A stretch of 64,000 nucleotides of DNA, taken from the NCBI RefSeq assembly GCF_001368795.1, contig NZ_LN831205.1, positions 23,441 to 87,440 of the forward strand, written 5' to 3'. The DNA is from Paenibacillus ihuae (GTDB lineage Bacteria; Bacillota; Bacilli; Paenibacillales; Paenibacillaceae). This document shows positions 1 to 64,000 of the stretch, in pieces. Position 1 is the first letter of the stretch. Each line of letters starts with the position of its first letter. Position numbers and translations under genes: made by a program. The notes below the pieces were generated by a model, which saw only the letters and a list, made by a program, of their open reading frames with translations, searched no databases and was not told the origin of the DNA.

Positions 1-501
1 GCCATGGTAGCGGAAGGCCGTTCCTTCAGTGGCGTGCTGTTTGCGGGGCTGATGATTTCGCCTGACGGCAAGCCTAAGACGATCGAGTTCAATGCGCGAT
101 TCGGCGATCCGGAGACACAGGTTGTGCTGCCGCGGCTGCGGAGCGATCTGCTGGAGATCTTTTTGGCCGTGGCTGAGGGCAGACTTGCCGATATCGACAT
201 TGAGTGGAGCGATGAGGCGGCTGTCTGCGTGGTTCTGGCCTCCCAGGGTTATCCGGGAACTTATCCGAAGGGTGTACCGATTACCGGTCTTGCGGAAGCC
301 GGAGACGGGCTCGTATTCCATGCAGGGACGGCGCGGGATGAGGAAGGTCGCTGGATCACGAACGGCGGACGTGTACTTGGTATTGTAGGCAGGGGTGCGA
401 ATATTGCCGAAGCCCGCAATGCAGCATACGCAAGCGCGGATAAGATTCACTTCGCTGGAAAGCAGAACCGCAGTGATATTGCCATGAAGGCGCTGATCTG
501 A
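1..501 (+). CDS. purD: Phosphoribosylamine-glycine ligase (GARS), C-terminal part
   Basis: This is the 3' part of purD; the 5' end lies before the window and the frame is open from base 1. GARS joins phosphoribosylamine and glycine using ATP in de novo purine synthesis in the cytoplasm. The visible part has the ATP-grasp metal-binding segment around EFNARFGDPETQ (about residues 30-41 of the fragment) and the C-terminal GARS domain with SQGYPGTYPKG. It ends with TGA at 499-501. purD is normally the last gene of the pur operon, which fits the promoter and terminator just downstream. The identification is secure; only the missing N-terminus limits it. Confidence 0.93.
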   Translation, partial: AMVAEGRSFSGVLFAGLMISPDGKPKTIEFNARFGDPETQVVLPRLRSDLLEIFLAVAEGRLADIDIEWSDEAAVCVVLASQGYPGTYPKGVPITGLAEAGDGLVFHAGTARDEEGRWITNGGRVLGIVGRGANIAEARNAAYASADKIHFAGKQNRSDIAMKALI

Positions 502-554
502 GGATAAAGAACTGCAACCTAGCAAATTTTTACGCTATTAGTCCCAAAAAAGGA

Positions 555-583
555 CTGACAAGTGATAGAAGAAGTGCTATAAT
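555..583 (+). promoter_or_regulatory. SigA-type promoter upstream of the SEC-C gene
   Basis: A CTGACA -35 (555-560) and a perfect TATAAT -10 (578-583) are separated by 17 bases. Transcription would start near 590, read a short leader ORF and a terminator hairpin, and then the SEC-C gene. Confidence 0.7.
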
Positions 584-602
584 ACAACACGTACGGGGGA
601 AA

Positions 603-698
603 ATGTGCGGATATATACAGATAAAGGGTCTTTCCTTTCATGGAAAGGCCTTTTTTAAATCAGTTTTTTACGTACGGCATGCCTGCTGTCTTATATAG
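603..698 (+). CDS. Possible 31-residue leader peptide
   Basis: An ATG at 603 follows a GGGGGA ribosome binding site (595-600) by two to three bases and opens a 31-codon frame ending TAG at 696-698. The frame contains the whole terminator hairpin at 627-656, and the promoter at 555-583 lies just upstream. This layout could be an attenuator leader for the SEC-C gene, or simply a chance frame in a terminator region. The RBS spacing is short. No family is recognised. Confidence 0.25.
   Translation: MCGYIQIKGLSFHGKAFFKSVFYVRHACCLI
627..656 (+). terminator. Rho-independent terminator or attenuator
   Basis: Stem GGTCTTTCC (627-635) pairs with GGAAAGGCC (642-650), with one G-T pair, followed by a T run at 651-656. 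It lies 37 bases or so after the predicted start of the 555-583 promoter, so it may act on that leader as well as on purD transcripts. Confidence 0.75.
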
Positions 699-789
699 AA
701 TGCCTCGTGCCGGGAAAAGATACTTATAGTGCAAAAGTAGCGATGCGCTTATGCGAATGGCTAGCCACAGATTTAAGGGGGAATCACTT

Positions 790-2103
790 TTGAGTAAGGT
801 TGGAAGAAATGACTTGTGCCCCTGCGGAAGCGGGAAAAAATACAAAAGATGCTGCCTGGGTAAAGAAACGTCAGCGGTGGAGTCCATACTGCGGCTCGTA
901 ACAACGGAAGAGGCGGCAGCACGCGAGGCTGTAATGGCTGAACCGGAGGCGATGCCAGCGGCTCCAGAAGCGGTCGTCCGGCCTGAAAGCAAGCTTACGC
1001 TGACCAAGCTGAAAAAAATGGTTGCACGTGAGCTGAAATGGGAGCATCCGGCCCATGAGCAGCTGGGATTGCAGCTGATTGAGAGCATGAGGGAGCAGTA
1101 CGAGGGGGAACTGATTTTTGAAGCACTGGTTCTCTGGAACGGCTTCTCCCGCCAGGCCAAACCTGCGGTGAAGAAAACGGGCTCGTTCTGCGCGGCCATT
1201 GAATATATATTATCCGATGAATACGGCTTCACTCTGACCCAGACTGGGCTGGCCGAAAAGTATGAGGTTACCACGGCAACCATCTCCCGTAAGGTAAAGG
1301 AAATATTCAATTATATAGAGGAATACGGTATGGGCGGAGAATCGGATGAACTGCTCGTCCTTAACGGCTCGGGCACGCCCAGAGAGAAATCGCAGATGCT
1401 GCTCCATAAATCCATGGAAGCCACCTCTGTGAAGCGGCGGATTCAGCTGGCGGAAGCGGCACTGGAGGTCTATCCGGATAATTCCGATGCCTACCTGATC
1501 CTCGCCGAGGAGTCAGAGAATGAGCAGGAGGCACGGGCTTTGCTGAAAGCAGGGATCGCTGCCGGCGGACGTGAGCTGGGCGAGGATTTTTTTGCTAAGA
1601 ATAAGGGCTATTTCTGGGGTCTTCATGAAACCCGTCCTTATATCCGTATATGTAAGAGCTATGCCGAATCCTGCTGGTTTGGCGGAAAAGCGGAAGAAGC
1701 GGCACAGACGCTGGAGCATATTCTGGAGCTTAATCCCGATGACAATACCGGAGCGCGTTATTTGCTGGCTGCGGTGTACCTCTACAGCAATCAGCTGAAA
1801 GAGGCGGAGCAGGTGCTTAAGAAATACGGCAAGGAGGATGCGGCAGCGGCTTTTGCCTATGACCGGATTGTCCTGGAGTATAAAAAGAACGGAATCACCT
1901 CCCAGCTCAAAATGCTCTACCGTGTAGCGCGCGGAGTGAACAAGCATGTGCCTGATTATTTACTGGGTGTGAAACGGCTGCCGCATAATCTTCCGGATTT
2001 TGTCGGCATGGGTGACTCCAATGAAGCGATTGAATACGTCATTATGCATTCCCGTTTATGGGCAAGTGTGCCGGATTTATTAAAATGGATGCTGAAGCAA
2101 TAG
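790..2103 (+). CDS. SEC-C zinc motif protein with HTH and TPR-like region
   Basis: The protein has 437 residues from the TTG at 790, chosen because a strong AAGGGGGAA site lies 7-8 bases upstream and the protein then starts [10 protein letters not shown], as SEC-C proteins do; an ATG at 751 in the same frame has no such site. Residues 4-22 are the SEC-C metal-binding motif with Cys10, Cys12, Cys21 and Cys22. A charged Ala/Glu-rich linker follows, then a helix-turn-helix-like stretch ([16 protein letters not shown]) near residues 145-180, then helical TPR-like repeats to the end. The SEC-C motif is shared with SecA and various orphan proteins and binds zinc; the role of this multidomain form is not known. 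Monocistronic, with its own promoter and terminator. Confidence 0.85.
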
Positions 2104-2110
2104 AGATGTA

Positions 2111-2143
2111 GAGCTGCCGGGAAATCCCTGCAGCTCTTTTTTT
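2111..2143 (+). terminator. Terminator after the SEC-C gene
   Basis: Stem GAGCTGC (2111-2117) pairs with GCAGCTC (2130-2136), followed by seven T residues. Confidence 0.85.
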
Positions 2144-2203
2144 AAGGATAAGAATGGATATGTCTTTGGAATCCCGTCAAAGTACCTGAGTCATCGGAGC
2201 TAA

Positions 2204-2230
2204 AGCCCCACACTTTGTGGGGCTATTTTA
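2204..2230 (+). terminator. Second hairpin, possible backup terminator
   Basis: AGCCCCAC (2204-2211) pairs perfectly with GTGGGGCT (2217-2224) around a 5-base loop; the following ATTTTA is only a weak T tract. Confidence 0.5.
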
Positions 2231-2332
2231 TGTTGTATTGGTCTAAATACATAGGTTTTATCATCAAAGTAGGACAAAAGTTTTATTATATAATATGCTG
2301 CAAAAAAATGGGGAAAACGAGAAAAAAAACTG

Positions 2333-2361
2333 TTGACGAGCCCGAAGTAATTGGCTATATT
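2333..2361 (+). promoter_or_regulatory. Promoter of the RRNPP-type regulator gene
   Basis: TTGACG (2333-2338) and TATATT (2356-2361) are 17 bases apart, close to the SigA consensus. The TTG start of the regulator is about 85 bases downstream. Confidence 0.7.
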
Positions 2362-2449
2362 TGTAATATATTAGAAAATGTTATCAGTTATCAGCGAAGA
2401 AGCAGAGGATTCTGCAGGTACTGCCGATGTTCCTTTAGGGGGTGGTTAT

Positions 2450-3856
2450 TTGAACTACACAACCACGATTCGCAGCGAGCTGGAAGATTTCATTGAACGG
2501 GAAGGCTTGAATCTCAGCCAACTGGGCAGGAAGGCAGGCCTGAATGCCGGCACCGTCAGCTCCATTCTGAAAGGGAACAGGATTATGGCGGTTGACCAGC
2601 TGGACAGGATGACTAAGGTACTGGACCTGCCTGAAGGTTATTACTATGAGCAGTATATTCAGGAGTGTATTGTAGAGACCGTCCCGAACTGGCGCCGGAT
2701 CAGGCCGTTCCTTTTCCGCTGTGCGGAGCTGGACAGTCCGGACTGCATCCGCAGGTCAGTGCAGCTGCTGCTCGACAACTTGACCTATTCGCCGCTGCTG
2801 TTTGAAGTTGCTGAAGAGTTTTTTACTGCCGGCAAACATAAGGCCGCTGTTATTCTCTACGAGAGCGTTGCCGCAAGTGAACGAAGGCAGCATTCGGAGC
2901 GGCTGGCCTTTTGCCAGTACCGGCTGTTTACGCTTCGCTTAGGTGATAATCAGGAGCGCAATCTTCAAGCAGCTTTACAATTTGAACCTTTTGTGGACAG
3001 GCTGGATGAAACGGATCAACTCGATGCCTTGAGGGAGTTAGCGAATACATACAAGTCATTACAACGTTGGGATAAGGTTGACGAAATCGCAGAAGAACTA
3101 GGAACTAAAGCCAAGATACAGCTCGAGCTGGTGTCCAAGCCCAGACATAAGAGAGATGAGCCTAAAAAGAAATTGAAGCGGCCACTCTTTGTATATTTGA
3201 CGTTTTCGTATCTGCTGCGAGGCAGCGTTTGTGATGCGAGAGGAGCTTATGAAGAGGCACTTCAATATGCATATAAGTATGTTGACTTAAGCTGGGTTAA
3301 GGATAGGGATGACGAAACCCAAAAGTGGGTTGAACTTTACGAGGGGTGGTCAAAGGCGAATATTTTCGTTTGCAGACTTCTGCTCGGAGAGAAAGATATC
3401 ATTGCTGATTATTTAGCATTCATTGACCAGGATGAGGATGAAATATTAATCGGGATTCTGAATATTGTAAAAGCTGCCAATAGATTTGATTTTAAAATTA
3501 ATCATATTCTGGAGAAATATAAGTCTCGGGTTTTGCATTATGGAACGCTACAACCGGAGTCCATAGGGATATACACGCATCAAATCATAGCTGAGGAGTC
3601 TACGCTATGTTTCTATGAATTAGCCTATTATTATTTATGGAATGGGAATTACTCAGAAGGGTTTACATATCTGTTGTACGGCTTAGTGAAAGCTGATTCT
3701 ATTAATAACGAGCCGCGTATTCTTTCATTTGTGAGATTGTTTGAACGATTCCGGGATTACGCATCATTTGATATACAGCTTGAATACCAAAATTTAATGA
3801 AAAAGGAGATTGGTAAAAATGAAAAGAAAAGTAGCGGCGTTGTTAGTGGTAAGTAG
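2450..3856 (+). CDS. AloR-like RRNPP regulator (HTH plus TPR repeats)
   Basis: This is a probable cytoplasmic peptide-sensing transcription regulator of 468 residues. The start chosen is the TTG at 2450, preceded by AGGGGGTGG; an ATG at 2378 in frame has no site. Residues about 1-65 are an XRE-type helix-turn-helix (LSQLGRKAGLNAGTVSSILK). The remaining 400 residues are a helical, TPR-like array rich in Tyr and Leu, as in AimR, PlcR and NprR. Its 3' end overlaps by 38 bases a gene for a 37-residue exported peptide, the standard layout of RRNPP receptor-signal pairs. In Paenibacillus such AimR-like orphan systems have been named Alo. Assignment to that family rests on architecture and genus, without a database search. 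The target genes are not evident. Confidence 0.78.
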   Translation: MNYTTTIRSELEDFIEREGLNLSQLGRKAGLNAGTVSSILKGNRIMAVDQLDRMTKVLDLPEGYYYEQYIQECIVETVPNWRRIRPFLFRCAELDSPDCIRRSVQLLLDNLTYSPLLFEVAEEFFTAGKHKAAVILYESVAASERRQHSERLAFCQYRLFTLRLGDNQERNLQAALQFEPFVDRLDETDQLDALRELANTYKSLQRWDKVDEIAEELGTKAKIQLELVSKPRHKRDEPKKKLKRPLFVYLTFSYLLRGSVCDARGAYEEALQYAYKYVDLSWVKDRDDETQKWVELYEGWSKANIFVCRLLLGEKDIIADYLAFIDQDEDEILIGILNIVKAANRFDFKINHILEKYKSRVLHYGTLQPESIGIYTHQIIAEESTLCFYELAYYYLWNGNYSEGFTYLLYGLVKADSINNEPRILSFVRLFERFRDYASFDIQLEYQNLMKKEIGKNEKKSSGVVSGK

Positions 3857-3932
3857 TTTGTTATTAGGAGCTGTAATTCCAGGCATATCCCAAGCGATTT
3901 TTGTCCCTTTAAATACACATGGTGGTGCGTAA
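3819..3932 (+). CDS. AloP-like exported signal peptide precursor (37 residues)
   Basis: ATG at 3819 follows AAAGGAG (3802-3808) and opens 37 codons ending TAA at 3930-3932. The precursor begins MKRK, has a hydrophobic core of about 18 residues and a likely signal peptidase site after ISQA (residue 26). The remaining 11 residues, IFVPLNTHGGA, would be released, and the active peptide may be the C-terminal part. It overlaps the regulator gene in another frame, implying co-transcription and possibly translational coupling. A strong terminator follows 32 bases later. By analogy with RRNPP systems, the processed peptide would be re-imported by an oligopeptide permease and bind the regulator. Confidence 0.75.
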   Translation: MKRKVAALLVVSSLLLGAVIPGISQAIFVPLNTHGGA

Positions 3933-3964
3933 TCTGTATGTATTTTGTAGTTTTCGATTTCCCA

Positions 3965-3992
3965 AGACCAGCCCCCCGGCTGGTCTTTTTCT
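3965..3992 (+). terminator. Terminator of the regulator-peptide operon
   Basis: AGACCAGCC (3965-3973) pairs with GGCTGGTCT (3978-3986) around a CCCC loop, followed by a T-rich tract. Confidence 0.9.
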
Positions 3993-4080
3993 TTTCATAA
4001 TTCTTAATATTTATCTGAAAAAAATTTCACGTGGAGAAAGGCATAGTCTTTTACAATACTATAAAAAGGAGGGATAAAAG

Positions 4081-4320
4081 GTGAAAGAATCAGAGATTCT
4101 AAAGCAAGGTATCGAACAAGCCCGGCACAAACTAAATAAACTCGAAGACCAATTTTATCTGGGCCATCCCGCTGTGCTCCATCAGTCGATGGTACTCGAC
4201 GAACTTATAAATGAATACAACCGTCATTACTTCAAGGATTTAATGAGATCCTTGCACAGCAATGAACCTGCGGGCGAGGAGCTATGGCCGGCTCAATCGC
4301 TGCGGCTGCGATATATCTGA
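4081..4320 (+). CDS. Spo0E-like aspartyl-phosphate phosphatase
   Basis: This small protein of 79 residues starts at a GTG, 6-7 bases after AAGGAGGG. Residues about 28-50 match the Spo0E family signature: a HPAVLHQSMVLDELINEY segment with the Ser-x-x-x-Leu-Asp core, predicted to form two helices. Spo0E proteins remove phosphate from Spo0A-P and so delay sporulation. Length and helix layout fit the family, and the short tail after residue 65 is not conserved. Monocistronic as far as can be seen. Which response regulator it acts on cannot be told from sequence. Confidence 0.8.
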   Translation: MKESEILKQGIEQARHKLNKLEDQFYLGHPAVLHQSMVLDELINEYNRHYFKDLMRSLHSNEPAGEELWPAQSLRLRYI

Positions 4321-4755
4321 ATACCTCCCACGCCAGATGTTTGATAGGTCAGTACCTGTACGTGGTTGCGGCAAAACGTTTGCACAACATTTGAATTAAT
4401 CTCTGCCGCATCCGCATCCTCTTTTTGCAATCCCCTTGCTTATATTCTGCCAGTTACTCCAACTTTCTTGAATGCTATACTCCCTCCAATGAAAATAAAC
4501 CTAACATGGAACTCAACATTAACCCCGATTGTACCGATAATTCAGGTAATAAATAAAGTTTACCGATGAAAATGTTTGTTTAATCCGCTTTTTTCTGAAA
4601 AAACCTGACATGGACATAGTTTTTTCACAGCTCGATGCAAAACGTTAAAGGGATAAAGAGTTTTTTTTGCAGAAATAAGCAGAAATAAGTCGAAAGATAG
4701 GCAGCATACAGAAAAGAGTACTATCGGCTCATATTTATAGAAGGTGGGGAGCCCT
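4321..4755. other. Non-coding stretch before the chemoreceptor gene
   Basis: No convincing gene is seen. A 67-codon frame at 4366-4569 lacks a ribosome binding site and family features. The stretch is presumably the regulatory region of the chemoreceptor; I could not settle on a SigD or SigA promoter. Confidence 0.5.
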
Positions 4756-6936
4756 ATGGCACTAAGAAAAATCAAGGAAGAGATAAGCAAGAAGGGGCAG
4801 AAGCCTGAACTGAAGGCAGTGGACGGGGCAGCCATGCTTCCATCTGCGGACCGGTCCAAGGAGAACGCGAAGCCGCTCGTATGGAAGTCGCCGATTGGGG
4901 CAGTCCGTAATATGGGGATTCGCGGCAAGCTGTTTTTGTCTGTAATTTTGTCTGTTGTGGCTATTTTCGTTATTGTAGCGGTAGTAATTTATAGCAATGC
5001 CAAACAGATTATCGTGGACGATCTGCACAGTTCCCTTTCTTACGAGAAGGAGAAAATCAGTGTGAAGGTGGGTGATCTGCTTCAGCCTGCTTCAGACAGC
5101 GTGGAATTGCTGAATGCGAACGCCTATGTCCGCAACTTCATCGCACAGGTGGATTCAGCGGATACGGTCAAGACCACTGAGGGGTACAGTGAATTAATTC
5201 AGACGCTTAACCTGATTAAGGACAGCAACAAGAACCTGCTCAATGTGTATATCGGCCTGGATGCGGTGAATAAGGTCATTACCCAGGATGAGTTCGAGCC
5301 TCCGGCGGACTTCAATATGAAGGAACGCGGCTGGTATGCTACCACGGCCAAGAATAACCGGCTGACGGTGACGGATCCCTACATTGATGCCGGTTCAGGC
5401 AAAATGGTCGTCAGTGTTACAGCGCCGATCCTGAATGACGCCGGCAAGCTGATCGGGGTGGCCGGGGCGGATATCTCAACGGAGCAGATTATACAGGCGC
5501 TGAGCGCTTTTAACTACAAGGGCAGCGGATTTGCCATATTGATCGATAAGACGGGGACGTTTATCTATCATCCCGACACAGATAATATTCTGTTGCAGAA
5601 GATAAGTGATCTTGGAGCTGACTGGAAGGCTGTCGGCGAAAAGATGGTTCAGTGGGGCGCTAATGTGATCCTGACGGATATCGACGGCAAAGCCAGCTAT
5701 GTCTCCTATGCGCCAGCGGTGGACAAACAGTGGTCCGTTGCACTAATGGTTCCCCAGAAGAATGCTGAGAAGGAACTTCAGACGTTTAAGCTGATCTTCT
5801 TCCTGTCCATTATTATTTCTATTGTAGTGATGTTTGTACTGCTCTATTTGGTCTCGGGCAGTATTCTGAAGCAGATTCCCATCCTGACAGCAGCGTTCCA
5901 GAAAGCCATGACGGGGGATCTGTCAGCACGGGCCAGTGTCACGGCCAAAGATGAAATCGGTGTGCTGGCGAAGGGGTTTAACGATATGGTTTCTTCCCAG
6001 CAGAGATTGATTCAGGAAATTAAGCAGAGCTCACACAGTATCTCAGAGGCACTGGACAACACCGAGAAGAATGTATTTGTACTCGACGGGAGTATTTCGG
6101 AAATCTCGGCGATTACCGAGGAGTTGTCGGCCGGGATGCAGCAGACGGCAGCTTCTATGCAGGAAATGAACGCCAGCACGAATGAAATCGAGTCTGCCAT
6201 CAGCGGCATTGCCCGCAAAGCCCAGGAAGGCGCCGAGACGGCCGGACAGATCAATGAACGTGCTGACAAGCTAAAGGAAGCCGCTATCCGGTCCAGGCAG
6301 CAAGCGGATGTGATATACGGGCAGAGCGAGGAGAAGCTGCGCAGTGCGATAGCGCAGGCGGGGTCCATCTCACAGATCACGGCCCTGTCAGGCGCGATTC
6401 TTGAAATTGCCGCGCAGACCAATCTGCTGTCGCTTAATGCCTCCATTGAAGCGGCGAGAGCGGGTGATGCAGGCCGGGGGTTTGCCGTTGTAGCTGAGGA
6501 GATCCGTAAGCTGGCTGAAACTTCACGCACGACTGTTACTGAGATCCAGGACGTAACCGAATCCGTTGTAAGGGCGGTATCCAAGCTCGTGGAGGGTGCG
6601 GAGAGTATGCTGCACTTTATGGACAGCCAGGTACTGAAAGATTACGATTCCATGCAGGAGACAGGACAGCGCTACAGCGAGGATGCCCGGTACATCGATG
6701 AGCTGGTGACGGATTTCAGTGCCACTTCCGAACAGCTTCTCGCCTCTATTCAGAGCATGCTGACAGCGATTGGAGAGACCAGCAGCGCTGCGAACGAAGG
6801 GGCAGAAGGGGCCAGCAGCATTGCTGTCCAAGCGGAGCAGATTATCAGTAAATCGGGTGAGATCGTAACGGAGATGGACGAGATTAAGAATAGCTCGGCA
6901 CTGCTGCAGCAGGCCGTATCCAGATTTAAGGCATAA
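4756..6936 (+). CDS. Methyl-accepting chemotaxis protein (dCache type)
   Basis: This membrane chemoreceptor of 726 residues starts at the ATG at 4756, after AAGGTGGGGA; a GTG at 4744 overlaps that site and is less likely. It has a cytoplasmic lead of about 55 residues, a first membrane helix near 58-82, a periplasm-facing Cache-type sensor domain to about 340, a second helix near 343-366, a HAMP domain, and a long helical signalling domain with the conserved hairpin tip near residue 550 ([19 protein letters not shown]). The tip binds CheA and CheW. The N-terminal extension before the first helix is longer than usual. The ligand is unknown; dCache domains often bind amino acids or organic acids. 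Monocistronic, with a terminator right after. Confidence 0.93.
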
Positions 6937-6956
6937 AGGATTAACGTATTTCGTAT

Positions 6957-6993
6957 ACCAGCTTTGCGCCGGTGGCACAAAGCTGGTTTTTTA
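6957..6993 (+). terminator. Terminator after the chemoreceptor gene
   Basis: ACCAGCTTTG (6957-6966) pairs with CAAAGCTGGT (6978-6987), followed by a T run. Confidence 0.9.
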
Positions 6994-7131
6994 TGGGGTT
7001 ATGTGAATACTTATGTTGTATGTTTGCCTGTTGAGTATTGCCTGGAGAGGACAGTTCTTGATAAAATGTCCTTGGAAGAGTATGTTACAAGAAGCGGAAA
7101 TTATAGATAGAGACAGTGAGGCGAGGAATTG

Positions 7132-8394
7132 ATGAGAGACGGCGAAGACCGGATCGTAGGAATGGAAGATATTGTGCGGGCACACCATGTGCTGCGGGAG
7201 GTAATCGTCCGTACGCCGCTTCAGCTGGATGCGGTGCTGTCAGCCAAGTATGACTGCAATGTATACTTGAAGCGTGAAGATTTGCAGATTGTCCGTTCCT
7301 TCAAGATTCGGGGCGCATACAATATGATTCGCAGCCTGCCTGCTGAAGATAGAGCCAAGGGTATTGTCTGCGCAAGTGCCGGCAACCATGCACAAGGGGT
7401 AGCTTACTCCTGCAAAGCGCTGGGGATTAAAGGGAAAGTCTATATGCCAAGCACGACACCGAACCAGAAGATCAAGCAGGTCCGGCGCTTTGGCGGTGAA
7501 TTTGTGGAGGTTATTCTCAAGGGGGATACCTTTGATGATGCCTATGAAGAGGCCCTTCAGGCATGCGTGGATCATAGCATGACCCTGATTCACCCGTTTG
7601 ATGAACCGCGGATTATCGCCGGTAACGGAACGATTGCTATGGAGGTTATGGAGAGCCTGGACAAGCCGGCGGATTATGTGTTTGTCACCATCGGCGGTGG
7701 CGGTCTGGCAGCAGGCGTAGCCACCTATGTGAAGACCGTAAGTCCTGCGACGAAGGTCATCGGTGTGGAGCCGACAGGGGCAGCTTCCATGAGTGAAGCC
7801 CTGCAATGCGGAGAAGTTGTAACCCTGGCGGAGATTAATAAATTTGTAGATGGGGCTGCCGTGAAGCGTGTCGGCGGATTAACCTATGATATTTGCGCGC
7901 GTCTTTTGGATGATGTGGTCAAAGTGCCTGAGGGCAAGGCGTGCACGACGATTCTGGAGCTGTACAATGAGAATGCAATTGTTGTTGAACCGGCAGGCTC
8001 GCTGCCCATTGCGGCACTCGACATGTACCGGGATCAAATCCGCGGCAAAACAGTGGTCTGCATCGTCAGCGGCGGCAACAATGATATTGACCGGATGCAG
8101 GAAATTAAGGAGCGTTCGCTCATTTATGAAGGACTCAAGCATTACTTCATGATCAACTTCCCGCAGCGTGCCGGTGCGCTGAAGGAGTTCCTGGCCGAAG
8201 TGCTCGGACCTGATGATGACATTACCCGTTTTGAATATACCAAGAAGAATGATAAAGAGAACGGACCGGCGCTTGTCGGGATTGAGCTGTTCCAGCGGGA
8301 AGATTATGAACCGCTCATCGAGCGGATGAAGCAGAAGGGCGTCGATTATACGGAGATTAACAAGGAACCTAATTTATTCAATATGCTGATTTAA
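7132..8394 (+). CDS. ilvA: Threonine ammonia-lyase (threonine dehydratase)
   Basis: This cytoplasmic PLP enzyme of 420 residues deaminates threonine to 2-oxobutanoate, the first step of isoleucine synthesis. The start is the ATG at 7132, five bases after GAGG; the TTG three bases earlier is too close. The PLP lysine is Lys58 in SFKIRG. The phosphate-binding glycine loop (TIGGGGLAAG) and the SGGNND motif are in place. Residues from about 330 form the single ACT-like regulatory domain (HYFMINFPQRAGALKEFL) typical of the shorter Bacillus-type enzymes, which suggests feedback control by isoleucine. Monocistronic, ending at a shared bidirectional terminator. Confidence 0.95.
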   Translation: MRDGEDRIVGMEDIVRAHHVLREVIVRTPLQLDAVLSAKYDCNVYLKREDLQIVRSFKIRGAYNMIRSLPAEDRAKGIVCASAGNHAQGVAYSCKALGIKGKVYMPSTTPNQKIKQVRRFGGEFVEVILKGDTFDDAYEEALQACVDHSMTLIHPFDEPRIIAGNGTIAMEVMESLDKPADYVFVTIGGGGLAAGVATYVKTVSPATKVIGVEPTGAASMSEALQCGEVVTLAEINKFVDGAAVKRVGGLTYDICARLLDDVVKVPEGKACTTILELYNENAIVVEPAGSLPIAALDMYRDQIRGKTVVCIVSGGNNDIDRMQEIKERSLIYEGLKHYFMINFPQRAGALKEFLAEVLGPDDDITRFEYTKKNDKENGPALVGIELFQREDYEPLIERMKQKGVDYTEINKEPNLFNMLI

Positions 8395-8401
8395 AATATT
8401 A

Positions 8402-8440
8402 AAAGGCCCGTCTCGGAGCAATTCCGGGGCGGGCCTTTCT
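8402..8440. terminator. Bidirectional terminator between ilvA and the secreted protein gene
   Basis: AAAGGCCCG (8402-8410) pairs with CGGGCCTTT (8430-8438). T-rich tracts on both strands suit the two convergent genes. Confidence 0.85.
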
Positions 8441-8447
8441 GCGTAAT

Positions 8448-9392
8448 CTAATTCAGGGGGACTTCTTCCTTCAAATACTTCTCTACGCTGGCATCCTGCT
8501 TATAGCCGTTCTCTTTCAGCAGCTTCATCAGGCCATCAAGCTTCTGGAGGTACGGGCTGCTGCCGTTATTTTTAGCCAGAATACTGGTGTAGGCCTTCTG
8601 TGCCTCCAAATCCATTTCCAGATTGTCATAGTGGAAGAGCGGTGTATTGTTCTGTCCGTAAAAGGTATTGGTGACATACACCCGATACAGTGTCTTGACC
8701 GCTGTGATCCTGTTCGACTTGGGATAGTGCTGGATGAACTGCTCCTGGTTCAATGCTCTGGCGGCAACCTCGGACCAGCCGATGACCAGTCCGTTATCCT
8801 TGGAAGAAGGCAGATCCGACTCCGTAGCCATAATCGTTATATAATCGCGGATGTCACTCATCACGTACGCTTTATATTTGCGGTAGGCGGCGTAATCAAT
8901 GACGGGGAAAAAGGAGCCCTCGGCCGTCTCCAGCTTATACCCGCTCTCCCCGGCACTTTTCAGTAAGGTGCGCAGGGCAGCATCCTCTGTACTCTCGGCC
9001 AGCTTAGCCATGCTGATCCCTGCTTTGTAAACGGAGGTAAGCTTCCGCTGTACAGAGCTGCCGCTGAATCTGCTCTCCCAGACAGGAAGTGCCGCCTTGT
9101 GCAGGTTCTCGAGCTTCAGAATCAGAACAGTAGCCTGGTAAGGGCTGACTGCATAGATATTGCTGTTCAAATATTGGATCGCCTGCGGAAGCCTGGCGGA
9201 GTCTGCCAGAAGCGGCAAAGCAGCTTGGTAAACCGCCTGGGCATGGCTGCTGGTACCGGTCGCAGTAGTAAGAATCTTCCCGGCTCCGGCAGAGGTGTCG
9301 GCAGCCGTCCCTTCAGCATGAACGGTTACGCCGGCTCCTTGCAGTCCAAGTGTGAGGGCCAGTGCAGTGATTAGAATACTGTGCTTCTTCAT
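8448..9392 (-). CDS. Secreted protein of unknown function
   Basis: The product has 314 residues and starts MKKHS with a Sec signal peptide of about 26 residues ending in VHA. The start follows a good AGGGGGAAAC site. The mature part is helix-rich, with many Ala, Leu, Lys and Tyr residues and no cysteine, membrane segment or catalytic motif that I can recognise. It lies 40 bases downstream of the DUF1129-like membrane protein gene on the same strand and may be co-transcribed with it. It ends at the bidirectional terminator shared with ilvA. I cannot name a family. Confidence 0.75.
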   Translation of the reverse strand: MKKHSILITALALTLGLQGAGVTVHAEGTAADTSAGAGKILTTATGTSSHAQAVYQAALPLLADSARLPQAIQYLNSNIYAVSPYQATVLILKLENLHKAALPVWESRFSGSSVQRKLTSVYKAGISMAKLAESTEDAALRTLLKSAGESGYKLETAEGSFFPVIDYAAYRKYKAYVMSDIRDYITIMATESDLPSSKDNGLVIGWSEVAARALNQEQFIQHYPKSNRITAVKTLYRVYVTNTFYGQNNTPLFHYDNLEMDLEAQKAYTSILAKNNGSSPYLQKLDGLMKLLKENGYKQDASVEKYLKEEVPLN

Positions 9393-9432
9393 GGAAGTTT
9401 CCCCCTGTGTTGTCGGAAATAGAATAAGAAAT

Positions 9433-10095
9433 CTAGGATTTGAAAAATATAAGTTTCAGTCCGAGCCCGCCGGCCAGACCTATAACCAGGCTTACCCAGG
9501 GTGAGACCGTAATCACCGGGAACAGGTTATCGAGGAATATCCCGGCAAAAATCACAACGACAGCAACTAGGACATAGATGCCGAGTGCCTTAATATCGAA
9601 GGTCTTGGCTTTGGGCGCATCATTCTCTGACAATGAAGACATCCATCTCACCAGCAGCTCCATAAGCACGATGGAACCCAGGCCCACGACGATCAGTGTA
9701 AATACACTAACCTTGCCGAACATATCTGCCGAACCGCCGCTCCACTCCATAAAGAGCCCGGCAATGGCCATTACACCGAAAAATAGGGTCAGCGCCGTCC
9801 ACGCAATCATCAGGTAATAGTTCAGTTTGCTGCGTTCAGGCCGCGCTGGAACACTGCCCATAATATCCTTGAAATAATCCTCCGGATGCTCACCGAAGAT
9901 TTGCTTGGCGTTTCTGCCTTTGCCCTGTCCCTGCAGCAGCAGTGCCGCCGCTTCCAGCAGCAGCTCCTCCGCACGTACCGGGTCTACCCGGCTTGCCCGC
10001 ATAGCCAGAATCATATCTTCAAAGTATGAACGGTTAAACGGGGTCATTTGTTCACGCAGGGCGTTGTTTTCTTTAATCATAGCTTTGACTTTCAT
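9433..10095 (-). CDS. DUF1129-like membrane protein
   Basis: This predicted membrane protein of 220 residues starts at the ATG at 10095; a TTG at 10116 in frame overlaps the GGAGG site itself, and the spacing to the ATG is long (about 14), so the start is not settled. The cytoplasmic N-terminal helices include MKVKAMIKENNALREQM and a repeat-like FEDMILAMRA / YFKDIMGSV pattern seen in HAAS/DUF1129-type proteins. Four hydrophobic segments follow, at about residues 95-120, 127-150, 170-195 and 197-218. The family has been linked loosely to membrane stress control; no function is assigned here. Likely co-transcribed with the downstream secreted protein gene. Confidence 0.7.
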   Translation of the reverse strand: MKVKAMIKENNALREQMTPFNRSYFEDMILAMRASRVDPVRAEELLLEAAALLLQGQGKGRNAKQIFGEHPEDYFKDIMGSVPARPERSKLNYYLMIAWTALTLFFGVMAIAGLFMEWSGGSADMFGKVSVFTLIVVGLGSIVLMELLVRWMSSLSENDAPKAKTFDIKALGIYVLVAVVVIFAGIFLDNLFPVITVSPWVSLVIGLAGGLGLKLIFFKS

Positions 10096-10279
10096 AGTAT
10101 GGATGTAAACCTCCAATAGTGGTTAATCGGGTTAGCCTTTAACCTAGAGTATACGTTTGCACGGCGGTTGTGTGCAAGGACAACCCTTTGGCTTTGCCAT
10201 GAATAATCTATTTTGGAAGAGTGAACACTGAAATTGTGATTAGCTTCACAAATATAGCTTACGAAGGGCAGGTAGCGTT

Positions 10280-10480
10280 ATGGGACATGAGAAGAAGGAA
10301 GAGGTAGGTAAGTTCATGGGTGACGGCTTCGCACCTGCAGAGACAAACCAAGTGGGAGATTGGGGCAATTCTGACGGCTTCAGTCTGTGGGATGCTGCAG
10401 GACAGGATACGGAGACTGGCTTCGAGGACTGGGAAGGCCGCCAGGAAACCCACGATATGTTTCACAACAGCTACGATTGA
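10280..10480 (+). CDS. Small acidic protein, unknown
   Basis: An ATG at 10280 after GAAGGGCAGG opens a 66-codon frame rich in Gly, Asp, Glu and Trp and without hydrophobic segments. A strong terminator 22 bases after the stop, and GC use like the neighbouring genes, support a real transcript. No family is recognised. Confidence is moderate because overlapping frames are also open here. Confidence 0.5.
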   Translation: MGHEKKEEVGKFMGDGFAPAETNQVGDWGNSDGFSLWDAAGQDTETGFEDWEGRQETHDMFHNSYD

Positions 10481-10501
10481 ATGAAGTTATGGAAAGATCC
10501 G

Positions 10502-10545
10502 GCCTCTTTTGCTCCCCGGGAGCAGAAGAGGCTTATTTTCTTGAA
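10502..10545 (+). terminator. Strong terminator after the small acidic protein
   Basis: GCCTCTTTTGCTCCC (10502-10516) pairs with GGGAGCAGAAGAGGC (10518-10532) with one mismatch, followed by TTATTTTCTT. Confidence 0.85.
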
Positions 10546-10573
10546 TCTTGTTCACTTTTGTGGTGCGAGCTTA

Positions 10574-10601
10574 TTGACAAGAAGAGTGTAAAACGTATAA
10601 T
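10574..10601 (+). promoter_or_regulatory. SigA-type promoter of the alpha/beta hydrolase gene
   Basis: Consensus TTGACA (10574-10579) and TATAAT (10596-10601) are 16 bases apart; the start codon is 76 bases downstream of the -10. Confidence 0.75.
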
Positions 10602-10676
10602 AAAGATATTAATCATACTAAATTAATCGGAATTATAATACTTTGAAATAGCATTACTTTTGGAGGGGGATACACA

Positions 10677-11507
10677 ATGGAGCGGAATATTGTAATCCGG
10701 CATAACCAGGAAGAACTTACAGCGAGCATACACTATCCATCACGGGAAAAGGGAACCTCCGGACGATGCAAGGACCGGGTGCCTCTGGCAGTCATTTGCC
10801 ACGGGTTTGTGGGTAACCGGATCGGTGTTGACCGGATTTTTGTCAAGGCTGCGCGTGAGCTGGCTCAGGACGGATATATGGTAATCCGCTTCGACTATGC
10901 GGGCTGTGGGGAGAGCAGCGGCAATTATGGCAGTGAGGACATGGAATCAATGATTGCCCAGACCCGGGCAGTACTGGACTACGGCATCGGCTCAGCCGAT
11001 GTCGATCCGCAGCGCGTCACCCTGATCGGTCACAGTCTTGGGGGAGCGGTAGCACTTCTGACAGCCGTCCGTGACCGCCGGGTTAAGAACCTTGTGCTGT
11101 GGGCAGCGGTCGGCTATCCGTTCAATGATATTGTGAAGATCGTAGGCAGAGAGGCTTATGACCGGTCTGTCAATGCCGGCTGTGCTGATTATGCGGGCTA
11201 TTCCTTTACTCCGGTATATTTCAACTCCCTTGCGGCATTCCAGCCTTTTCAGGAGGCCGGCAAATTCAGCGGCGATGTGCTGGTCATTCATGGCACCTCC
11301 GATGATGTGATTCCGGTAGATTATGCGTTCCTTTACCAGAAGCTGTTCTGGACACGTCCCGAAGGGCGCTGCGACAAAGAAATCATTTTCCAGGGAGATC
11401 ATACCTTCTCATCCGGACCGGCGCAGGAGCAGGTGCTGAAACGGACCAAGGATTGGATGAACCAGCAGGAGCATTTGCAGCAGGAATGGCAGAACTGGAT
11501 GATTTAG
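10677..11507 (+). CDS. Alpha/beta hydrolase (esterase/acylaminoacyl-peptidase-like)
   Basis: This probable cytoplasmic serine hydrolase has 276 residues and starts after TGGAGGGGG. The fold is shown by the oxyanion segment CHGFVGNR, the nucleophile elbow GHSLGG with Ser120, an Asp in the GTSDDVIP segment and a His in GDHTF near the C-terminus, giving a complete Ser-Asp-His triad. Length suits the small esterase branch (Hydrolase_4 / BAAT-like). The substrate cannot be predicted. It has its own promoter and is followed by the dioxygenase gene on the same strand after 136 bases, so it may stand alone. Confidence 0.87.
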   Translation: MERNIVIRHNQEELTASIHYPSREKGTSGRCKDRVPLAVICHGFVGNRIGVDRIFVKAARELAQDGYMVIRFDYAGCGESSGNYGSEDMESMIAQTRAVLDYGIGSADVDPQRVTLIGHSLGGAVALLTAVRDRRVKNLVLWAAVGYPFNDIVKIVGREAYDRSVNAGCADYAGYSFTPVYFNSLAAFQPFQEAGKFSGDVLVIHGTSDDVIPVDYAFLYQKLFWTRPEGRCDKEIIFQGDHTFSSGPAQEQVLKRTKDWMNQQEHLQQEWQNWMI

Positions 11508-11643
11508 CATCTGCGTATTAAGATGGCGTCAGATATAGATCAGCCAGCCCCTCTGCCAGAGAAGCCCGCTCGCAATCACCGGGAAATAGGGTTAAAATAA
11601 AGGGGCAGACCATATACTGGGTTATGGAGGAGGTTGGCTCCCT

Positions 11644-12420
11644 ATGAAATTACCGGCATTTTTTATCGCGCATGGCTCTCCGGTCCTCGCGCTCGAGGAT
11701 AACGAATATACTCGTTTTCTGGAGCGCCTTGGTCAGGATCTGGGGACGCCCCGGGGCATCGTTGTTTTCTCTGCACACTGGGACAGTCCCGAACAGCTGA
11801 TTACGGTAGATGCGGAGCACGAAACGCAGCATGATTTCTATGGATTTCCGGAAGAAATGTACTCCCTGACCTACCCGGCACCTGGCGATCCAGCGCTTAG
11901 CAGCCGGATTTCCGAGCTTTTTAACCAGAGCAATCTCTCGCACCAGCCGGTTCTGGGCCGTGGTCTGGATCATGGCGTTTGGGTCATTCTTAAGAAAATG
12001 TTCCCTCAGGCCGACATTCCGGTTGTGGCATTATCAGTGGATTCTTTGCGCTCGCCTGAAGAACAGTATACGATCGGGCGGATGCTGGCTCCGCTGCGTG
12101 AAGAAGGGATTCTATTGCTCGGCAGCGGCGGACTCGTACACAATCTGCGTATGCTGAAGCAGGATGATCAGCCCGAATCCTGGGCTCAGGAGTTCGACGC
12201 CTGGATCGCCAAGGGACTCGAAAGCTGGGATCTGCCTTCCTTGTTCGCTTACGAGAAGAAGGCGCCGCATGTGCGGGATGCCGTTCCCTCTTATGGAAGA
12301 GAACATTTTGTTCCGCTGTTTTACATTATGGGCACTGCCGATGCCGGCAGGCAGGCACAGCTGATGATACAGGCTTACCAGTACGGTACGCTCAGTCTTA
12401 ATTGTTGGATGGTCGATTAG
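11644..12420 (+). CDS. DODA-type class III extradiol ring-cleavage dioxygenase
   Basis: This protein of 258 residues starts at an ATG after GGAGGAGG. It matches the LigB-like family of 4,5-DOPA dioxygenases (E. coli YgiD and plant DODA): MKLPAFFIAHGSP holds the first metal histidine, FSAHWDSP the second, and the LDHGVWV loop carries the conserved catalytic-region histidine, with GSGGLVHNL near residue 160. Such enzymes use non-haem iron or zinc and open catecholic rings; the natural bacterial substrate is often unknown. The product is probably cytoplasmic. A terminator follows directly. Confidence 0.88.
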   Translation: MKLPAFFIAHGSPVLALEDNEYTRFLERLGQDLGTPRGIVVFSAHWDSPEQLITVDAEHETQHDFYGFPEEMYSLTYPAPGDPALSSRISELFNQSNLSHQPVLGRGLDHGVWVILKKMFPQADIPVVALSVDSLRSPEEQYTIGRMLAPLREEGILLLGSGGLVHNLRMLKQDDQPESWAQEFDAWIAKGLESWDLPSLFAYEKKAPHVRDAVPSYGREHFVPLFYIMGTADAGRQAQLMIQAYQYGTLSLNCWMVD

Positions 12421-12438
12421 CATAAATACAATAACCTG

Positions 12439-12473
12439 AGGATACAGCCGATAAAGAGGCTGTATCCTTTTTA
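12439..12473 (+). terminator. Terminator after the dioxygenase gene
   Basis: AGGATACAGCC (12439-12449) pairs with GGCTGTATCCT (12458-12468), then a T run. Confidence 0.9.
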
Positions 12474-12599
12474 TTTGCAGGTTCAAGACAAATGGGCCAT
12501 GCTGTGATTAAATGGAAGAAATAAGTTTTGTATTATATAGATTGAACTTATCTTTTCTATTATGGATTGGTTGTGACTACAGAGAATATTGGGACTTCC

Positions 12600-12725
12600 G
12601 GCTATTAGCGGTAGAAATCCGAAGACAGTTTATGCTTCCGTAGCGAGCTTTTCTGCGAAAAGCTTTCAGACGCACGCTAACGCTCCTACAGTTCCCAAAT
12701 TCCCCTCCGCCACTTTTCCCATAAA
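12600..12725. repeat. Possible dispersed intergenic repeat
   Basis: The non-coding gap 12474-12784 holds a GC-rich block without a gene. It contains an inverted repeat AGCTTTTC...GAAAAGCT near 12648-12666 and a GTAGCG/ACGCTAACGCTCCTAC-like arrangement. It has the look of a dispersed element, but only one copy is present in this window, so this is an inference. Confidence 0.3.
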
Positions 12726-12784
12726 GTATGTATATTTCAAGCCCAATCAGTATAAGTGAAAACTTTTAGGAGGAACAAAAACTG

Positions 12785-13885
12785 ATGACCCTGAACCGCT
12801 ATCCCTCCCGGATGATATCCGGTATTTTGCTTGCTGCCCTACTGCTCTCCGCCTGCGGGTCAGAGAACCCGGCGCCTGAGGCCGCTCCGACGGCCGTGCC
12901 TACCTTGTCTCCGCTGCCAAGCACAGTACCCGAGCCATCACCTACTGCTGAACCGGCAGCACAACAGGTGTCCGGACTAACCGGCCTTCCCGTGCAGGAG
13001 GGCAGCCTGCCGCGTCCGCTGGCTGTTATGATCAACAACGCGCCAGCCGCCCGTCCGCAGTCCGGGGTAAGCGAGGCTGACATCCTGTATGAAGTGTTGG
13101 CCGAAGGCGGGATCACCCGGATCATCGGGATATTCCAGAGCCATACAGGAGTGGTCAAAATCGGCCCGATCCGCAGCATCCGCCCTTATCTGATAGATCT
13201 CGGCGAGAGCTATGGCGGGGTAACGGTGCATGCCGGCGGCAGTCCGGCGGCTTATGCCATCCTCCAGCAGCAGAAGAAGGAGGATATGGACGAGATCGGC
13301 AGGGCGGGCGCTTATTTCTGGCGGGATAAGGAACGCAAAGCCCCGCACAATTTGTACAGCAACGCAGCGAAGCTGCGTGAAGGCGCTGCAAAGCTGGGTT
13401 ATGCCGAGAGTGTAGAGGTTCCGGAGTACCTGTTCACCGATCCCGACTTTCTTCCGACTGAAGGGGAAGCCGCAGCGGAGCTGAACGTTAACTTTTTACT
13501 CAAAAGCTACACGGTAGGCTATAAATATGATACCCAGAGCCGTACATATCTCCGCTCTGTCAACGGCAAGCCGCATTTGGATCTGAATGATAATAGTCCG
13601 GTGGAGGCTGCCAATGTCATGGTGATCGGAGCAGACCATAAGGTGCTTGACGATGTAGGCAGACTTCAGGTCGATGTGGAGCTGGGCGGAGAGGCGCTGC
13701 TCTTCCAGCGCGGAACAGTCCTGAAGGGCAAATGGGCGCGCAATCCGGGAGACATCATCCGCTTCGTAAAGGCAGACGGCACGGAAGCGCTGATGTATCC
13801 TGGGGTGACCCATATACTGATCGTACCGAACAGCCCTTCCTTCAGCAGTCATGTGGAGTATCCGGTTTCGCCAAGCCCGGGCTGA
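12785..13885 (+). CDS. DUF3048 lipoprotein (YerB-like)
   Basis: The product is a membrane-anchored lipoprotein of 366 residues. It has a signal peptide and a lipobox LLSAC with Cys24, then a Pro/Thr/Ser-rich linker to about residue 60. The conserved domains follow: RPLAVMINNAPAARPQSG and the ILYEVLAEGGITRI segment of DUF3048, with the C-terminal DUF3048 part containing FQRGTVLKGKWAR and YPGVTHILIVP. The start follows TTAGGAGGAAC. YerB-type proteins are exported lipoproteins of unknown biochemical role in Firmicutes. Monocistronic; no clear terminator was found before the DUF47 gene. Confidence 0.9.
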   Translation: MTLNRYPSRMISGILLAALLLSACGSENPAPEAAPTAVPTLSPLPSTVPEPSPTAEPAAQQVSGLTGLPVQEGSLPRPLAVMINNAPAARPQSGVSEADILYEVLAEGGITRIIGIFQSHTGVVKIGPIRSIRPYLIDLGESYGGVTVHAGGSPAAYAILQQQKKEDMDEIGRAGAYFWRDKERKAPHNLYSNAAKLREGAAKLGYAESVEVPEYLFTDPDFLPTEGEAAAELNVNFLLKSYTVGYKYDTQSRTYLRSVNGKPHLDLNDNSPVEAANVMVIGADHKVLDDVGRLQVDVELGGEALLFQRGTVLKGKWARNPGDIIRFVKADGTEALMYPGVTHILIVPNSPSFSSHVEYPVSPSPG

Positions 13886-14089
13886 TTTTGACCGAAAAAA
13901 AGCGGGTTCAAGGAATTATTTTGTCCATTCCGGGGAATTGTTAATATAGTGTAAAAAAGTTCGGTTCTTTTACTTCTATCCCTTCAGCTGATATGTTAAG
14001 ATAACAAAGGTTGTCATTCCTTTTCAGGCTGCTTACATTTGGAAGACATTCCGTTTTCACGGCAATATTATGTAAAGGGGTTTAAACTA

Positions 14090-14707
14090 ATGAAGTTGAA
14101 AAAAAAGGATATTTTCTTTGAGACGCTGGAAAATATGGCGGATACCATTGTCCAGGCGGCAGATTACTTCGCTCAGAATATTACCAGTCTCCGGGATAAT
14201 GTCGATAATTTCGCTGCGGTGATGAAGAAGTACGAAAGCCAATGCGACACCTACACGCACACTGTCATCAAGGAACTGAACAAAACGTTCATCACTCCGA
14301 TTGAGCGTGACGACATTATGGATTTGATCACCAGCATGGATGATGTTATTGACGGCCTGGAGGCTTCAGCTTCACGGTTCTATATGTACAACCTGCTGGA
14401 CGCGGATGAATATATTGTGCAGTTCGCGGAAATTCTCCGCCAGTCTGCCTATGAAATTCAAAAAGCGGTTCATCTGCTCTCCCAGAAAAAGCTGCTGGCG
14501 ATTCGTGAGTATACGATCCGTCTGAACGATCTGGAGAACCAGGGTGATGAGATTCTTCGTATCTGCACCAAAAACCTGTTCGAAACCGTTAAAGATCCTA
14601 TCGAGCTAATTAAACGCAAAGAGCTCTACGAGCGGTTGGAAACGACTACTGATAAATGTGAAGACGTAGCCAACATGCTGGAATCGATCATCATGCGCAA
14701 CTCATAA
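14090..14707 (+). CDS. DUF47 (PhoU-like) protein, partner of the Pit transporter
   Basis: This protein of 205 residues starts at the ATG at 14090, nine bases after AAAGGGG; an in-frame start at 14039 has no such site. It is an all-helical PhoU-like protein of the DUF47/YkaA family, with conserved acidic helix pairs such as ITPIERDDIMDLITSMDDVID and LETTTDKCEDVANMLESI that bind metal in relatives. DUF47 genes are typically coupled to low-affinity phosphate (Pit) transporters and may regulate them. Here the pit gene follows after 13 bases, so the pair is an operon. Confidence 0.92.
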   Translation: MKLKKKDIFFETLENMADTIVQAADYFAQNITSLRDNVDNFAAVMKKYESQCDTYTHTVIKELNKTFITPIERDDIMDLITSMDDVIDGLEASASRFYMYNLLDADEYIVQFAEILRQSAYEIQKAVHLLSQKKLLAIREYTIRLNDLENQGDEILRICTKNLFETVKDPIELIKRKELYERLETTTDKCEDVANMLESIIMRNS

Positions 14708-14720
14708 GGGGCTCTAAGAT

Positions 14721-15710
14721 ATGGAAACATCATTATTAATGCTCAGTTTTGTTATATTTCTCGCGCTAGCCTTCGATTTTATCAATGGTTTCCATGATAC
14801 GGCCAACGCCATCGCCACTTCTGTTTCGACACGTGCGCTTAAGCCGCGTACAGCTATTATTATGGCAGCGCTGATGAACTTTGTCGGGGCGCTGATGTTT
14901 ACAGGCGTAGCCAAGAAGATCGGCGGCAGTATCACCGATCCGACGCTGCTTACTAACGGTATAGACATTGTAGCCGCAACCCTGATAGCCGCTATCATCT
15001 GGAATCTGATCACCTGGTGGCTCGGTATTCCGTCCTCTTCCTCACATGCCCTGATCGGTGCTTTGGCTGGTGCGGTCTATATCGGAGCCGGTTCGGACCA
15101 CATCAAGTGGAGCGGATTCATCGAGATCGTTGAGGGACTGGTATTCTCCCCGCTGATCGCCTTTGTAATCGGTTATATTGTCATGACAATTCTCAAGTGG
15201 GTGTTTGCCAAGCGCAGTCCGCATACAGTGAACAAAGGCTTCCGTACCATGCAGGTACTGACGGCTGCCCTGCAGTCCTTTACGCATGGTACCAATGATG
15301 CCCAAAAGGCGATGGGGATCATCACCTTTGCCCTGGTAACCTCGGGACGTCTGGATAGCATGGAAGTGCCGCTGTGGGTTAAAATCGCCGCTGCAGCATC
15401 TATGGCCCTCGGGACCTCGATTGGCGGATGGAAGATCATTAAAACAATGGGCACCAAGATATTCAAGATTGAACCAATCAACGGTTTTGCCGCAGATATC
15501 TCTGCCGCATCCGTAATTTTCTCGGCCACCATGCTGCATTTGCCGGTAAGCTCCACGCATGCCATTACGTCAGCCATTCTCGGCGTGGGTTCGGCCAAGC
15601 GTTTCTCTGCTGTGAAATGGGGAGTAGCCGGACGGATTATCATTACCTGGTTTATTACCATTCCGATTAGTGCAGTGCTGGCAGGAATTATCGTTAAAAT
15701 TTTCTTCTAG
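14721..15710 (+). CDS. pit: Low-affinity inorganic phosphate transporter (PiT family)
   Basis: This integral membrane protein of 329 residues has about ten hydrophobic segments. The two family signature repeats are present: FDFINGFHDTANAIATSV near residues 15-32 and the second GTNDAQKAMG near 190-200, plus PSSSSHALIGALAG and PVSSTHAITSAILG. PiT proteins import metal-phosphate with protons (or sodium). It is translated after the DUF47 gene from the same mRNA, with an AGGGGCT site, and ends at a hairpin terminator. Confidence 0.95.
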   Translation: METSLLMLSFVIFLALAFDFINGFHDTANAIATSVSTRALKPRTAIIMAALMNFVGALMFTGVAKKIGGSITDPTLLTNGIDIVAATLIAAIIWNLITWWLGIPSSSSHALIGALAGAVYIGAGSDHIKWSGFIEIVEGLVFSPLIAFVIGYIVMTILKWVFAKRSPHTVNKGFRTMQVLTAALQSFTHGTNDAQKAMGIITFALVTSGRLDSMEVPLWVKIAAAASMALGTSIGGWKIIKTMGTKIFKIEPINGFAADISAASVIFSATMLHLPVSSTHAITSAILGVGSAKRFSAVKWGVAGRIIITWFITIPISAVLAGIIVKIFF

Positions 15711-15722
15711 AACATGGGGACT

Positions 15723-15765
15723 AAGATGTTAGAGGCCAGAGACGGCTGCTGACATCTTTTTTTAT
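15723..15765 (+). terminator. Terminator after pit
   Basis: AAGATGT (15723-15729) pairs with ACATCTT (15752-15758), with a partly paired interior and a T run. Confidence 0.65.
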
Positions 15766-15803
15766 TGGTTATTGGTTAGCCAGGAATTCCATAGATTGGG
15801 TTA

Positions 15804-15828
15804 AGGACACCGCAGAGTGTCTTTTTTA
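15804..15828 (+). terminator. Second short terminator-like hairpin
   Basis: GACAC (15806-15810) pairs with GTGTC (15817-15821), followed by TTTTTT. The rest of the gap 15766-16074 is AT-rich and presumably carries the glnQHMP promoter; no clear consensus pair was found. Confidence 0.45.
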
Positions 15829-16074
15829 CTTGGTATAAGAGAGAAACGTCACTAAAAGTTACATGCGATTGATAAAAAACATTGATTGGGGCAAAAAGAA
15901 AATGAAATATCTCACTTTCTGAAAAGAAAATGACATGATTTTTTGAAAAAATGCGTAGGATTATATAGTTTTCAGTAGTCTCTACAGTAAGGTGTGTTTT
16001 AAGTGTTACCATAGCTGACAGTGAGCAGCTTAAGAATTCTTATATCTATAGAAGCGTGTAAAGGAGGCCTGTCG

Positions 16075-16803
16075 TTGATCGACTTTCATCAGGTAGAGAA
16101 ACATTACGGACAATTTCATGTGCTGAAAAACATCGACCTTCATGTACAGGAAGGGGAAGTGGTTGTCGTAGTCGGCCCTTCAGGGTCCGGTAAAAGCACC
16201 ATGCTGCGCTGCATCAACCGGCTGGAGACGATAACCAGCGGCGGACTGACTGTTGATGGAATAACGGTTAATGAGCGTAAAACGGATATCAACAAGCTGC
16301 GCAAGGAGATCGGAATGGTGTTTCAGCATTTCAATCTGTATCCGCACAAGAAGGTGATCGACAATATTACACTGGCACCGGTCAAGGTGCTGGGACTTAG
16401 CAAGGCGGAAGCGGAGAAGACCGCGATGTATTATCTGGATAAGGTCGGCATTGCCGATAAAGCCCATGCTTATCCTTCTCAACTGTCCGGCGGGCAGCAG
16501 CAGCGTGTCGCCATAGCCCGGGGGCTGGCAATGAAGCCGAAGATTATGCTCTTCGACGAACCGACCTCAGCGCTTGATCCGGAGATGGTCGGAGAGGTGC
16601 TCGATGTCATGCGTACGCTGGCCAATGAAGGTATGACCATGGTAGTGGTTACGCATGAGATGGGTTTTGCCAAAGAGGTGGCCGACCGGGTCATCTTCAT
16701 GGATCAGGGTCAGATCGTGGAGGAAGCGGAGCCCGCGCAGTTCTTCGCCAGTCCAAGGGAAGAACGGACCCGGACGTTTCTCAGCCGTGTACTGAGTCAT
16801 TAA
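16075..16803 (+). CDS. glnQ: Glutamine ABC transporter, ATP-binding subunit
   Basis: This cytoplasmic ATPase has 242 residues from the TTG at 16075, eight bases after AAAGGAGG; an upstream GTG at 16021 would add 18 unconserved residues. It has Walker [10 protein letters not shown], the Q loop in [11 protein letters not shown], the ABC signature [16 protein letters not shown], Walker [13 protein letters not shown] and the switch His in VVTHEMGF. It powers import by the two permeases encoded downstream. The gene order Q-H-M-P, followed by a glnK-glnL-like two-component pair, matches the Bacillus glutamine transporter, which supports glutamine as substrate. Confidence 0.93.
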
Positions 16804-16834
16804 CCAAATATATAGATTATAAGGAGGAAGAGAA

Positions 16835-17692
16835 ATGAAGATGCTTAAAAGCTTTAAATGGTTAAGTGTGCTGATGGTCGCTGCATTATTCGTCATTGCC
16901 GGGTGCGGAAATAACAACAATGCCGGGAATAATACGGCGGCAAGCGGCGGCAATACCGCCGGGGAAGCGGCGGATTCTGCTGCGATCGCCAAGATCAAGG
17001 AACGCGGCAAGCTGCTGGTTGGAGTTAAATATGACACCAGATTGTTCGGACTCAAGGATCCTGCCTCCGGCAACGTTGAAGGCTTCGATATCGATATCTC
17101 CAAAGCGATTGCCAAGCACATTCTGGGTGATGAAAATGCAATTGAACTGAAGGAAGTAACCTCCAAAACACGCATTCCGATGCTGAACAACGGTGAGATT
17201 GATATGGTTGTCGCTACGATGACAATCACCGAGGAACGCAAGAAGGAAGTTGATTTCTCCGACGTGTATTTCCAGGCCGGACAATCGCTGCTCGTGAAGA
17301 AAGGCAGCCCGATTACCGGACTTGAAAGTGTAACGAAGGATACCAAGATCCTGGGTTCCAAGGGTGCTACTTCGATCAAGAACATTAAAGAGAAGGTCCC
17401 GGGTATAACGGTACTGGAATTCGATAACTATCAGGATGCTTTCGCAGCCCTGAAGGCAGGTCAAGGGGATGCACTGACAACCGACGATGCGATTCTGTAC
17501 GGTATGGCTTCCCAGGATGACGGTTATGAAGTTGTAGGTAAACCGTTCACCGATGAGCCGTACGGCATTGCCGTGCAAAAAGGCAACACGGATGTGGTTA
17601 AGGCCATTAATGATACACTGGCTGAACTGAAAGCAAACGGCGAATACGATGCCATCTATACCAAATGGATCGGTAAAGCTCCAGCGAAATAA
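16835..17692 (+). CDS. glnH: Glutamine ABC transporter, substrate-binding lipoprotein
   Basis: This extracellular lipoprotein of 285 residues has a lipobox LFVIAGC with Cys24 and an Asn/Gly/Ala linker to about residue 45. A family 3 solute-binding fold follows, with the LLVGVKYDTRLFG start, GFDIDISKAIAKHI, the TITEERKKEVDFSDVYF segment and DALTTDDAIL. It captures glutamine (or a related amino acid) and delivers it to the permeases. Its site is AAGGAGGAAG. A structured hairpin follows it at 17726-17775, which could raise the yield of the binding protein relative to the permeases. Confidence 0.92.
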   Translation: MKMLKSFKWLSVLMVAALFVIAGCGNNNNAGNNTAASGGNTAGEAADSAAIAKIKERGKLLVGVKYDTRLFGLKDPASGNVEGFDIDISKAIAKHILGDENAIELKEVTSKTRIPMLNNGEIDMVVATMTITEERKKEVDFSDVYFQAGQSLLVKKGSPITGLESVTKDTKILGSKGATSIKNIKEKVPGITVLEFDNYQDAFAALKAGQGDALTTDDAILYGMASQDDGYEVVGKPFTDEPYGIAVQKGNTDVVKAINDTLAELKANGEYDAIYTKWIGKAPAK

Positions 17693-17725
17693 GTGTGAAC
17701 AGGTCTTGCCCTTATAAGGATTTCA

Positions 17726-17775
17726 GAAACGGTACCCGGCCCTGTAGAGGACCGGCTCTGCCGTTTCTTCTTGTA
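17726..17775 (+). terminator. Intra-operon hairpin after glnH
   Basis: GAAACGG (17726-17732) pairs with CCGTTTC (17761-17767); an inner CCGG...CCGG stem and the following TTCTTCTT make this a partial terminator or an mRNA-stabilising structure within the gln operon. Confidence 0.6.
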
Positions 17776-17849
17776 AACAGACAGGGCAGGGTAGGAACAA
17801 AGTAAGTAAGTCCAACTAATTATCTTGTAGGCAAGGGTAGGTGAGAACG

Positions 17850-18500
17850 ATGGATTTTTCGATATTAACCGATTATTTCGGCCTTTATCTGGAGGGCTTC
17901 TGGGGCACGATCCTGTCCAGTGTGCTGGCCTTGATCGGCAGCTTTCTGCTCGGCGCGGTAATCGCGGTGTTCCGTATCACCACGGTGAAGGCACTGCGCT
18001 GGTTCGGAACGGGATACGTCGAGTTCGTCCGTAATATTCCGCTGCTGCTTGTGGTGTATATTTTCTATTACGGCCCGTCGGCACTGGGTTTTCCGCTTGA
18101 CGGCTTTAAGGCCGGAACGATAGGTCTGGCCGTATATACCTCGGCATTTATTGCAGAAGCGATCCGTGCGGGAATTATGGCTGTCCCCAAAGGGCAGATG
18201 GAGGCGGCACGTTCGTCCGGACTCAGCTATATCCAAACCATGATGCATGTGATTTTACCTCAGGCCATTAAGCTGGTCATTCCGCCGCTCGGGAACCAGT
18301 TCATTAACCTGATCAAGAACTCTTCCGTGCTGACCATTGTCGCCGGGTTTGACCTGATGTATTTCGCAGACAGCATCTCCACAGAGACCTACCGCACCTT
18401 CGATACTTATATTTTTGTGGCGGTATTCTATCTGGTGCTGACACTGCCGCTCAGTTACGGCGTCCGGGTATGGGAGCGCAGGCTGCAGCGGAAGTACTAA
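17850..18500 (+). CDS. glnM: Glutamine ABC transporter, permease
   Basis: This membrane protein of 216 residues has five or so helices. The start ATG at 17850 (MDFSILTDYF) aligns with the start of its sister permease; a GTG nine bases earlier is possible. It contains the HisM/GlnP-type EAA loop AEAIRAGIMAVPKGQMEAARSSGLSYIQTM, given here only as a landmark near residues 100-130, which contacts the ATPase. The second permease gene follows on the same strand after 61 bases; together they form the channel. Confidence 0.92.
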   Translation: MDFSILTDYFGLYLEGFWGTILSSVLALIGSFLLGAVIAVFRITTVKALRWFGTGYVEFVRNIPLLLVVYIFYYGPSALGFPLDGFKAGTIGLAVYTSAFIAEAIRAGIMAVPKGQMEAARSSGLSYIQTMMHVILPQAIKLVIPPLGNQFINLIKNSSVLTIVAGFDLMYFADSISTETYRTFDTYIFVAVFYLVLTLPLSYGVRVWERRLQRKY

Positions 18501-18561
18501 GAGGGTATACCCGCGTAATTAAGATTTAGGAACACTTTGATAACTAGCAAGGAGGGATACT

Positions 18562-19212
18562 ATGGATTTTGCCGGTGCATTTTCAGCCGCGAATTTAGGT
18601 TTTTTGATGGACGGCTTCTACCTTACACTAATTGTGGCTTTTGTGTCGATCATCCTTAGCTTTGTGATTGGCGTGATTGTCGGTGTAATCCGCTATGCGG
18701 AAGTGCCGGTGCTCTCGCCGGTGATGTTCTTTCTGGTCGAGCTGATCCGTAACCTGCCGCTGCTGCTGATTATTTTCTTCGTCCGCTTTGCGCTGCCAGA
18801 GGTAGGAATTAAGATGGGGCTTACCACTGCGGCGATTGCCGCACTCACGATCTTCGAGGCTGCGATGATTGCGGAGATTGTGCGCGGGGGATTGACGGCC
18901 GTTGACAAGGGGCAGATAGAAGCCGCACGTTCGTCCGGACTCAGCAGTTTTCAGACGCTGTGGCATATCGTGCTTCCGCAAGGGCTGCGTCATATGGTGC
19001 CGCCGCTCGTCAGCCAGTTCATTTCCCTGCTCAAGGATACCTCACTTGCGACGATCGTCGCCCTGCCGGAGCTGATGCACAATGCGAAGATCGTTATGGG
19101 GCAGAAGGAAAGCTTCACGATTCCTGTTCTGCTGCTGATCGCTGTGCTGTATTTCGCAGTGAATTACCTGCTGTCACTGGTTTCGAGAAGACTTGAGCAT
19201 AAAACGGCCTGA
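18562..19212 (+). CDS. glnP: Glutamine ABC transporter, second permease
   Basis: This membrane protein of 216 residues is paralogous to the preceding permease, sharing the RNLPLLLIIFF and GQIEAARSSGLS segments (EAA loop near residues 100-135). The start follows AAGGAGGGA. It completes a Q-H-M-P set. The sensor kinase gene starts about 88 bases later, so transporter and two-component genes may share a transcript. Confidence 0.92.
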   Translation: MDFAGAFSAANLGFLMDGFYLTLIVAFVSIILSFVIGVIVGVIRYAEVPVLSPVMFFLVELIRNLPLLLIIFFVRFALPEVGIKMGLTTAAIAALTIFEAAMIAEIVRGGLTAVDKGQIEAARSSGLSSFQTLWHIVLPQGLRHMVPPLVSQFISLLKDTSLATIVALPELMHNAKIVMGQKESFTIPVLLLIAVLYFAVNYLLSLVSRRLEHKTA

Positions 19213-19300
19213 TTTGGCGGAAACCAATACCATAGCATATAAAAGAAGCGGGGGTTATGGTAGTATAGTTGACAACATCTCTTGGCAGGAGCAGTGGGTG

Positions 19301-20590
19301 ATGGGACAATCTATACTTAAATCCAGGGCTTTGCAGATTGCTGCGGTAGCTTTGGGGACAGCAGTGGCCGGGGAATTCAAAATAAATCCGTTTGACGGCG
19401 ACATCTTCCGGATTGCACTGGGCAGCAGCGCTTTTCTGCTGTTTTTGCTTTTAATGAGGCGGCTGCCTTATATCACTACAGGAATCGCAACCGGTGTCAC
19501 CGTGTTATTATTCCGCACCGGGATGGATGCTGCAGGCAGCAGCGGACATACTTTATTGCAAAGTCTAAACAGCCATTTCTCAGCGATGGTCTATTATATT
19601 GTGTTCGCGGTACTGATGAGTCTGATCAAAAGCCGGCTGGATACGTTCCACCCGCTTGTCCTTGGCGGTGTTGCGGCGCTTATTGATTTGCTGTCGAATG
19701 AGATGGAGCTGCTTACCCGGCTGCTTGTGCTGGATTCGGCTTCCTTCCGCCTCAACGAATGGACGTTTCTGATGGCGATTGCGGTGATCCGCACCTATTT
19801 TACAACCGGGGTATACAGCAGTATTTCTGTCAGCCAGATGCGGATTACGCAGCGGGAGCAGAACCGGCGGATGGAGCAGATGCTCGGCTTCGGCTCGGGG
19901 CTGTACGGGGAAGTTTTTTATCTGGAGAAATCAATCGGGACGCTGGAGCGTGTGACTTTAAGCAGCTACGATCTGTACCGCAGCCTCAAGGCGGAGGAAG
20001 AACTTAGGCCTTACAGCCGCCAGGTGCTTGATATTACCCAGCAGATTCATGAAGTGAAGAAGGATTCGCAGCGCATTCTGGCGGGTCTGGTGAAGCTTGT
20101 GGAGCGTGAGGTGACCGGCGATCTGCCGCTGTCTGTGATAATGAAATTTACGCTCAAGAGCAATGCCAAGTACGCTGAAATGCTGGGCAAGCAAGTTAAT
20201 TTTACACTTTTGATGAACTCTGACTATACCACCGCCAGCTACATCCCTCTGTTAACTCTGCTTGGTAATCTTACGGCTAACGCGGTTGAAGTGATAAAAG
20301 TTGAAGGCAGTGTGTCCCTTGAAGTGTATGAGGATGGGGAGAATACAGTCTTTACAGTAGCGGACAGCGGCGGCGGGATTCAGGAACGTGACCGAAAGCT
20401 GCTGTTCGAGCCGGGCTTTACCACGAAGTTCGATCAGGAGGGCGTTGCGGCTACGGGAATTGGACTGTCGCATGTGAAGGATATTGTGGACTTATTCGGG
20501 GGACAACTTACAGTGGATAACACCTCAAAGCATGGAGGGGCCAGGTTTCAGATTATTTTACCGACGGCAGAGCTGCGGAAGGAGGAATAG
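19301..20590 (+). CDS. glnK: GlnK-like sensor histidine kinase
   Basis: This membrane kinase has 429 residues from the ATG at 19301, nine bases after AGGAG; in-frame starts back to 19193 lack a site. Residues 1-175 hold about five or six hydrophobic segments without a large extracellular domain. A Spo0B/CitA-type dimerisation helix follows with the phospho-acceptor His250 in QQIHEVKKDS, then a HATPase_c domain with the N box LGNLTANAVE, G1 VADSGGGI and G2 GIGLSHVK. The Bacillus GlnK-GlnL pair responds to glutamine. The response regulator gene follows three bases after the stop. Confidence 0.88.
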   Translation: MGQSILKSRALQIAAVALGTAVAGEFKINPFDGDIFRIALGSSAFLLFLLLMRRLPYITTGIATGVTVLLFRTGMDAAGSSGHTLLQSLNSHFSAMVYYIVFAVLMSLIKSRLDTFHPLVLGGVAALIDLLSNEMELLTRLLVLDSASFRLNEWTFLMAIAVIRTYFTTGVYSSISVSQMRITQREQNRRMEQMLGFGSGLYGEVFYLEKSIGTLERVTLSSYDLYRSLKAEEELRPYSRQVLDITQQIHEVKKDSQRILAGLVKLVEREVTGDLPLSVIMKFTLKSNAKYAEMLGKQVNFTLLMNSDYTTASYIPLLTLLGNLTANAVEVIKVEGSVSLEVYEDGENTVFTVADSGGGIQERDRKLLFEPGFTTKFDQEGVAATGIGLSHVKDIVDLFGGQLTVDNTSKHGGARFQIILPTAELRKEE

Positions 20591-20593
20591 GGA

Positions 20594-21496
20594 ATGCCGC
20601 TATCTTTCTGTATTGTAGATGACGACGGATCGGCCAGAAGAATGCTGCAGCATATTATTGAGGACAGCGGACTTGGCGAAGTGACCGGTACAGCGGAATG
20701 CGGGCAGGACGGAGTGCGTCTGATTCTGGAGGAACGTCCGGATATTGTGCTGATGGATCTGCTGATGCCGGACCAGGACGGGATTGAGACGATTAATTCG
20801 CTGCAGGCCCAAGGCTGCCGCTCCAAGTTCGTGATGGTCTCGCAGATCGAGAACAGCGATATGGTCGGGCGTGCCTACCGCAGCGGAATCGAGTTCTTCA
20901 TCCGCAAGCCGATCAATAAAATCGAAGTCGAGTCCGTGCTGCATAAAGTGAATGAGCGCTATGCGATTAACCGCTACCTGGATGAGATCAAAATGAGCCT
21001 CGGCAAGCTGGAAGGGCTGCAGTTCGGACTGGCGCCGGCCGCGGTGAATAAACGTTCTGTGAAAGAGATTATCCAGCCGATTCTGATGAATATGGGCATG
21101 ATCTCTGAAGCCGGAAGCCGGGATATCATTCTGATGATGGAGCTTACGGCAGCCAGAGAAGATAACCGGACCCTTCCCCCGCTCAAGGAGCTATATGAAA
21201 TGGCTGCGGCTACTTATAAGACTTCTCCCGCTGAAGCAGCCAAGGAAGTCAAAGCGATTGAACAGCGCCTGCGCCGCGCTTTGTCTGCCGGGCTGATTAA
21301 TCTGGCTTCGATCGGGCTGACGGATTACGGGAATCCGAAGTTTGAGCATTATGCGCCGCTCTATTTCGACTTTGAAGAGGTGCGGCTGAAGATGAAAGAG
21401 ATCGAGCTGGGCCGGGATTCCGGCAAAGTGAAGGTCAATCTGAAGAAGTTCCTGCAGGTGCTGCATTTGGAGCTGCTGGAAGGACTGGGCCGCTGA
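20594..21496 (+). CDS. glnL: GlnL-like response regulator (receiver + YcbB domain)
   Basis: This cytoplasmic regulator of 300 residues has a receiver domain at about 1-120, with acidic pocket Asp9-Asp10-Asp11, phospho-acceptor Asp55 in IVLMDLLMP and Lys in the FFIRKPIN segment. The rest matches the YcbB-type DNA-binding domain of Bacillus GlnL (KRSVKEIIQPILMNMG, LRRALSAGLINLASIG). The neighbouring glnQHMP operon is the obvious target, in contrast to the glutaminase-transporter target in Bacillus. Ends at a strong terminator. Confidence 0.88.
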   Translation: MPLSFCIVDDDGSARRMLQHIIEDSGLGEVTGTAECGQDGVRLILEERPDIVLMDLLMPDQDGIETINSLQAQGCRSKFVMVSQIENSDMVGRAYRSGIEFFIRKPINKIEVESVLHKVNERYAINRYLDEIKMSLGKLEGLQFGLAPAAVNKRSVKEIIQPILMNMGMISEAGSRDIILMMELTAAREDNRTLPPLKELYEMAAATYKTSPAEAAKEVKAIEQRLRRALSAGLINLASIGLTDYGNPKFEHYAPLYFDFEEVRLKMKEIELGRDSGKVKVNLKKFLQVLHLELLEGLGR

Positions 21497-21528
21497 TCCT
21501 ACGGACGGGCAGAGCATGACAATCCTAC

Positions 21529-21571
21529 AACCACCGGAACCGCTGAACAGCGGGCTGGCGGTTATTTTTTT
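21529..21571 (+). terminator. Terminator after glnL
   Basis: An imperfect long stem (AACC...CCGCTG with CAGCGG...GGTT, 21529-21562) is followed by ATTTTTTT. Confidence 0.85.
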
Positions 21572-21587
21572 GCAGATGAACAGGGAT

Positions 21588-21617
21588 TTGGGCAGAAGCC
21601 GCCACATGCTGTACAAT
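21588..21617 (+). promoter_or_regulatory. Candidate corA promoter
   Basis: TTGGGC (21588-21593) and TACAAT (21612-21617) are 18 bases apart, about 55 bases before the start codon. Confidence 0.4.
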
Positions 21618-21671
21618 GGTAAATAAAGCCGCTGCAAGCTTAGAAACAAGGATTAAACGGAGGACTCATAG

Positions 21672-22631
21672 ATGATACGTACACTGGCGGTAACACATGA
21701 GGGGGAAGTGCTGACAGATCTGCCGCTTCAGAGCATAACGATAGCTGATTATGCCTGGATCTGGGCGGATTTTGTGACGCCAACACCGGAGGAAACGCTG
21801 CTGCTTGACACCTATTTTCACTTTCACCCCCTGGCGATTGAGGATTGCATGCATATCCTGCAGCGGCCCAAGCTGGATTATTACGAGAATGTGCAGTTTT
21901 TTGTGCTGCATGCGCTCAATGAAGTGACTCTGCAGGCGGAAGAGATAGATCTTTTCTTAAGCAAAAGCTTCCTCGTTTCCTATCATCACCAGGAGAAATC
22001 GGAAATGGATGAAGCCTGGCGAATAGTGCAGGGAGAAATTCACAGCCGCAAAGGCTGGTCCGGAGGCCCGATGGCTGCCGCCTATACGGTAATGGACAAG
22101 CTGGTCGACAAATATTTCCCCAGCCTGTACAGTCTGGAAGACGAACTGGCGGACCTGGAGAGCATGGGCAGCACGGAATCGGTGGAGGAGCTGATGAGCC
22201 AGGTGTTCAATGTGCGGGGGCGGCTACTCAAGCTGCGCCGGACGATTGTTCCGATGCGCGATCTGTTATACCGGATTGTTAATTCGCAGCATGTCCAGAG
22301 CAACGGGGAGGAACGGATCTATTTCGGGGATATCTATGATCATCTGCTGAAGCTGACCGACATGATTGAGGTCGACCGGGAAATGACCGCCGATCTGCGC
22401 GACAGCTACATCTCACTCAATTCCAACCGGATGAATTCCATTATGAAGACACTCACCGTGATTACGACTGTATTCATGCCGCTGACTCTGATCGCCGGAA
22501 TCTACGGCATGAATTTCAGAGTGATGCCGGAGCTGGACTGGGCCTACGGGTATCCGCTGATCCTGCTGCTGATGCTGGCGCTGGGGACGGGCATGTTCCG
22601 GTGGTTCCGGCGGAGCGGCTGGTTTAAGTAG
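21672..22631 (+). CDS. corA: CorA-family magnesium/divalent cation transporter
   Basis: This membrane protein of 319 residues has a long cytoplasmic helical N-terminal domain and two C-terminal membrane helices. The signature YGMNF (Gly279-Met280-Asn281) ends the first helix and forms the ion-selectivity loop; the C-terminus is rich in basic residues. CorA is a pentameric channel for Mg2+ (some members carry Co2+ or Zn2+). Start after GGAGG. It ends convergently with the YqfQ-like gene at a palindromic terminator. Confidence 0.93.
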   Translation: MIRTLAVTHEGEVLTDLPLQSITIADYAWIWADFVTPTPEETLLLDTYFHFHPLAIEDCMHILQRPKLDYYENVQFFVLHALNEVTLQAEEIDLFLSKSFLVSYHHQEKSEMDEAWRIVQGEIHSRKGWSGGPMAAAYTVMDKLVDKYFPSLYSLEDELADLESMGSTESVEELMSQVFNVRGRLLKLRRTIVPMRDLLYRIVNSQHVQSNGEERIYFGDIYDHLLKLTDMIEVDREMTADLRDSYISLNSNRMNSIMKTLTVITTVFMPLTLIAGIYGMNFRVMPELDWAYGYPLILLLMLALGTGMFRWFRRSGWFK

Positions 22632-22661
22632 AGCGGGAGAGGCTGGGGTAGCAGGAAAAAG

Positions 22662-22698
22662 CGTAAAACGCCGCCGCTAAGTGCGGCGGCGTTTTACG
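22662..22698. terminator. Bidirectional terminator between corA and the YqfQ-like gene
   Basis: A perfect 16-bp stem (22662-22677 with 22683-22698) has a 5-base loop. The minus-strand gene's stop codon lies at the base of the loop, and an A-rich tract on the left supplies the T run for the minus strand. Confidence 0.85.
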
Positions 22699-23228
22699 GA
22701 GGCAGGAGAAGATTTGCGATTTTTTTTCGGTGGGGATTTGCGGCGCTGCGTAGAGGGGCGTCTTTTTTTGCGTGATTTGGGCTTATACAGGGCAGCATCC
22801 TCTTCCGCAGCCAGTGCGCCTGAGCCTTTTTTCTTGCCAAAGGTGCCCATGACGAGCTTCACCATCGGCGCCATTTGCTGAAAACCCTGCATCACCTTCT
22901 GTACCTTGCCCATAGAGTTTACGATCCCGTCGATCCCGCCCATCCGGTCAATAATTCCTTTGAGCTGATCCATATTGGCCAGATTGCCCAGATTCCCGAG
23001 ATTGAGACCTCCCAGCAGTCCGCCGGCTTTTGGAGCAGCGGCAGCTTCAGTTACGGGTACGGCCAGCGCTGCTTCTGCCGCCTCCGTCCCAAGCGCAGGA
23101 AACATTCCGGCCTCCGTTGGGGGAGGCGGCTGGACGTATGATCCGATTCCGGGATAGGGTGAGTAAGTATACGGACCGGCCAGTGAACGTCTATCCCGGC
23201 TGGAATGATTGTAGTAATGATTAGGCAT
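22677..23228 (-). CDS. YqfQ/VrrA-like protein
   Basis: The product has 183 residues from the ATG at 23228 (MPNHYYNHSS), with AAGGA upstream; a longer frame to 23282 lacks a site. The N-terminus is Tyr/Pro-rich, the middle is Gly-Leu-Asn-rich (GGLLGGLNLGNLGNL) followed by an amphipathic segment KVQKVMQGFQQMAPMVKLVM, and the last 40 residues are strongly basic (Lys/Arg/Ser/Pro). This layout resembles the YqfQ/VrrA family of Bacillus, possibly spore- or surface-associated, but the match is by composition and order only. Confidence 0.6.
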   Translation of the reverse strand: MPNHYYNHSSRDRRSLAGPYTYSPYPGIGSYVQPPPPTEAGMFPALGTEAAEAALAVPVTEAAAAPKAGGLLGGLNLGNLGNLANMDQLKGIIDRMGGIDGIVNSMGKVQKVMQGFQQMAPMVKLVMGTFGKKKGSGALAAEEDAALYKPKSRKKRRPSTQRRKSPPKKNRKSSPASVKRRRT

Positions 23229-23525
23229 AACATCACATTCCTTCGTTAGTGGTTTGCTATACTGTATGTCATAGGCGAACATAAGGTATAGACAAACGCC
23301 CGGGTTACCGGGATAGCAGCGGAAAAGGGCGAATGCCTATCAGGCGGAAGCGGAAGTGAAGAAACCGTGTCTATGCTTGATTTTCGGTGCTTATGTAGTA
23401 CTATAATTAAGGCGGTAAATCCTATAGGGTAGAGGAAGCGGGTTTTCGGTTACATAAGATTGTGTGCGCCTGTGGTGGACAGTTGTCCATTATTTTCGTT
23501 CTTTACAGCGTGAAATCGTTAATGC
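23229..23525. other. Non-coding stretch upstream of yerC
   Basis: No gene is seen. A weak promoter-like pair (TTGATT 23377-23382, TATAAT 23402-23407, spacing 19) would give a long leader for the yerC gene; I recognise no riboswitch in it. Confidence 0.35.
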
Positions 23526-23554
23526 TTGAAAAAACTGCTCCAGTACAATATAGT
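23526..23554 (+). promoter_or_regulatory. Candidate yerC promoter
   Basis: TTGAAA (23526-23531) and TATAGT (23549-23554) are 17 bases apart. A further TATAAT at 23610-23615 has only a poor -35. Confidence 0.5.
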
Positions 23555-23665
23555 AGAGGCAAGATAGTCAGTTTAAATTTATATTTTTAATGTTCTAAAG
23601 TCAGTTTTGTATAATGCTTAATCAGTGAAAATGATGCTGACCAAACTTTTAGGGGATGATCTACG

Positions 23666-23956
23666 ATGCAGCTTAAGAAGCTAAACGATAAAAGTATTGA
23701 CCAATTATTCGAAGCAATTCTAACACTCAAAAATATGGAAGAATGTTATGTGTTCTTTGACGATCTGTGCACCGTGAACGAAATTCAGTCGCTGTCTCAG
23801 CGTCTGGAGGTTGCACGCATGCTCGGCAAAGGCTCTACCTATAACCAGATCGAAGCCGAGACCGGAGCAAGCACAGCGACGATCTCACGGGTGAAGCGCT
23901 GCCTGAATTACGGTAATGACGGCTATAAATTAACGCTGGAACGTCTGGGGCGCTAA
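23666..23956 (+). CDS. yerC: YerC/YecD family TrpR-like DNA-binding protein
   Basis: This protein of 96 residues starts after TTAGGGGATG. It belongs to the YerC/YecD group of TrpR-like helical proteins: the segment SLSQRLEVARMLGKGSTYNQIEAETG followed by ASTATISRVKRCL is the helix-turn-helix (about residues 45-80). It is presumably a cytoplasmic transcription regulator; its effector is unknown. The stop is four bases before the next start, so it is co-transcribed with the CbiX-like gene. Confidence 0.9.
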   Translation: MQLKKLNDKSIDQLFEAILTLKNMEECYVFFDDLCTVNEIQSLSQRLEVARMLGKGSTYNQIEAETGASTATISRVKRCLNYGNDGYKLTLERLGR

Positions 23957-23959
23957 GAC

Positions 23960-24727
23960 ATGAAGCCGGGCGTACTTATTATCAGTCATGGCTCCCGCGA
24001 CAAGGCCTGGGTTTCTATTGTAGATGAAGCAGTGGGCCATTTATCGCTGGAGGAAGAGCTGCCGGTGGCGGTTTCTTTTCTGGAGCTGGTAGAAGGCCGT
24101 TTGATTCAAGATGGTATAAATGAGCTGGAATCTGCAGGGGTCACAGATATTATTGTGATCCCCTTGTTTGTTTCTTCAGGAAGTACGCATGTCGATGAGA
24201 TAGAGTATGCACTTGGGGCGAAGCCTGCCCCTGAGCGCGAGACCGATCTGGAATGCTTCGAGGTGCAGGCTAATGTGCATTACGGCTACCCGGTAGATGA
24301 TGATCCGGATATTGCCGTAATGCTCTGGGACAAGCTGCGGGAGCTGTCTGTCCACCCGGAGCGGGAGACCATTCTGCTCGTGGGGCATGGCAGCATACAT
24401 GACGGCTTCCGCCAGCGCTGGGAAGTTGGCATCTCCTCCCTGGCGGAGCGGGTACGCCAGGTCAGCGGAGTGGCAGCGGCAGATTACGGTCTGCTGAACC
24501 CGGAGAATGTAAGAGAGCGGGCTGAATATTGGATCGGGCAGGGCTATGATGTGCTGGTGGCTCCGCTCTTTTTGAGTGAAGGATATTTCACTAAAGTAGT
24601 CATTCCGAAGCAGCTTGAGGGCCTCAAGTATGCTTATTCAGGCAGTACCCTGCTGCCGCATCCGCTGCTGCCGCACTGGATTGAGCAGCAGGTGCTCAAG
24701 ATGCTGGAGAAGCTGCGGGTTCATTAA
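23960..24727 (+). CDS. CbiX/SirB-like sirohydrochlorin chelatase family protein
   Basis: This protein of 255 residues carries two copies of the chelatase fold. The first has GVLIISHGSRDKAW with the metal-binding His10, and the second has ILLVGHGSIHDGFRQRW. The family inserts Co2+, Ni2+ or Fe2+ into sirohydrochlorin in cobalamin or sirohaem synthesis. No other tetrapyrrole gene is nearby, so the substrate is uncertain; the genomic partner is yerC. Confidence 0.8.
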   Translation: MKPGVLIISHGSRDKAWVSIVDEAVGHLSLEEELPVAVSFLELVEGRLIQDGINELESAGVTDIIVIPLFVSSGSTHVDEIEYALGAKPAPERETDLECFEVQANVHYGYPVDDDPDIAVMLWDKLRELSVHPERETILLVGHGSIHDGFRQRWEVGISSLAERVRQVSGVAAADYGLLNPENVRERAEYWIGQGYDVLVAPLFLSEGYFTKVVIPKQLEGLKYAYSGSTLLPHPLLPHWIEQQVLKMLEKLRVH

Positions 24728-24729
24728 TT

Positions 24730-24763
24730 GCGGAATTCACACTCCAGGAGTGTTGATTTCCGC
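24730..24763 (+). terminator. Hairpin after the CbiX-like gene
   Basis: ACACTCC pairs with GGAGTGT near 24738-24752, with outer CGGAA/TTCCG pairing; there is no clear T run, so it may be a weak terminator. Confidence 0.4.
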
Positions 24764-24842
24764 CGCTGCTGCATACATATATTTAGATTGCCTGCTGAGG
24801 AAGCTTATTTAGCAAAATATATGCGCCGGTTAGTCTCCAACA

Positions 24843-24872
24843 TTGCTTGTAGGGTGCTGAATTGGGTATAAT
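24843..24872 (+). promoter_or_regulatory. dgkB promoter
   Basis: TTGCTT (24843-24848) and TATAAT (24867-24872) are 18 bases apart, 42 bases before the dgkB start. Confidence 0.6.
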
Positions 24873-24913
24873 CAGTAAGGTTATCTATTATATAAACAGG
24901 TGGCGTTCCGGTA

Positions 24914-25807
24914 ATGAAAACTGCGAGATTGATTTATAATCCCACTTCTGGTCGGGAAGAAATGAAAAAGCGACTCGCCGACATTTTGGACCGGCTGGAT
25001 ATAGGCGGCATTGAAGCAACTTGTCATGCTACAACCGGAGAAGGCGATGCTACTGCAGCTGCAGCAGAAGCGGTTGAACGCGGATGTTATGATCTGATCA
25101 TAGCAGCCGGCGGTGACGGCACGCTGAACGAGGTTATTAACGGTATGGCGGAGAAGCCGAATCTTCCCCCGCTGGGCGTATTGCCGCTCGGTACTACCAA
25201 CGATTTTGCCCGGGCGATGGGCATTCCGAAGAACTGGGAGGATTCCTGCGATCTCATTCTGCGCCAGGAGTCGCGCCTGATTGACCTCGGCAAAGCCAAC
25301 GACCGTTACTTCATTAATATAGCCGGCGGCGGCCGCCTGACCGAGCTGACATACGAGGTTCCCAGCAGACTCAAGACGATGATGGGACAACTGGCTTATT
25401 ACCTCAAAGGGATTGAGAAAATGGCCAGCCTGTCACCGCAGGAGCTGTACATCCGCGCGAACGGCCAGGAGCTGATCCATGACGAGTTCATGCTCTTCCT
25501 GATCGCCAACACCAACTCCGTCGGCGGCTTCGAGAAGCTGGCCCCGGATGCCCGCATTGACGACGGGCTGTTCGACGTCATTGCCGTCAAGAAATGCAAC
25601 CTTGCCGAGTTCGTGCGTCTGGTCACGCTGGCCATCCGCGGCGAGCATCTGCAGGACAAGAAGGTCGTGTACTTCCGTACCGACGCGATGGAAGTCACCT
25701 CCCCGGGATACGTCCAGCTCAATCTGGACGGGGAACTCGGCGGCACGTTGCCTGGCAAGTTCCAGATCCTGCCACAGCATCTGCGGATTTTTGCGCAGAA
25801 TAACTGA
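24914..25807 (+). CDS. dgkB: Diacylglycerol kinase (YegS/DgkB family)
   Basis: This soluble lipid kinase of 297 residues phosphorylates diacylglycerol from lipoteichoic acid synthesis, returning it to phosphatidate. It has the nucleotide-binding NPTSGREE at the N-terminus, the glycine-rich AAGGDGTLNEVINGM, LPLGTTNDFARAMG, and the C-terminal DGLFDVIAV and LDGELGG segments typical of DgkB. The ATG start at 24914 follows the weak site AGGTGG. Length equals the family norm. Terminated by the hairpin at 25831-25879. Confidence 0.93.
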   Translation: MKTARLIYNPTSGREEMKKRLADILDRLDIGGIEATCHATTGEGDATAAAAEAVERGCYDLIIAAGGDGTLNEVINGMAEKPNLPPLGVLPLGTTNDFARAMGIPKNWEDSCDLILRQESRLIDLGKANDRYFINIAGGGRLTELTYEVPSRLKTMMGQLAYYLKGIEKMASLSPQELYIRANGQELIHDEFMLFLIANTNSVGGFEKLAPDARIDDGLFDVIAVKKCNLAEFVRLVTLAIRGEHLQDKKVVYFRTDAMEVTSPGYVQLNLDGELGGTLPGKFQILPQHLRIFAQNN

Positions 25808-25830
25808 GGGCTAACAACCTGAAATGAAAT

Positions 25831-25879
25831 GCTCCACTTGGTTCGTGCGGTGGCCCGCCCGGGTCAGCTGGAGCTTTTG
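25831..25879 (+). terminator. Terminator after dgkB
   Basis: GCTCCA (25831-25836) pairs with TGGAGC (25869-25874) in a longer imperfect stem, then TTTTGT. Confidence 0.6.
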
Positions 25880-25914
25880 TATTAGAAGAACACGAAAGAA
25901 GTGAATATATAGCT

Positions 25915-27462
25915 ATGAGTAAACAACGCAGTGGACGCAGCGCAAGCCGCCGGGAAGGCACGGCGCCTGCCGCCGGACTGCCAGTGAATAAGAATGACGA
26001 GGTTATGCTCGATATCATCGGCATGACCCATGAGGGCGAAGGGGTAGGCCGCGTAGAAGGCTTTACCCTTTTTGTGTCGGGGGCTCTGCCCGGTGAGAGG
26101 GTCCGGGCCAAGGTGCTTAAGACCAAGAAGCAGTACGGCTACGCCAAGCTGCTTGAGCTTGTGCAGGCCAGCGGCGACCGGATTGCGCCGCCTTGCCCAA
26201 TCTATGACCAATGCGGCGGCTGCCAGCTGCAGCATATGGACTACACCGCCCAGCTGGCGTGGAAACGCCAGCTGGTGGTGGACAACCTGCAGCGGATCGG
26301 GAAGCTGGAGGTGGCTGGGGCGCCGGGAAGAGGCTTGGAAGCTGGAAGTGCCGCTGATTCAGCAGGGACGGAAAGTGCGGTTGAGGGAGATGGCATGGCG
26401 AGTGGAAGTGCTGCGGGGGCTCAAGCTGATGGCATCATCGTCCGGTCTACCTTAGGTATGGACGAGCCTTGGCGTTACCGCAACAAGGCTCAGGTGCCGA
26501 TCGGCGTTACCGAAGGCGGCCTGGTTGGCGGCTTCTACGTCCGCGGCAGCCACCGGATCGTCGATATGGAGACGTGCCTGATTCAGCACGAGCATAACGA
26601 CGACGTCGTAGCTGCGGTGAAACGCATCGGCAGGGAGCTGGGCATCTCCGCATATAATGAAGAAACCGGACGCGGTCTGCTGCGTCACGTCGTCGTGAAG
26701 AAAGCCTTCCGCACCGGCGAAATGATGCTCGTGCTCGTAACCAACGGCCGCGATATCCCGCATCTGGACGCCTGGCTTGGCAGCATCCGGGAACAGCTGC
26801 CGGATGTAGTCAGCATCTGCCAGAACGTGAATACTCAGCGCACGAATGTGATCTTTGGTAACGAAACCCGTGTCCTGTGGGGCAGAGATGTTATCTATGA
26901 CTATATTGGGGATGTGCAGTTCGCCATCTCCGCCCGTTCGTTTTACCAGGTGAACCCGGCACAGACTGAAGTACTGTACGGCAAAACCGTAGAATACGCT
27001 GGATTGACTGGTAACGAAACGGTTATTGATGCCTATTGCGGCATCGGTACAATCTCTCTGTTCCTGGCGCAGCACGCAGCTAAGGTATACGGAGTGGAGA
27101 TTGTGCCTGAAGCTATTGAGGATGCCCGGGGGAATGCCCGGCTTAATAATATGAACAACGTAGTGTTCGAAGTTGGCGCGTCTGAGGACGTAATTCCGAA
27201 CTGGAAAGAGCAAGGCGTCACGCCGGACGTGATCGTCGTTGATCCGCCGCGCAAGGGCTGCGACCCTAGGTTATTAGAGACAATTTTTGCGATGAAGCCG
27301 GAGCGTGTGGTGTATGTGTCGTGTAATCCATCGACACTGGCAAGGGACTTAAGAGTGTTGGAGGATGGCGGGTATAAAACAGTGGAGGTAACTCCGGTGG
27401 ATATGTTCCCGCATACGGTGCATGTGGAGGCTGTTTGTTCCTTGGTTTATAAGGGTTTGTAA
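25915..27462 (+). CDS. rlmCD: 23S rRNA m5U methyltransferase (RlmCD/RumA family), island integration target
   Basis: This SAM-dependent enzyme of 515 residues methylates uridines of 23S rRNA. Residues about 27-85 form a TRAM RNA-binding domain. Cys94, Cys100 and Cys103 (with a later Cys) bind a 4Fe-4S cluster. The SAM motif is [10 protein letters not shown], followed by VDPPRKGC and the catalytic Cys in [12 protein letters not shown]. Residues about 138-178 are a Gly/Ala/Ser/Asp-rich insert. The AT-rich island begins at its last codons: the 3' end at 27403-27444 recurs in parts at 58075 and 60249. The C-terminus ([13 protein letters not shown]) may therefore be supplied by the island. Confidence 0.93.
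27403..27444. repeat. attL-like site in the rlmCD 3' end
   Basis: Bases 27403-27429 (27 nt) are identical to 58075-58101, and bases 27421-27444 (24 nt) are identical to 60249-60272. The common core is CATGTGGAG. An integrase gene lies 390 bases inside. Confidence 0.85.
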
Positions 27463-27480
27463 GATGTGTGAGGTTAGGTT

Positions 27481-27519
27481 GGGGACGGAATGGGGACGTG
27501 GGCTTTATTAACGTCCCCA
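27481..27519. repeat. REP-like GGGGACG palindrome just inside the left end
   Basis: TGGGGACGT (27491-27499) pairs with ACGTCCCCA (27511-27519), and a direct GGGGACG copy precedes it at 27481. A related copy lies near the right end at 57946-57963. It may also terminate rlmCD transcription. Confidence 0.55.
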
Positions 27520-27614
27520 TTTGTTGTAAAACTAGACTTATATCATTTGGTTTTATATTGTTTAGTGGAGAAGAAGGGGATTTAAGTAAACATTTTTAAG
27601 CGGGTAGCGGCTAG

Positions 27615-27644
27615 AAGATGGATTTTATTATTCCATCTTTTTTT
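27615..27644 (+). terminator. Terminator downstream of rlmCD
   Basis: AAGATGGA (27615-27622) pairs with TCCATCTT (27632-27639), followed by T residues. On the other strand it overlaps the end of the small 44-codon gene. Confidence 0.7.
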
Positions 27645-27762
27645 CGAGCTCAGCCTTAATGGAAATGGCCTTTGCAAGTTCCTTTTTTTCCTCTTCAAAC
27701 ATCTTGGCATAAAAGGAAGCGCCGTTTTTTTTGATATAATCGTCTACATTAACACGATTCAT
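27628..27762 (-). CDS. Small 44-residue protein next to the integrase
   Basis: An ATG at 27762 (minus strand), eight bases after GGAGG, opens 44 codons ending TAA at 27628. The product starts MNRVNVDDYIKKNG and is charged and helical (EEEKKELAKA). It has no membrane segment and is preceded by the integrase gene on the same strand, 67 bases away. I recognise no family. The ribosome site and codon pattern make it likely to be translated. Confidence 0.6.
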   Translation of the reverse strand: MNRVNVDDYIKKNGASFYAKMFEEEKKELAKAISIKAELEKKME

Positions 27763-27829
27763 AAAATCATCCTCCTTGTAAATATACACTTATATTATAA
27801 CATATGAGCCAGACCGAAACTAAGAGAGG

Positions 27830-29047
27830 CTATGTATTTGATAAGTTAGGTTCTTGATTATTTTTTAGGATAGACTCAAGTTTATCAGCAGCAGATTGAT
27901 CTGCAGATCGTAAAGCAAATCCATAAGTGTTCATAGTGACTTGGATATTACCATGTCCAAGTCTTTCAGAGATGATTTTTGCATGAACTCCCTGGTTGAT
28001 CAACAATGTCGCACTTGTATGTCTTAGTGTATGAAACTTAATATATCTCAAATTATTTTTCTTGAGAAAATCGCGAAACCACAAGTATGGTCGTTCTTGA
28101 TGAAAAGCTTTACCATCAGGATGACAGAACATAAATGAATAAATGCCTCCTTGCCATCTATCCCCGACATTATTACGTTCCTCCATTTTGAACAAATAAT
28201 ACTCCCTCATTTCTTTTAGCATTGAACTAGGAAGTGCAACTTTGCGCTTTGAGTTCTTTGTTTTGGGCTCTTTAACATGTGCTATCCCAGCAGTAGACAC
28301 TGAGACGCTCTGTACTACATCGATAACCCCCGTCTCCCAGTTTATATGATGCCACTCAAGTCCAAGTAGTTCACCGCGCCTGAGTCCTGTAGTGAGGGCT
28401 AGGGTCACCATAACTCGCCAGTGGATAGGTTCCCTTTGTAGTAGTCGTAACATCTCTTGAACTTCCATTTCGTCATAAGGAATGACTTCTTTATGCTTAA
28501 CCATAGGCTTTTTCACGTTTGAGACAGGGTTTTGTTTGATTAGGTTCCATTCTACTGCCCGTGTAAAAATATTTTTTAGGATACGATGATTGATCTCAAT
28601 TGTTCCAGATGATAAATCTCCTTTTCTAAAACCTTGGCGTGCACCTTCCTTAGAAAGGGAAGAAATGAAACTTAAAATATGCATAGTTTTAATTTTATCT
28701 ATCCTCAAATGTCCAAAAACTGGGATAATTCTGTTTTTCAAGTTAGAACGGTAAGTGTACAAGGTCTTTTCGGCTAAATGTTTTTGAGCATACTTAACTT
28801 CCCACTCCTTTACGAAAGCTTCAAATGTCATTTTTTCGGGTGCTATATACTCTCCAGCCTCAACCTCAATCTTGAATTTTACTAACTCATCATTTAGATA
28901 ATCCCTTAAACGCTTTGTTGTCTTTAATAAATTCGGGTCTTCAACTTTAATTGATTTATATCGCTTTATTCGTTTGCCACTCGAATCGTAACCGGCTTCA
29001 ACAACTAATCTCCATGAGTTTAAACCGCGTTTCTCAATACTTGCCAT
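27830..29047 (-). CDS. int: Tyrosine recombinase (phage/ICE integrase)
   Basis: This enzyme of 405 residues catalyses site-specific integration and excision of the island. An N-terminal arm-binding domain (EKRGLNSWRLVVEAGYDSSGKR) is followed by a SAM-like core-binding domain at about 70-180 and a catalytic domain with Arg in TTGLRRGELLGLEW, His-x-x-Arg in HTLRHTSATLL, His in LGHGNIQVTM and the nucleophile Tyr in NTYGFA. It resembles Tn916/phage-type integrases. It lies directly inside the left attachment site and downstream of the excisionase-like gene on the same strand, the usual module layout. The start follows AAGGAGGAG. Confidence 0.95.
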   Translation of the reverse strand: MASIEKRGLNSWRLVVEAGYDSSGKRIKRYKSIKVEDPNLLKTTKRLRDYLNDELVKFKIEVEAGEYIAPEKMTFEAFVKEWEVKYAQKHLAEKTLYTYRSNLKNRIIPVFGHLRIDKIKTMHILSFISSLSKEGARQGFRKGDLSSGTIEINHRILKNIFTRAVEWNLIKQNPVSNVKKPMVKHKEVIPYDEMEVQEMLRLLQREPIHWRVMVTLALTTGLRRGELLGLEWHHINWETGVIDVVQSVSVSTAGIAHVKEPKTKNSKRKVALPSSMLKEMREYYLFKMEERNNVGDRWQGGIYSFMFCHPDGKAFHQERPYLWFRDFLKKNNLRYIKFHTLRHTSATLLINQGVHAKIISERLGHGNIQVTMNTYGFALRSADQSAADKLESILKNNQEPNLSNT

Positions 29048-29118
29048 AAGAACTCCTCCTTATTAGTTCCTTCAATTGTTCGACTTTCTTTGAATGGAAA
29101 GGAAATGGTAGCGCACTT

Positions 29119-29388
29119 CTAAGTCAAATCTTTACCAGAGCAATTAATAGTTTCTTGTTCGTGAAACCATGCCTCCAAGGCATTTCTTCGGAATAGAATT
29201 TTAGATCCTACTCTTATGTGAGGGACACGTCCTGCACGTACTTCTGAGTACAATTTATCCTTAGATAACGTACGTTCAAATACTTCATCCCATGCTTCTG
29301 CAAATGTTAAAGTGTTTCGATTATTGAGTGGACGAGTAATTGTTTCATTATCAATAGAGGATAAACTTGAATTATTACTAGTATTCAT
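29119..29388 (-). CDS. Excisionase-like (MerR/AlpA-type) DNA-binding protein
   Basis: This protein of 89 residues has an unstructured Asn/Ser-rich start of about 25 residues and then a winged-helix excisionase motif: AEAWDEVFERTLSKDKLYSEVRAGRVPHIRVGSKILFRRNALEAWF, given as landmarks RVPHIRVGSK and FRRNALEAW near residues 52-77. Such proteins direct integrases towards excision or act as transcription regulators (Xis/AlpA). It lies 71 bases upstream of the integrase gene on the same strand, probably as one operon. Confidence 0.82.
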   Translation of the reverse strand: MNTSNNSSLSSIDNETITRPLNNRNTLTFAEAWDEVFERTLSKDKLYSEVRAGRVPHIRVGSKILFRRNALEAWFHEQETINCSGKDLT

Positions 29389-29709
29389 TATTTTTGCTCC
29401 TTTTTATTTTATTGATTAGTGATAGATATTGTTAATCTATCCGGAATCAAAAATAAAACAAGGCTGATATAATGATTTGATAATAATTTTGAAATAAGAA
29501 GGCCATATCCATTTAGTGGATATGGCCTTCTTATTTTTTAGGATCAACAAATTGAAATACTTGAAGTATAAAATTTCTTTTTTACTTAAGTTACAGATAA
29601 CATACTAACAACGAAAATTATCAACACCAAATCAAGAGCATTAGAATTTGGAAAATCAGGATAGGAGATCAATCGTTATTATCACAGTACAGAGAAGAGG
29701 ACTAGAGGG
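29389..29709. other. Divergent regulatory region with hairpin
   Basis: This 321-base gap between the xis-like gene (minus) and the primase-like gene (plus) has no coding frame. It includes an extended -10 (TGATATAAT, 29465-29473) on the plus strand and a strong 18-bp hairpin at 29494-29534. Confidence 0.5.
29494..29540. terminator. Strong hairpin terminator in the divergent region
   Basis: The 18-bp stem 29494-29511 pairs with 29517-29534 around a TTTAG loop, followed by TTATTTTTTA on the plus strand. It could end a short plus-strand RNA or insulate the two transcription units. Confidence 0.75.
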
Positions 29710-31545
29710 ATGACCGCCAAAACAATAGAAATTGATGAAATGTTCGATAGCTACGATCCTGATGAGCAATCATATATAGATGGTCATAAGCTTTTCAATG
29801 AGGATAGATATAAAGATGTACTTCATTATATTTATAATGGTAAATTAACAACTAAAACACAACGTAATAGAACACGGGAATTCATTAAACAATATCATTT
29901 AGGATGGATTACGTTAGCAGAAAACTTGATGGCTCTGAGTAATCCGGGAACTTTTGTTCACCAAAAGGCTAGAAGTTATCCATCTCTTTTTCATAAGATT
30001 ATACAGGATAATTACTTATACATGCGTTATAACATGTCATACACCTCTGCCTCACACAGAAAATGTGATTTGAGATTTGTCGTAACGATACCCTTAGACT
30101 TTGATGAGGATCATCTAAAAGATCTAAATATTTCATCTGCGAATGGACTTAGAGAATATATCTCTACGTTTGGTTTTGACGTTTTTTTAATTATTAAAAC
30201 AACCTCAGGGTATCATGTACATTTGCCCATAGCTCCTTATAAAGTAAAAGAGACGGATATTCTCCGCTATGATTCTATGCTAAAAAAAGTCACGGAATTG
30301 CTCAAAGCTGACCCGAAATGTGCTTCAGCTGAGCATTTTTTTCGTGTACCAAACCCAGACAATATCGTTTATTTTAATCCTATTCAAAAGCCGAAGCTGG
30401 GATTTTACGAAAATAAGTTAAGCGAATATAGTCTTCCGAAAATAGAAGAGAGAAAAAAAACAAGTACGATTATATTCGGGAAAAATATGAATCAACCAGC
30501 AATTAAAAAACTATTAGCAGGTGATTTTAATTACTCTAATAAAAATGAATTAACAACAGATAAAATTGGTAGGAATAACGCTTGTTTTACCTTGGCACTT
30601 GCAATGTATGCAGATAATATATCAAAATGTGATGCGGAAAATAAGCTATTAGAATGGCGTGGTGTCATAAACAACAAGGGCTTTTCAGAAAAGGAAGTTA
30701 AAAATACTCTTAATCATGCCTATTCAGGCAGGTATTTAGGTCCTAAGAAATTTTATGTAGAGGCTTTGACTGGTATGAGCTTTATTCCATATACGCGCCC
30801 TAAAGCAAGAGGTACACGTCAAAATCATTTTTCTGAGATAAGAGATGATTTAATTAAATATTTAAATTGTTTTTACAAAAAAAATAACGACCACTTGGAA
30901 AGTTCCCAGACAAAACTTGCAGAGGATTTATCTGAGTTTAGCGGATTTACGATCTCGGTACATTCATTAAAAAAAGTGATTGCAAAGATGAAAACAGACA
31001 ATGAACTTGAAGTTAAAACGATCCGAAGAGGCTCATCTTCGGTATCGATATTTGTTTTGAGAAAATCTTTAATTCAGACTCAAAGTGTTGAAAAAGAGGA
31101 AGTGAAAAAAGAAAATAACAATCAAAGGGATATTCAAAAAAGCATCAAAGTAAAGAAAGATATGCCTATTGTTCACAGTGCCAACGCGTATACCTATTTA
31201 TACATCGGACCTTTGTATAAGAAATATTCAATACTTAGAAAAATAATATTTAATATAATATATAAGTCTAAAGCTACTGATGCAGTTAATGGGGTACAAT
31301 ATACAACTGTAAAGCGGTGGTTTGACAATAGTGTCCAGTCACATGAAGCTTTGTATTTTCGGCAAGACCCGTTAATTTTAAATCTGTCCTATAAAAGCTA
31401 TTTATTCTTATTTTCAAAGTATTCAGTGAAAACAGGGAGCGAACCTCCAATTCTATCGCCTATAAATTTAAGAACGTTGGGGGTTTGCGATTTAGAATGT
31501 AACTTAAGAATGGTTAAAGAAGTCTATAGGGATCTTTGGAGATGA
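29710..31545 (+). CDS. Replication protein: AEP primase-like domain plus PriCT
   Basis: This protein of 611 residues looks like the replication initiator/primase of the island. Residues about 105-240 hold archaeo-eukaryotic primase motifs: the metal-binding Asp130-x-Asp132 in IPLDFDED, and His169/His171 in TSGYHVHLP, followed by HFFRVPNPDN. Residues about 290-345 resemble the PriCT-1 domain (IGRNNACFTLALAMYADN). A helix-turn-helix-like region (KLAEDLSEFSGFTISVHSLKKVI) and a lysine-rich linker follow; the C-terminal 110 residues are unassigned. Primase genes next to int and xis are typical of phage satellites and some ICEs. There is no helicase Walker motif. Confidence 0.75.
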   Translation: MTAKTIEIDEMFDSYDPDEQSYIDGHKLFNEDRYKDVLHYIYNGKLTTKTQRNRTREFIKQYHLGWITLAENLMALSNPGTFVHQKARSYPSLFHKIIQDNYLYMRYNMSYTSASHRKCDLRFVVTIPLDFDEDHLKDLNISSANGLREYISTFGFDVFLIIKTTSGYHVHLPIAPYKVKETDILRYDSMLKKVTELLKADPKCASAEHFFRVPNPDNIVYFNPIQKPKLGFYENKLSEYSLPKIEERKKTSTIIFGKNMNQPAIKKLLAGDFNYSNKNELTTDKIGRNNACFTLALAMYADNISKCDAENKLLEWRGVINNKGFSEKEVKNTLNHAYSGRYLGPKKFYVEALTGMSFIPYTRPKARGTRQNHFSEIRDDLIKYLNCFYKKNNDHLESSQTKLAEDLSEFSGFTISVHSLKKVIAKMKTDNELEVKTIRRGSSSVSIFVLRKSLIQTQSVEKEEVKKENNNQRDIQKSIKVKKDMPIVHSANAYTYLYIGPLYKKYSILRKIIFNIIYKSKATDAVNGVQYTTVKRWFDNSVQSHEALYFRQDPLILNLSYKSYLFLFSKYSVKTGSEPPILSPINLRTLGVCDLECNLRMVKEVYRDLWR

Positions 31546-31615
31546 GTATTTCAACTATGTAGGTAGGTAGGGTGGGCTACTGAACAGATTACATACATGC
31601 AATCTGTGAAATTAC

Positions 31616-32293
31616 TCATTTTCTGCTTCGTGTCCTCGATGGTGATGTTATCCTGGTCCAGGAATCCTTTTCAAAATTGCGCCATGTGGAATCTCGGATC
31701 TCGTGGAATGTTGTGCCACTTACTTCATTAAAACAATTTATTAATTGAGTTATGGGTTGGTGTGAGGAGTAATGGCTTATATTCTCGAATAGACTAAGAA
31801 ATGGATCTTTAAAATGATTATTCAAATAACTTAACCGCTGTCTTATTGCATATTTTGATCTCACACCCTTCATTAGAAAAGTAGCCTTTTCTGAAACTGA
31901 AATTATTTTTTCATTTTTGTTTAAGTACTGAATATAAGAAAGATATAAGTCCTCATATATTTTCCACTCTTTCTTTCGCGGATATATAATATACTCAATA
32001 GTTAGAGGAGAAGTATTCACTTTTTTCAATCGTATTAATTCTGCTTTAAGTACCTTCAAATAGTCATCAACAGTTATATATCTGTTATAATCCCAAGTTT
32101 CCTTTTTGAAATTAAGGATAGCATCAGAAAATTGAATTCGATTTTGTGTATAGTTTGGTTCAGATTCATTAATGTGTAAATTTGAAAGTTTTTGTGAATC
32201 ACTAATAATACTTAATGTTACTCTGACATTAGAGTGACATATCAATCTCACTTCCTCAATGATTTTATCAGCACGCATTTTTAATGTGGGCAT
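31616..32293 (-). CDS. Unknown protein of the island
   Basis: The product has 225 residues with an ATG start after AAGGAGATGA. It is basic and helical, has no membrane segment and no motif that I can name. It converges with the primase-like gene. AT-rich codon use matches the island. A regulator or nuclease-associated role cannot be inferred. Confidence 0.6.
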   Translation of the reverse strand: MPTLKMRADKIIEEVRLICHSNVRVTLSIISDSQKLSNLHINESEPNYTQNRIQFSDAILNFKKETWDYNRYITVDDYLKVLKAELIRLKKVNTSPLTIEYIIYPRKKEWKIYEDLYLSYIQYLNKNEKIISVSEKATFLMKGVRSKYAIRQRLSYLNNHFKDPFLSLFENISHYSSHQPITQLINCFNEVSGTTFHEIRDSTWRNFEKDSWTRITSPSRTRSRK

Positions 32294-32621
32294 GACACTT
32301 CATCTCCTTAATTGTTAATGGTTAAAGATTACCAAAGGAGAGTTAAAAGGGTCAAAGCCTGAAAATGGCCAAATAAAGCTTTTTTAAAGTTTTCTTAAAA
32401 ACCAGGTTTAAGGCTATTTGATACAATTTTTTCTCGATTAAGTCTATTCTTTATTTGAAGGTTTTACTCAATAAGTTAAAACTAGCTTTTTTTAATAATG
32501 TATTATTTCAGATGTTTTCTTAATGCTCGTTAATTCGCCCTCATACGAATTTTTACTAAATATTTTAATATCTTTAAGAAATGAATTTGTTAAACTGTTC
32601 AAATAAGTTATCTGATTTCTT

Positions 32622-32664
32622 AACAGCATTCCTGATTTCAGGACTAATGCTGTTTTTTTGTTTT
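32622..32664 (+). terminator. Plus-strand terminator, no obvious gene before it
   Basis: AACAGCATT (32622-32630) pairs with AATGCTGTT (32646-32654) and CCTGA with TCAGG inside, followed by a long T run. The stretch 32294-32621 before it shows no supported gene, so a small RNA is possible. Confidence 0.7.
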
Positions 32665-32765
32665 TTTCTTGGAAATAAATTTTTGTGAGATAAATTATAT
32701 TTGTTAAGAAAAACAAAAAATGAAGGGAGTAAATAAATGATTAAAAATAGTAGGAGGAATCTAAA

Positions 32766-32822
32766 ATGGAGGAAAGTAGCGGGAAACGAGTAATTGTCAC
32801 TTATCGAAGTAAAGAAAGCTAA
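32766..32822 (+). CDS. Possible 18-residue peptide or truncated gene start
   Basis: An ATG at 32766, seven bases after AGGAGGA, opens 18 codons (MEESSGKRVIVTYRSKES) ending TAA. The ribosome site is excellent but the frame is very short; it could be a real small protein or the start of a lost gene. Confidence 0.3.
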   Translation: MEESSGKRVIVTYRSKES

Positions 32823-33032
32823 TGATTGTGTGATTTTTCCCAACAGTATTGAGGATTAATTGCTTAATGAATTAAATTGAGATCGCTAATATTAAAATGA
32901 GAAAGAATTTTTATGGTTCTCGCTACCTTTTGCTGGTTCCTAACAGCAATAAAAGTGTGCCAGAAATGGCTTGAATCTTAGTTGTCTATAACACTGATTA
33001 TATTATTTATATAACTATAGAATCTGATATGC

Positions 33033-33061
33033 AACACCTTACGACGAAGTCGTAAGGTGTT
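33033..33061. repeat. Perfect 13-bp inverted repeat
   Basis: AACACCTTACGAC (33033-33045) pairs with GTCGTAAGGTGTT (33049-33061) around a GAA loop. It is followed by TCAATTTT, so it may be a terminator. The rest of the 32823-33249 gap shows no gene. Confidence 0.55.
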
Positions 33062-33249
33062 CAATTTTGAACAAAATTCGGCAACTTTTAGTGATAAAAA
33101 CATTGAAATTATAGAAATGCTCAAAGAGGTTTCCAGATGTCTTTCGTTAGCACATCTAATTTTCACTTGCAAATACAATGACCTCATCTTATTGAAAATA
33201 AATGAGGAACAGGTAATAGAGTGAATTTAAAAGGAAAGAGGAAAATGAA

Positions 33250-33718
33250 ATGGTGAGTATTAAGAGGCAAATTACATTGGCTATGCAAGAAAACAATGAA
33301 ATAGGAGAATCCAAAAGAAAATTCAGAATGAACAATGATGCATCCAATATTCACTCTATAAAGTATTTTAAAGATGCATTAGATACCTCTATAAAGTTTG
33401 GTGAGTTTTGTAAAGCTAATTTTGGTGTGAAAAAATTAGGTGAATTTAAACCAGAGTATCTTCAAAGCTTTTTGAAAGAAAAAGAACATAATGGGTGTTC
33501 TATGGGGCATCTTATTAATCTGGAAAGTCACTTGATAAAACTACAAATTGGAATAGAAAAGTTATCAAAGTCAGACAAAATAAAAAATGGATTTGGTTAT
33601 TCTATATTTATCGAAAAACGGATGTACAAAACATCCCAAAGGGAGTTACCGAAGAATAGGAGTTATACTCAAGACGAAATAAATAAAATCAAATCAAATT
33701 CATCCGGCACTGTACAAC
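33250..33718 (+). pseudogene. Second tyrosine recombinase, 5' part (split by an IS)
   Basis: This is the first 156 codons of a tyrosine recombinase that continues at 36728. It has the SAM-like core-binding domain (KYFKDALDTSIKFGEF, LKEKEHNGCSMGHL) and ends at TQDEINKIKSNSSGTVQ, where the IS begins. The 7-bp duplication GTACAAC (33712-33718) marks the insertion. The ATG start at 33250 follows a purine-rich GGAAAGAGGAAA. The truncated product now reads 26 codons into the IS. Joined to 36728-37311 it would give an intact 350-residue enzyme, so the insertion is recent or harmless to the rest of the sequence. Confidence 0.85.
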
Positions 33719-33895
33719 TGTTTCTGCTGAACCATAACGCCGCGAAGCTGGCGGGATTGCCTGTCCGGAAGTTGCCGGATATAATGACCGTATTCTAACA
33801 AAGGAAAAAGGATACCTCCGTAGCGTTGGTTACCTGCTGGAACAGGCCGCGCCGGAAATATCCTTCATCACTAGACATGGTCATTGTAACAAAGT

Positions 33896-34294
33896 ATGCG
33901 CTGGTTGAAAAGATCCCTGGTGTTTTTTGTGAGGGGTGCAGAGGAGGTGCCCTGCCCGTGCTGCACAGAGAAACTAGTGGTGATCGGTAGCCGGGAGCGG
34001 AAGGTCCGGGGTGGGGGCGGTGAGCTGCGCCGACTCGTGATTCGCAGACTACGGTGTGCGGGATGCCGCAAGATTCACCACGAGCTTCCGGATCTACTCG
34101 TTCCTTACAAACGCTACGAATCGAGCAGTATGGAACAGGTGCTCACGGAGCCGGAGGCGTCCGTGAGCGTCTGCGCAGAAACGTCGACTTTAAGACGCTG
34201 GAAATCCTGGTTTCAGGTGCTTGCCGTCTACTTCGTGCTGGCCTTGCAAGCGCTGAGTGCCCGATTTCCCGGCGTGGCTTCTCGACTCCGCTAG
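33896..34294 (+). CDS. DUF6431-like zinc-binding protein of the IS
   Basis: The product has 132 residues. Two Cys pairs (CPCC near residue 20 and CAGC near 53) form a likely zinc ribbon, and between and after them are VIGSRERKVRG, LRRLVIRRLRC and the RKIHHELPDLLVPYKRY segment that is characteristic of DUF6431. A helix-turn-helix-like stretch with TLRRWKSWF follows. Proteins of this type accompany DDE/ATPase transposons and may bind DNA ends. No good ribosome site precedes the ATG, so the start is uncertain. Confidence 0.7.
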   Translation: MRWLKRSLVFFVRGAEEVPCPCCTEKLVVIGSRERKVRGGGGELRRLVIRRLRCAGCRKIHHELPDLLVPYKRYESSSMEQVLTEPEASVSVCAETSTLRRWKSWFQVLAVYFVLALQALSARFPGVASRLR

Positions 34295-34477
34295 CCTTCC
34301 TTCCCTTCGCCCGTGGTCTCCACAGAGACCTTTCGCCACGAAGGACCCGGCTGGCTGGCCAGACTTGTCCGCCCCATCGCTAACGCCCAGTTATGGGTAC
34401 ATACCCGTTTTGCCTACCTGTCCGCCCCCTCTCTGCGGTAGACTCTCCTTGAGTTCAAAGAAGGAAGGAGCCAACCC

Positions 34478-35830
34478 ATGAAAGACCCAACCAAAGCCGA
34501 AGCCTTAGCCGCTGAGCGGATGCAACTTCTCGCTCCTCTGCTTGCGGACGGTCTGGATCCGGCCAAAGCCCGGGAGATGAAGGCGAAGATCTGTGAACAG
34601 ACCGGACTCTCCGAGCGCACGCTGCGCCGGTATATGGCGAGTTACCGAAACGAAGGATTTACCGGGCTGAAGCCCAAAGGCAAAGGTAGACAACCCTCGG
34701 ACGAAGCGATACCGGCAGATGTCCTGGAACAGGCGATCCTCTTGCGCCGGGAGGTCCCTGGCCGCAGCGTCGCGCAGCTCATTCAAATTCTGGAATGGGA
34801 AGGCCGGATTGCCCCCGGCCAAATCAAGCGCAGTACGCTTCAGGAACGGCTAACGGCTCGTGGCTACAGCTCGCGTCATTTACGAATGTACGCCGAATCG
34901 GGCGTGGCCGCCCGGCGCTTTCAGCAGCGCCACCGCAACCAGCTGTGGCAATCGGACCTGAAGTATGGCCCGTATCTGCCCCTTGGCGAAGGCGGAATGA
35001 TGAAGCAAGTGTTCCTGGTGGTGTTTATTGACGACGCCACGCGGTTTATTGTGCACGGTGAATTTGTACCTGTCATGGACCAGCGTCTGGTGGAATCCGC
35101 CTTTCGTCAGGCGATCCAGAAATATGGGGTTCCCGAGGCCGTCTATTTCGACAACGGGAAGCAGTACCGCAACCAAGGGATGACAAGAACCTGCTCCAAG
35201 CTGGGGACCCGGCTACTCTACACCAAACCGTATTCACCCGAAGCGAAGGGGAAAGTGGAGCGGTTTAACCAAGTCGTCGATTCGTTTTTGAGCGAAGTTG
35301 CCCTGGAGAAGCCAAAGACACTTCAGCGGCTGAATGAGCGATTTGAGGTGTGGCTCTCGGAGTGCTACCAGCACAAGCCTCATTCGGCGCTAGCGGACAA
35401 ACGAAGTCCGGAAACCGCGTTTCGCAGTGACCCGAAAGCGCTGCGGTTCATGGACCCGGACACCTTGACAGACGCATTCCTGCATAGCGAAAAACGGAAA
35501 GTCGACAAGTCCGGCTGCATTAGCTTTATGAACCGGAAATACGAAGTCGGGCTCGGCGTGATGGGCTGTACCGTCGAAGTCGTCTATGACCCGGCAGACA
35601 CCACCGAGCTGACGATTGAATACGAAGGCCGAGCCCCGTGGCGGGTGCGCGAGATGGTCGTGGGGGAACGTGCGGGAACCCGGCCAGCGTTGCCGGAACA
35701 CTTGGGCGCCTCTTTGACAGACACCTCGAGACTACTGGAGGCCGCAGAAACTCGGCACCAGCGCCGGAAGGAACGGGAAGCGCCTGCGGTGACGTACCGC
35801 CGGGTGCAGAGGGAGGATGACGATGTTTGA
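34478..35830 (+). CDS. DDE transposase (integrase core) of the IS
   Basis: This transposase of 450 residues starts after AAGGAAGGAG. An N-terminal HTH (CEQTGLSERTLRRYMASYR, residues about 28-50) is followed by a second HTH region and an RNase H-like core. The catalytic acids are Asp in LWQSDLKYG, Asp in VYFDNGKQYRN and Glu in SPEAKGKVERFNQ. A C-terminal beta domain (Mu transposase C-terminal-like) follows. The gene overlaps the ATPase gene by eight bases, so the two are translated together. Confidence 0.92.
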   Translation: MKDPTKAEALAAERMQLLAPLLADGLDPAKAREMKAKICEQTGLSERTLRRYMASYRNEGFTGLKPKGKGRQPSDEAIPADVLEQAILLRREVPGRSVAQLIQILEWEGRIAPGQIKRSTLQERLTARGYSSRHLRMYAESGVAARRFQQRHRNQLWQSDLKYGPYLPLGEGGMMKQVFLVVFIDDATRFIVHGEFVPVMDQRLVESAFRQAIQKYGVPEAVYFDNGKQYRNQGMTRTCSKLGTRLLYTKPYSPEAKGKVERFNQVVDSFLSEVALEKPKTLQRLNERFEVWLSECYQHKPHSALADKRSPETAFRSDPKALRFMDPDTLTDAFLHSEKRKVDKSGCISFMNRKYEVGLGVMGCTVEVVYDPADTTELTIEYEGRAPWRVREMVVGERAGTRPALPEHLGASLTDTSRLLEAAETRHQRRKEREAPAVTYRRVQREDDDV

Positions 35831-36623
35831 GTCTTTCTATGAATTGCACCGCGCGCCGTTTTCCAGAGATCTTGCCGTACCTGAATTATATGCGTCTGTG
35901 GCACAAGATGAAACGCTGGGACGGCTCGCTTATGTCGCAGAGCGCCAATGGTTTGCCGTGCTTACGGGAGACTGCGGAACGGGGAAAACGACGACGATCC
36001 GGCGGCTAGGCGAGGAGCTAGACGAGACGAGGTTTAAGCTTTTATACCTGTCGGATTCCAAACTAACGCCGCGCCACTTTTATAAAGGGCTGCTCGAACA
36101 GCTTGGATGTGAGTCGAAATTTTACCGGGGGGACGCCAAACGGCAACTGCACCGGGAGATTGAGCTGATGCGCGGGATTCACCGGCTGCAGCCCGTGGTC
36201 GTGGTGGACGAGGCCCATTTATTAGACCGTGAGATGCTGGAGGAGCTGCGCTTTCTGCTGAACATGAAAATGGATTCCCAGAGCCCCATGGCCTTGATTC
36301 TAGTTGGACAAAGTGAGCTGTGGGACCGACTGGGGCTACAAGCGTACGCGGCGATCCGCCAGCGAATCGATATGCAGTGTTATCTTCCCCATCTGGACCG
36401 CGCAGAAATGGGAGCCTATATGAAGAGACATCTGAGCGCTGCAGGTGCTACTCACGAGTTGTTTACGGAAGCCGCGATGGATGAAATCTACCGTTTTTCC
36501 AGTGGATCCGCCCGGCTGGTGAACAAACTATGTACCCATGCTTTGATCTACGGCGCACAGAACAAGCACCGGATTGTGGACGACCATATGGTCAAGCGTG
36601 TGATTCAGGGAGAATTGTCATGA
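35823..36623 (+). CDS. ExeA/TniB-like AAA+ ATPase of the IS
   Basis: This ATPase has 266 residues from the ATG at 35823, six bases after GGGAGG; an ATG at 35817 is too close to that site. It begins MFESFYELHRAPFSRD, as ExeA-type transposition ATPases do, with Walker A TGDCGTGKTT near residue 45, Walker B VVVVDEAHLL near 128 and an arginine-containing sensor region (AIRQRIDMQCYL). Such ATPases (TniB, IstB, MuB, TnsC) select the target DNA and activate the transposase. Confidence 0.9.
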   Translation: MFESFYELHRAPFSRDLAVPELYASVAQDETLGRLAYVAERQWFAVLTGDCGTGKTTTIRRLGEELDETRFKLLYLSDSKLTPRHFYKGLLEQLGCESKFYRGDAKRQLHREIELMRGIHRLQPVVVVDEAHLLDREMLEELRFLLNMKMDSQSPMALILVGQSELWDRLGLQAYAAIRQRIDMQCYLPHLDRAEMGAYMKRHLSAAGATHELFTEAAMDEIYRFSSGSARLVNKLCTHALIYGAQNKHRIVDDHMVKRVIQGELS

Positions 36624-36727
36624 TTCTCCCTGTTTTTCTCCCTTGCTGCGGACAGATTGACCGTCAATAGCAGGACATCTCATGCCGTCAACCTCTGGAC
36701 ATTATGGGCTAGCAGTAACAGTACAAC

Positions 36728-37311
36728 AGGCAATTGAGTTAAGTCTGAACTTAGGGCTCCGCATTAAAGAAACATGTAACATACGTGTAGAACATATTGT
36801 CGTAAATAAAGAAGGGAGAATGAAGGTTCTTATACCTGATCGTGTAGATAAAAGTGTGAGATCAATAAATGATGTTCGTTCGGGAGCTGGTACAACTAAG
36901 GGAGGAAGATTTAGAGAGATCTCCATACCTCAATCATATGAAAAACAACTTAGTGAATTGCTGAAAGAAAAAAGTCCTAAAGATCGAATTATAACTCTTA
37001 AGGAGGGTACTCTCCGTAGTGCCTTAAAAAGAGCTTGTGAAAAAGGCGGAGTCCAGTCTAAAGGGTGGCATGGTTTCCGTCATACTTATGCTAGAAGAAA
37101 ATTAGAAGAATTACTGGGTTTAAATCGGAAGGAAGGACTTGAAATTATCAAACAAATGTTAAAAAACCAGAAACAACATAGGTCTATCGATCAAGGAGTT
37201 AAAGATCATCCCTTATTTGAGTTTACTATTAAAAAAATTAATGAAGTTCATTCTGAATTGGGACATGGTGAAAATAGATGGGGTCTAATGGCTGTATATT
37301 TGTCGTTTTAA
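36728..37311 (+). pseudogene. Second tyrosine recombinase, 3' catalytic part
   Basis: This is the continuation of the recombinase at 33250-33718. It carries the catalytic Arg in NLGLRIKETCN, the KGWHGFRHTYARR box with His-x-x-Arg, His in SELGHGENRWG and Tyr in MAVYLSF at the C-terminus. Deleting the IS and one 7-bp copy restores the frame SSGTVQQAIELS exactly. Separated from its start, it is presumably not made, although an in-frame ATG at 36682 inside the IS could give a fragment. A strong hairpin terminator follows. Confidence 0.85.
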
Positions 37312-37356
37312 ATAACAAATTATGTAAAATAATTCACTACTTAAATTTCACTCGAG

Positions 37357-37393
37357 AAATCGGCAACTTTTAAAAGTTGCCGATTTTATTTTG
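37357..37393 (+). terminator. Terminator after the split recombinase
   Basis: AATCGGCAACTTTT pairs with AAAAGTTGCCGATT (37358-37384), followed by a T-rich tract. Its TCGGCAACTTTTA half also occurs at 33078-33090, upstream of the recombinase. Confidence 0.85.
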
Positions 37394-37489
37394 GTTTTAA
37401 AGCTGTTTATATAAGATATTCATATTGTGAACACTAAATTATTAGATAATCTATGTAAGTATTTTTATCAGTAAAATTGTATTTATTCG

Positions 37490-37706
37490 TACACTTGTAT
37501 TCTAACGATACACTTTGTATCTTAAAGCTACACTTTGTATCTTAAAGCTATACTTTGTATCTTAAAGCTACACTTTGTATCTTAAGGCTATACTGTGTCT
37601 TAAAGCTATACTTTGTATCTTAAAGCTACACTTTGTATCTTAAGGCTATACTGTGTATCTTAAAGCTATACTGTGTATCTTAAAGCTACACTTTGTATCT
37701 TAAGGC
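37490..37706. repeat. Iteron-like 20-bp tandem repeats, about 11 copies
   Basis: The unit TACACTTTGTATCTTAAAGC is repeated head to tail from 37509 to 37706 in ten copies, with one shortened copy (18 bp at 37589) and a degenerate 19-bp copy at 37490-37508. Variation is at a few positions (C/T at 4, T/G at 7, A/G at 18). The 20-bp period, close to two helical turns, and AT-richness resemble plasmid replication iterons. The surrounding gap 37394-38342 has no supported gene. Confidence 0.9.
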
Positions 37707-38342
37707 TAGAAACAGGAAACTGGCTTGAGGATAATTTTGTACAGTTAAGGCAAAATTATTCAAGTAAAGAGGAGATGGTACTAGCTGTGAAAAAAAGGTT
37801 TTACATGGGATTATTGATGATTAAATAAACCGAGAAGGGGACTTGAGCCTTAAAAATCCATATTAAATCGAAAATAGGTCTATAGAATCATCGTTGGAAA
37901 GGCGTCATCAGCTAGTTAATACTGATTTTAACAAAATTTCTATTCATGCTAGGTTCGTTAAGGAACTAAAAGGAACGCTTACAAACCGCCCACAAGGGCG
38001 GTTAATTACATACAATCAACTTTTGGGAATTTTTCAAGCGCATCTAACGAGCCTATACTCTAATTCTAGCGTTGATTGATATTAGAAAGTCAGCTAGGAA
38101 GGAGACAAGGAAAGCTTGCTCAGAAGGCAAATATGAACGTCTAGGAGCAGGTTATATGTTGTTCCCACCCTATATTCTACCAAGCTAGTTCATTGATTAA
38201 TAAATATTATTATTCAAAATATTCACATTGTTTACTCGTACTTAGATACGGAAAAATGGTGTATTTAACTTTCCAACCAGTCTTGAAGTAGTTAATAGAC
38301 GAGATTAACTTTAGTTACGATTAAGAATCTATTTTCATTAAG

Positions 38343-38795
38343 TTAATGAGAACCTTGTCCTAATGGATAGTTTGGGTAATAAATGCTAGAGATAGTACGG
38401 CCGAAAAACTTGTTATTCTGGGTCTGAGTATAGTGATAACTATATTCTCCCCAGTCCATCGAATCTTTTTTTGAAAATTCTGCTTTTAACATGCCAAGCC
38501 CCATTTGTGGGGCTTTATCTATGGAGTCAATGCTAGCTGGTACATAATTTATAAATGCATCCAAGACACCTAAATAAACAGGACCTATAGTATGAATATA
38601 GAAATAAATATATGAATTAAGGGGAATAGATCCGAGAAATTCTGTCATCTTATTATAACTCATTCGATATATATCGTCCTTGGTACTATCCAATTCTTCC
38701 TCAAATAAGAAATGATCAAAGGTAACCTTCTCTCCATCAATATATATAAGTCCATCATAGAGTGGGTATGAAGTTATTGAGAACTTGTGATCCAT
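38343..38795 (-). CDS. Unknown small protein of the island
   Basis: The product has 150 residues from the ATG at 38795, with GAGGC upstream; an earlier in-frame ATG (38807) has no site. It is rich in Tyr, Phe and Ser, starts MDHKFSITSYPLYDGLIYIDGE and shows no membrane segment or known motif. It is divergent from the XRE regulator gene. No family is recognised. Confidence 0.55.
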   Translation of the reverse strand: MDHKFSITSYPLYDGLIYIDGEKVTFDHFLFEEELDSTKDDIYRMSYNKMTEFLGSIPLNSYIYFYIHTIGPVYLGVLDAFINYVPASIDSIDKAPQMGLGMLKAEFSKKDSMDWGEYSYHYTQTQNNKFFGRTISSIYYPNYPLGQGSH

Positions 38796-38988
38796 GTTAC
38801 GCCTCATTTCTTATATAAATTTGTATAAGTTTTTTTTCAAGCTCTATAAATCTAAAATGGAAGATTTATTTGTATGTATATATCTTATTATAAGATGTAT
38901 ACATCTCATTTACAAATTATATAATCAATATAAACGCCTACATTGTAACTATTACTTTCCCTACACTTTTCAATAAAGAGGTGTTGAA

Positions 38989-39324
38989 ATGCGGGAAAGT
39001 ATTCTTTTATTAACTGGAGCAGCAATAAGAGGATTGCGGCTTGAACGAGGCTTGTCCCAAGAAGAACTTGGGGAAAAAGCGAATTTCCACTTCTCTTATA
39101 TTGGAAAAGTGGAACGTGGGGAAGTGAATATTACATTAGTAAATCTGGAGAGAGTGGCTAAGGCTCTAGAGGTTGGTTTATATCAGTTGTTTCCGTTTAC
39201 CTTGGGTGATAAGGGACTGAGTGATAAAGAAAGGCATATCGAGTCCATTGTGGAAATGTTAAAAACTGAGGATTTGGATAAAGTGAGGAAAGTTGAAAAT
39301 ATTATTGAGGAATTACTGAAATAG
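38989..39324 (+). CDS. XRE-family HTH regulator
   Basis: This protein of 111 residues starts after AAAGAGGTG. Residues about 10-67 are a classic XRE/Cro helix-turn-helix (IRGLRLERGLSQEELGEKANFHFSYIGKVERG). A charged helical tail (LSDKERHIESIVEMLKTEDL) probably dimerises it, as in SinR-like regulators. It may control the island or the adjacent defence genes; the target is unknown. Confidence 0.88.
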   Translation: MRESILLLTGAAIRGLRLERGLSQEELGEKANFHFSYIGKVERGEVNITLVNLERVAKALEVGLYQLFPFTLGDKGLSDKERHIESIVEMLKTEDLDKVRKVENIIEELLK

Positions 39325-39654
39325 GACTAATGGAAGACCCTAAGAAGCATTCAAATATACAAAGAGTAGATATAAGGTATTAAAGCATCGAAAATATAAA
39401 TAGTATTAATAGTAGTTTCTCGTAGGAATGTTGAAACATTAAATTTATTTTATTAGATAATCGTGATATGTATATAAAGAGCACTACAACCTATTAAGAA
39501 GTTGAGCAATAGTTTATTGGGGTCCTAGTTCAAGCACATCGTAAAGTAATATAAAGGCCGACGCAATAAATTTTATTTAAGGACACATAATAAATATAAA
39601 TTTCACCGTGCTTCACTCTCTATTCCACTCGATTTTCTGTAGATGATTCAGTAT
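39325..39654. other. Non-coding AT-rich stretch
   Basis: No supported gene, repeat or promoter pair was found in this 330-base stretch between the XRE regulator gene and a coding relic. Confidence 0.4.
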
Positions 39655-39840
39655 AGCCGAAGGGTTTAGTTGAATGTAAAAAAAACAGTGAAAAACAAAA
39701 TTGGATTAGGACACCTAACTTTTTAAGGATTTATCGGGCTATACAATTAGGAATTGAGAATGATGGTATTGAGTATACTATGAATCCCAAATCTAGGTTA
39801 CATTTTGAGGTTAGATATATGAGCGGAAGCACCGTTTAAA
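39655..39840 (+). pseudogene. Possible relic of a protein C-terminus
   Basis: A 60-codon open frame without a start codon ends TAA at 39838-39840. Its reading (WIRTPNFLRIYRAIQLGIE, then YTMNPKSRLHFEVRYMSG) looks like genuine protein sequence, and it begins right after a stop. It may be the tail of a deleted gene. The terminator starting at 39827 overlaps its end. Confidence 0.3.
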
Positions 39841-39882
39841 AAGGCATGGGTCCCATGCTTTTTTAAACGGTGCTTTTTATTT
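39827..39882 (+). terminator. Long hairpin terminator
   Basis: About 23 bp (39827-39850 with 39852-39875) pair almost perfectly, followed by TTTTATTTT. It isolates the small gene and mcrB from upstream reading. Confidence 0.85.
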
Positions 39883-39900
39883 TGAAGGAGGTAGCAGATT

Positions 39901-40116
39901 ATGAAAAACAAATATATTCATATTATTACTGAAGAACAAATTTTAAATTGTTTAAACACGGGGGTTGATGTAGAGGTATGGGTGAATGGAGAATTTGACA
40001 AAGTTGGCAAGATAACATCAAACGCTAGTTTTATACTAAAAATAGGTATGGAGTATTATTTCAAAAACCAATGCTCACTTTACGCATTAAATAACTATTT
40101 GAAGTTAGAAGATTAA
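39901..40116 (+). CDS. Small protein upstream of mcrB, unknown
   Basis: The product has 71 residues from an ATG after GAAGGAGGTAGC, a near-ideal site. It begins MKNKYIHIITEEQILNCLN and looks like a mixed alpha/beta domain; no motif is recognised. It lies 170 bases before mcrB on the same strand. It could be a defence accessory or unrelated. Confidence 0.6.
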   Translation: MKNKYIHIITEEQILNCLNTGVDVEVWVNGEFDKVGKITSNASFILKIGMEYYFKNQCSLYALNNYLKLED

Positions 40117-40285
40117 GAGGTTCAGAAAATTACAAAGTACTGATTATGCTGTATATTTCTTCGTTGTATTGAAGGTGTTTTTCGGTGACTGTCGAAATTT
40201 GATAAATGGAAAATAATCACAACTTGAGGGAGCGCCAAATTTATAATGCAAGGAAATTATTCGCGATTAAATAACGGAGGGTCAC

Positions 40286-40516
40286 ATGAAATTTGAAAAT
40301 GTTACGGATGCGGTATGGACTGCAACAGCAATTTTGGCATATAACGAATATTTTCGTGGTCTCCATAACGGATTGTTTGATACTACAAAATTTTATTTTA
40401 AACAACCTGACATTATTAAAAAAGCACAAGAGCTCTGCAAGAAGGATGTGCAATTTGCAAGGACATCTCAATGGTACAGTGCCGACCATCAAGGGAATTC
40501 ACATAATTTTTTGCGT
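40286..40516 (+). pseudogene. mcrB: mcrB, 5' fragment before the IS110 insertion
   Basis: These are the first 77 codons of an McrB-like gene, starting at an ATG after GGAGGG. The frame (MKFENVTDAVWTATAILAYN through NSHNFLR) leads into the IS110 element, where it stops after 10 foreign codons at 40546. The continuation begins GNERITAFERYY at 42302; joining 40286-40516 to 42302-44251 keeps the frame and gives a 726-residue protein. The exact junction may be off by a few bases. Confidence 0.7.
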
Positions 40517-40699
40517 TCCCAAGGGGCATTAAGTCCAGCGGTATGATGTCAAGCCCTGAGTAAAAGTGAATTGGAAATTCTTTTGGGGGTGATCCCAAAT
40601 AACCAGGAAAACAGGACGCACTGAATTAAACCCAGTCCAAATTGGTCGAAAATACCAAATATTTACTGGGAATTTCAGAAGGCTAGGCTTAAGGGGGTG

Positions 40700-41944
40700 T
40701 CATCCCTTGCCTGAATTCACCTTCCTTCTGGGCGTGTAGAGTTGGTCGCTGCGTAGCAGCACATCGACCAGACGCACGAGTTTTCTTGCCGTAAGGACGA
40801 GGGCGCGCTTGTGGGCGTGCTTAGGTACTTCTTTGTATTTCTTCCGGTAGTAGTCTCCGAATTCCGGATCGCGGTTTTTTACCGAGTTGGCAGCTTCAAC
40901 CAGGTAATAGCGAAGGAAACGGTTGCCGGAACGAATACGCTTAGTGTCTTCCGCTTCAAAGCCGCCCGACTGCTGTCTGCGCCAGGTGAGTCCGGCGTAT
41001 TTCGCCAAAGCGGCCTGATTCTCGAAGCGTTCAATATCGCCGATTTCAGCAAGGAGACCGGCAGCATAGACCTTATCAATGCCGGGAATAGACCGCAGAC
41101 AGGTTGCCTGAGGCAGACCGTCCAGGATGCGGCAAATGGCTTTGTCGAGCTCCTTGAGTTGGCTCTGGATACTGCGGATCGCCTGAATAGAGGTGGCAAG
41201 CACGAGATCTATGGAATCTTCTACGGTCTTGGATAGACGGTAGGAAGCTCGTGCGGCCTTCTGAATACAGCGGGCGACATGATCCACATCGGGGAAGCGA
41301 TTGCGTCCTTTATCTCGCAAGTAGTCGGCTAACTCAGCGACCTCCATGGAGGCGATGTCGTCGAGACTATACGCTTCCGAGAGCAGTTCCATGAGCGCAT
41401 GGCCAAACACAGAACTCTCCACTTCGGCCTGAAAGGCGTTGCACTTGTAGAACAGGTTCTGCAAGAAGTACTGCTTCTCGCGGGTCAGATTGTGCACGAG
41501 ATGAAACCTCATCCGAGTGAGACGCTGAAGGGCAACATACTGTTCTTGCAGAACCACCGTGGTATTCAGGCGTCCAAAGCGTAAACGGTCAGCGATGATC
41601 CAGGCGTCGAGACGGTCGGTCTTGTCCATGTCCGCATAGGCTTCACGGAACTTGCTAATGAGCTTGGGATTCAGGGTGAACACAGTAGTCTTACGGGCCT
41701 TCAGCGCGGGATCTTCGTGCAAGAACATGGCGGGATGCCAGCTGTAGACTGAGGTTGATTCCAGGCCGATATGGATGCTTAAAGCCGAGCAGGCATCTGC
41801 CGCCTTCAGAATCCGGTCTCGTAAATGGGAAGCCCCCTGCAGGTGGTTGCGCACCTGTAAGGTTTCCAGGGTATCGCCTTCTGCATTCATGATACACACA
41901 TCCAAGGTTTGGGAACTTACGTCAATACCGACAAAACATTTCAT
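40700..41944 (-). CDS. IS110-family transposase (DEDD + transposase_20)
   Basis: This protein of about 414 residues starts MKCFVGIDVSSQTLDVCI at 41944 after AGGAGG; an open frame continues upstream to 42016 without a site. The N-terminal DEDD RuvC-like domain has Asp in VGIDVSS and the KTDRLDAWIIADRL acidic motif. The C-terminal transposase_20 domain has LRSIPGIDKVYAAGLLAEIGDI and the LAKYAGLTWRRQQSGG block followed by a catalytic serine region near NRFLRYYLVEAAN. Full length for the family. Confidence 0.92.
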   Translation of the reverse strand: MKCFVGIDVSSQTLDVCIMNAEGDTLETLQVRNHLQGASHLRDRILKAADACSALSIHIGLESTSVYSWHPAMFLHEDPALKARKTTVFTLNPKLISKFREAYADMDKTDRLDAWIIADRLRFGRLNTTVVLQEQYVALQRLTRMRFHLVHNLTREKQYFLQNLFYKCNAFQAEVESSVFGHALMELLSEAYSLDDIASMEVAELADYLRDKGRNRFPDVDHVARCIQKAARASYRLSKTVEDSIDLVLATSIQAIRSIQSQLKELDKAICRILDGLPQATCLRSIPGIDKVYAAGLLAEIGDIERFENQAALAKYAGLTWRRQQSGGFEAEDTKRIRSGNRFLRYYLVEAANSVKNRDPEFGDYYRKKYKEVPKHAHKRALVLTARKLVRLVDVLLRSDQLYTPRRKVNSGKG

Positions 41945-42301
41945 GAGAATCCTCCTTTCTAACAGGGATTCAGGGAATGGACGTTCCGGGATGCCTCCGG
42001 CGCACTCGCCGCTCAATCACCCTCGCAGATAAGAACTCACAACGGTCCATGAGCTGCCCCGGCGTTGCTACATCGCCGGGCATGGGGTGCCGAAGGGAAC
42101 AGCCAGCGGGTCAGAAGTTCAAGCGAGTACCGGAGAAACAGACTTAAGGAGTAGACGAAGCTACAGGAGTGAAACGAATTTCCCCGAAAGAACCCTTAGG
42201 TTCTATTGTCCAGAGGCATGCCGGAAGGTCAAGTCCCTGTACAGAAAAGGGAAGCAATGAATTGGAAATTTTGCGAGGCAGCCCCAGTCCCCTCGGGGAC
42301 T
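41945..42301 (-). ncRNA. Candidate bridge-RNA region of the IS110 element
   Basis: About 357 non-coding bases lie between the transposase start and the inferred element end. IS110-group elements carry in this position a structured bridge RNA whose loops pair with target and donor DNA. The stretch contains several GC-rich inverted repeats (for example CAGTCCC/GGGACTG near 42286-42302). The RNA itself is inferred from family knowledge; I did not fold it. Confidence 0.4.
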
Positions 42302-44251
42302 GGAAATGAAAGAATAACTGCCTTTGAAAGATACTATACGAGGAGATTAACATATGGAAATGAGTTAAAGGGGATTAAGGAAATTCCGGATACCTTAGAA
42401 CATGATGTTGTGGTAGAAACCGATAATGGCCCTAAAACTATATACGAATTAATCAGTTTTGTTAATAACGAGTACGCACATCTTTTGATGAAGGGAAACG
42501 GCATATCAGTGAAACAAGATATTAAGATAAGAGAGATACTTGATTTTCTTAGAGAACGTGGTGGAGAGTACTACAGATTACCTGAGAAAGAAGAAAATGA
42601 AGATCAGAAAAATAAAATGATTGAACTTCGAGATTTGGCAAGAAGTATTGGAAAAGAGTTTGCAAAAATAGGTGAATATTTCACTTCTCATGGTTATGTC
42701 TTCGATGCTCCCTCTGCTAGTAAATGGCTTGATGGTAGTGGTAATGGAATTCGTACTTATTTTTGGATAGAACTTAAGTTTCCTCAAAAGGCTAAGTATC
42801 CTACAAGCATTTCTATTTTTGCTGAGAAGAAGAATAACCAAGTTAATTATAGAGTTACCTTGGAAATTAAGGACAGTAAAAGTGAGTTGGAAGACTACAA
42901 GAGACATAACAAATTTTTAGATATATTTAAGCCAGAATCATCAAACTTTGAATACTTCGTAACTATAAAAGATGGTCTTGAATTGCATACTGTACCTGGA
43001 GAACAAATCCAAACCACTATAGAAAAAGTTAAATGTAGAGAATACCGGAAGTTACAGATCGGCAGGAGCATTACTTATGAGGACGTCTGTGCAATGGAAA
43101 GTGACCAGCTATTAAACCAAATATCGGACGTAATACTTGAGTTGGAACCCTACTATAAAAAGGCTGTAGAAGATGATAAGGAAGAGCAAGGAAAAGAAAT
43201 TGAGGAAACTTACTTATATGGGGGAAATGTCATGGATAAAAATATAATTTTGTACGGACCTCCTGGAACAGGGAAAACATATAATACAGTAAAATATGCA
43301 TTGGCTATCATTGAGAACAAGGGTTTAGGAATGATTGAAGAAGAAGTTAAAGAGGCGGGTTATGATCAAGTCTTATTGCGATATAATGAGTATAAAGAAA
43401 AAGGTCAGATTGCTTTTACTACTTTTCATCAATCCTATGGATATGAGGAATTTATAGAAGGTATTAAGCCAGTTATTGACGATGAAGGCACAGGTGAAAT
43501 CAAATATGCTTTGGAACCAGGGGTTTTTAAAGCCTTCTGTGACTCCTCCACGATTAACAATTCTATAAGTGTAGAGAGAGAACTTACCAAATATGTTTTT
43601 ATTATTGATGAAATCAACAGAGGCAATATTTCGAAGATTTTTGGTGAGCTAATCACACTTATTGAGTCTTCGAAACGAATTGGCAAGGACGAAGAATTGA
43701 CAGCTATCTTACCGTATTCCAAAAAAAAATTCGGTGTGCCAGATAATGTTTATATTCTAGGAACAATGAATACTGCAGACAGATCCATAGCTTTATTAGA
43801 TACTGCGCTTCGAAGACGGTTTAAATTTATTGAAATGATGCCACAAAGTGTTGTACTTGAAAATGTGTTCGTTCAAGACATTAAAATAAGCAAGCTTCTC
43901 GAAACAATTAATAATAGAATTGAAGTTCTTTATGACAGAGAGCATATGATAGGACACGCCTACTTTGTTGAACTAATGGAGGACCCTTCGATCGCTAGAC
44001 TAGCAAGTATATTTAAGAATTCGATTATTCCTTTACTCCAGGAATATTTTTATGAGGATTACCATAAGATTCAGCTTATACTTGGAGACTTGAATAAGAA
44101 GGACGAATTGAAGTTCATTAGAAGTATCCCGGTTGATCCAAAACTTTTTGGTAATAGCTTTGATACCCTTATAGATGAGAAAGAGGTTTTCCAGATTAAT
44201 CAAGATGCCTTTGTTAATATTGAAGCTTATAAACAAGTCTATGACTTTTAA
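42302..44251 (+). pseudogene. mcrB: mcrB, main part after the IS110 insertion (McrB GTPase)
   Basis: This part encodes about 650 residues of an McrB-like AAA+ GTPase, the motor of the McrBC modification-dependent restriction system. It has Walker A GPPGTGKT (43258 onwards), Walker B FIIDEINRGN (near 43600) and sensor MNTADRSIALLDTALRRRF, the McrB signature. The N-terminal region before about 43200 is a DNA-recognition part of unknown modification specificity. The native start is cut off; an ATG at 42257 inside the IS, after AAGGGAAGC, would give an in-frame N-terminally changed protein of about 664 residues, so some product may still be made. mcrC follows two bases after the stop. Confidence 0.82.
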
Positions 44252-44253
44252 AT

Positions 44254-45561
44254 ATGGTGACTACATTGAGAAATTACTATGTCATTAAAGAATACGATTC
44301 ATTCGTTAGGGGGGGGCTGGCTGGGCTTACTTCCAATTATATCTCCATTCCCGAAAAAACTTTTGATGAACTCGAAAACTTTATTATTTCAAACAGAAAT
44401 GATTCGGGGGCGGATGCCCTAGAGCTCATGTCAATCTCATTTAAAAGAGGTATTGGGAAGGTTATTAGTGCTAAGAATTATGTTGGCCTTATACAGATGG
44501 ATGATGGTACCCAAATAGAAATACTTCCCAAGATTTATACTAAAGAAAAGACAGAGTCTGTAACTGAAACTAGGATGATTTTTTTGAAAATGCTTAGATC
44601 TTTAAATAACCTACCTTTTAAAACTTTCAACAACTCTAGTCTTGGGGAGACTAAAAATAACCTATATGAGATCTTCATAAAAATGTTTATTTACGAAATA
44701 CGTGAATTAACAAAGAAGGGATTACGATCAAGTTATCTTCAGCACGAAGAGAATGAGAAGTTTTGCAAGGGGAAAATAATCTTTGGGGAACAAATAAAGA
44801 AAAACATTGTTCATAAGGAGCGCTTCTTTGTAACGTATGACTTTTTTAGTGTGAATAGACCGGAAAATAAACTCATAAAAACTACACTTATTAAGCTTTT
44901 ACGGTTATCTAAGAATTTACAAAATGTTAAAGATATTGAACAACTATTGGTTGCATTCGAAGTAGTGGACGTGTCTGTTAATTATGAAAAGGATTTTTCA
45001 AGTATTATGACGGATAGGAGTATGAAAGGTTATGAATTGACACTAGCATGGTGCAGACTCTTTTTAATAAATAAGAGTTTCACAACTTTTGCGGGCTCAA
45101 ATGTTGCTTATGCTCTTTTGTTTCCAATGGAAAAGGTGTTTGAAGCTTATATCGGAAATGTAATAAATAAGCACTTCGGAACTAACCATAAAGTTAAGCT
45201 TCAAGATAGGAAATATCACTTATTTGATAAACCAAAACAATTTAATCTGCAACCAGATATAGTCTTGCAAATGAATGATTTTATAATCATTATGGATACA
45301 AAATGGAAATTGCTAAATGATTCATATCCAAACCACGGGATATCCCAAGCCGATATGTATCAAATGTATGCTTATTCAAAGAAGTATAGCGCTCGAAAAA
45401 TCTATTTATTATACCCTTTAAATAAAGGGATATCAGCTGTAGAAACCCAGGGATTATCATTTATTAGTAATGATCAAGTTGAAGTGAATATTGCTTTTGT
45501 TGATTTACAAGATATTTCTAAATCGCTAGTGCAAATATTTGCAAGTTTATCGATAAATTAA
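44254..45561 (+). CDS. mcrC: McrC-family nuclease subunit
   Basis: This protein of 435 residues is the endonuclease partner of McrB. The N-terminal half is the McrC-specific McrB-binding region; the C-terminal half has a PD-(D/E)xK fold with Asp in NLQPDIVLQ and the DTKWKLL motif (Asp-x-Lys) near residues 345-355. It starts two bases after the mcrB stop, so translation is coupled. The complex cuts DNA bearing modified cytosines in well-studied relatives. Its function here depends on whether McrB is still produced. Confidence 0.9.
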   Translation: MVTTLRNYYVIKEYDSFVRGGLAGLTSNYISIPEKTFDELENFIISNRNDSGADALELMSISFKRGIGKVISAKNYVGLIQMDDGTQIEILPKIYTKEKTESVTETRMIFLKMLRSLNNLPFKTFNNSSLGETKNNLYEIFIKMFIYEIRELTKKGLRSSYLQHEENEKFCKGKIIFGEQIKKNIVHKERFFVTYDFFSVNRPENKLIKTTLIKLLRLSKNLQNVKDIEQLLVAFEVVDVSVNYEKDFSSIMTDRSMKGYELTLAWCRLFLINKSFTTFAGSNVAYALLFPMEKVFEAYIGNVINKHFGTNHKVKLQDRKYHLFDKPKQFNLQPDIVLQMNDFIIIMDTKWKLLNDSYPNHGISQADMYQMYAYSKKYSARKIYLLYPLNKGISAVETQGLSFISNDQVEVNIAFVDLQDISKSLVQIFASLSIN

Positions 45562-45644
45562 AATTATCCAAGTTAATGAGTTGGATGACTTGCTCGAGCT
45601 CGTATACGTCATTCTTAATAACAAAATATTTAGGAGGAACTTAG

Positions 45645-47998
45645 ATGGTGGATTTTAACCCCCCCATATCAGGGGATAAATTGACAAACGAAGAGTTAAC
45701 AAAATTGTTTAAATGTAGTCCTCAGGGGAGGATGCGCAGATCTCTCAAGACTAACACACTTCTCTTAATATCTGATGAAAATAAAAAATATATAAAAAGG
45801 TTTGGATTCAAGATGGATTATATCATTTTACAGGAATGGGTCGTGTCAATGACCAAAGTATACAATTTATGCAAAACAGGAATTTGCTGTTATCAAATGA
45901 AAAAGATATTCAAGTTTTTTTGTTTACTAAAAGTAAAGAAGAGAACATATATGAGTGTGTAGGAAGGGTCCGTTTAGTAGCTTCTCCTTACCAGCAACAA
46001 CAACTTGATGAACATGATCAAATGAGAGACGTTTGGATATTTCCTTTATTGGTAATTAATGAAGAACGTCCTATTATTAATTGGTTAAAAGAATTCACAA
46101 GAGATGAACTAGTTAATCAAGGAATTATTGATAAAATTCACTTTGACTTGAATATCTATTCAGTAGACCCTCTTTTGGAACTAATGAGAAGAAAAAGGAT
46201 TGATTGCTTATCGGCTCCTGGTGGATGGTTTTTGACGGAGTCAAAGTATTTTTACAACCCAAGATCTAAGTCGGAAGTGAAAATAGGGAATCTTTCTATA
46301 CTGAATGATAAGGGGATAAAGGGTAATAAAGTTGTTTTTCAAAATCAAAACAAATTTATTAATCCATACTATAAGAGTGGTAATACAGAATATTCAAGTG
46401 ATCCTTATATATTGCAATCCGATTTTAATAGTTTTAGAGTTATCGAATTATTATATAACGAAGGAAATGAATTAGTTGAAGAAGTTGAACTGTTAGAAAA
46501 TTTACCAAAGCCATTAAAGTTTCAATTCTCCAGGGAGATAAATCAACGCACCGATATTAATAAACCGTTTATAACTCTAGTGATTGGAGCTAATGGAAAT
46601 GGGAAAAGCACTGTTTTATCAATAGTTCAAAAGATTTTTCTAGAGGTCTACTTATTTTCTACTTCTAAAAAAAGAGATTATTCTGTTTTGAAAATTAATT
46701 ACTCATTAAGTTATGCTTTTGGTAATGCGATTTTCCGTATAGAAAAGAATGGGAATGTATTCTCTTTTTTTAGGAAAATGAATAATAAAATGGAGCAAAT
46801 TCACTTCAGTGATTTAGCTCTGCCTAAGAAAATATTAGCCACAGCATTTAGTATTAATGATAGATTTACCTTTAGTAAAACAGACGATGACTTAACTCAG
46901 TATTATACTTATTTAGGGATAAAGAGTTCAGACAATCAAGCAACGATAGGTGAAACATCTAAGAATTTAGTTAAAAACCTATTATTATCATCTTTAAAGT
47001 CAGATTTTTTGCCTAATATGAAATATATTACTGGTTTTGTTCATTTGTTACCTTCAATCAAGATTACGTTTAAATCATCAATTTTAATTGAAGAAATTAA
47101 TGAAGATTTATTAAATAGTTATCAACAAAGACATAAAAAATCAATAAAGAATAATAAGAACCCCATTTTCGAGAATCAAGAAATATTAGGCTTTATAAAA
47201 AAAATTAGAGGCGAAACGGATAATGATAAAGACATTAATTTATTTACAAATTATCATGAAGTGATTAAGGAAAATAATAATGAAATAAGTGTAATATTTG
47301 ATCTTTCATTTCATGAAAGATACCAAGAATTTTATGATGACTTTCATATAATTTGGTATCTATATGAAATGAATATATTTGAAAATCCAGTTGTATGGAT
47401 TACTAAACAGAAAACACAAGATTACAAATACTTTAAACTAGAAGAAGCAAGTTCAGGTGAATCACAATTCTTATCAACAATGATAAATATTCTTTCTAAT
47501 ATTGATGAGAGTTCCTTAATATTGATAGATGAACCAGAAACAAGTTTTCATCCGAACTGGCAAAACAAATATGTATATGGTCTAAAGGAAATATTTCAAA
47601 AGTATCCTAGCTGTCATTTTTTGATGGCGACTCATTCACCTTTTATGGTATCAGATCTTGAAAATGATTCTTCCACCATTGTTTCATTTAAACGAAACAT
47701 TGAAACTCAGGATGTTATTTCTACGCTTCATGAGGAAGAAACGTACGGCTGGTCTGTAGAAGATGTGTTACTTAACATATTTGGGTTGGCAACAGATCGC
47801 AATTATTATCTTGCGGATGAGTTAGACAAAATATTACTTTCTATTAGTCTTGGTGATATATCCACTCAAACTAAAACAAAGATGGAGAAGTTAGTTGAAA
47901 TTTCAAAAACATTAAAAGATATAGACCCCTTAAAGGAAGTAATAACACTGATTTCATCAAAATTAGAGGAAGGATATAACAATGTACATATTGACTAG
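45645..47998 (+). pseudogene. SRA-like domain fused to a PtuA-like ABC ATPase, one-base frameshift
   Basis: The gene starts at the ATG at 45645 after AGGAGGA. Residues about 1-140 resemble the modified-base-reading SRA-like domain of ScoMcrA-type enzymes (GRMRRSLKTNTLLLIS, then FTGMGRVNDQS, FMQNRNLLLS and VWIFPL). The frame breaks near 45824: the first frame reads DYIILQEW, the second reads HFTGMG; one missing C (ATC CAT read as ATC AT) explains it. After an unassigned linker the ATPase has Walker A GANGNGKST (46588 onwards), an ABC-like SSGESQFLSTM signature and Walker B LILIDEPETSFHPNW, with a THSPFM switch histidine. About 784 residues if repaired. The end overlaps the HNH gene by 17 bases. 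A start at 45836 could give a 720-residue protein lacking most of the SRA half. Confidence 0.78.
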
Positions 47999-49283
47999 AG
48001 AGGAAGAAGACTTGGTTCAATCCTATAATCACAATTGGGATCAAGAAAATTTAAGTTTTCTGAAAAAGCGTATTAAACGTGCCCTAATAAACGATCCTAT
48101 AAAAGACGAGATATGTTATTACTGTAAGTCACCGATAGATACAGGGACTACTCCTGGTGATATTGAACACATAATTCATAAGTCTACATACACTTTGTTT
48201 TCTTTTGTTCCTAGAAATTTAACGCTAGCTTGTGACAGGTGTAATACTTCCAAAGGCGCTAAAGATGTACTACTACAGAGTTTACCTAGTACATACGCAG
48301 TTAATAATTATCCAATGAACTCAAGGGATTATAAAATTGTTCATGCACATATAGATAGGTATGAAGATTTTATAAAGATCCAGAACTATATTTTTTTTGT
48401 GGGCATAGATCAATATGATAAGGGCGTTAATACAATAAAGTATTGTAGTCTTAATCGGTTAGATCTTGCACTAAGTAAGATTAAACAAGTGAAAAATTGT
48501 TTTGGAATTGCAAATTCTGTAAAAAACATTTTAAAAGCTAAAGGGAATCGAATACAGCAAATATTAACCGAAATAGAACACCAATTAAGTCGAAGTTCTA
48601 GAGAAGAAATGTTCAAATCAATAGTTGATATTAATAAAGAAGAAAGCGCCATTATAATTACTAATCATTTAGAAAAAATTGATAATTTAACAACCCATCT
48701 AACACGAAAAAACATAGAAGTGTATAAAAGGTTTCTGACCGCTTTTAGTGTAATGAAAAATTACTATGATTTTGTGACTTATCTAAATAGCTTAAGTATG
48801 CTAATCCCACAACTCATTCCATATAATTTAGAAAAAGTATGTAGAGTGCCTGGAAAACTAATGCTTAACAAAAATGGAATTGTTGAATTGGAGATAATAT
48901 TAAATACTCAAACGCTAAAGTATTTACAAAAGACTAGTAAGATTAAATTGTTGGATCATATTAATCATCTTAAAGCTGATGATTTGACTGAATTGAATTT
49001 TATACTCAACAATATGGATATAATTATATCAGTTATAAACATAATTCGATTAATATTTAATGATCAAATAATAATACGCCATTTACCTGGATTGGACGCA
49101 GTCATTGTAAGAAAACTGAGAGAAGATGTTCAGAATGTCTATAAATATGCTTCATTTAACCCTCAGATTGTGATAATGCATAACCTGGAATATTATTATC
49201 ATGAGATTTTTACAGGGATGGATAGAGATTTGTTTAATAATTCAAAAAAATTAGCTGGACAGATTGATGCTATTATTAAATAA
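47982..49283 (+). CDS. HNH nuclease, PtuB-like partner of the SRA-ATPase
   Basis: This protein of 433 residues has an HNH motif: Cys45-x2-Cys48, IEH (Glu62-His63), Asn79 in PRNLTLACDRCN with Cys84 and Cys87 completing a zinc site. The remaining 340 residues are helical, without a named domain, and longer than a typical PtuB. Start and ATPase end overlap by 17 bases, indicating a two-gene unit. ATPase + HNH pairs are the hallmark of Septu defence; the SRA-like sensor in the partner is unusual. Likely a cytoplasmic DNase (or RNase) effector. Confidence 0.85.
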   Translation: MYILTREEEDLVQSYNHNWDQENLSFLKKRIKRALINDPIKDEICYYCKSPIDTGTTPGDIEHIIHKSTYTLFSFVPRNLTLACDRCNTSKGAKDVLLQSLPSTYAVNNYPMNSRDYKIVHAHIDRYEDFIKIQNYIFFVGIDQYDKGVNTIKYCSLNRLDLALSKIKQVKNCFGIANSVKNILKAKGNRIQQILTEIEHQLSRSSREEMFKSIVDINKEESAIIITNHLEKIDNLTTHLTRKNIEVYKRFLTAFSVMKNYYDFVTYLNSLSMLIPQLIPYNLEKVCRVPGKLMLNKNGIVELEIILNTQTLKYLQKTSKIKLLDHINHLKADDLTELNFILNNMDIIISVINIIRLIFNDQIIIRHLPGLDAVIVRKLREDVQNVYKYASFNPQIVIMHNLEYYYHEIFTGMDRDLFNNSKKLAGQIDAIIK

Positions 49284-49517
49284 GACGTAGAAAGGCACTC
49301 GGTAGTTTTTTTGAAAAATGGATACAGAATAGTGGCGAATGTCATGAATATCGTCAAGTGCGGTTAAAACTTATGTAGGGAGAAAAATGGGATTAAAACC
49401 TCTCCTACCGTCTTGATCTCTAAATATTATTTCATTTTAAACCGCGAGTTATACAGTTTTTTACGTGTAATATCAATCAATATTAATATACTTGTCTACA
49501 AATTAAAAATAAAACTT

Positions 49518-49548
49518 GGGCTGCGCAAATGGCAGCCCTTTGTCTTGT
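49518..49548 (+). terminator. Terminator after the HNH gene
   Basis: GGGCTGC (49518-49524) pairs with GCAGCCC (49532-49538), followed by TTTGTCTT. The rest of the 49284-49702 gap shows no gene and presumably holds the Kiwa promoter. Confidence 0.6.
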
Positions 49549-49702
49549 GAAGGAATAAGGATTTATTTTGATATTTAACTTGTCGCTTAAACAGAAAGAA
49601 TTGAATGAATGTTATGGGATCGTTTGTTCTTATTTAAAGTAAGTGATAGAATTTAGGGAAAGGAAATATGAAGTTAAATATATAGAGAAGGAGGGGAAAA
49701 CC

Positions 49703-50266
49703 ATGTTTTTTGGTACAAGATTTTATTTTAAGTTTTTGTATTTTTTAACTGCAATGACACCTGCTTATCTTCTTTTTTCCTTACAACTATATGTCAAGTA
49801 TGGAATTGGGTTTATTCAAATATCAGGTAATAAAGTTCCATTAATGACTTTTTTAATACTGTTAGGATCTATTGTGCTTACTTGGATAATTAAAAAGACA
49901 TTAAGTATAGCAGTCCGGCGTGAAGAAAATCAGTATTTAATTAATTTTGGAGATGTGAAAATAATTCAAACAAACGGTGATGTTGTATCATTCCTTTTAG
50001 GTGTTGTAGTACCAGCAGTAATATTTATTGAAAATTCATTATCTATATGTTTATTAGTCTTTTTAGGGGTTCAATTTGTGGTTTTTTTATTGGTTACAAA
50101 AAGTAGCACCGTTTTTCCGAATATTATGACCATATTATTTAATATAAATATACTTATTTTAGATAATGGATTGTATCTTATTTCAAACGTTAGAATTAGA
50201 GAGAATTCAGAAGTTTTAGCTGTGCGAGTAGGTGATGATTCTAAGCTTTTAAATTATGTCCTTTAG
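49703..50266 (+). CDS. kwaA: KwaA-like membrane protein (Kiwa defence)
   Basis: This protein of 187 residues starts at the ATG at 49703 after GAAGGAGGGG; an in-frame start at 49643 has no site. Four hydrophobic segments are seen, at about residues 8-32, 45-65, 90-115 and 118-150. Length, topology and the following DUF4868-like gene fit KwaA of the Kiwa anti-phage system, which forms a membrane sensor complex with KwaB. Sequence similarity of KwaA proteins is low, so the assignment depends on the partner. Confidence 0.72.
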   Translation: MFFGTRFYFKFLYFLTAMTPAYLLFSLQLYVKYGIGFIQISGNKVPLMTFLILLGSIVLTWIIKKTLSIAVRREENQYLINFGDVKIIQTNGDVVSFLLGVVVPAVIFIENSLSICLLVFLGVQFVVFLLVTKSSTVFPNIMTILFNINILILDNGLYLISNVRIRENSEVLAVRVGDDSKLLNYVL

Positions 50267-50286
50267 GAGAACAAAGGGGGATAAAT

Positions 50287-51246
50287 GTGGTGATTATATC
50301 AAATGTATGGATAGTTACCTCAAAGAATAATAGCTTACACAATATATACAAGGTGTTAATCGATAAAAAGGGAAGAGAGAATATTCAAAAACTTATCTCT
50401 GAGAACATAGAGGCATCTTTGAAGATTAACGATGATTTGATGGAAAGAAGTCCAAAATCATTAATTGATGGGGATGCGTATTACTTTAAAAGAGATCGTG
50501 ATGATCTTGAAGAGGTAAGAAAATTAGGTTTTGAAGAGTTTTATACAAAAATTATTGAAAATTATCAGTCCTTGCTTAATAGCGAGGTATTAACCTTTAA
50601 AAAGAAGTTGCAGGAATACGATTCAATTTCAGAGAAACCCCGATTTTATATATTTGAAATAAAACGAGATGATCAATGGCTGTTTGCTTATGCTAAAATT
50701 GACTCTAGAGCATTGATAAGAAGGAGAATGTTGTTGGAATGGAATGCTACTCTAAATTCTAGTTCCGCAGTGATAGACATTACAGAAGGAGTTCCATTAC
50801 CCGATAATGTTACAGCATTGTTCGAGGTCCAAACAGATAAGCTATATGTCTATGACCCTTTTGTTTTTGAAAAAATGCTATTTATTCATGAGACAGCTAA
50901 ACTAAAAGCAAATGAGAATATTCACAAATTCATACAAGGAGAATTTACCATAGGTGAGGAAGGTTATAAGGTTCTAGGTCTTGACCACTCATCAGTTATT
51001 AAGAGAATCATGCAAAGTGCTAGAAGTATTAATCGTATTGCTAAATATAATATATCTGAGTCACTAGAATCCGTGCGGATTATTGAAGAAATAATGACCT
51101 TGTTACCTGAAGAGAGAGATAAATTACATTTTAATCATGTAGAGAATACTATTACTGTAAATGAAGAAAACTATAGAACCTTTGTAGCAGTAATACATGA
51201 TAGTATTGTTAAAAGACTAATCTCTGGTGAGGTTCAAATAATTTAA
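50287..51246 (+). CDS. kwaB: KwaB-like DUF4868 protein (Kiwa defence)
   Basis: This protein of 319 residues starts at a GTG after AAAGGGGG, 21 bases after kwaA. It matches the DUF4868 layout: an N-terminal part with WLFAYAKID, a middle FEVQTDKLYVYDPFVFEKMLF and a helical C-terminal domain ending in EERDKLHFNHVENTITV. In Kiwa, KwaB is the cytoplasmic DNA-binding effector that acts with KwaA. Both genes look intact, so this is probably the functional anti-phage system of the middle of the island. Confidence 0.78.
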   Translation: MVIISNVWIVTSKNNSLHNIYKVLIDKKGRENIQKLISENIEASLKINDDLMERSPKSLIDGDAYYFKRDRDDLEEVRKLGFEEFYTKIIENYQSLLNSEVLTFKKKLQEYDSISEKPRFYIFEIKRDDQWLFAYAKIDSRALIRRRMLLEWNATLNSSSAVIDITEGVPLPDNVTALFEVQTDKLYVYDPFVFEKMLFIHETAKLKANENIHKFIQGEFTIGEEGYKVLGLDHSSVIKRIMQSARSINRIAKYNISESLESVRIIEEIMTLLPEERDKLHFNHVENTITVNEENYRTFVAVIHDSIVKRLISGEVQII

Positions 51247-51335
51247 TAAATAAGTTTTTTGGGCACTTCTGTCTCTATAACTAACACCCTTGGGCGAAAA
51301 TAAAGTTACTGGCCATACCTAAGGTGGTAGGTCCA

Positions 51336-51520
51336 TTATACTTTTCCATTTATGGTACCGAATTGGAGCATTTTGAGTAGACGTCGGAAGTTCGGAGGAT
51401 TTTCCATCTGGATGACAGCCTCCACCAGCGATCCATCCCGTCTTTGGTACGGCTCAAACAACTGCGTTTGGAAGGTTCCCTGAAGATCAAGAGGAACGGC
51501 GAGATCCTCTACATTTCAGT
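51336..51520 (-). pseudogene. IS256-family transposase fragment
   Basis: On the minus strand a stop-bounded frame reads GTFQTQLFEPYQRRDG, then LVEAVIQM, which matches the N-terminal part of IS256-type (mutator) transposases, then an unrelated tail to a stop at 51336. No other transposase sequence or ends are seen, so it is a remnant between the Kiwa and type I genes. The rest of the gap 51247-51881 has no gene. Confidence 0.55.
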
Positions 51521-51881
51521 ATTTCGTATGCAGACTTCGGGTGTAGTAGCCGTTACGGCTATTGTGATTCCCAGCCTAATCACTGGTCATGAATTGCTGG
51601 ATTTCTGCCCTCATAATGGACTCCAGAGTACCTTTTACAAATTGGGTGAATAGATTATTTAATATGTTTTCGGGTAGAATAGTCATCGAGTAGGGTTTCT
51701 TTCTTGGTGGACTTAGACAATCCAGAGAATACACTACTTTTTTGTTGCCTGACTAGGCTCTAAATCTTGGTACCCTACTTAATTATGCCATCGATCAAGA
51801 AACAAGCAGAACTTGAAGAACAGCATTATTTAGAAGTATTGAATCAATTTAACCAATTATAGAAAAAGCGAGGAAGACAAC

Positions 51882-53474
51882 ATGGCTGAATTAAACTCCA
51901 AATTATTTAGTGCCGCAGATAATCTGCGAAGCAAGATGGATGCATCGGAATACAAAAACTACTTGTTAGGATTGATCTTTTACAAGTATTTATCTGATAA
52001 GTTATTAGAAAAAGTAGTTGAAATAGCCGATGAATCGCTGGAAGAATATAATACACAAGAAAAACAAATTTTTTTATATAAGGATTTATTAGCAGATAAA
52101 GATATGGAAAAAGACTTGATTGAAACATTAGTAGATACATTAGGCTATGACATTAAACCAGCATATTTATTCTATGAATTAACCAATCAAGCCAAACAAA
52201 ATACGTTCCAGTTGAATGATATGAATAAAGCCTTTAACTATCTATCTACCGAATATGATCAATTTAACGGATTATTTGATGATGTAGATTTAACATCCAA
52301 AAAATTGGGGTCAGATGACCAACAGCGAAACATTACTATTACAGAAGTACTGAAAAAATTAAATGATATCGATGTCATTGGTCATAATGGAGATATCATT
52401 GGGGATGCCTACGAATTCTTGATTGGTCAATTTGCTTCAGAGGCTGGCAAGAAAGCTGGTGAATTCTATACACCTCATGAAGTTTCTGACATGATGGCGC
52501 GTATTGCCGCAATCGGGCAAGAAGATAAAAAGTTGTTTAGTGTATTTGACCCCACTATGGGATCTGGATCATTGATGTTGAATATTCGAAACTATATTAA
52601 CCATCCAGATAGTGTGAAATATCACGGACAGGAAATGAATACAACAACCTATAATCTGGCGAAGATGAACTTGATCTTGCACGGTGTCAATAAAGAAGAT
52701 ATACGTTTACGCAATGGGGATACCTTGAACAAAGATTGGCCGACTGATGAGCCGTATACCTTTGATTCGGTCCTGATGAATCCACCCTACTCAGCAAAAT
52801 GGTCTGCAGACGATACATTTTTAGATGATTCTCGCTTCAATCGTTACGGGAAGTTAGCGCCACAATCCAAAGCAGACTTTGCTTTTCTTTTACATGGATT
52901 TTATCATATGAAAGATTCTGGAACAATGGCTATCGTCTTACCGCATGGGGTACTGTTCCGTGGAGCAGCAGAAGGTGTGATTCGGAAAAAATTATTGGAG
53001 GATGGCAGTATTGATGCCGTAATAGGCATGCCATCAAACTTATTCTTTGGGACATCAATTCCAACAACAGTTATCATCTTGAAAAAAAATCGTACCACTC
53101 GTGATGTGTTATTTATCGATGCAAGTAAGGAGTTTATTAAAGGAAAGAACCAAAATAAACTTTCCAAAGAGAATATTGATAAGATTGTCGAAACATATAA
53201 GAAACGGGAAAAGGTAGAGAAATATGCCCATGTTGCCACCTTTGATGAAATTAAAGTAAACGACTTCAATTTGAACATTACTCGGTACGTAGATAACTTA
53301 GAAGAAAAGACAACTGTGGATATGGCTGACATTGGATCAACCATTCAAGAGATACGAAAAGAAAGAGCCGAACTAGAATCTAGCTTATATGAAATGATTT
53401 CTTCGCTACAATATGATGAAAATAATGCTGAATGGATCAAGGGAGCATTAGAGGTGTTTAATCGTGAGAAATAA
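51882..53474 (+). CDS. hsdM: Type I restriction-modification methyltransferase
   Basis: This protein of 530 residues starts after AGCGAGGAAG. It has the N-terminal helical HsdM domain ([28 protein letters not shown] as a landmark, residues 3-30), the SAM motif [10 protein letters not shown] near residue 223 and the adenine-N6 catalytic NPPY near 303. With HsdS it methylates the host sites and with HsdR it restricts unmodified DNA. hsdS begins in its last codons (11-base overlap), so M-S-R is one operon. Confidence 0.95.
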
Positions 53475-54648
53475 AAATACACCAGAGATTAGATTTGCAG
53501 GATTTTCTGAAGATTGGGAAGAACGTAAATTAGGAGATGTTTTGAGAGAACATAATGAATTAACCAAAGGAGATGTATATCCAATAGCTACGTCTTCTAG
53601 AAAAGGATTATTTCTACAATCAGAATATTTTGATGGTGAACGAAGTGGAATAGATGAAACATTAACCTTTCATCTTGTTCCTGTAAACTATATTACCTAC
53701 CGCCATATGTCAGATGATTCAACTTTTCATTTTAATAAAAATGTTATGAAGACGCCTGTTCTTGTAAGTAAAGAGTATCCTGTATTTACAACTAATGAAG
53801 AAGCGAATGATGAGTTTATATTAAGGAATCTTAATTATTCAGCTAACTTTTCTAACTTTTCTCATATGCAAAAGAAAGGTGGCACCAGAGTCCGCTTATA
53901 TTATAAGGCTCTTCAAACCTATAAATTATTACTTCCAACGGTAAAAGAACAAAATGAGATAGGTGACTTTTTTAAAAAACTAGACAATACTATTGCCCTT
54001 CATCATCAAGAACTAACCCTCCTTAAACAACTAAAACAAGGATTTATGCAAAAAATGTTCCCACAAGAAGGGGAGTCCGTGCCTGAAATCCGCTTTCCAG
54101 GTTTTAAAGGAGATTGGGAACAGCATAAGTTAGGGGAGGTTTCAACATTTATTAATGGAAGAGCATATAAACAGGAAGAATTATTGGATTCAGGCAAATA
54201 TAAAGTATTACGGGTTGGTAATTTTTACACAAATGATTCTTGGTATTATTCAGATTTAAATCTTGGCGGAAAGTATTACGCAGAAAAGGGGGATTTATTA
54301 TACACATGGTCTGCTACTTTTGGCCCACACATTTGGTATGGGGAAAAGGTGATTTATCATTATCATATATGGAAAGTAGATTTGTCTGAAAGTCTTGATA
54401 AGCAATTTATGGTGCAACTATTAGAATATGATAAAGCAAAAATTACTGGTGATACAAATGGCTCAACGATGGTTCACATTACGAAGAAAGGTATGGAAGA
54501 AAAAAAGATTATGTTGCCCTGTATTGAAGAACAAATAAAGATAGGTGATTTTTTTAAAAAAATTGATGACATGATTGTTCTTCATCAACGTGAATTAGAT
54601 GCCTTAAAAGAAACTACAAAGGCATTCCTGGAAAAAATGTTTGCCTAA
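53464..54648 (+). CDS. hsdS: Type I restriction-modification specificity subunit
   Basis: This protein of 394 residues starts at a GTG overlapping the end of hsdM. It contains two target recognition domains, each preceded by a near-repeat ([20 protein letters not shown] at residue 7 and [20 protein letters not shown] near 205) and followed by a conserved helix ([18 protein letters not shown] and [18 protein letters not shown]). The two halves define a split recognition sequence. The long half-repeats make domain exchange by recombination possible. Confidence 0.94.
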
Positions 54649-54673
54649 GCAAACAGAAGGAGGAAGAAAGTTG

Positions 54674-57600
54674 ATGAAGATACCTCATAATGATGAAGCT
54701 GAAATGGAACGTCGCTTGATTGAAGTTTTAGGGGAAGGGCATAATCAATGGAATTTTCGTCCGGATTTAACATCTGAAGAAGACCTATGGAAGAACTTAC
54801 GTACAAAAATTACACAAAATAACTTATCGGAGATTGGGGAACATCAAATCTCTGATAAAGAATTTGACACGATTAAAACGGAATTATTATTGAAAACACA
54901 GACCCCCTTTGATGCTGCTAGGTGGCTCAAAGGGGAAAATGGAATTGCCCGTATTACGATTGAACGGGATGACGTGTCTCTAGGTTCGATGTCTTTAGTG
55001 TTATATTCTAATCAGGACATTGGTGGCGGAATCTCTACATATGAAGTTGTTCATCAGATTGCGAAAAAAAAAGTGAATGTTGATGATCGTGATCGCCGCT
55101 TTGACGTGACACTATTAATCAATGGGTTGCCCATTGTTCAAATTGAATTGAAGCAAGTCAGTGCCAAAGATGGTGTATTCCAAGCCTACAATCAAATTAA
55201 GAAATACGCAGAAGAAGGTATGTTTCGAAATAATATCTTTTCTACTCTTCAGATATTTGTTATTTCCAACGAACAAACCACTCGCTATTTTGCGAATGTA
55301 ATGCCCAAAGACATGCATAAGAAATTTCTCTTTAGTTGGCGAACAACGGACAATCGAAAAGTAGAAAATCTCTATGAATTTGTGAAACAGGTTTTAAATA
55401 TACCAGATGCACATCGATTGATTGCCAATTATACGATCGTTAGCGAAGATCAAGACAACAGAACCTTAATGGTATTACAGCCTTATCAAATTCATGCAAT
55501 TGAAGCCTTGTTTAGATCTGCCATGAAACATAAATCCGGGTTTGTGTGGCATGCAACCGGTTCTGGGAAAACGTTGACAAGTTTTGTCTCTACGAAGCTA
55601 TTGGCTCGCAAACCGGGTATAGATCGTACCATTATGCTTATTGACCGAAAAGACTTGGATAATCAGACAACGGCAGAATTCACCAAATTTGCTTCCGAGT
55701 TTAATACCGGTATTTCCTCGGGTAATGCCAAGTCTAACAGCCTGATTATCGGAACTGGAAGTGCGAAAGAGCTGAGTAATACTCTTTTATCTGATGCCAA
55801 TTCTAATACAGTGATTATTACCACTCGTCAAAAATTAGAATTTGCCTTGCGCTATGCCCAAAAGCAAGAGGAACAAAACGGCACCCTACGTTTCAAGAAG
55901 TTATTGGGCCAACATATTGTCTTTGTTGTGGATGAGTGTCATCGAGCGTTAAGTGCAGAAGGAATGAAAGAGATCAAGGACTTTTTTCCGAATTCTACAT
56001 GGTTTGGATTTACAGGTACACCGATATTTAAAGAAAATAAAAAACAAGCTAAAGGCCAATTAGCTCGCACAACTCGTGATCAATATGGAGAAGATTTGCA
56101 CACTTATACCATTAAGAATGCCTTAATTGATGGAGCAGTATTGGGATTCCAAGTAGAACATGAAGATACGATTGAAACCACATCATTAAATAATTATATT
56201 CACAATCGACTGCGTCTAAATGAAAAGTACAAGAATTGTACTGCAGATGAAATTAACGAAATGATCGATCAAATGGATGGAATAGAGAAGGAAGCCTATC
56301 TTGAACCTTCTACTTTCGAAAGCGATGATCATATTCACAAAGTCATTCATAAAATATTTCGACCAGATAATGCCTATATCAAATTTGATTTCCAAAATGG
56401 ACGACCGCAAAAGTCAGCTATCTTAACAACAAGTTCCATTGATATGGCGAAACGCTACTATCAGGCAATCAAGGAAATGACCAAAGATCCAGAGTGGTTG
56501 ACAAAAGAATTTGCTAGTCATCCGATTCGAGCGGGTCGTACGATTGATGATCTGGACTTCCCTCGGATTGCCATCACCTATTCGATGCAAGAAAACGAAG
56601 AGAATTCCACACAAATTCAAAATGAGATGAAAGGCATTATCAAGGATTATAACGATTATTATCACACGGCTTGGTCAATAGAAGATATTGAACGATATAA
56701 TGGTGATATCAACAATCGTTTAGCTCGTAAGAAAGCAGAGTTTAAAGTATTCGGAAAACAAATTGATCTGGTCATTGTCGTTGACCGCTTATTGACGGGA
56801 TTCGATGCGCCTAACATTCAAACATTATTTGTCGATCGGAATTTAACTTATGCAAATTTAATTCAAGCCTTTTCTCGGACTAATCGTACCTATCCCGGAA
56901 AGTCAAAAGGATTAATTGTAACATTCCGAAAACCTAAGACAATGGAGCAGAATGTAGAGGAAGCAACAAGGCTATATTCTCGAGCACAAGAAGAATCTAA
57001 CCTTGTGTATCCAACTTATGATGAATCGAAGAAACGCTTCCATAAGTCCCACCAAAAATTGAAAAAACTTGTGCTAAATCCAACCGATATTAACGAGCAT
57101 TCTCCCCTTGAAACTCGTATTGAATTTGTGAAAGCTTTTCAAGAGTTAAATAATTCCTATGATGCTCTAGTTACGTATGATGATTACAACGATGAAATGG
57201 AGAAATCAAAATTACTTCAAGAGCAGGTGAAGACCTTAGAAGATTATATTGGCGCATACAACACAGTTAAAGGTTCATTAGTTGATGAAGGGGGACATGA
57301 TGGACCGAGTCCGGATTTCTCAGACATCGAATTTTATGGTGAAAATGCGATTAAGATCTATGATATTGATTCAACATATATTGACCGATTATTAAAAACA
57401 TACTCTGCAAATAATCAGAATATCCGTGACGAGATCGAAAAAGCACTTCAAAAGCTTAAGAAATCGGAAATTGTTAAAGAAGTATATCGTTCGATCTTGA
57501 ACGCTATTGATACTAATGAAATAGATTCAGAGGAGGATCCTTTTGTGGTGAAACGGCGCTTCTTCACTGAATCCTATAATCAAGCGATTGAAGAATTTGC

Positions 57601-57829
57601 GAATACTTGGTTTGTAGATGAAAGAGAGCTCCATTCATCTTCTATTCAATACATGATTGGGTCAGAGCCTATCCCGAATATCGGAGGAATCATTGACAGT
57701 AAGCAATTTGATAAATTTAAAGAAGTACATCCAGATATTAAGCCATTAAAGTATGGACCGGAAATGAAGCGTCAATGGAGAAAAACGTTAGATGAAGTCA
57801 TTGTACCTTTGAATGATGAGTTGAGATGA
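54674..57829 (+). CDS. hsdR: Type I restriction endonuclease motor subunit
   Basis: This protein of 1,051 residues starts at the ATG at 54674 after GGAGGAAG; an earlier start at 54641 overlaps hsdS and lacks a site. The N-terminal nuclease domain has the IVQIELKQ element of the PD-(D/E)xK fold. The SF2 translocase has Walker A HATGSGKTL near residue 293, DECH near 420, FTGTPIF, and the RLLTGFDAP and FSRTNRTYP motifs. It pumps DNA and cuts at collision. It ends the hsdMSR operon; no frameshift is seen. Confidence 0.95.
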   Translation: MKIPHNDEAEMERRLIEVLGEGHNQWNFRPDLTSEEDLWKNLRTKITQNNLSEIGEHQISDKEFDTIKTELLLKTQTPFDAARWLKGENGIARITIERDDVSLGSMSLVLYSNQDIGGGISTYEVVHQIAKKKVNVDDRDRRFDVTLLINGLPIVQIELKQVSAKDGVFQAYNQIKKYAEEGMFRNNIFSTLQIFVISNEQTTRYFANVMPKDMHKKFLFSWRTTDNRKVENLYEFVKQVLNIPDAHRLIANYTIVSEDQDNRTLMVLQPYQIHAIEALFRSAMKHKSGFVWHATGSGKTLTSFVSTKLLARKPGIDRTIMLIDRKDLDNQTTAEFTKFASEFNTGISSGNAKSNSLIIGTGSAKELSNTLLSDANSNTVIITTRQKLEFALRYAQKQEEQNGTLRFKKLLGQHIVFVVDECHRALSAEGMKEIKDFFPNSTWFGFTGTPIFKENKKQAKGQLARTTRDQYGEDLHTYTIKNALIDGAVLGFQVEHEDTIETTSLNNYIHNRLRLNEKYKNCTADEINEMIDQMDGIEKEAYLEPSTFESDDHIHKVIHKIFRPDNAYIKFDFQNGRPQKSAILTTSSIDMAKRYYQAIKEMTKDPEWLTKEFASHPIRAGRTIDDLDFPRIAITYSMQENEENSTQIQNEMKGIIKDYNDYYHTAWSIEDIERYNGDINNRLARKKAEFKVFGKQIDLVIVVDRLLTGFDAPNIQTLFVDRNLTYANLIQAFSRTNRTYPGKSKGLIVTFRKPKTMEQNVEEATRLYSRAQEESNLVYPTYDESKKRFHKSHQKLKKLVLNPTDINEHSPLETRIEFVKAFQELNNSYDALVTYDDYNDEMEKSKLLQEQVKTLEDYIGAYNTVKGSLVDEGGHDGPSPDFSDIEFYGENAIKIYDIDSTYIDRLLKTYSANNQNIRDEIEKALQKLKKSEIVKEVYRSILNAIDTNEIDSEEDPFVVKRRFFTESYNQAIEEFANTWFVDERELHSSSIQYMIGSEPIPNIGGIIDSKQFDKFKEVHPDIKPLKYGPEMKRQWRKTLDEVIVPLNDELR

Positions 57830-58074
57830 AATTGCAGATATTATTAAAGGCATTCAATTCTTATTGAAGCTAACTTATTCTATGAAGAATTAAAAGATTA
57901 AACATGGTTTTATGAAAGAGCTAGGAGATAGTGAGAGCTTTAAGTGGGGACGGATTGGGGACGAAAGCCGTCAGTGATGGTCCAATTGCGGCCAAACAGA
58001 ACAATACAAGGATGAAGAAAACCCTTATATATAAAGGCTTAAGCAGACTTTAACAAATGCCAACAAACAGCCTG
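57830..58074. other. Non-coding gap before the inner att repeat
   Basis: No gene is seen. It includes a copy of the GGGGACG motif pair at 57946-57963 (17 of 18 bases like 27481-27498) just inside the right end of the large segment. Confidence 0.5.
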
Positions 58075-58101
58075 ATGTTCCCGCATACGGTGCATGTGGA
58101 G
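58075..58101. repeat. Inner att-like repeat of the rlmCD 3' end
   Basis: The 27 bases are identical to 27403-27429. Read in the rlmCD frame the sequence continues as HVECCVSLVRK and a stop, a typical end for this methyltransferase family, and is followed by a terminator at 58170-58200, so it looks like a displaced original rlmCD end. Confidence 0.85.
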
Positions 58102-58169
58102 TGCTGTGTGTCGCTCGTAAGAAAGTAAGATTATAAGAGCCACATTTACCTACTATATTAAACTGTTAG

Positions 58170-58200
58170 AGCCTAAGCGGAGTCAGCGCTTGGGCTTTCC
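58170..58200 (+). terminator. Terminator after the displaced rlmCD end
   Basis: AGCCTAAGCG (58170-58179) pairs with CGCTTGGGCT (58187-58196), allowing wobble pairs, then TTCCTT. Confidence 0.6.
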
Positions 58201-58356
58201 TTATGAGGAGATACTGTAGTAGAGCCAATTTGAAAGATGTTCAGGAAATGGAAGGGGATTGAAGAAATATGTCGAACTGTTATGAGGGTAATCATTATTT
58301 GTAACAATCTGGCACGAGGCTGGAAGTATACTCATGAAGGATTGAGAGGTTTGAGT

Positions 58357-60048
58357 ATGAGTAAATTAATTGATAGCAGTATAACAATATACGAGGCTTT
58401 ACAAAACATCAAAAACGGCAAGTTTGTTATGCCTGCATTTCAAAGACAGTATGTTTGGAGCATTGAGCAAATTGAAAAGTTGTGGGACTCCATTCTGCTT
58501 GATTACCCAATTGCCACATTCCTGTTCTGGCACGTGGATGATGACAATGTGACATGGGATACATACTTCTGCAACTTCCTGTCTGAGGTAACGTTCGATA
58601 GCAGAAAACAGGCAGACAGCGTAAATTATGAACTGACCAGCATAGATGTGAAGATTACTGATACTGCGGTGTTGGACGGACAGCAGAGATTGACTTCTCT
58701 GTTTCTGTCCTTGTTAGGAGGTGCCTATATTCGGCAAAAACACTCAAGGAAGCAAAATGGTGGTGGATTGGTCACAAAGCTATTGATTGAATTGAATAAG
58801 AATAAGCTGACAGTTGATGAAGAGGAATATAATAGTAAAAAGTATGACATCAAGTTCAGTGAAAAGGTAGGTAAGCTGAGTCCGACACAGTTTGAAATTA
58901 AGAGTATTCTAGATGAGAAGTTCCAGGATGGATCAACCAGAGACCAAGCAATCGATGAAGCCATTGCCAATGTTCCGGCAGACAGTAAACAGTATGCAAG
59001 GGATATTCTAAATAAGCTGTATAATAAAATCTTTGTAGAAAAGCTGATTCGTTTTACAGAAATCCAGGACATGAAACAGGATGATGCCCTTGAGATGTTC
59101 GTAAGATTTAACAGCGGTGGCAAGGCACTCCGCAAATCGGAAATTACGATGTCCATCCTTGAGGCATATTGGCCAAGTGCAAAGACGGAGTTCGGAAAAC
59201 TACTTGTGGAGTCTTATGATGGATTCGGTTCCGATTTTATTATCCGTTCTGCTCTTATGCTTTATGGTGATGTTGTAAAGTCAAATATTAACAAGCAGAT
59301 AGCAGAGGAACTGAAGAATAACTGGAGTGCTTTCAGAAAGGCACTAAAGGATCTGGAAACTGTGCTGAAGGGCATGAAAATCGGGGTCAGCCGTTTTTCA
59401 AGCAGCTGGAACGTACTGTTACCTATAATCTACTTTATTTATTACAACCCAGAATATAATAAAAACCTTGATGGCATTCGTGCTTATTTGATTAGAGCCG
59501 TTCTGTTCACGTATTTCCAATCTGGCACAACTAGCAAACTTCAACAGATGAAGAGTAACATCAACAGCTATGATTATGAAATCAATGTGGATATGCTCAA
59601 CCAGATGAATGAACTCAGAGTAACGGACGGCAAAATTGAAGATGTACTCAATGCAGAAAAAGGCAGTAGAGTTGCTGGAGAGGCACTATATTATCTGTCC
59701 CTTGACTGGATGAACAGAAACTTTAAGTATGAGCAAGACCATCTGCATCCATATGACAGATTTGAAGGTAACAAGCCTGTGTCTGTTTCTATGGAAGATT
59801 GGAAAAGGTGGCGTGGAAATCGTAATCGACTACCTAATCTACATTTGCTTGAAGGTAGAAGTAACGGGAGCAAAAATAATATGCGACTTGTTGATTATTA
59901 CAATGATATGAATGATCATCAGAAAGCGGAGTTTCTGAAGCAGGCTATGATTGCAGATGGTGTTTCACTTGAAATTGAGGATTTTGAAAAGTTTTATGAG
60001 GCAAGAAAAGCAATACTCTCGGAAAGGGTACGAGAGTTGCTAGGGTGA
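58357..60048 (+). CDS. DUF262/HNH protein (GmrSD-like type IV restriction enzyme)
   Basis: This protein of 563 residues starts at the ATG at 58357 after GAGAGG; in-frame starts back to 58237 are less likely. The N-terminal DUF262 domain has MPAFQRQYVW near residue 25 and LDGQQRLTSLF near 107 (nucleotide-binding). The C-terminal part has an HNH-type EQDHLHPYDRF and the NRLPNLHLLEGRSN block of the GmrSD nuclease half. GmrSD-type enzymes cut glucosylated-hydroxymethylcytosine DNA; relatives vary in target. It is the only clear gene of the outer segment, between two att-like repeats. Confidence 0.88.
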   Translation: MSKLIDSSITIYEALQNIKNGKFVMPAFQRQYVWSIEQIEKLWDSILLDYPIATFLFWHVDDDNVTWDTYFCNFLSEVTFDSRKQADSVNYELTSIDVKITDTAVLDGQQRLTSLFLSLLGGAYIRQKHSRKQNGGGLVTKLLIELNKNKLTVDEEEYNSKKYDIKFSEKVGKLSPTQFEIKSILDEKFQDGSTRDQAIDEAIANVPADSKQYARDILNKLYNKIFVEKLIRFTEIQDMKQDDALEMFVRFNSGGKALRKSEITMSILEAYWPSAKTEFGKLLVESYDGFGSDFIIRSALMLYGDVVKSNINKQIAEELKNNWSAFRKALKDLETVLKGMKIGVSRFSSSWNVLLPIIYFIYYNPEYNKNLDGIRAYLIRAVLFTYFQSGTTSKLQQMKSNINSYDYEINVDMLNQMNELRVTDGKIEDVLNAEKGSRVAGEALYYLSLDWMNRNFKYEQDHLHPYDRFEGNKPVSVSMEDWKRWRGNRNRLPNLHLLEGRSNGSKNNMRLVDYYNDMNDHQKAEFLKQAMIADGVSLEIEDFEKFYEARKAILSERVRELLG

Positions 60049-60248
60049 TTAACTTTTGTTAGGTCAAATAGATATATTTACGAGTGGTAAGGTTGAATGT
60101 GAAACATATCGTATTGACAAATAACATGGACCCAAACCACTTTTATTTTTAACAATAACTAATACCTCCTTAGGAAAAATTAACCGTTTGGTTCCCGACG
60201 TTACCCACTTTTTTAGATCTATTATGTGTTGACACTGTATACTCATCC

Positions 60249-60272
60249 CATGTGGAGGCTGTTTGTTCCTTG
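60249..60272. repeat. Outer att-like repeat (right end of the island)
   Basis: The 24 bases are identical to 27421-27444 in the rlmCD 3' end; the frame continues as SLIYKGVSNK and a stop at 60297-60299. Nothing else from rlmCD lies upstream of it here. No gene is supported between 60049 and 60309. Confidence 0.85.
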
Positions 60273-60309
60273 ATCTATAAAGGTGTATCCAACAAATAAA
60301 TCCCTGATA

Positions 60310-60516
60310 TTACAAATATACTCGTGCTAAAAATCGAATAAAGCCATGATAAAACCATCTAATCGCTAAATGGAGCACGGTGTAAACCCAGATCCATGCG
60401 ATTCCGCAGAGCCGACCGATTTTCAGGATTTTCTCCTGCATTTCGCTCGGTTTTTTTCTCTTTTTCCTATTTCTCAGCCCCCTCGCCTTATCACCCCAAT
60501 CTTTTTTCACATCCAT
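60310..60516 (-). CDS. Possible small membrane protein
   Basis: A 68-codon frame on the minus strand starts MDVKKDWGDKARG, is Lys/Arg-rich to residue 32 and then has a hydrophobic aromatic segment (IAWIWVYTVLHLAIRWFYHGF). The ribosome site GAGGG is close to the ATG. No family is recognised and the surrounding sequence is low in complexity, so this is tentative. Confidence 0.35.
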   Translation of the reverse strand: MDVKKDWGDKARGLRNRKKRKKPSEMQEKILKIGRLCGIAWIWVYTVLHLAIRWFYHGFIRFLARVYL

Positions 60517-61051
60517 TTTCCCTCTCTCTTTTTTTTAACTTAACCTCTGGAATCCCTTTCCACACCTGCATTCTCCATTTTTATCGACTCTTTCCCTCCA
60601 GTTTTTAAGCATATCTCAAGTGTTTCCTCGGCTTTTTAATCGATCATTTACCCTGATTATGTTCTTCCTAAACCCGGCACTTTACCTATGTTTTCTCCTG
60701 CTCTGACGGTAGATGGTTAGGTATTTGACGTAGAGAAGAAAAAAGGCGAGAGAAGGCTGAGATGCTTGTTGGAAGTGGAGTTTGGGCGATTGGAACGGGA
60801 GGAGGCGGCCCCTGTTTTTGTAGCAAGAGTTTATTTATTCAGGTAACGGTGGAATGCGGGTTTGAGGATTGTTTTTTAACAGAAGTTTATTCATTTTGAC
60901 GTCAAGCGTTGAAAATTAAGGGGGTTAAGCACAAGTGAAATGTGGATATTTGAGAGTGTCCCGAATTTTGTGTTCATTACTATTTCTGAAGTAAACACAG
61001 CTGTGATGAGCTTATATCCAGTTTACATTTCAGTTTGCTTATTAGTGAGAG
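60517..61051. other. Non-coding stretch right of the island
   Basis: No supported gene is seen. The left part is pyrimidine-rich on the plus strand; a plus-strand frame at 60940-61296 is only the shadow of the esterase gene. Confidence 0.5.
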
Positions 61052-61807
61052 TTATAATATTTTTTCCAAGTCGTGGTCAATCTCCTCGAATTTCCTGTAC
61101 TCATGCAGGATATTCAACGAATCCAAATATAAATGTAAAATTTCATTATCGCAAAATAATATGTCAGCTGTGCCGATATGAATGTCGATTTTTAGTTTAC
61201 CGCGAATTTTTTCCGCATTTTGCCGTACCAAGCATAAAATATTGTTTTCCTCCAAATACCATTCTTCTCTCATCATATCTTCGTATAACTCGATGACTTT
61301 TTCCGGTGCTACCCCCACAGTACGGAATTCTTTGAGATAGAGATGGTGATAGGTTCCTGCGTAAGGGGTTACGGAACCAAACAGCTCGGGGTGCTTAACT
61401 GCATAATAAAACGCCATGTTGCCGCCCATCGAAAACCCTGACAGCATTCTGTTCTCACGGGTTGTGTCCGTTCTGTACTGACCGTCGATATGGGGAATCA
61501 GTTCCTTAATAAGGATGGACTCAATTTGCAATAAGGCATCGAAATAATTGTCTTCCGACGAAATAGCGTTGATAAAAACAGTAATGACTCGTCTGTTTTT
61601 ATAGACCTTTTCCAGCGGCCATATCTCGGAAGATTCGTTGCCCGTCCATCCGTGAATGTGGTACGCAACCGGATATTTTTCGCCGCAGTCTTTGTACCCA
61701 GACGGAAGATAGATATTATAACCTACTTCATGATTTAATACTTGGCTGTAAAATGTTTTATGAGTAACATATTGAGGTGATTCTGCTGGTGGGTTTACAA
61801 AGTTCAT
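61052..61807 (-). CDS. Putative esterase (esterase D / enterochelin esterase-like)
   Basis: This alpha/beta hydrolase of 251 residues starts after CGGAGGAG. It has YPVAYHIHGWTGNE (oxyanion region), the nucleophile elbow GFSMGG near residue 122, Asp in IDIHIGTADILF and a C-terminal His in EEIDHDLEKIL. No signal peptide is seen, so it is cytoplasmic. The family includes feruloyl/xylan and enterochelin esterases; the substrate is not predictable. Monocistronic. Confidence 0.85.
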   Translation of the reverse strand: MNFVNPPAESPQYVTHKTFYSQVLNHEVGYNIYLPSGYKDCGEKYPVAYHIHGWTGNESSEIWPLEKVYKNRRVITVFINAISSEDNYFDALLQIESILIKELIPHIDGQYRTDTTRENRMLSGFSMGGNMAFYYAVKHPELFGSVTPYAGTYHHLYLKEFRTVGVAPEKVIELYEDMMREEWYLEENNILCLVRQNAEKIRGKLKIDIHIGTADILFCDNEILHLYLDSLNILHEYRKFEEIDHDLEKIL

Positions 61808-62038
61808 TCAACACTCCTCCGATGCCGACTAATATAAATTATTGACCTTAAGAAAACAATTACATCTTAAAAAATATTTCTACTATTTGATTATATTGCT
61901 AGACAGACAGTTATTCAAAGAATGAGATAGGACTAAACAAAATGTGACGGTAGCAGAACCCTTCCAGCATGGCGGATGGGTTCTTAGGTTTATATGGTTC
62001 TACGAGTTAATGAATTCTATCCAATGACAGCATAACGA

Positions 62039-62072
62039 AGAGATGTGCGGGAATCCCCACGTCTCTTTTTTT
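62039..62072 (+). terminator. Hairpin terminator
   Basis: AGAGATGTG pairs with CACGTCTCT around GGGAATCC, followed by a run of T residues. No plus-strand gene is evident before it. Confidence 0.7.
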
Positions 62073-62162
62073 TGTTACCACGCGTGAATTCCGGCTGGAA
62101 AATGAAATGAAGGTAATAATTCTATAAAGGTATATTTTTCAAATAAAAACAAAAAAATATGT

Positions 62163-62190
62163 GCAAGGATTCTTATTGGTCAATCGTATC
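62163..62190 (+). promoter_or_regulatory. Candidate ECF-type autoregulatory promoter
   Basis: GCAAGG (62163-62168) and CGTATC (62185-62190) are 16 bases apart, resembling ECF promoters in layout only; it would start transcription just before the sigma factor's ribosome site. Confidence 0.25.
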
Positions 62191-62210
62191 CAGTATAGAA
62201 AGGAGAAGCA

Positions 62211-62711
62211 ATGGCCCAATTACCGATTGATATCAACGATAATATTTCAGCTGCACTCACCAAATATTCTGACCTTGTACGCCGAATATGCTTTCTATAT
62301 CTACATAATAGCGCAGATGTGGATGATGTTTTTCAGGAAGTGTTCTTAAAGTTGTTGCAGAATAACTCCCGCTTTGAAAGTGATGAACATGAAAAGGCAT
62401 GGCTAATAAGAGTTACGATCAATAAATGCAAGGACCTCTTAAAAAGCTTTTGGCGAAAGAAAATGGTTTCAATTGAAGGCATAGAATTGCCATTTGAAGA
62501 TCAAGCCGAAAATGAACTCCTGCAGGTCGTTTTATCGCTTCCGGACAAGTACAAGGATGTTATCTATCTATTTTATTACGAGGAGTATACCGTGCCTGAA
62601 ATGGCTCAGTTACTAAATAAAAAAGTAAATACCATTTATTCTCACTTACACAGAGCAAGGGAACTTATGAAACAAAAGTTAGGAGGTAAAGAACATGATT
62701 TCACGTTTTAA
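62211..62711 (+). CDS. ECF RNA polymerase sigma factor
   Basis: This protein of 166 residues starts after AAAGGAG. Region 2 (FLYLHNSADVDDVFQEVFLKLL, residues about 25-50) binds core polymerase and the -10; region 4 (LSLPDKYKDVIYLFYYEEYT, then the HTH VPEMAQLLNKKVNTIYSHLHRARELM) binds the -35. The next gene, overlapping by 17 bases, encodes an RsgI-like membrane anti-sigma factor, so the sigma is probably held at the membrane until that protein is cleaved. Target genes are not visible here. Confidence 0.92.
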   Translation: MAQLPIDINDNISAALTKYSDLVRRICFLYLHNSADVDDVFQEVFLKLLQNNSRFESDEHEKAWLIRVTINKCKDLLKSFWRKKMVSIEGIELPFEDQAENELLQVVLSLPDKYKDVIYLFYYEEYTVPEMAQLLNKKVNTIYSHLHRARELMKQKLGGKEHDFTF

Positions 62712-63825
62712 ATCTGCGATCAATCAAATCAAAGCCGAAGACGACTTAATAAGCAGAACGGAAGGTTTTCTAAAGGACGCATTAATAAATGAGAATACTA
62801 AAAACATTAAATTCAATCATTGGAGGACATTCATTATGAAGAAAAAGTTAGTAGCAGCTTGCATGGCAACCTTATTAGTTGGTGGAAGCGGTTCGGCATA
62901 CGCCTATTATCAAACACCGGTATCATACCTTAGCCTGGACATTAACCCTAGCGTAGAAATAGGCGTTAACGCATTTGATAAAGTTGTAAAAGTTAAAGGA
63001 ATGAATGACGACGGCATCAAGATATTGGCTAATGTAAACATAAAGGGTTCTAATGTTACTGTAGCTGTCAGCACACTGGTTTATTCTGCCGTTGATAATG
63101 GTTTTATAGCTGATGACGGTTCATCTGTTGTTTCTCTTACCTCTGAAACAGATGATTCAAATACTGCAGCCGAACTTGAAAATGATGCTGAAACCGGAGT
63201 AAATCAGGCTTTACAGGAAACTGACACAACAGCAACTGTTATAAAAGATAATGTTGCCCTTGCCCGCAGGGATCAGGCGAGAGCTATAGGTATCAGCCCT
63301 GGAAAGCTTAATCTTATAAATAAGCTTCAAAAGGTTGATCCAACCGCTACTGTGGATGAATATAAAGATGCAAGTGTCAAAGATATAATGAAAACTATAA
63401 AAGATAGTAAAGACAAGCTTAAGAATAACGCTGATAATAAGGATGAAAATAAAGATCAAACCAATAGTACAACCGACAATAGTACAACCGACAATAATAC
63501 CAATACTAGCACCACTAACACCGGCACTGCCGCAGACTCAAGCGATGCAAATAATACAAATGCAGCTAAAACAAATAATGCATCTAAACCTAATGAAAAA
63601 GAAGATAAGATAAGCGATGAGGACAAGGATAGTAAAGGTAAAGATAATAATGCCGCCAGCGTGACCAATAAATCTAATAAAGCTGAAGATGAAGTTAAGG
63701 ATAAAAATGAAGTAGAAAACAAAAACCAGGGCGCAACCAAAAGTAATGCTGCAGCTCATGGAAATAATAATGATGCAAATGCAAATAAGAATAGTGATGA
63801 AAAAGATAAGAATGAAGATAATTAA
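62695..63825 (+). CDS. RsgI-like membrane anti-sigma factor with low-complexity tail
   Basis: This protein of 376 residues starts after TAGGAGGTAAAG. Residues 1-48 are cytoplasmic and would bind the sigma factor; a single membrane helix spans about 51-72; the exported part opens with YLSLDINPSVEIG, where the Asn84-Pro85 bond is the site of autoproteolysis known from RsgI proteins. A small mixed domain follows to about 235. The last 140 residues are a very hydrophilic Asn/Asp/Lys/Thr/Ser-rich tail, perhaps a wall-spanning or surface-exposed spacer without the carbohydrate-binding module found in some RsgI proteins. Confidence 0.85.
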   Translation: MISRFKSAINQIKAEDDLISRTEGFLKDALINENTKNIKFNHWRTFIMKKKLVAACMATLLVGGSGSAYAYYQTPVSYLSLDINPSVEIGVNAFDKVVKVKGMNDDGIKILANVNIKGSNVTVAVSTLVYSAVDNGFIADDGSSVVSLTSETDDSNTAAELENDAETGVNQALQETDTTATVIKDNVALARRDQARAIGISPGKLNLINKLQKVDPTATVDEYKDASVKDIMKTIKDSKDKLKNNADNKDENKDQTNSTTDNSTTDNNTNTSTTNTGTAADSSDANNTNAAKTNNASKPNEKEDKISDEDKDSKGKDNNAASVTNKSNKAEDEVKDKNEVENKNQGATKSNAAAHGNNNDANANKNSDEKDKNEDN

Positions 63826-63918
63826 CTAAAGCAAAATCCTACCTTGAGAAGAAGTATGGGCTATGTTGTTCTGGAAAAAATTTCAATTAAACTTACAGCC
63901 AATCAATAGATAGCATAA

Positions 63919-63965
63919 AAAACTGCCTGATTCTTTTAACCAAAGAGGATTAGGCAGTTTTGTAC
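63919..63965 (+). terminator. Terminator after the sigma/anti-sigma operon
   Basis: AAAACTGCCT (63919-63928) pairs with AGGCAGTTTT (63952-63961), with a partly paired interior and T residues. Confidence 0.8.
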
Positions 63966-64000
63966 TTTGAATTAAATCGATACTCCTAACTCAAATCATA

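Follow-up and report, generated by a model that had tools for sequence, protein, structure and literature searches.

The window analysed here, a stretch of 64,000 nucleotides from Paenibacillus ihuae, carries a regulator gene, an overlapping peptide gene and, behind them, a spo0E-like gene. The regulator gene, aloR (2450 to 3856, forward strand), encodes a receptor of 468 residues, described by sequence, profiles and predicted fold as an HTH (about residues 7 to 57) followed by nine TPR-like helix pairs. Its start codon is the TTG at 2450, with the Shine-Dalgarno sequence AGGGGG 5' of it. This start is supported because relatives carry TTG (P. auburnensis) or ATG (P. camerounensis) at the equivalent position. 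A promoter of the form TTGACG-N17-TATATT was placed at 2333 to 2361 on the forward strand by a promoter scan and an alignment of relatives. Taken alone, the scan argues weakly for this site, since six such sites were found in the region and 5.7 were expected; in the alignment, TTGAC and TATATT were kept in 11 of 11 rows (the window and ten relatives). The alignment also revealed a palindrome, TAATATATTA (2364 to 2373, no strand assigned), adjoining the predicted aloR start site. The palindrome is identical in all 11 aligned rows, including the window, and recurs, in the same or a similar form, in part of the wider set. We speculate that it could be a site of aloR autoregulation.

The peptide gene, aloP (3819 to 3932, forward strand), was delimited by sequence and conservation and encodes a pro-peptide of 37 residues, MKRKVAALLVVSSLLLGAVIPGISQAIFVPLNTHGGA, which starts at an ATG and ends in LNTHGGA. 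Its Shine-Dalgarno sequence, AAGGAGA (3803 to 3809, forward strand), was recognized from the sequence and lies inside aloR. The two genes overlap by 38 bases (3819 to 3856) in different frames. The preliminary description had reported an HTH-TPR regulator gene overlapping a peptide gene by 38 bases, and all of its sequence claims check out. Signal peptidase cleavage follows the -3/-1 rule, which was used here to place the aloP cleavage site; export was judged from hydrophobicity together with this rule. A cut after S-Q-A agrees with the rule, so the signal likely ends in SQA and the likely released part is IFVPLNTHGGA, as had been proposed for a signal-bearing 37-mer. By analogy, mature AloP is probably about the C-terminal six residues.

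We compared this pairing with chance using a short-ORF filter that was set after the peptide had been noticed. The filter required 25 to 55 residues, K or R near the start, a hydrophobic core, a Shine-Dalgarno sequence and a start codon placed between -110 and +60 relative to the stop of the preceding ORF. The window has 56 mechanical ORFs with 150 residues or more, and a partner passing the filter was found for one of them, aloR, whose partner is aloP. Dinucleotide shuffles of the region gave such a partner in 11 of 2,000 cases. By this filter, set after the peptide was seen, the pairing exceeds chance. Searches of Pfam and NCBIfam with the peptide gave no match, and PHROGs gave one weak match of unknown function (E 0.16).

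The receptor was modelled with AlphaFold2 on a 12-sequence alignment (pLDDT 84.8, pTM 0.74). The model contains four HTH helices (from residues 7-18 to residues 48-57), a linking helix and then 18 helices, which by our own count form nine TPR-like pairs. The HTH matched HTH_31 (E 0.0013) and HTH_3 (E 0.0022), both under the Pfam cut-offs, and no Pfam HTH or TPR model reached its cut-off on the receptor. PHROG 2439 matched the HTH with an E value of 4.8e-7. The structural matches listed for the model include NprR-NprX (4gpk; Z 16.0, rmsd 8.0, 292 aligned), RapI (4i1a; Z 15.9, rmsd 4.8, 261 aligned), RapH (3q15; Z 15.0, rmsd 5.6, 273 aligned) and PlcR with peptide and DNA (3u3w; Foldseek E 2.5e-3). 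No AimR chain was among the structural matches listed. Generic eukaryotic TPR proteins (LGN) rank above NprR, Rap and PlcR among these matches, and the fold alone therefore names no family. A comparison with the sequences of solved structures gave nothing convincing (best E 0.29); the resemblance to NprR-NprX, PlcR-PapR and Rap-Phr is a structural one, in the TPR part. The receptor is thus predicted to be an HTH joined to a TPR superhelix of the RRNPP(A) type, and peptide binding is likewise predicted, in agreement with the suggestion of a regulator with a peptide-binding type of TPR fold. AloR, as placed in the 2025 structural tree (PMC12700828), has an HTH and nine TPRs and belongs to the same clan as AimR; the receptor model shows the same architecture as the AloR described there. 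The 2022 mBio paper (PMC9765709), in the portion available, goes no further than listing AloR as a possible family member.

Alo systems were described from P. polymyxa ATCC 842, with 16 receptors (Voichek 2020, PMC7425212). In the available text of that study, short ORFs of 32 to 50 residues lie directly downstream of all but three AloR homologues, aloR and aloP form operons, and fragments of 9 of 14 AloP peptides were present in P. polymyxa medium. It also describes AloR13 as activating the adjoining spo0E-like gene and the mature hexamer SHGRGG as shutting this off, by direct control. In the literature on Alo systems at hand, Alo13 is the only system with a tested function. The aloP gene of the window, with 37 residues and an overlapping position, lies inside the range described for Alo (32 to 50 residues, downstream or overlapping). 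As a stand-in for AloR13, against which identity was measured, we used L070, a locus of a polymyxa-like genome, which was taken as the counterpart because its peptide ends in SHGRGG and a Spo0E-like gene follows. The window receptor is 34.3% identical to L070 over 459 residues (4 to 462 of 468 against 1 to 454 of 464), which exceeds the rule for known clusters of RRNPP_detector as given in PMC10075063 (30% identity over 80% coverage). The Alo family proposed in the preliminary description therefore holds, on the basis of similarity to a receptor paired with an AloP13-type peptide.

The window receptor fell into a clade of 22 rows, separate from L070, in a receptor tree whose bootstrap is not fully settled. 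The tree comprised 54 rows, with the truncated receptor L004 left out and with L024, L025, L029, L061 and L067 carrying stops. Because of the 34% identity to L070 and the separate clade, we regard the window receptor as a member of Alo and not as the counterpart of Alo13. The layout is the known one, and the locus is an additional AloR-AloP of the type described in 2020, not a new kind of system. Like the window, AloR13-AloP13-spo0E of P. polymyxa ATCC 842, as described in PMC7425212, combines an HTH-TPR receptor, a peptide gene behind it, an H-G core and a Spo0E-like gene next to it. The window differs in its NTHGGA-type peptide and its distance from L070, and the spo0E promoter of L070 is different by eye. 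When the published AloP13 fragment was searched against 295 genomes of the family, seven weak matches (E up to 1) were obtained; four of the seven loci were translated, and among those four L035 is the only counterpart. Closer to the window are ten paralogues of the polymyxa-like genome G345 (L053, L055, L057, L059, L061, L063, L065 and L067 to L069), whose receptors are 43 to 48% identical to that of the window. The 38-base overlap is shared by 7 of the 10 with ATG and by one more with TTG, and 3 of the 10 have a Spo0E-like motif in the 1.5 kb that follow. Their peptides mostly end in IGGA, VGGA, IGTA or HIGGM, in contrast to HGGA in the window.

AimR-AimP of Bacillus phages also combines an HTH-TPR receptor with an adjacent peptide, and in arbitrium, as summarized in PMC7425212, binding of the peptide lowers aimX, the gene that follows, as in Alo13. 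The locus could in principle be such a pair in a phage remnant, given a weak NCBIfam AimR match in the HTH part and the common clan of AimR and AloR in the published structural tree (PMC12700828). However, the match to lysogeny_AimR scored 20.1 bits, where the cut-off is 70, and is confined to residues 12 to 80, whereas full-length similarity goes to Paenibacillus AloR. The locus also lies in chromosomal synteny between purD and ilvA, beside spo0E. We therefore consider an arbitrium origin extremely improbable.

Conservation was examined with the receptor as query in 100 Paenibacillus genomes, its own included, and 96 of them contained a match (E up to 1e-10). A close relative is P. auburnensis, with a receptor 95% identical. 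In total, 55 distinct receptor loci were compared, mostly the strongest matches of each search; the genus search contributed 30 fetched loci. Eight loci duplicating named records (L006, L007, L013 to L017 and L032) had been removed beforehand, and 12 partial matches (L005, L066 and L073 to L082) stood outside the receptor count. The peptide start lies at the identical offset, giving the 38-base overlap, in 36 of the 55 loci, distant paralogues included. In six it lies elsewhere, and in 13 the strict filter yielded none. A looser filter restored L057 and L060, so that 44 peptides were compared for an HG motif, which was found within the last ten residues of 38. It was missing there in L053, L055, L057, L059, L063 and L065, the last of which has HG further in. 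Eleven of the 55 receptors were counted without an adjoining peptide, suggesting that some AloR may act without a peptide of their own. Among these 11, L064 has a short frame ending in MTHGVGSG, L068 has a TTG-started frame, and L027 and L069 have exported frames at a greater distance.

The released peptide varies among species, with NTHGGA in the window, NVHGGA in P. auburnensis, and GLHGGC and NIHGCL in further relatives. A cysteine at or beside the C-terminal HG core (HGGC, HGCL or HGCA) was seen in L008 to L012 and L044 to L046. Two tandem aloP-like genes follow one receptor in L033 and L051, with peptide ends FNHGEG and FTHGDG in the former and FNHGDG and YTHGEG in the latter.

Across a set of ten from the close clade, to which the window belongs, pN/pS was 0.15 in codons 13 to 24, nearly all of which lie outside the aloR overlap, and 0.49 in the released part. 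The corresponding values in a second group of seven sequences were 0.43 and 0.71. Among the five closest sequences, pN/pS was 0.59 in the aloP frame and 0.80 and 1.21 in the two alternative ones, a modest coding signal, and one of these alternative frames was also stop-free. The modest signal in these five sequences and the weaker constraint on the released part would suit a true AloR relative whose 37-codon frame is no signal, being either not translated at all or translated into a small membrane peptide that does something else. The overlap with aloR, moreover, constrains part of the frame in any case. This alternative is nevertheless very unlikely in view of the low pN/pS in codons 13 to 24, the Shine-Dalgarno sequence, the constant offset that extends to distant paralogues and the HG close to the C-terminus of most peptides, as well as the AloP fragments described from P. 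polymyxa medium (PMC7425212). The same offset and the low pN/pS indicate that the frame at 3819 to 3932 is a conserved coding unit, as the preliminary description had assumed.

Further AloR-like loci were found in the genome of P. ihuae and beyond Paenibacillus chromosomes. In the own genome, contig C4 carries a receptor 42% identical with a peptide ending in MTHGAGG, contig C1 carries a truncated receptor (27% over the aligning part) with a peptide ending in GHGVDH, and contig C2 carries a receptor 33% identical (L003), for which no peptide was found. L003 is followed by a MarR-like regulator gene, identified by eye, and may be an orphan receptor. The AloR-like genes of C4 (L002) and C1 (L004) contain runs of unknown bases flanked by repeated sequence, which are probably assembly gaps. 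On the P. polymyxa plasmid pAP1 (L095), an AloR relative has AbrB-type and Spo0E-type genes in its vicinity. The accompanying peptide frame, which ends in TSQHGEI, is missing from the gene table that lists the receptor; this case shows that peptide genes are easily missed, although the table is known to be incomplete. Two Brevibacillus phages encode distant receptors (28% and 25%). In one of them, SecTim467, the AloR-like gene (28%; L096, 2161 to 3892) has an annotated Spo0E-like gene just upstream. We claim no phage pair, because the short ORF after the SecTim467 receptor has no export signal by eye.

Directly downstream of the pair in the window lies the spo0E-like gene (4081 to 4320, forward strand), with a GTG start and a product of 79 residues that matches Pfam PF09388 (E 3.6e-11; 43.3 bits, cut-off 23). 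This position points to the gene as the probable output of the pair. The preliminary description was therefore correct in reading the locus as an Alo pair but incomplete, since it overlooked this adjacent gene. A Spo0E-like gene lies downstream of all 22 receptors in the clade of the window, 18 of them identified by motif within about 0.4 kb, one (L052) by tblastn and three at about 1.5 kb; two of the 22 receptors (L024 and L025) carry stops and are possibly broken. The three separated cases are L010, L012 and L044, which have about 1.3 kb of extra sequence after aloP. A loss of spo0E in these relatives was ruled out when the gene was found further downstream. In L044 (P. camerounensis), a polysaccharide deacetylase gene, identified by eye, lies on the opposite strand at 6567 to 7766 between aloP and spo0E, and L010 and L012 have sequence behind aloP that can be aligned with this insert. 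The order purD, SEC-C gene, aloR, spo0E, MCP, ilvA (neighbours named by eye) is common to the window, L043 to L046 and L052. L042 has no purD within its stretch, L047 has no MCP match, and the more distant L048 to L051 have none of this gene order.

Between aloP and spo0E, a scan located an intrinsic terminator (3964 to 3987, forward strand), the stem of which is kept in relatives by eye. In the separated loci, about the last 70 bases before spo0E can still be aligned with the undisturbed loci, and the sequence further up cannot. The terminator and this block travelling with the gene indicate that spo0E has its own promoter, with the separation marking its upstream edge. On the same grounds, we rejected spo0E as part of the aloR operon. 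Alignment of the promoter block placed a -10 hexamer, TACAAT, at 4052 to 4057 on the forward strand, with no good -35; the promoter scan listed no site at this position. Across the aligned block, the -10 reads TACAAT or TAAAAT.

This promoter contains an inverted repeat, TGAAAAAAATTTCA (4016 to 4029, no strand assigned), of the form TGAAA-N4-TTTCA, centred 41.5 bases before the predicted spo0E start. The position -41.5 is the classical one for class II activators. Of 20 distinct clade spo0E promoters, 17 have the pattern GAAA-N1..7-TTTC between -40.5 and -42 (19 of 22 rows, two of them duplicates); it is absent in L011, L018 and L025. Nothing like the repeat was seen by eye in L026, and L052 stood outside the set. 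The repeat was also not visible by eye in the paralogous Alo-spo0E promoters printed for comparison. The block has a high AT content, and the repeat came to attention post hoc; in a test made after the sighting, mononucleotide-shuffled blocks gave the N3..5 form at that place in 6 of 20,000 cases and anywhere in 107. With up to two mismatches allowed, the 20-base site was found a single time in the genome of P. ihuae, in front of spo0E. Each of six relatives likewise has one copy where it would be expected downstream of aloR, and three extra two-mismatch sites were found, all in one of the six. The available literature on Alo systems gives no AloR binding site. We predict TGAAA-N4-TTTCA as a candidate AloR operator.

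The pair could be real while spo0E is not its target, or not the main one, with AloR regulating itself, other Alo peptides or distant genes. Relatives share synteny over the whole purD-to-ilvA stretch, and the neighbourhood may therefore be inherited and not functional; the terminator and the greater distance in three clade receptors point the same way. The conserved palindrome at the aloR start site would fit self-regulation, and AloP13 lowered other aloP genes too in P. polymyxa, according to PMC7425212. Against this stand the retention of a Spo0E-like gene downstream of every clade receptor, the promoter block with a repeat at an activator position that is kept despite the separation, and the direct control demonstrated for Alo13 (PMC7425212). 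We regard this alternative as unlikely, though it deserves more weight than the others considered above. Our preferred reading, to which we assign a probability of about 0.75, is that AloR and AloP form a quorum-sensing pair whose output is the Spo0E-like gene. This reading builds on the genes and their conservation, the predicted receptor fold, the presence of the Spo0E-like gene and the promoter block that moves with it.

For the sign of regulation, peptide length, export, import and phenotype, the scheme that we propose for this pair is inferred from Alo13 and the family. The aloR gene and the overlapping aloP would be cotranscribed from the promoter at 2333 to 2361, with transcription ending at the terminator at 3964 to 3987. 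Sec would export AloP, the cut after SQA would release IFVPLNTHGGA, and extracellular trimming would leave a short piece of the C-terminus; the AloP13 hexamer SHGRGG suggests by analogy that this is probably NTHGGA. At high density, an oligopeptide permease would import the peptide, which would then bind AloR in its TPR superhelix. Twelve matches to SBP_bac_5, a family of oligopeptide solute-binding proteins, were found in the genome, of which some may be fragments of a single gene. Peptide-free AloR would sit upstream of spo0E, probably on TGAAA-N4-TTTCA at -41.5, and recruit RNA polymerase to a promoter lacking a good -35. Peptide-bound AloR would release the DNA, so that Spo0E would fall and Spo0A~P would be spared or rise. 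Spo0E is a phosphatase acting on Spo0A in B. subtilis, as stated in PMC7425212, and Spo0A is present in the genome. Spared Spo0A~P might ease entry into sporulation or another Spo0A response. More tentatively, and with somewhat more doubt than belief, the whole clade may be a quorum circuit with one output, in which AloR is a class II activator at a nearly sole genomic site, TGAAA-N4-TTTCA at -41.5, and peptide dialects (NTHGGA, NVHGGA, GLHGGC and NIHGCL) time sporulation per species.

Among the peptide-signalling systems of Paenibacillus, Alo is an established and large group. What the locus described here adds is a neighbouring spo0E, a constant overlap, peptides that vary as dialects and a candidate AloR site. 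A fixed receptor-peptide-spo0E module at one syntenic place, with a candidate receptor site and with peptides that sister species vary by one or a few residues, constitutes a natural test set.
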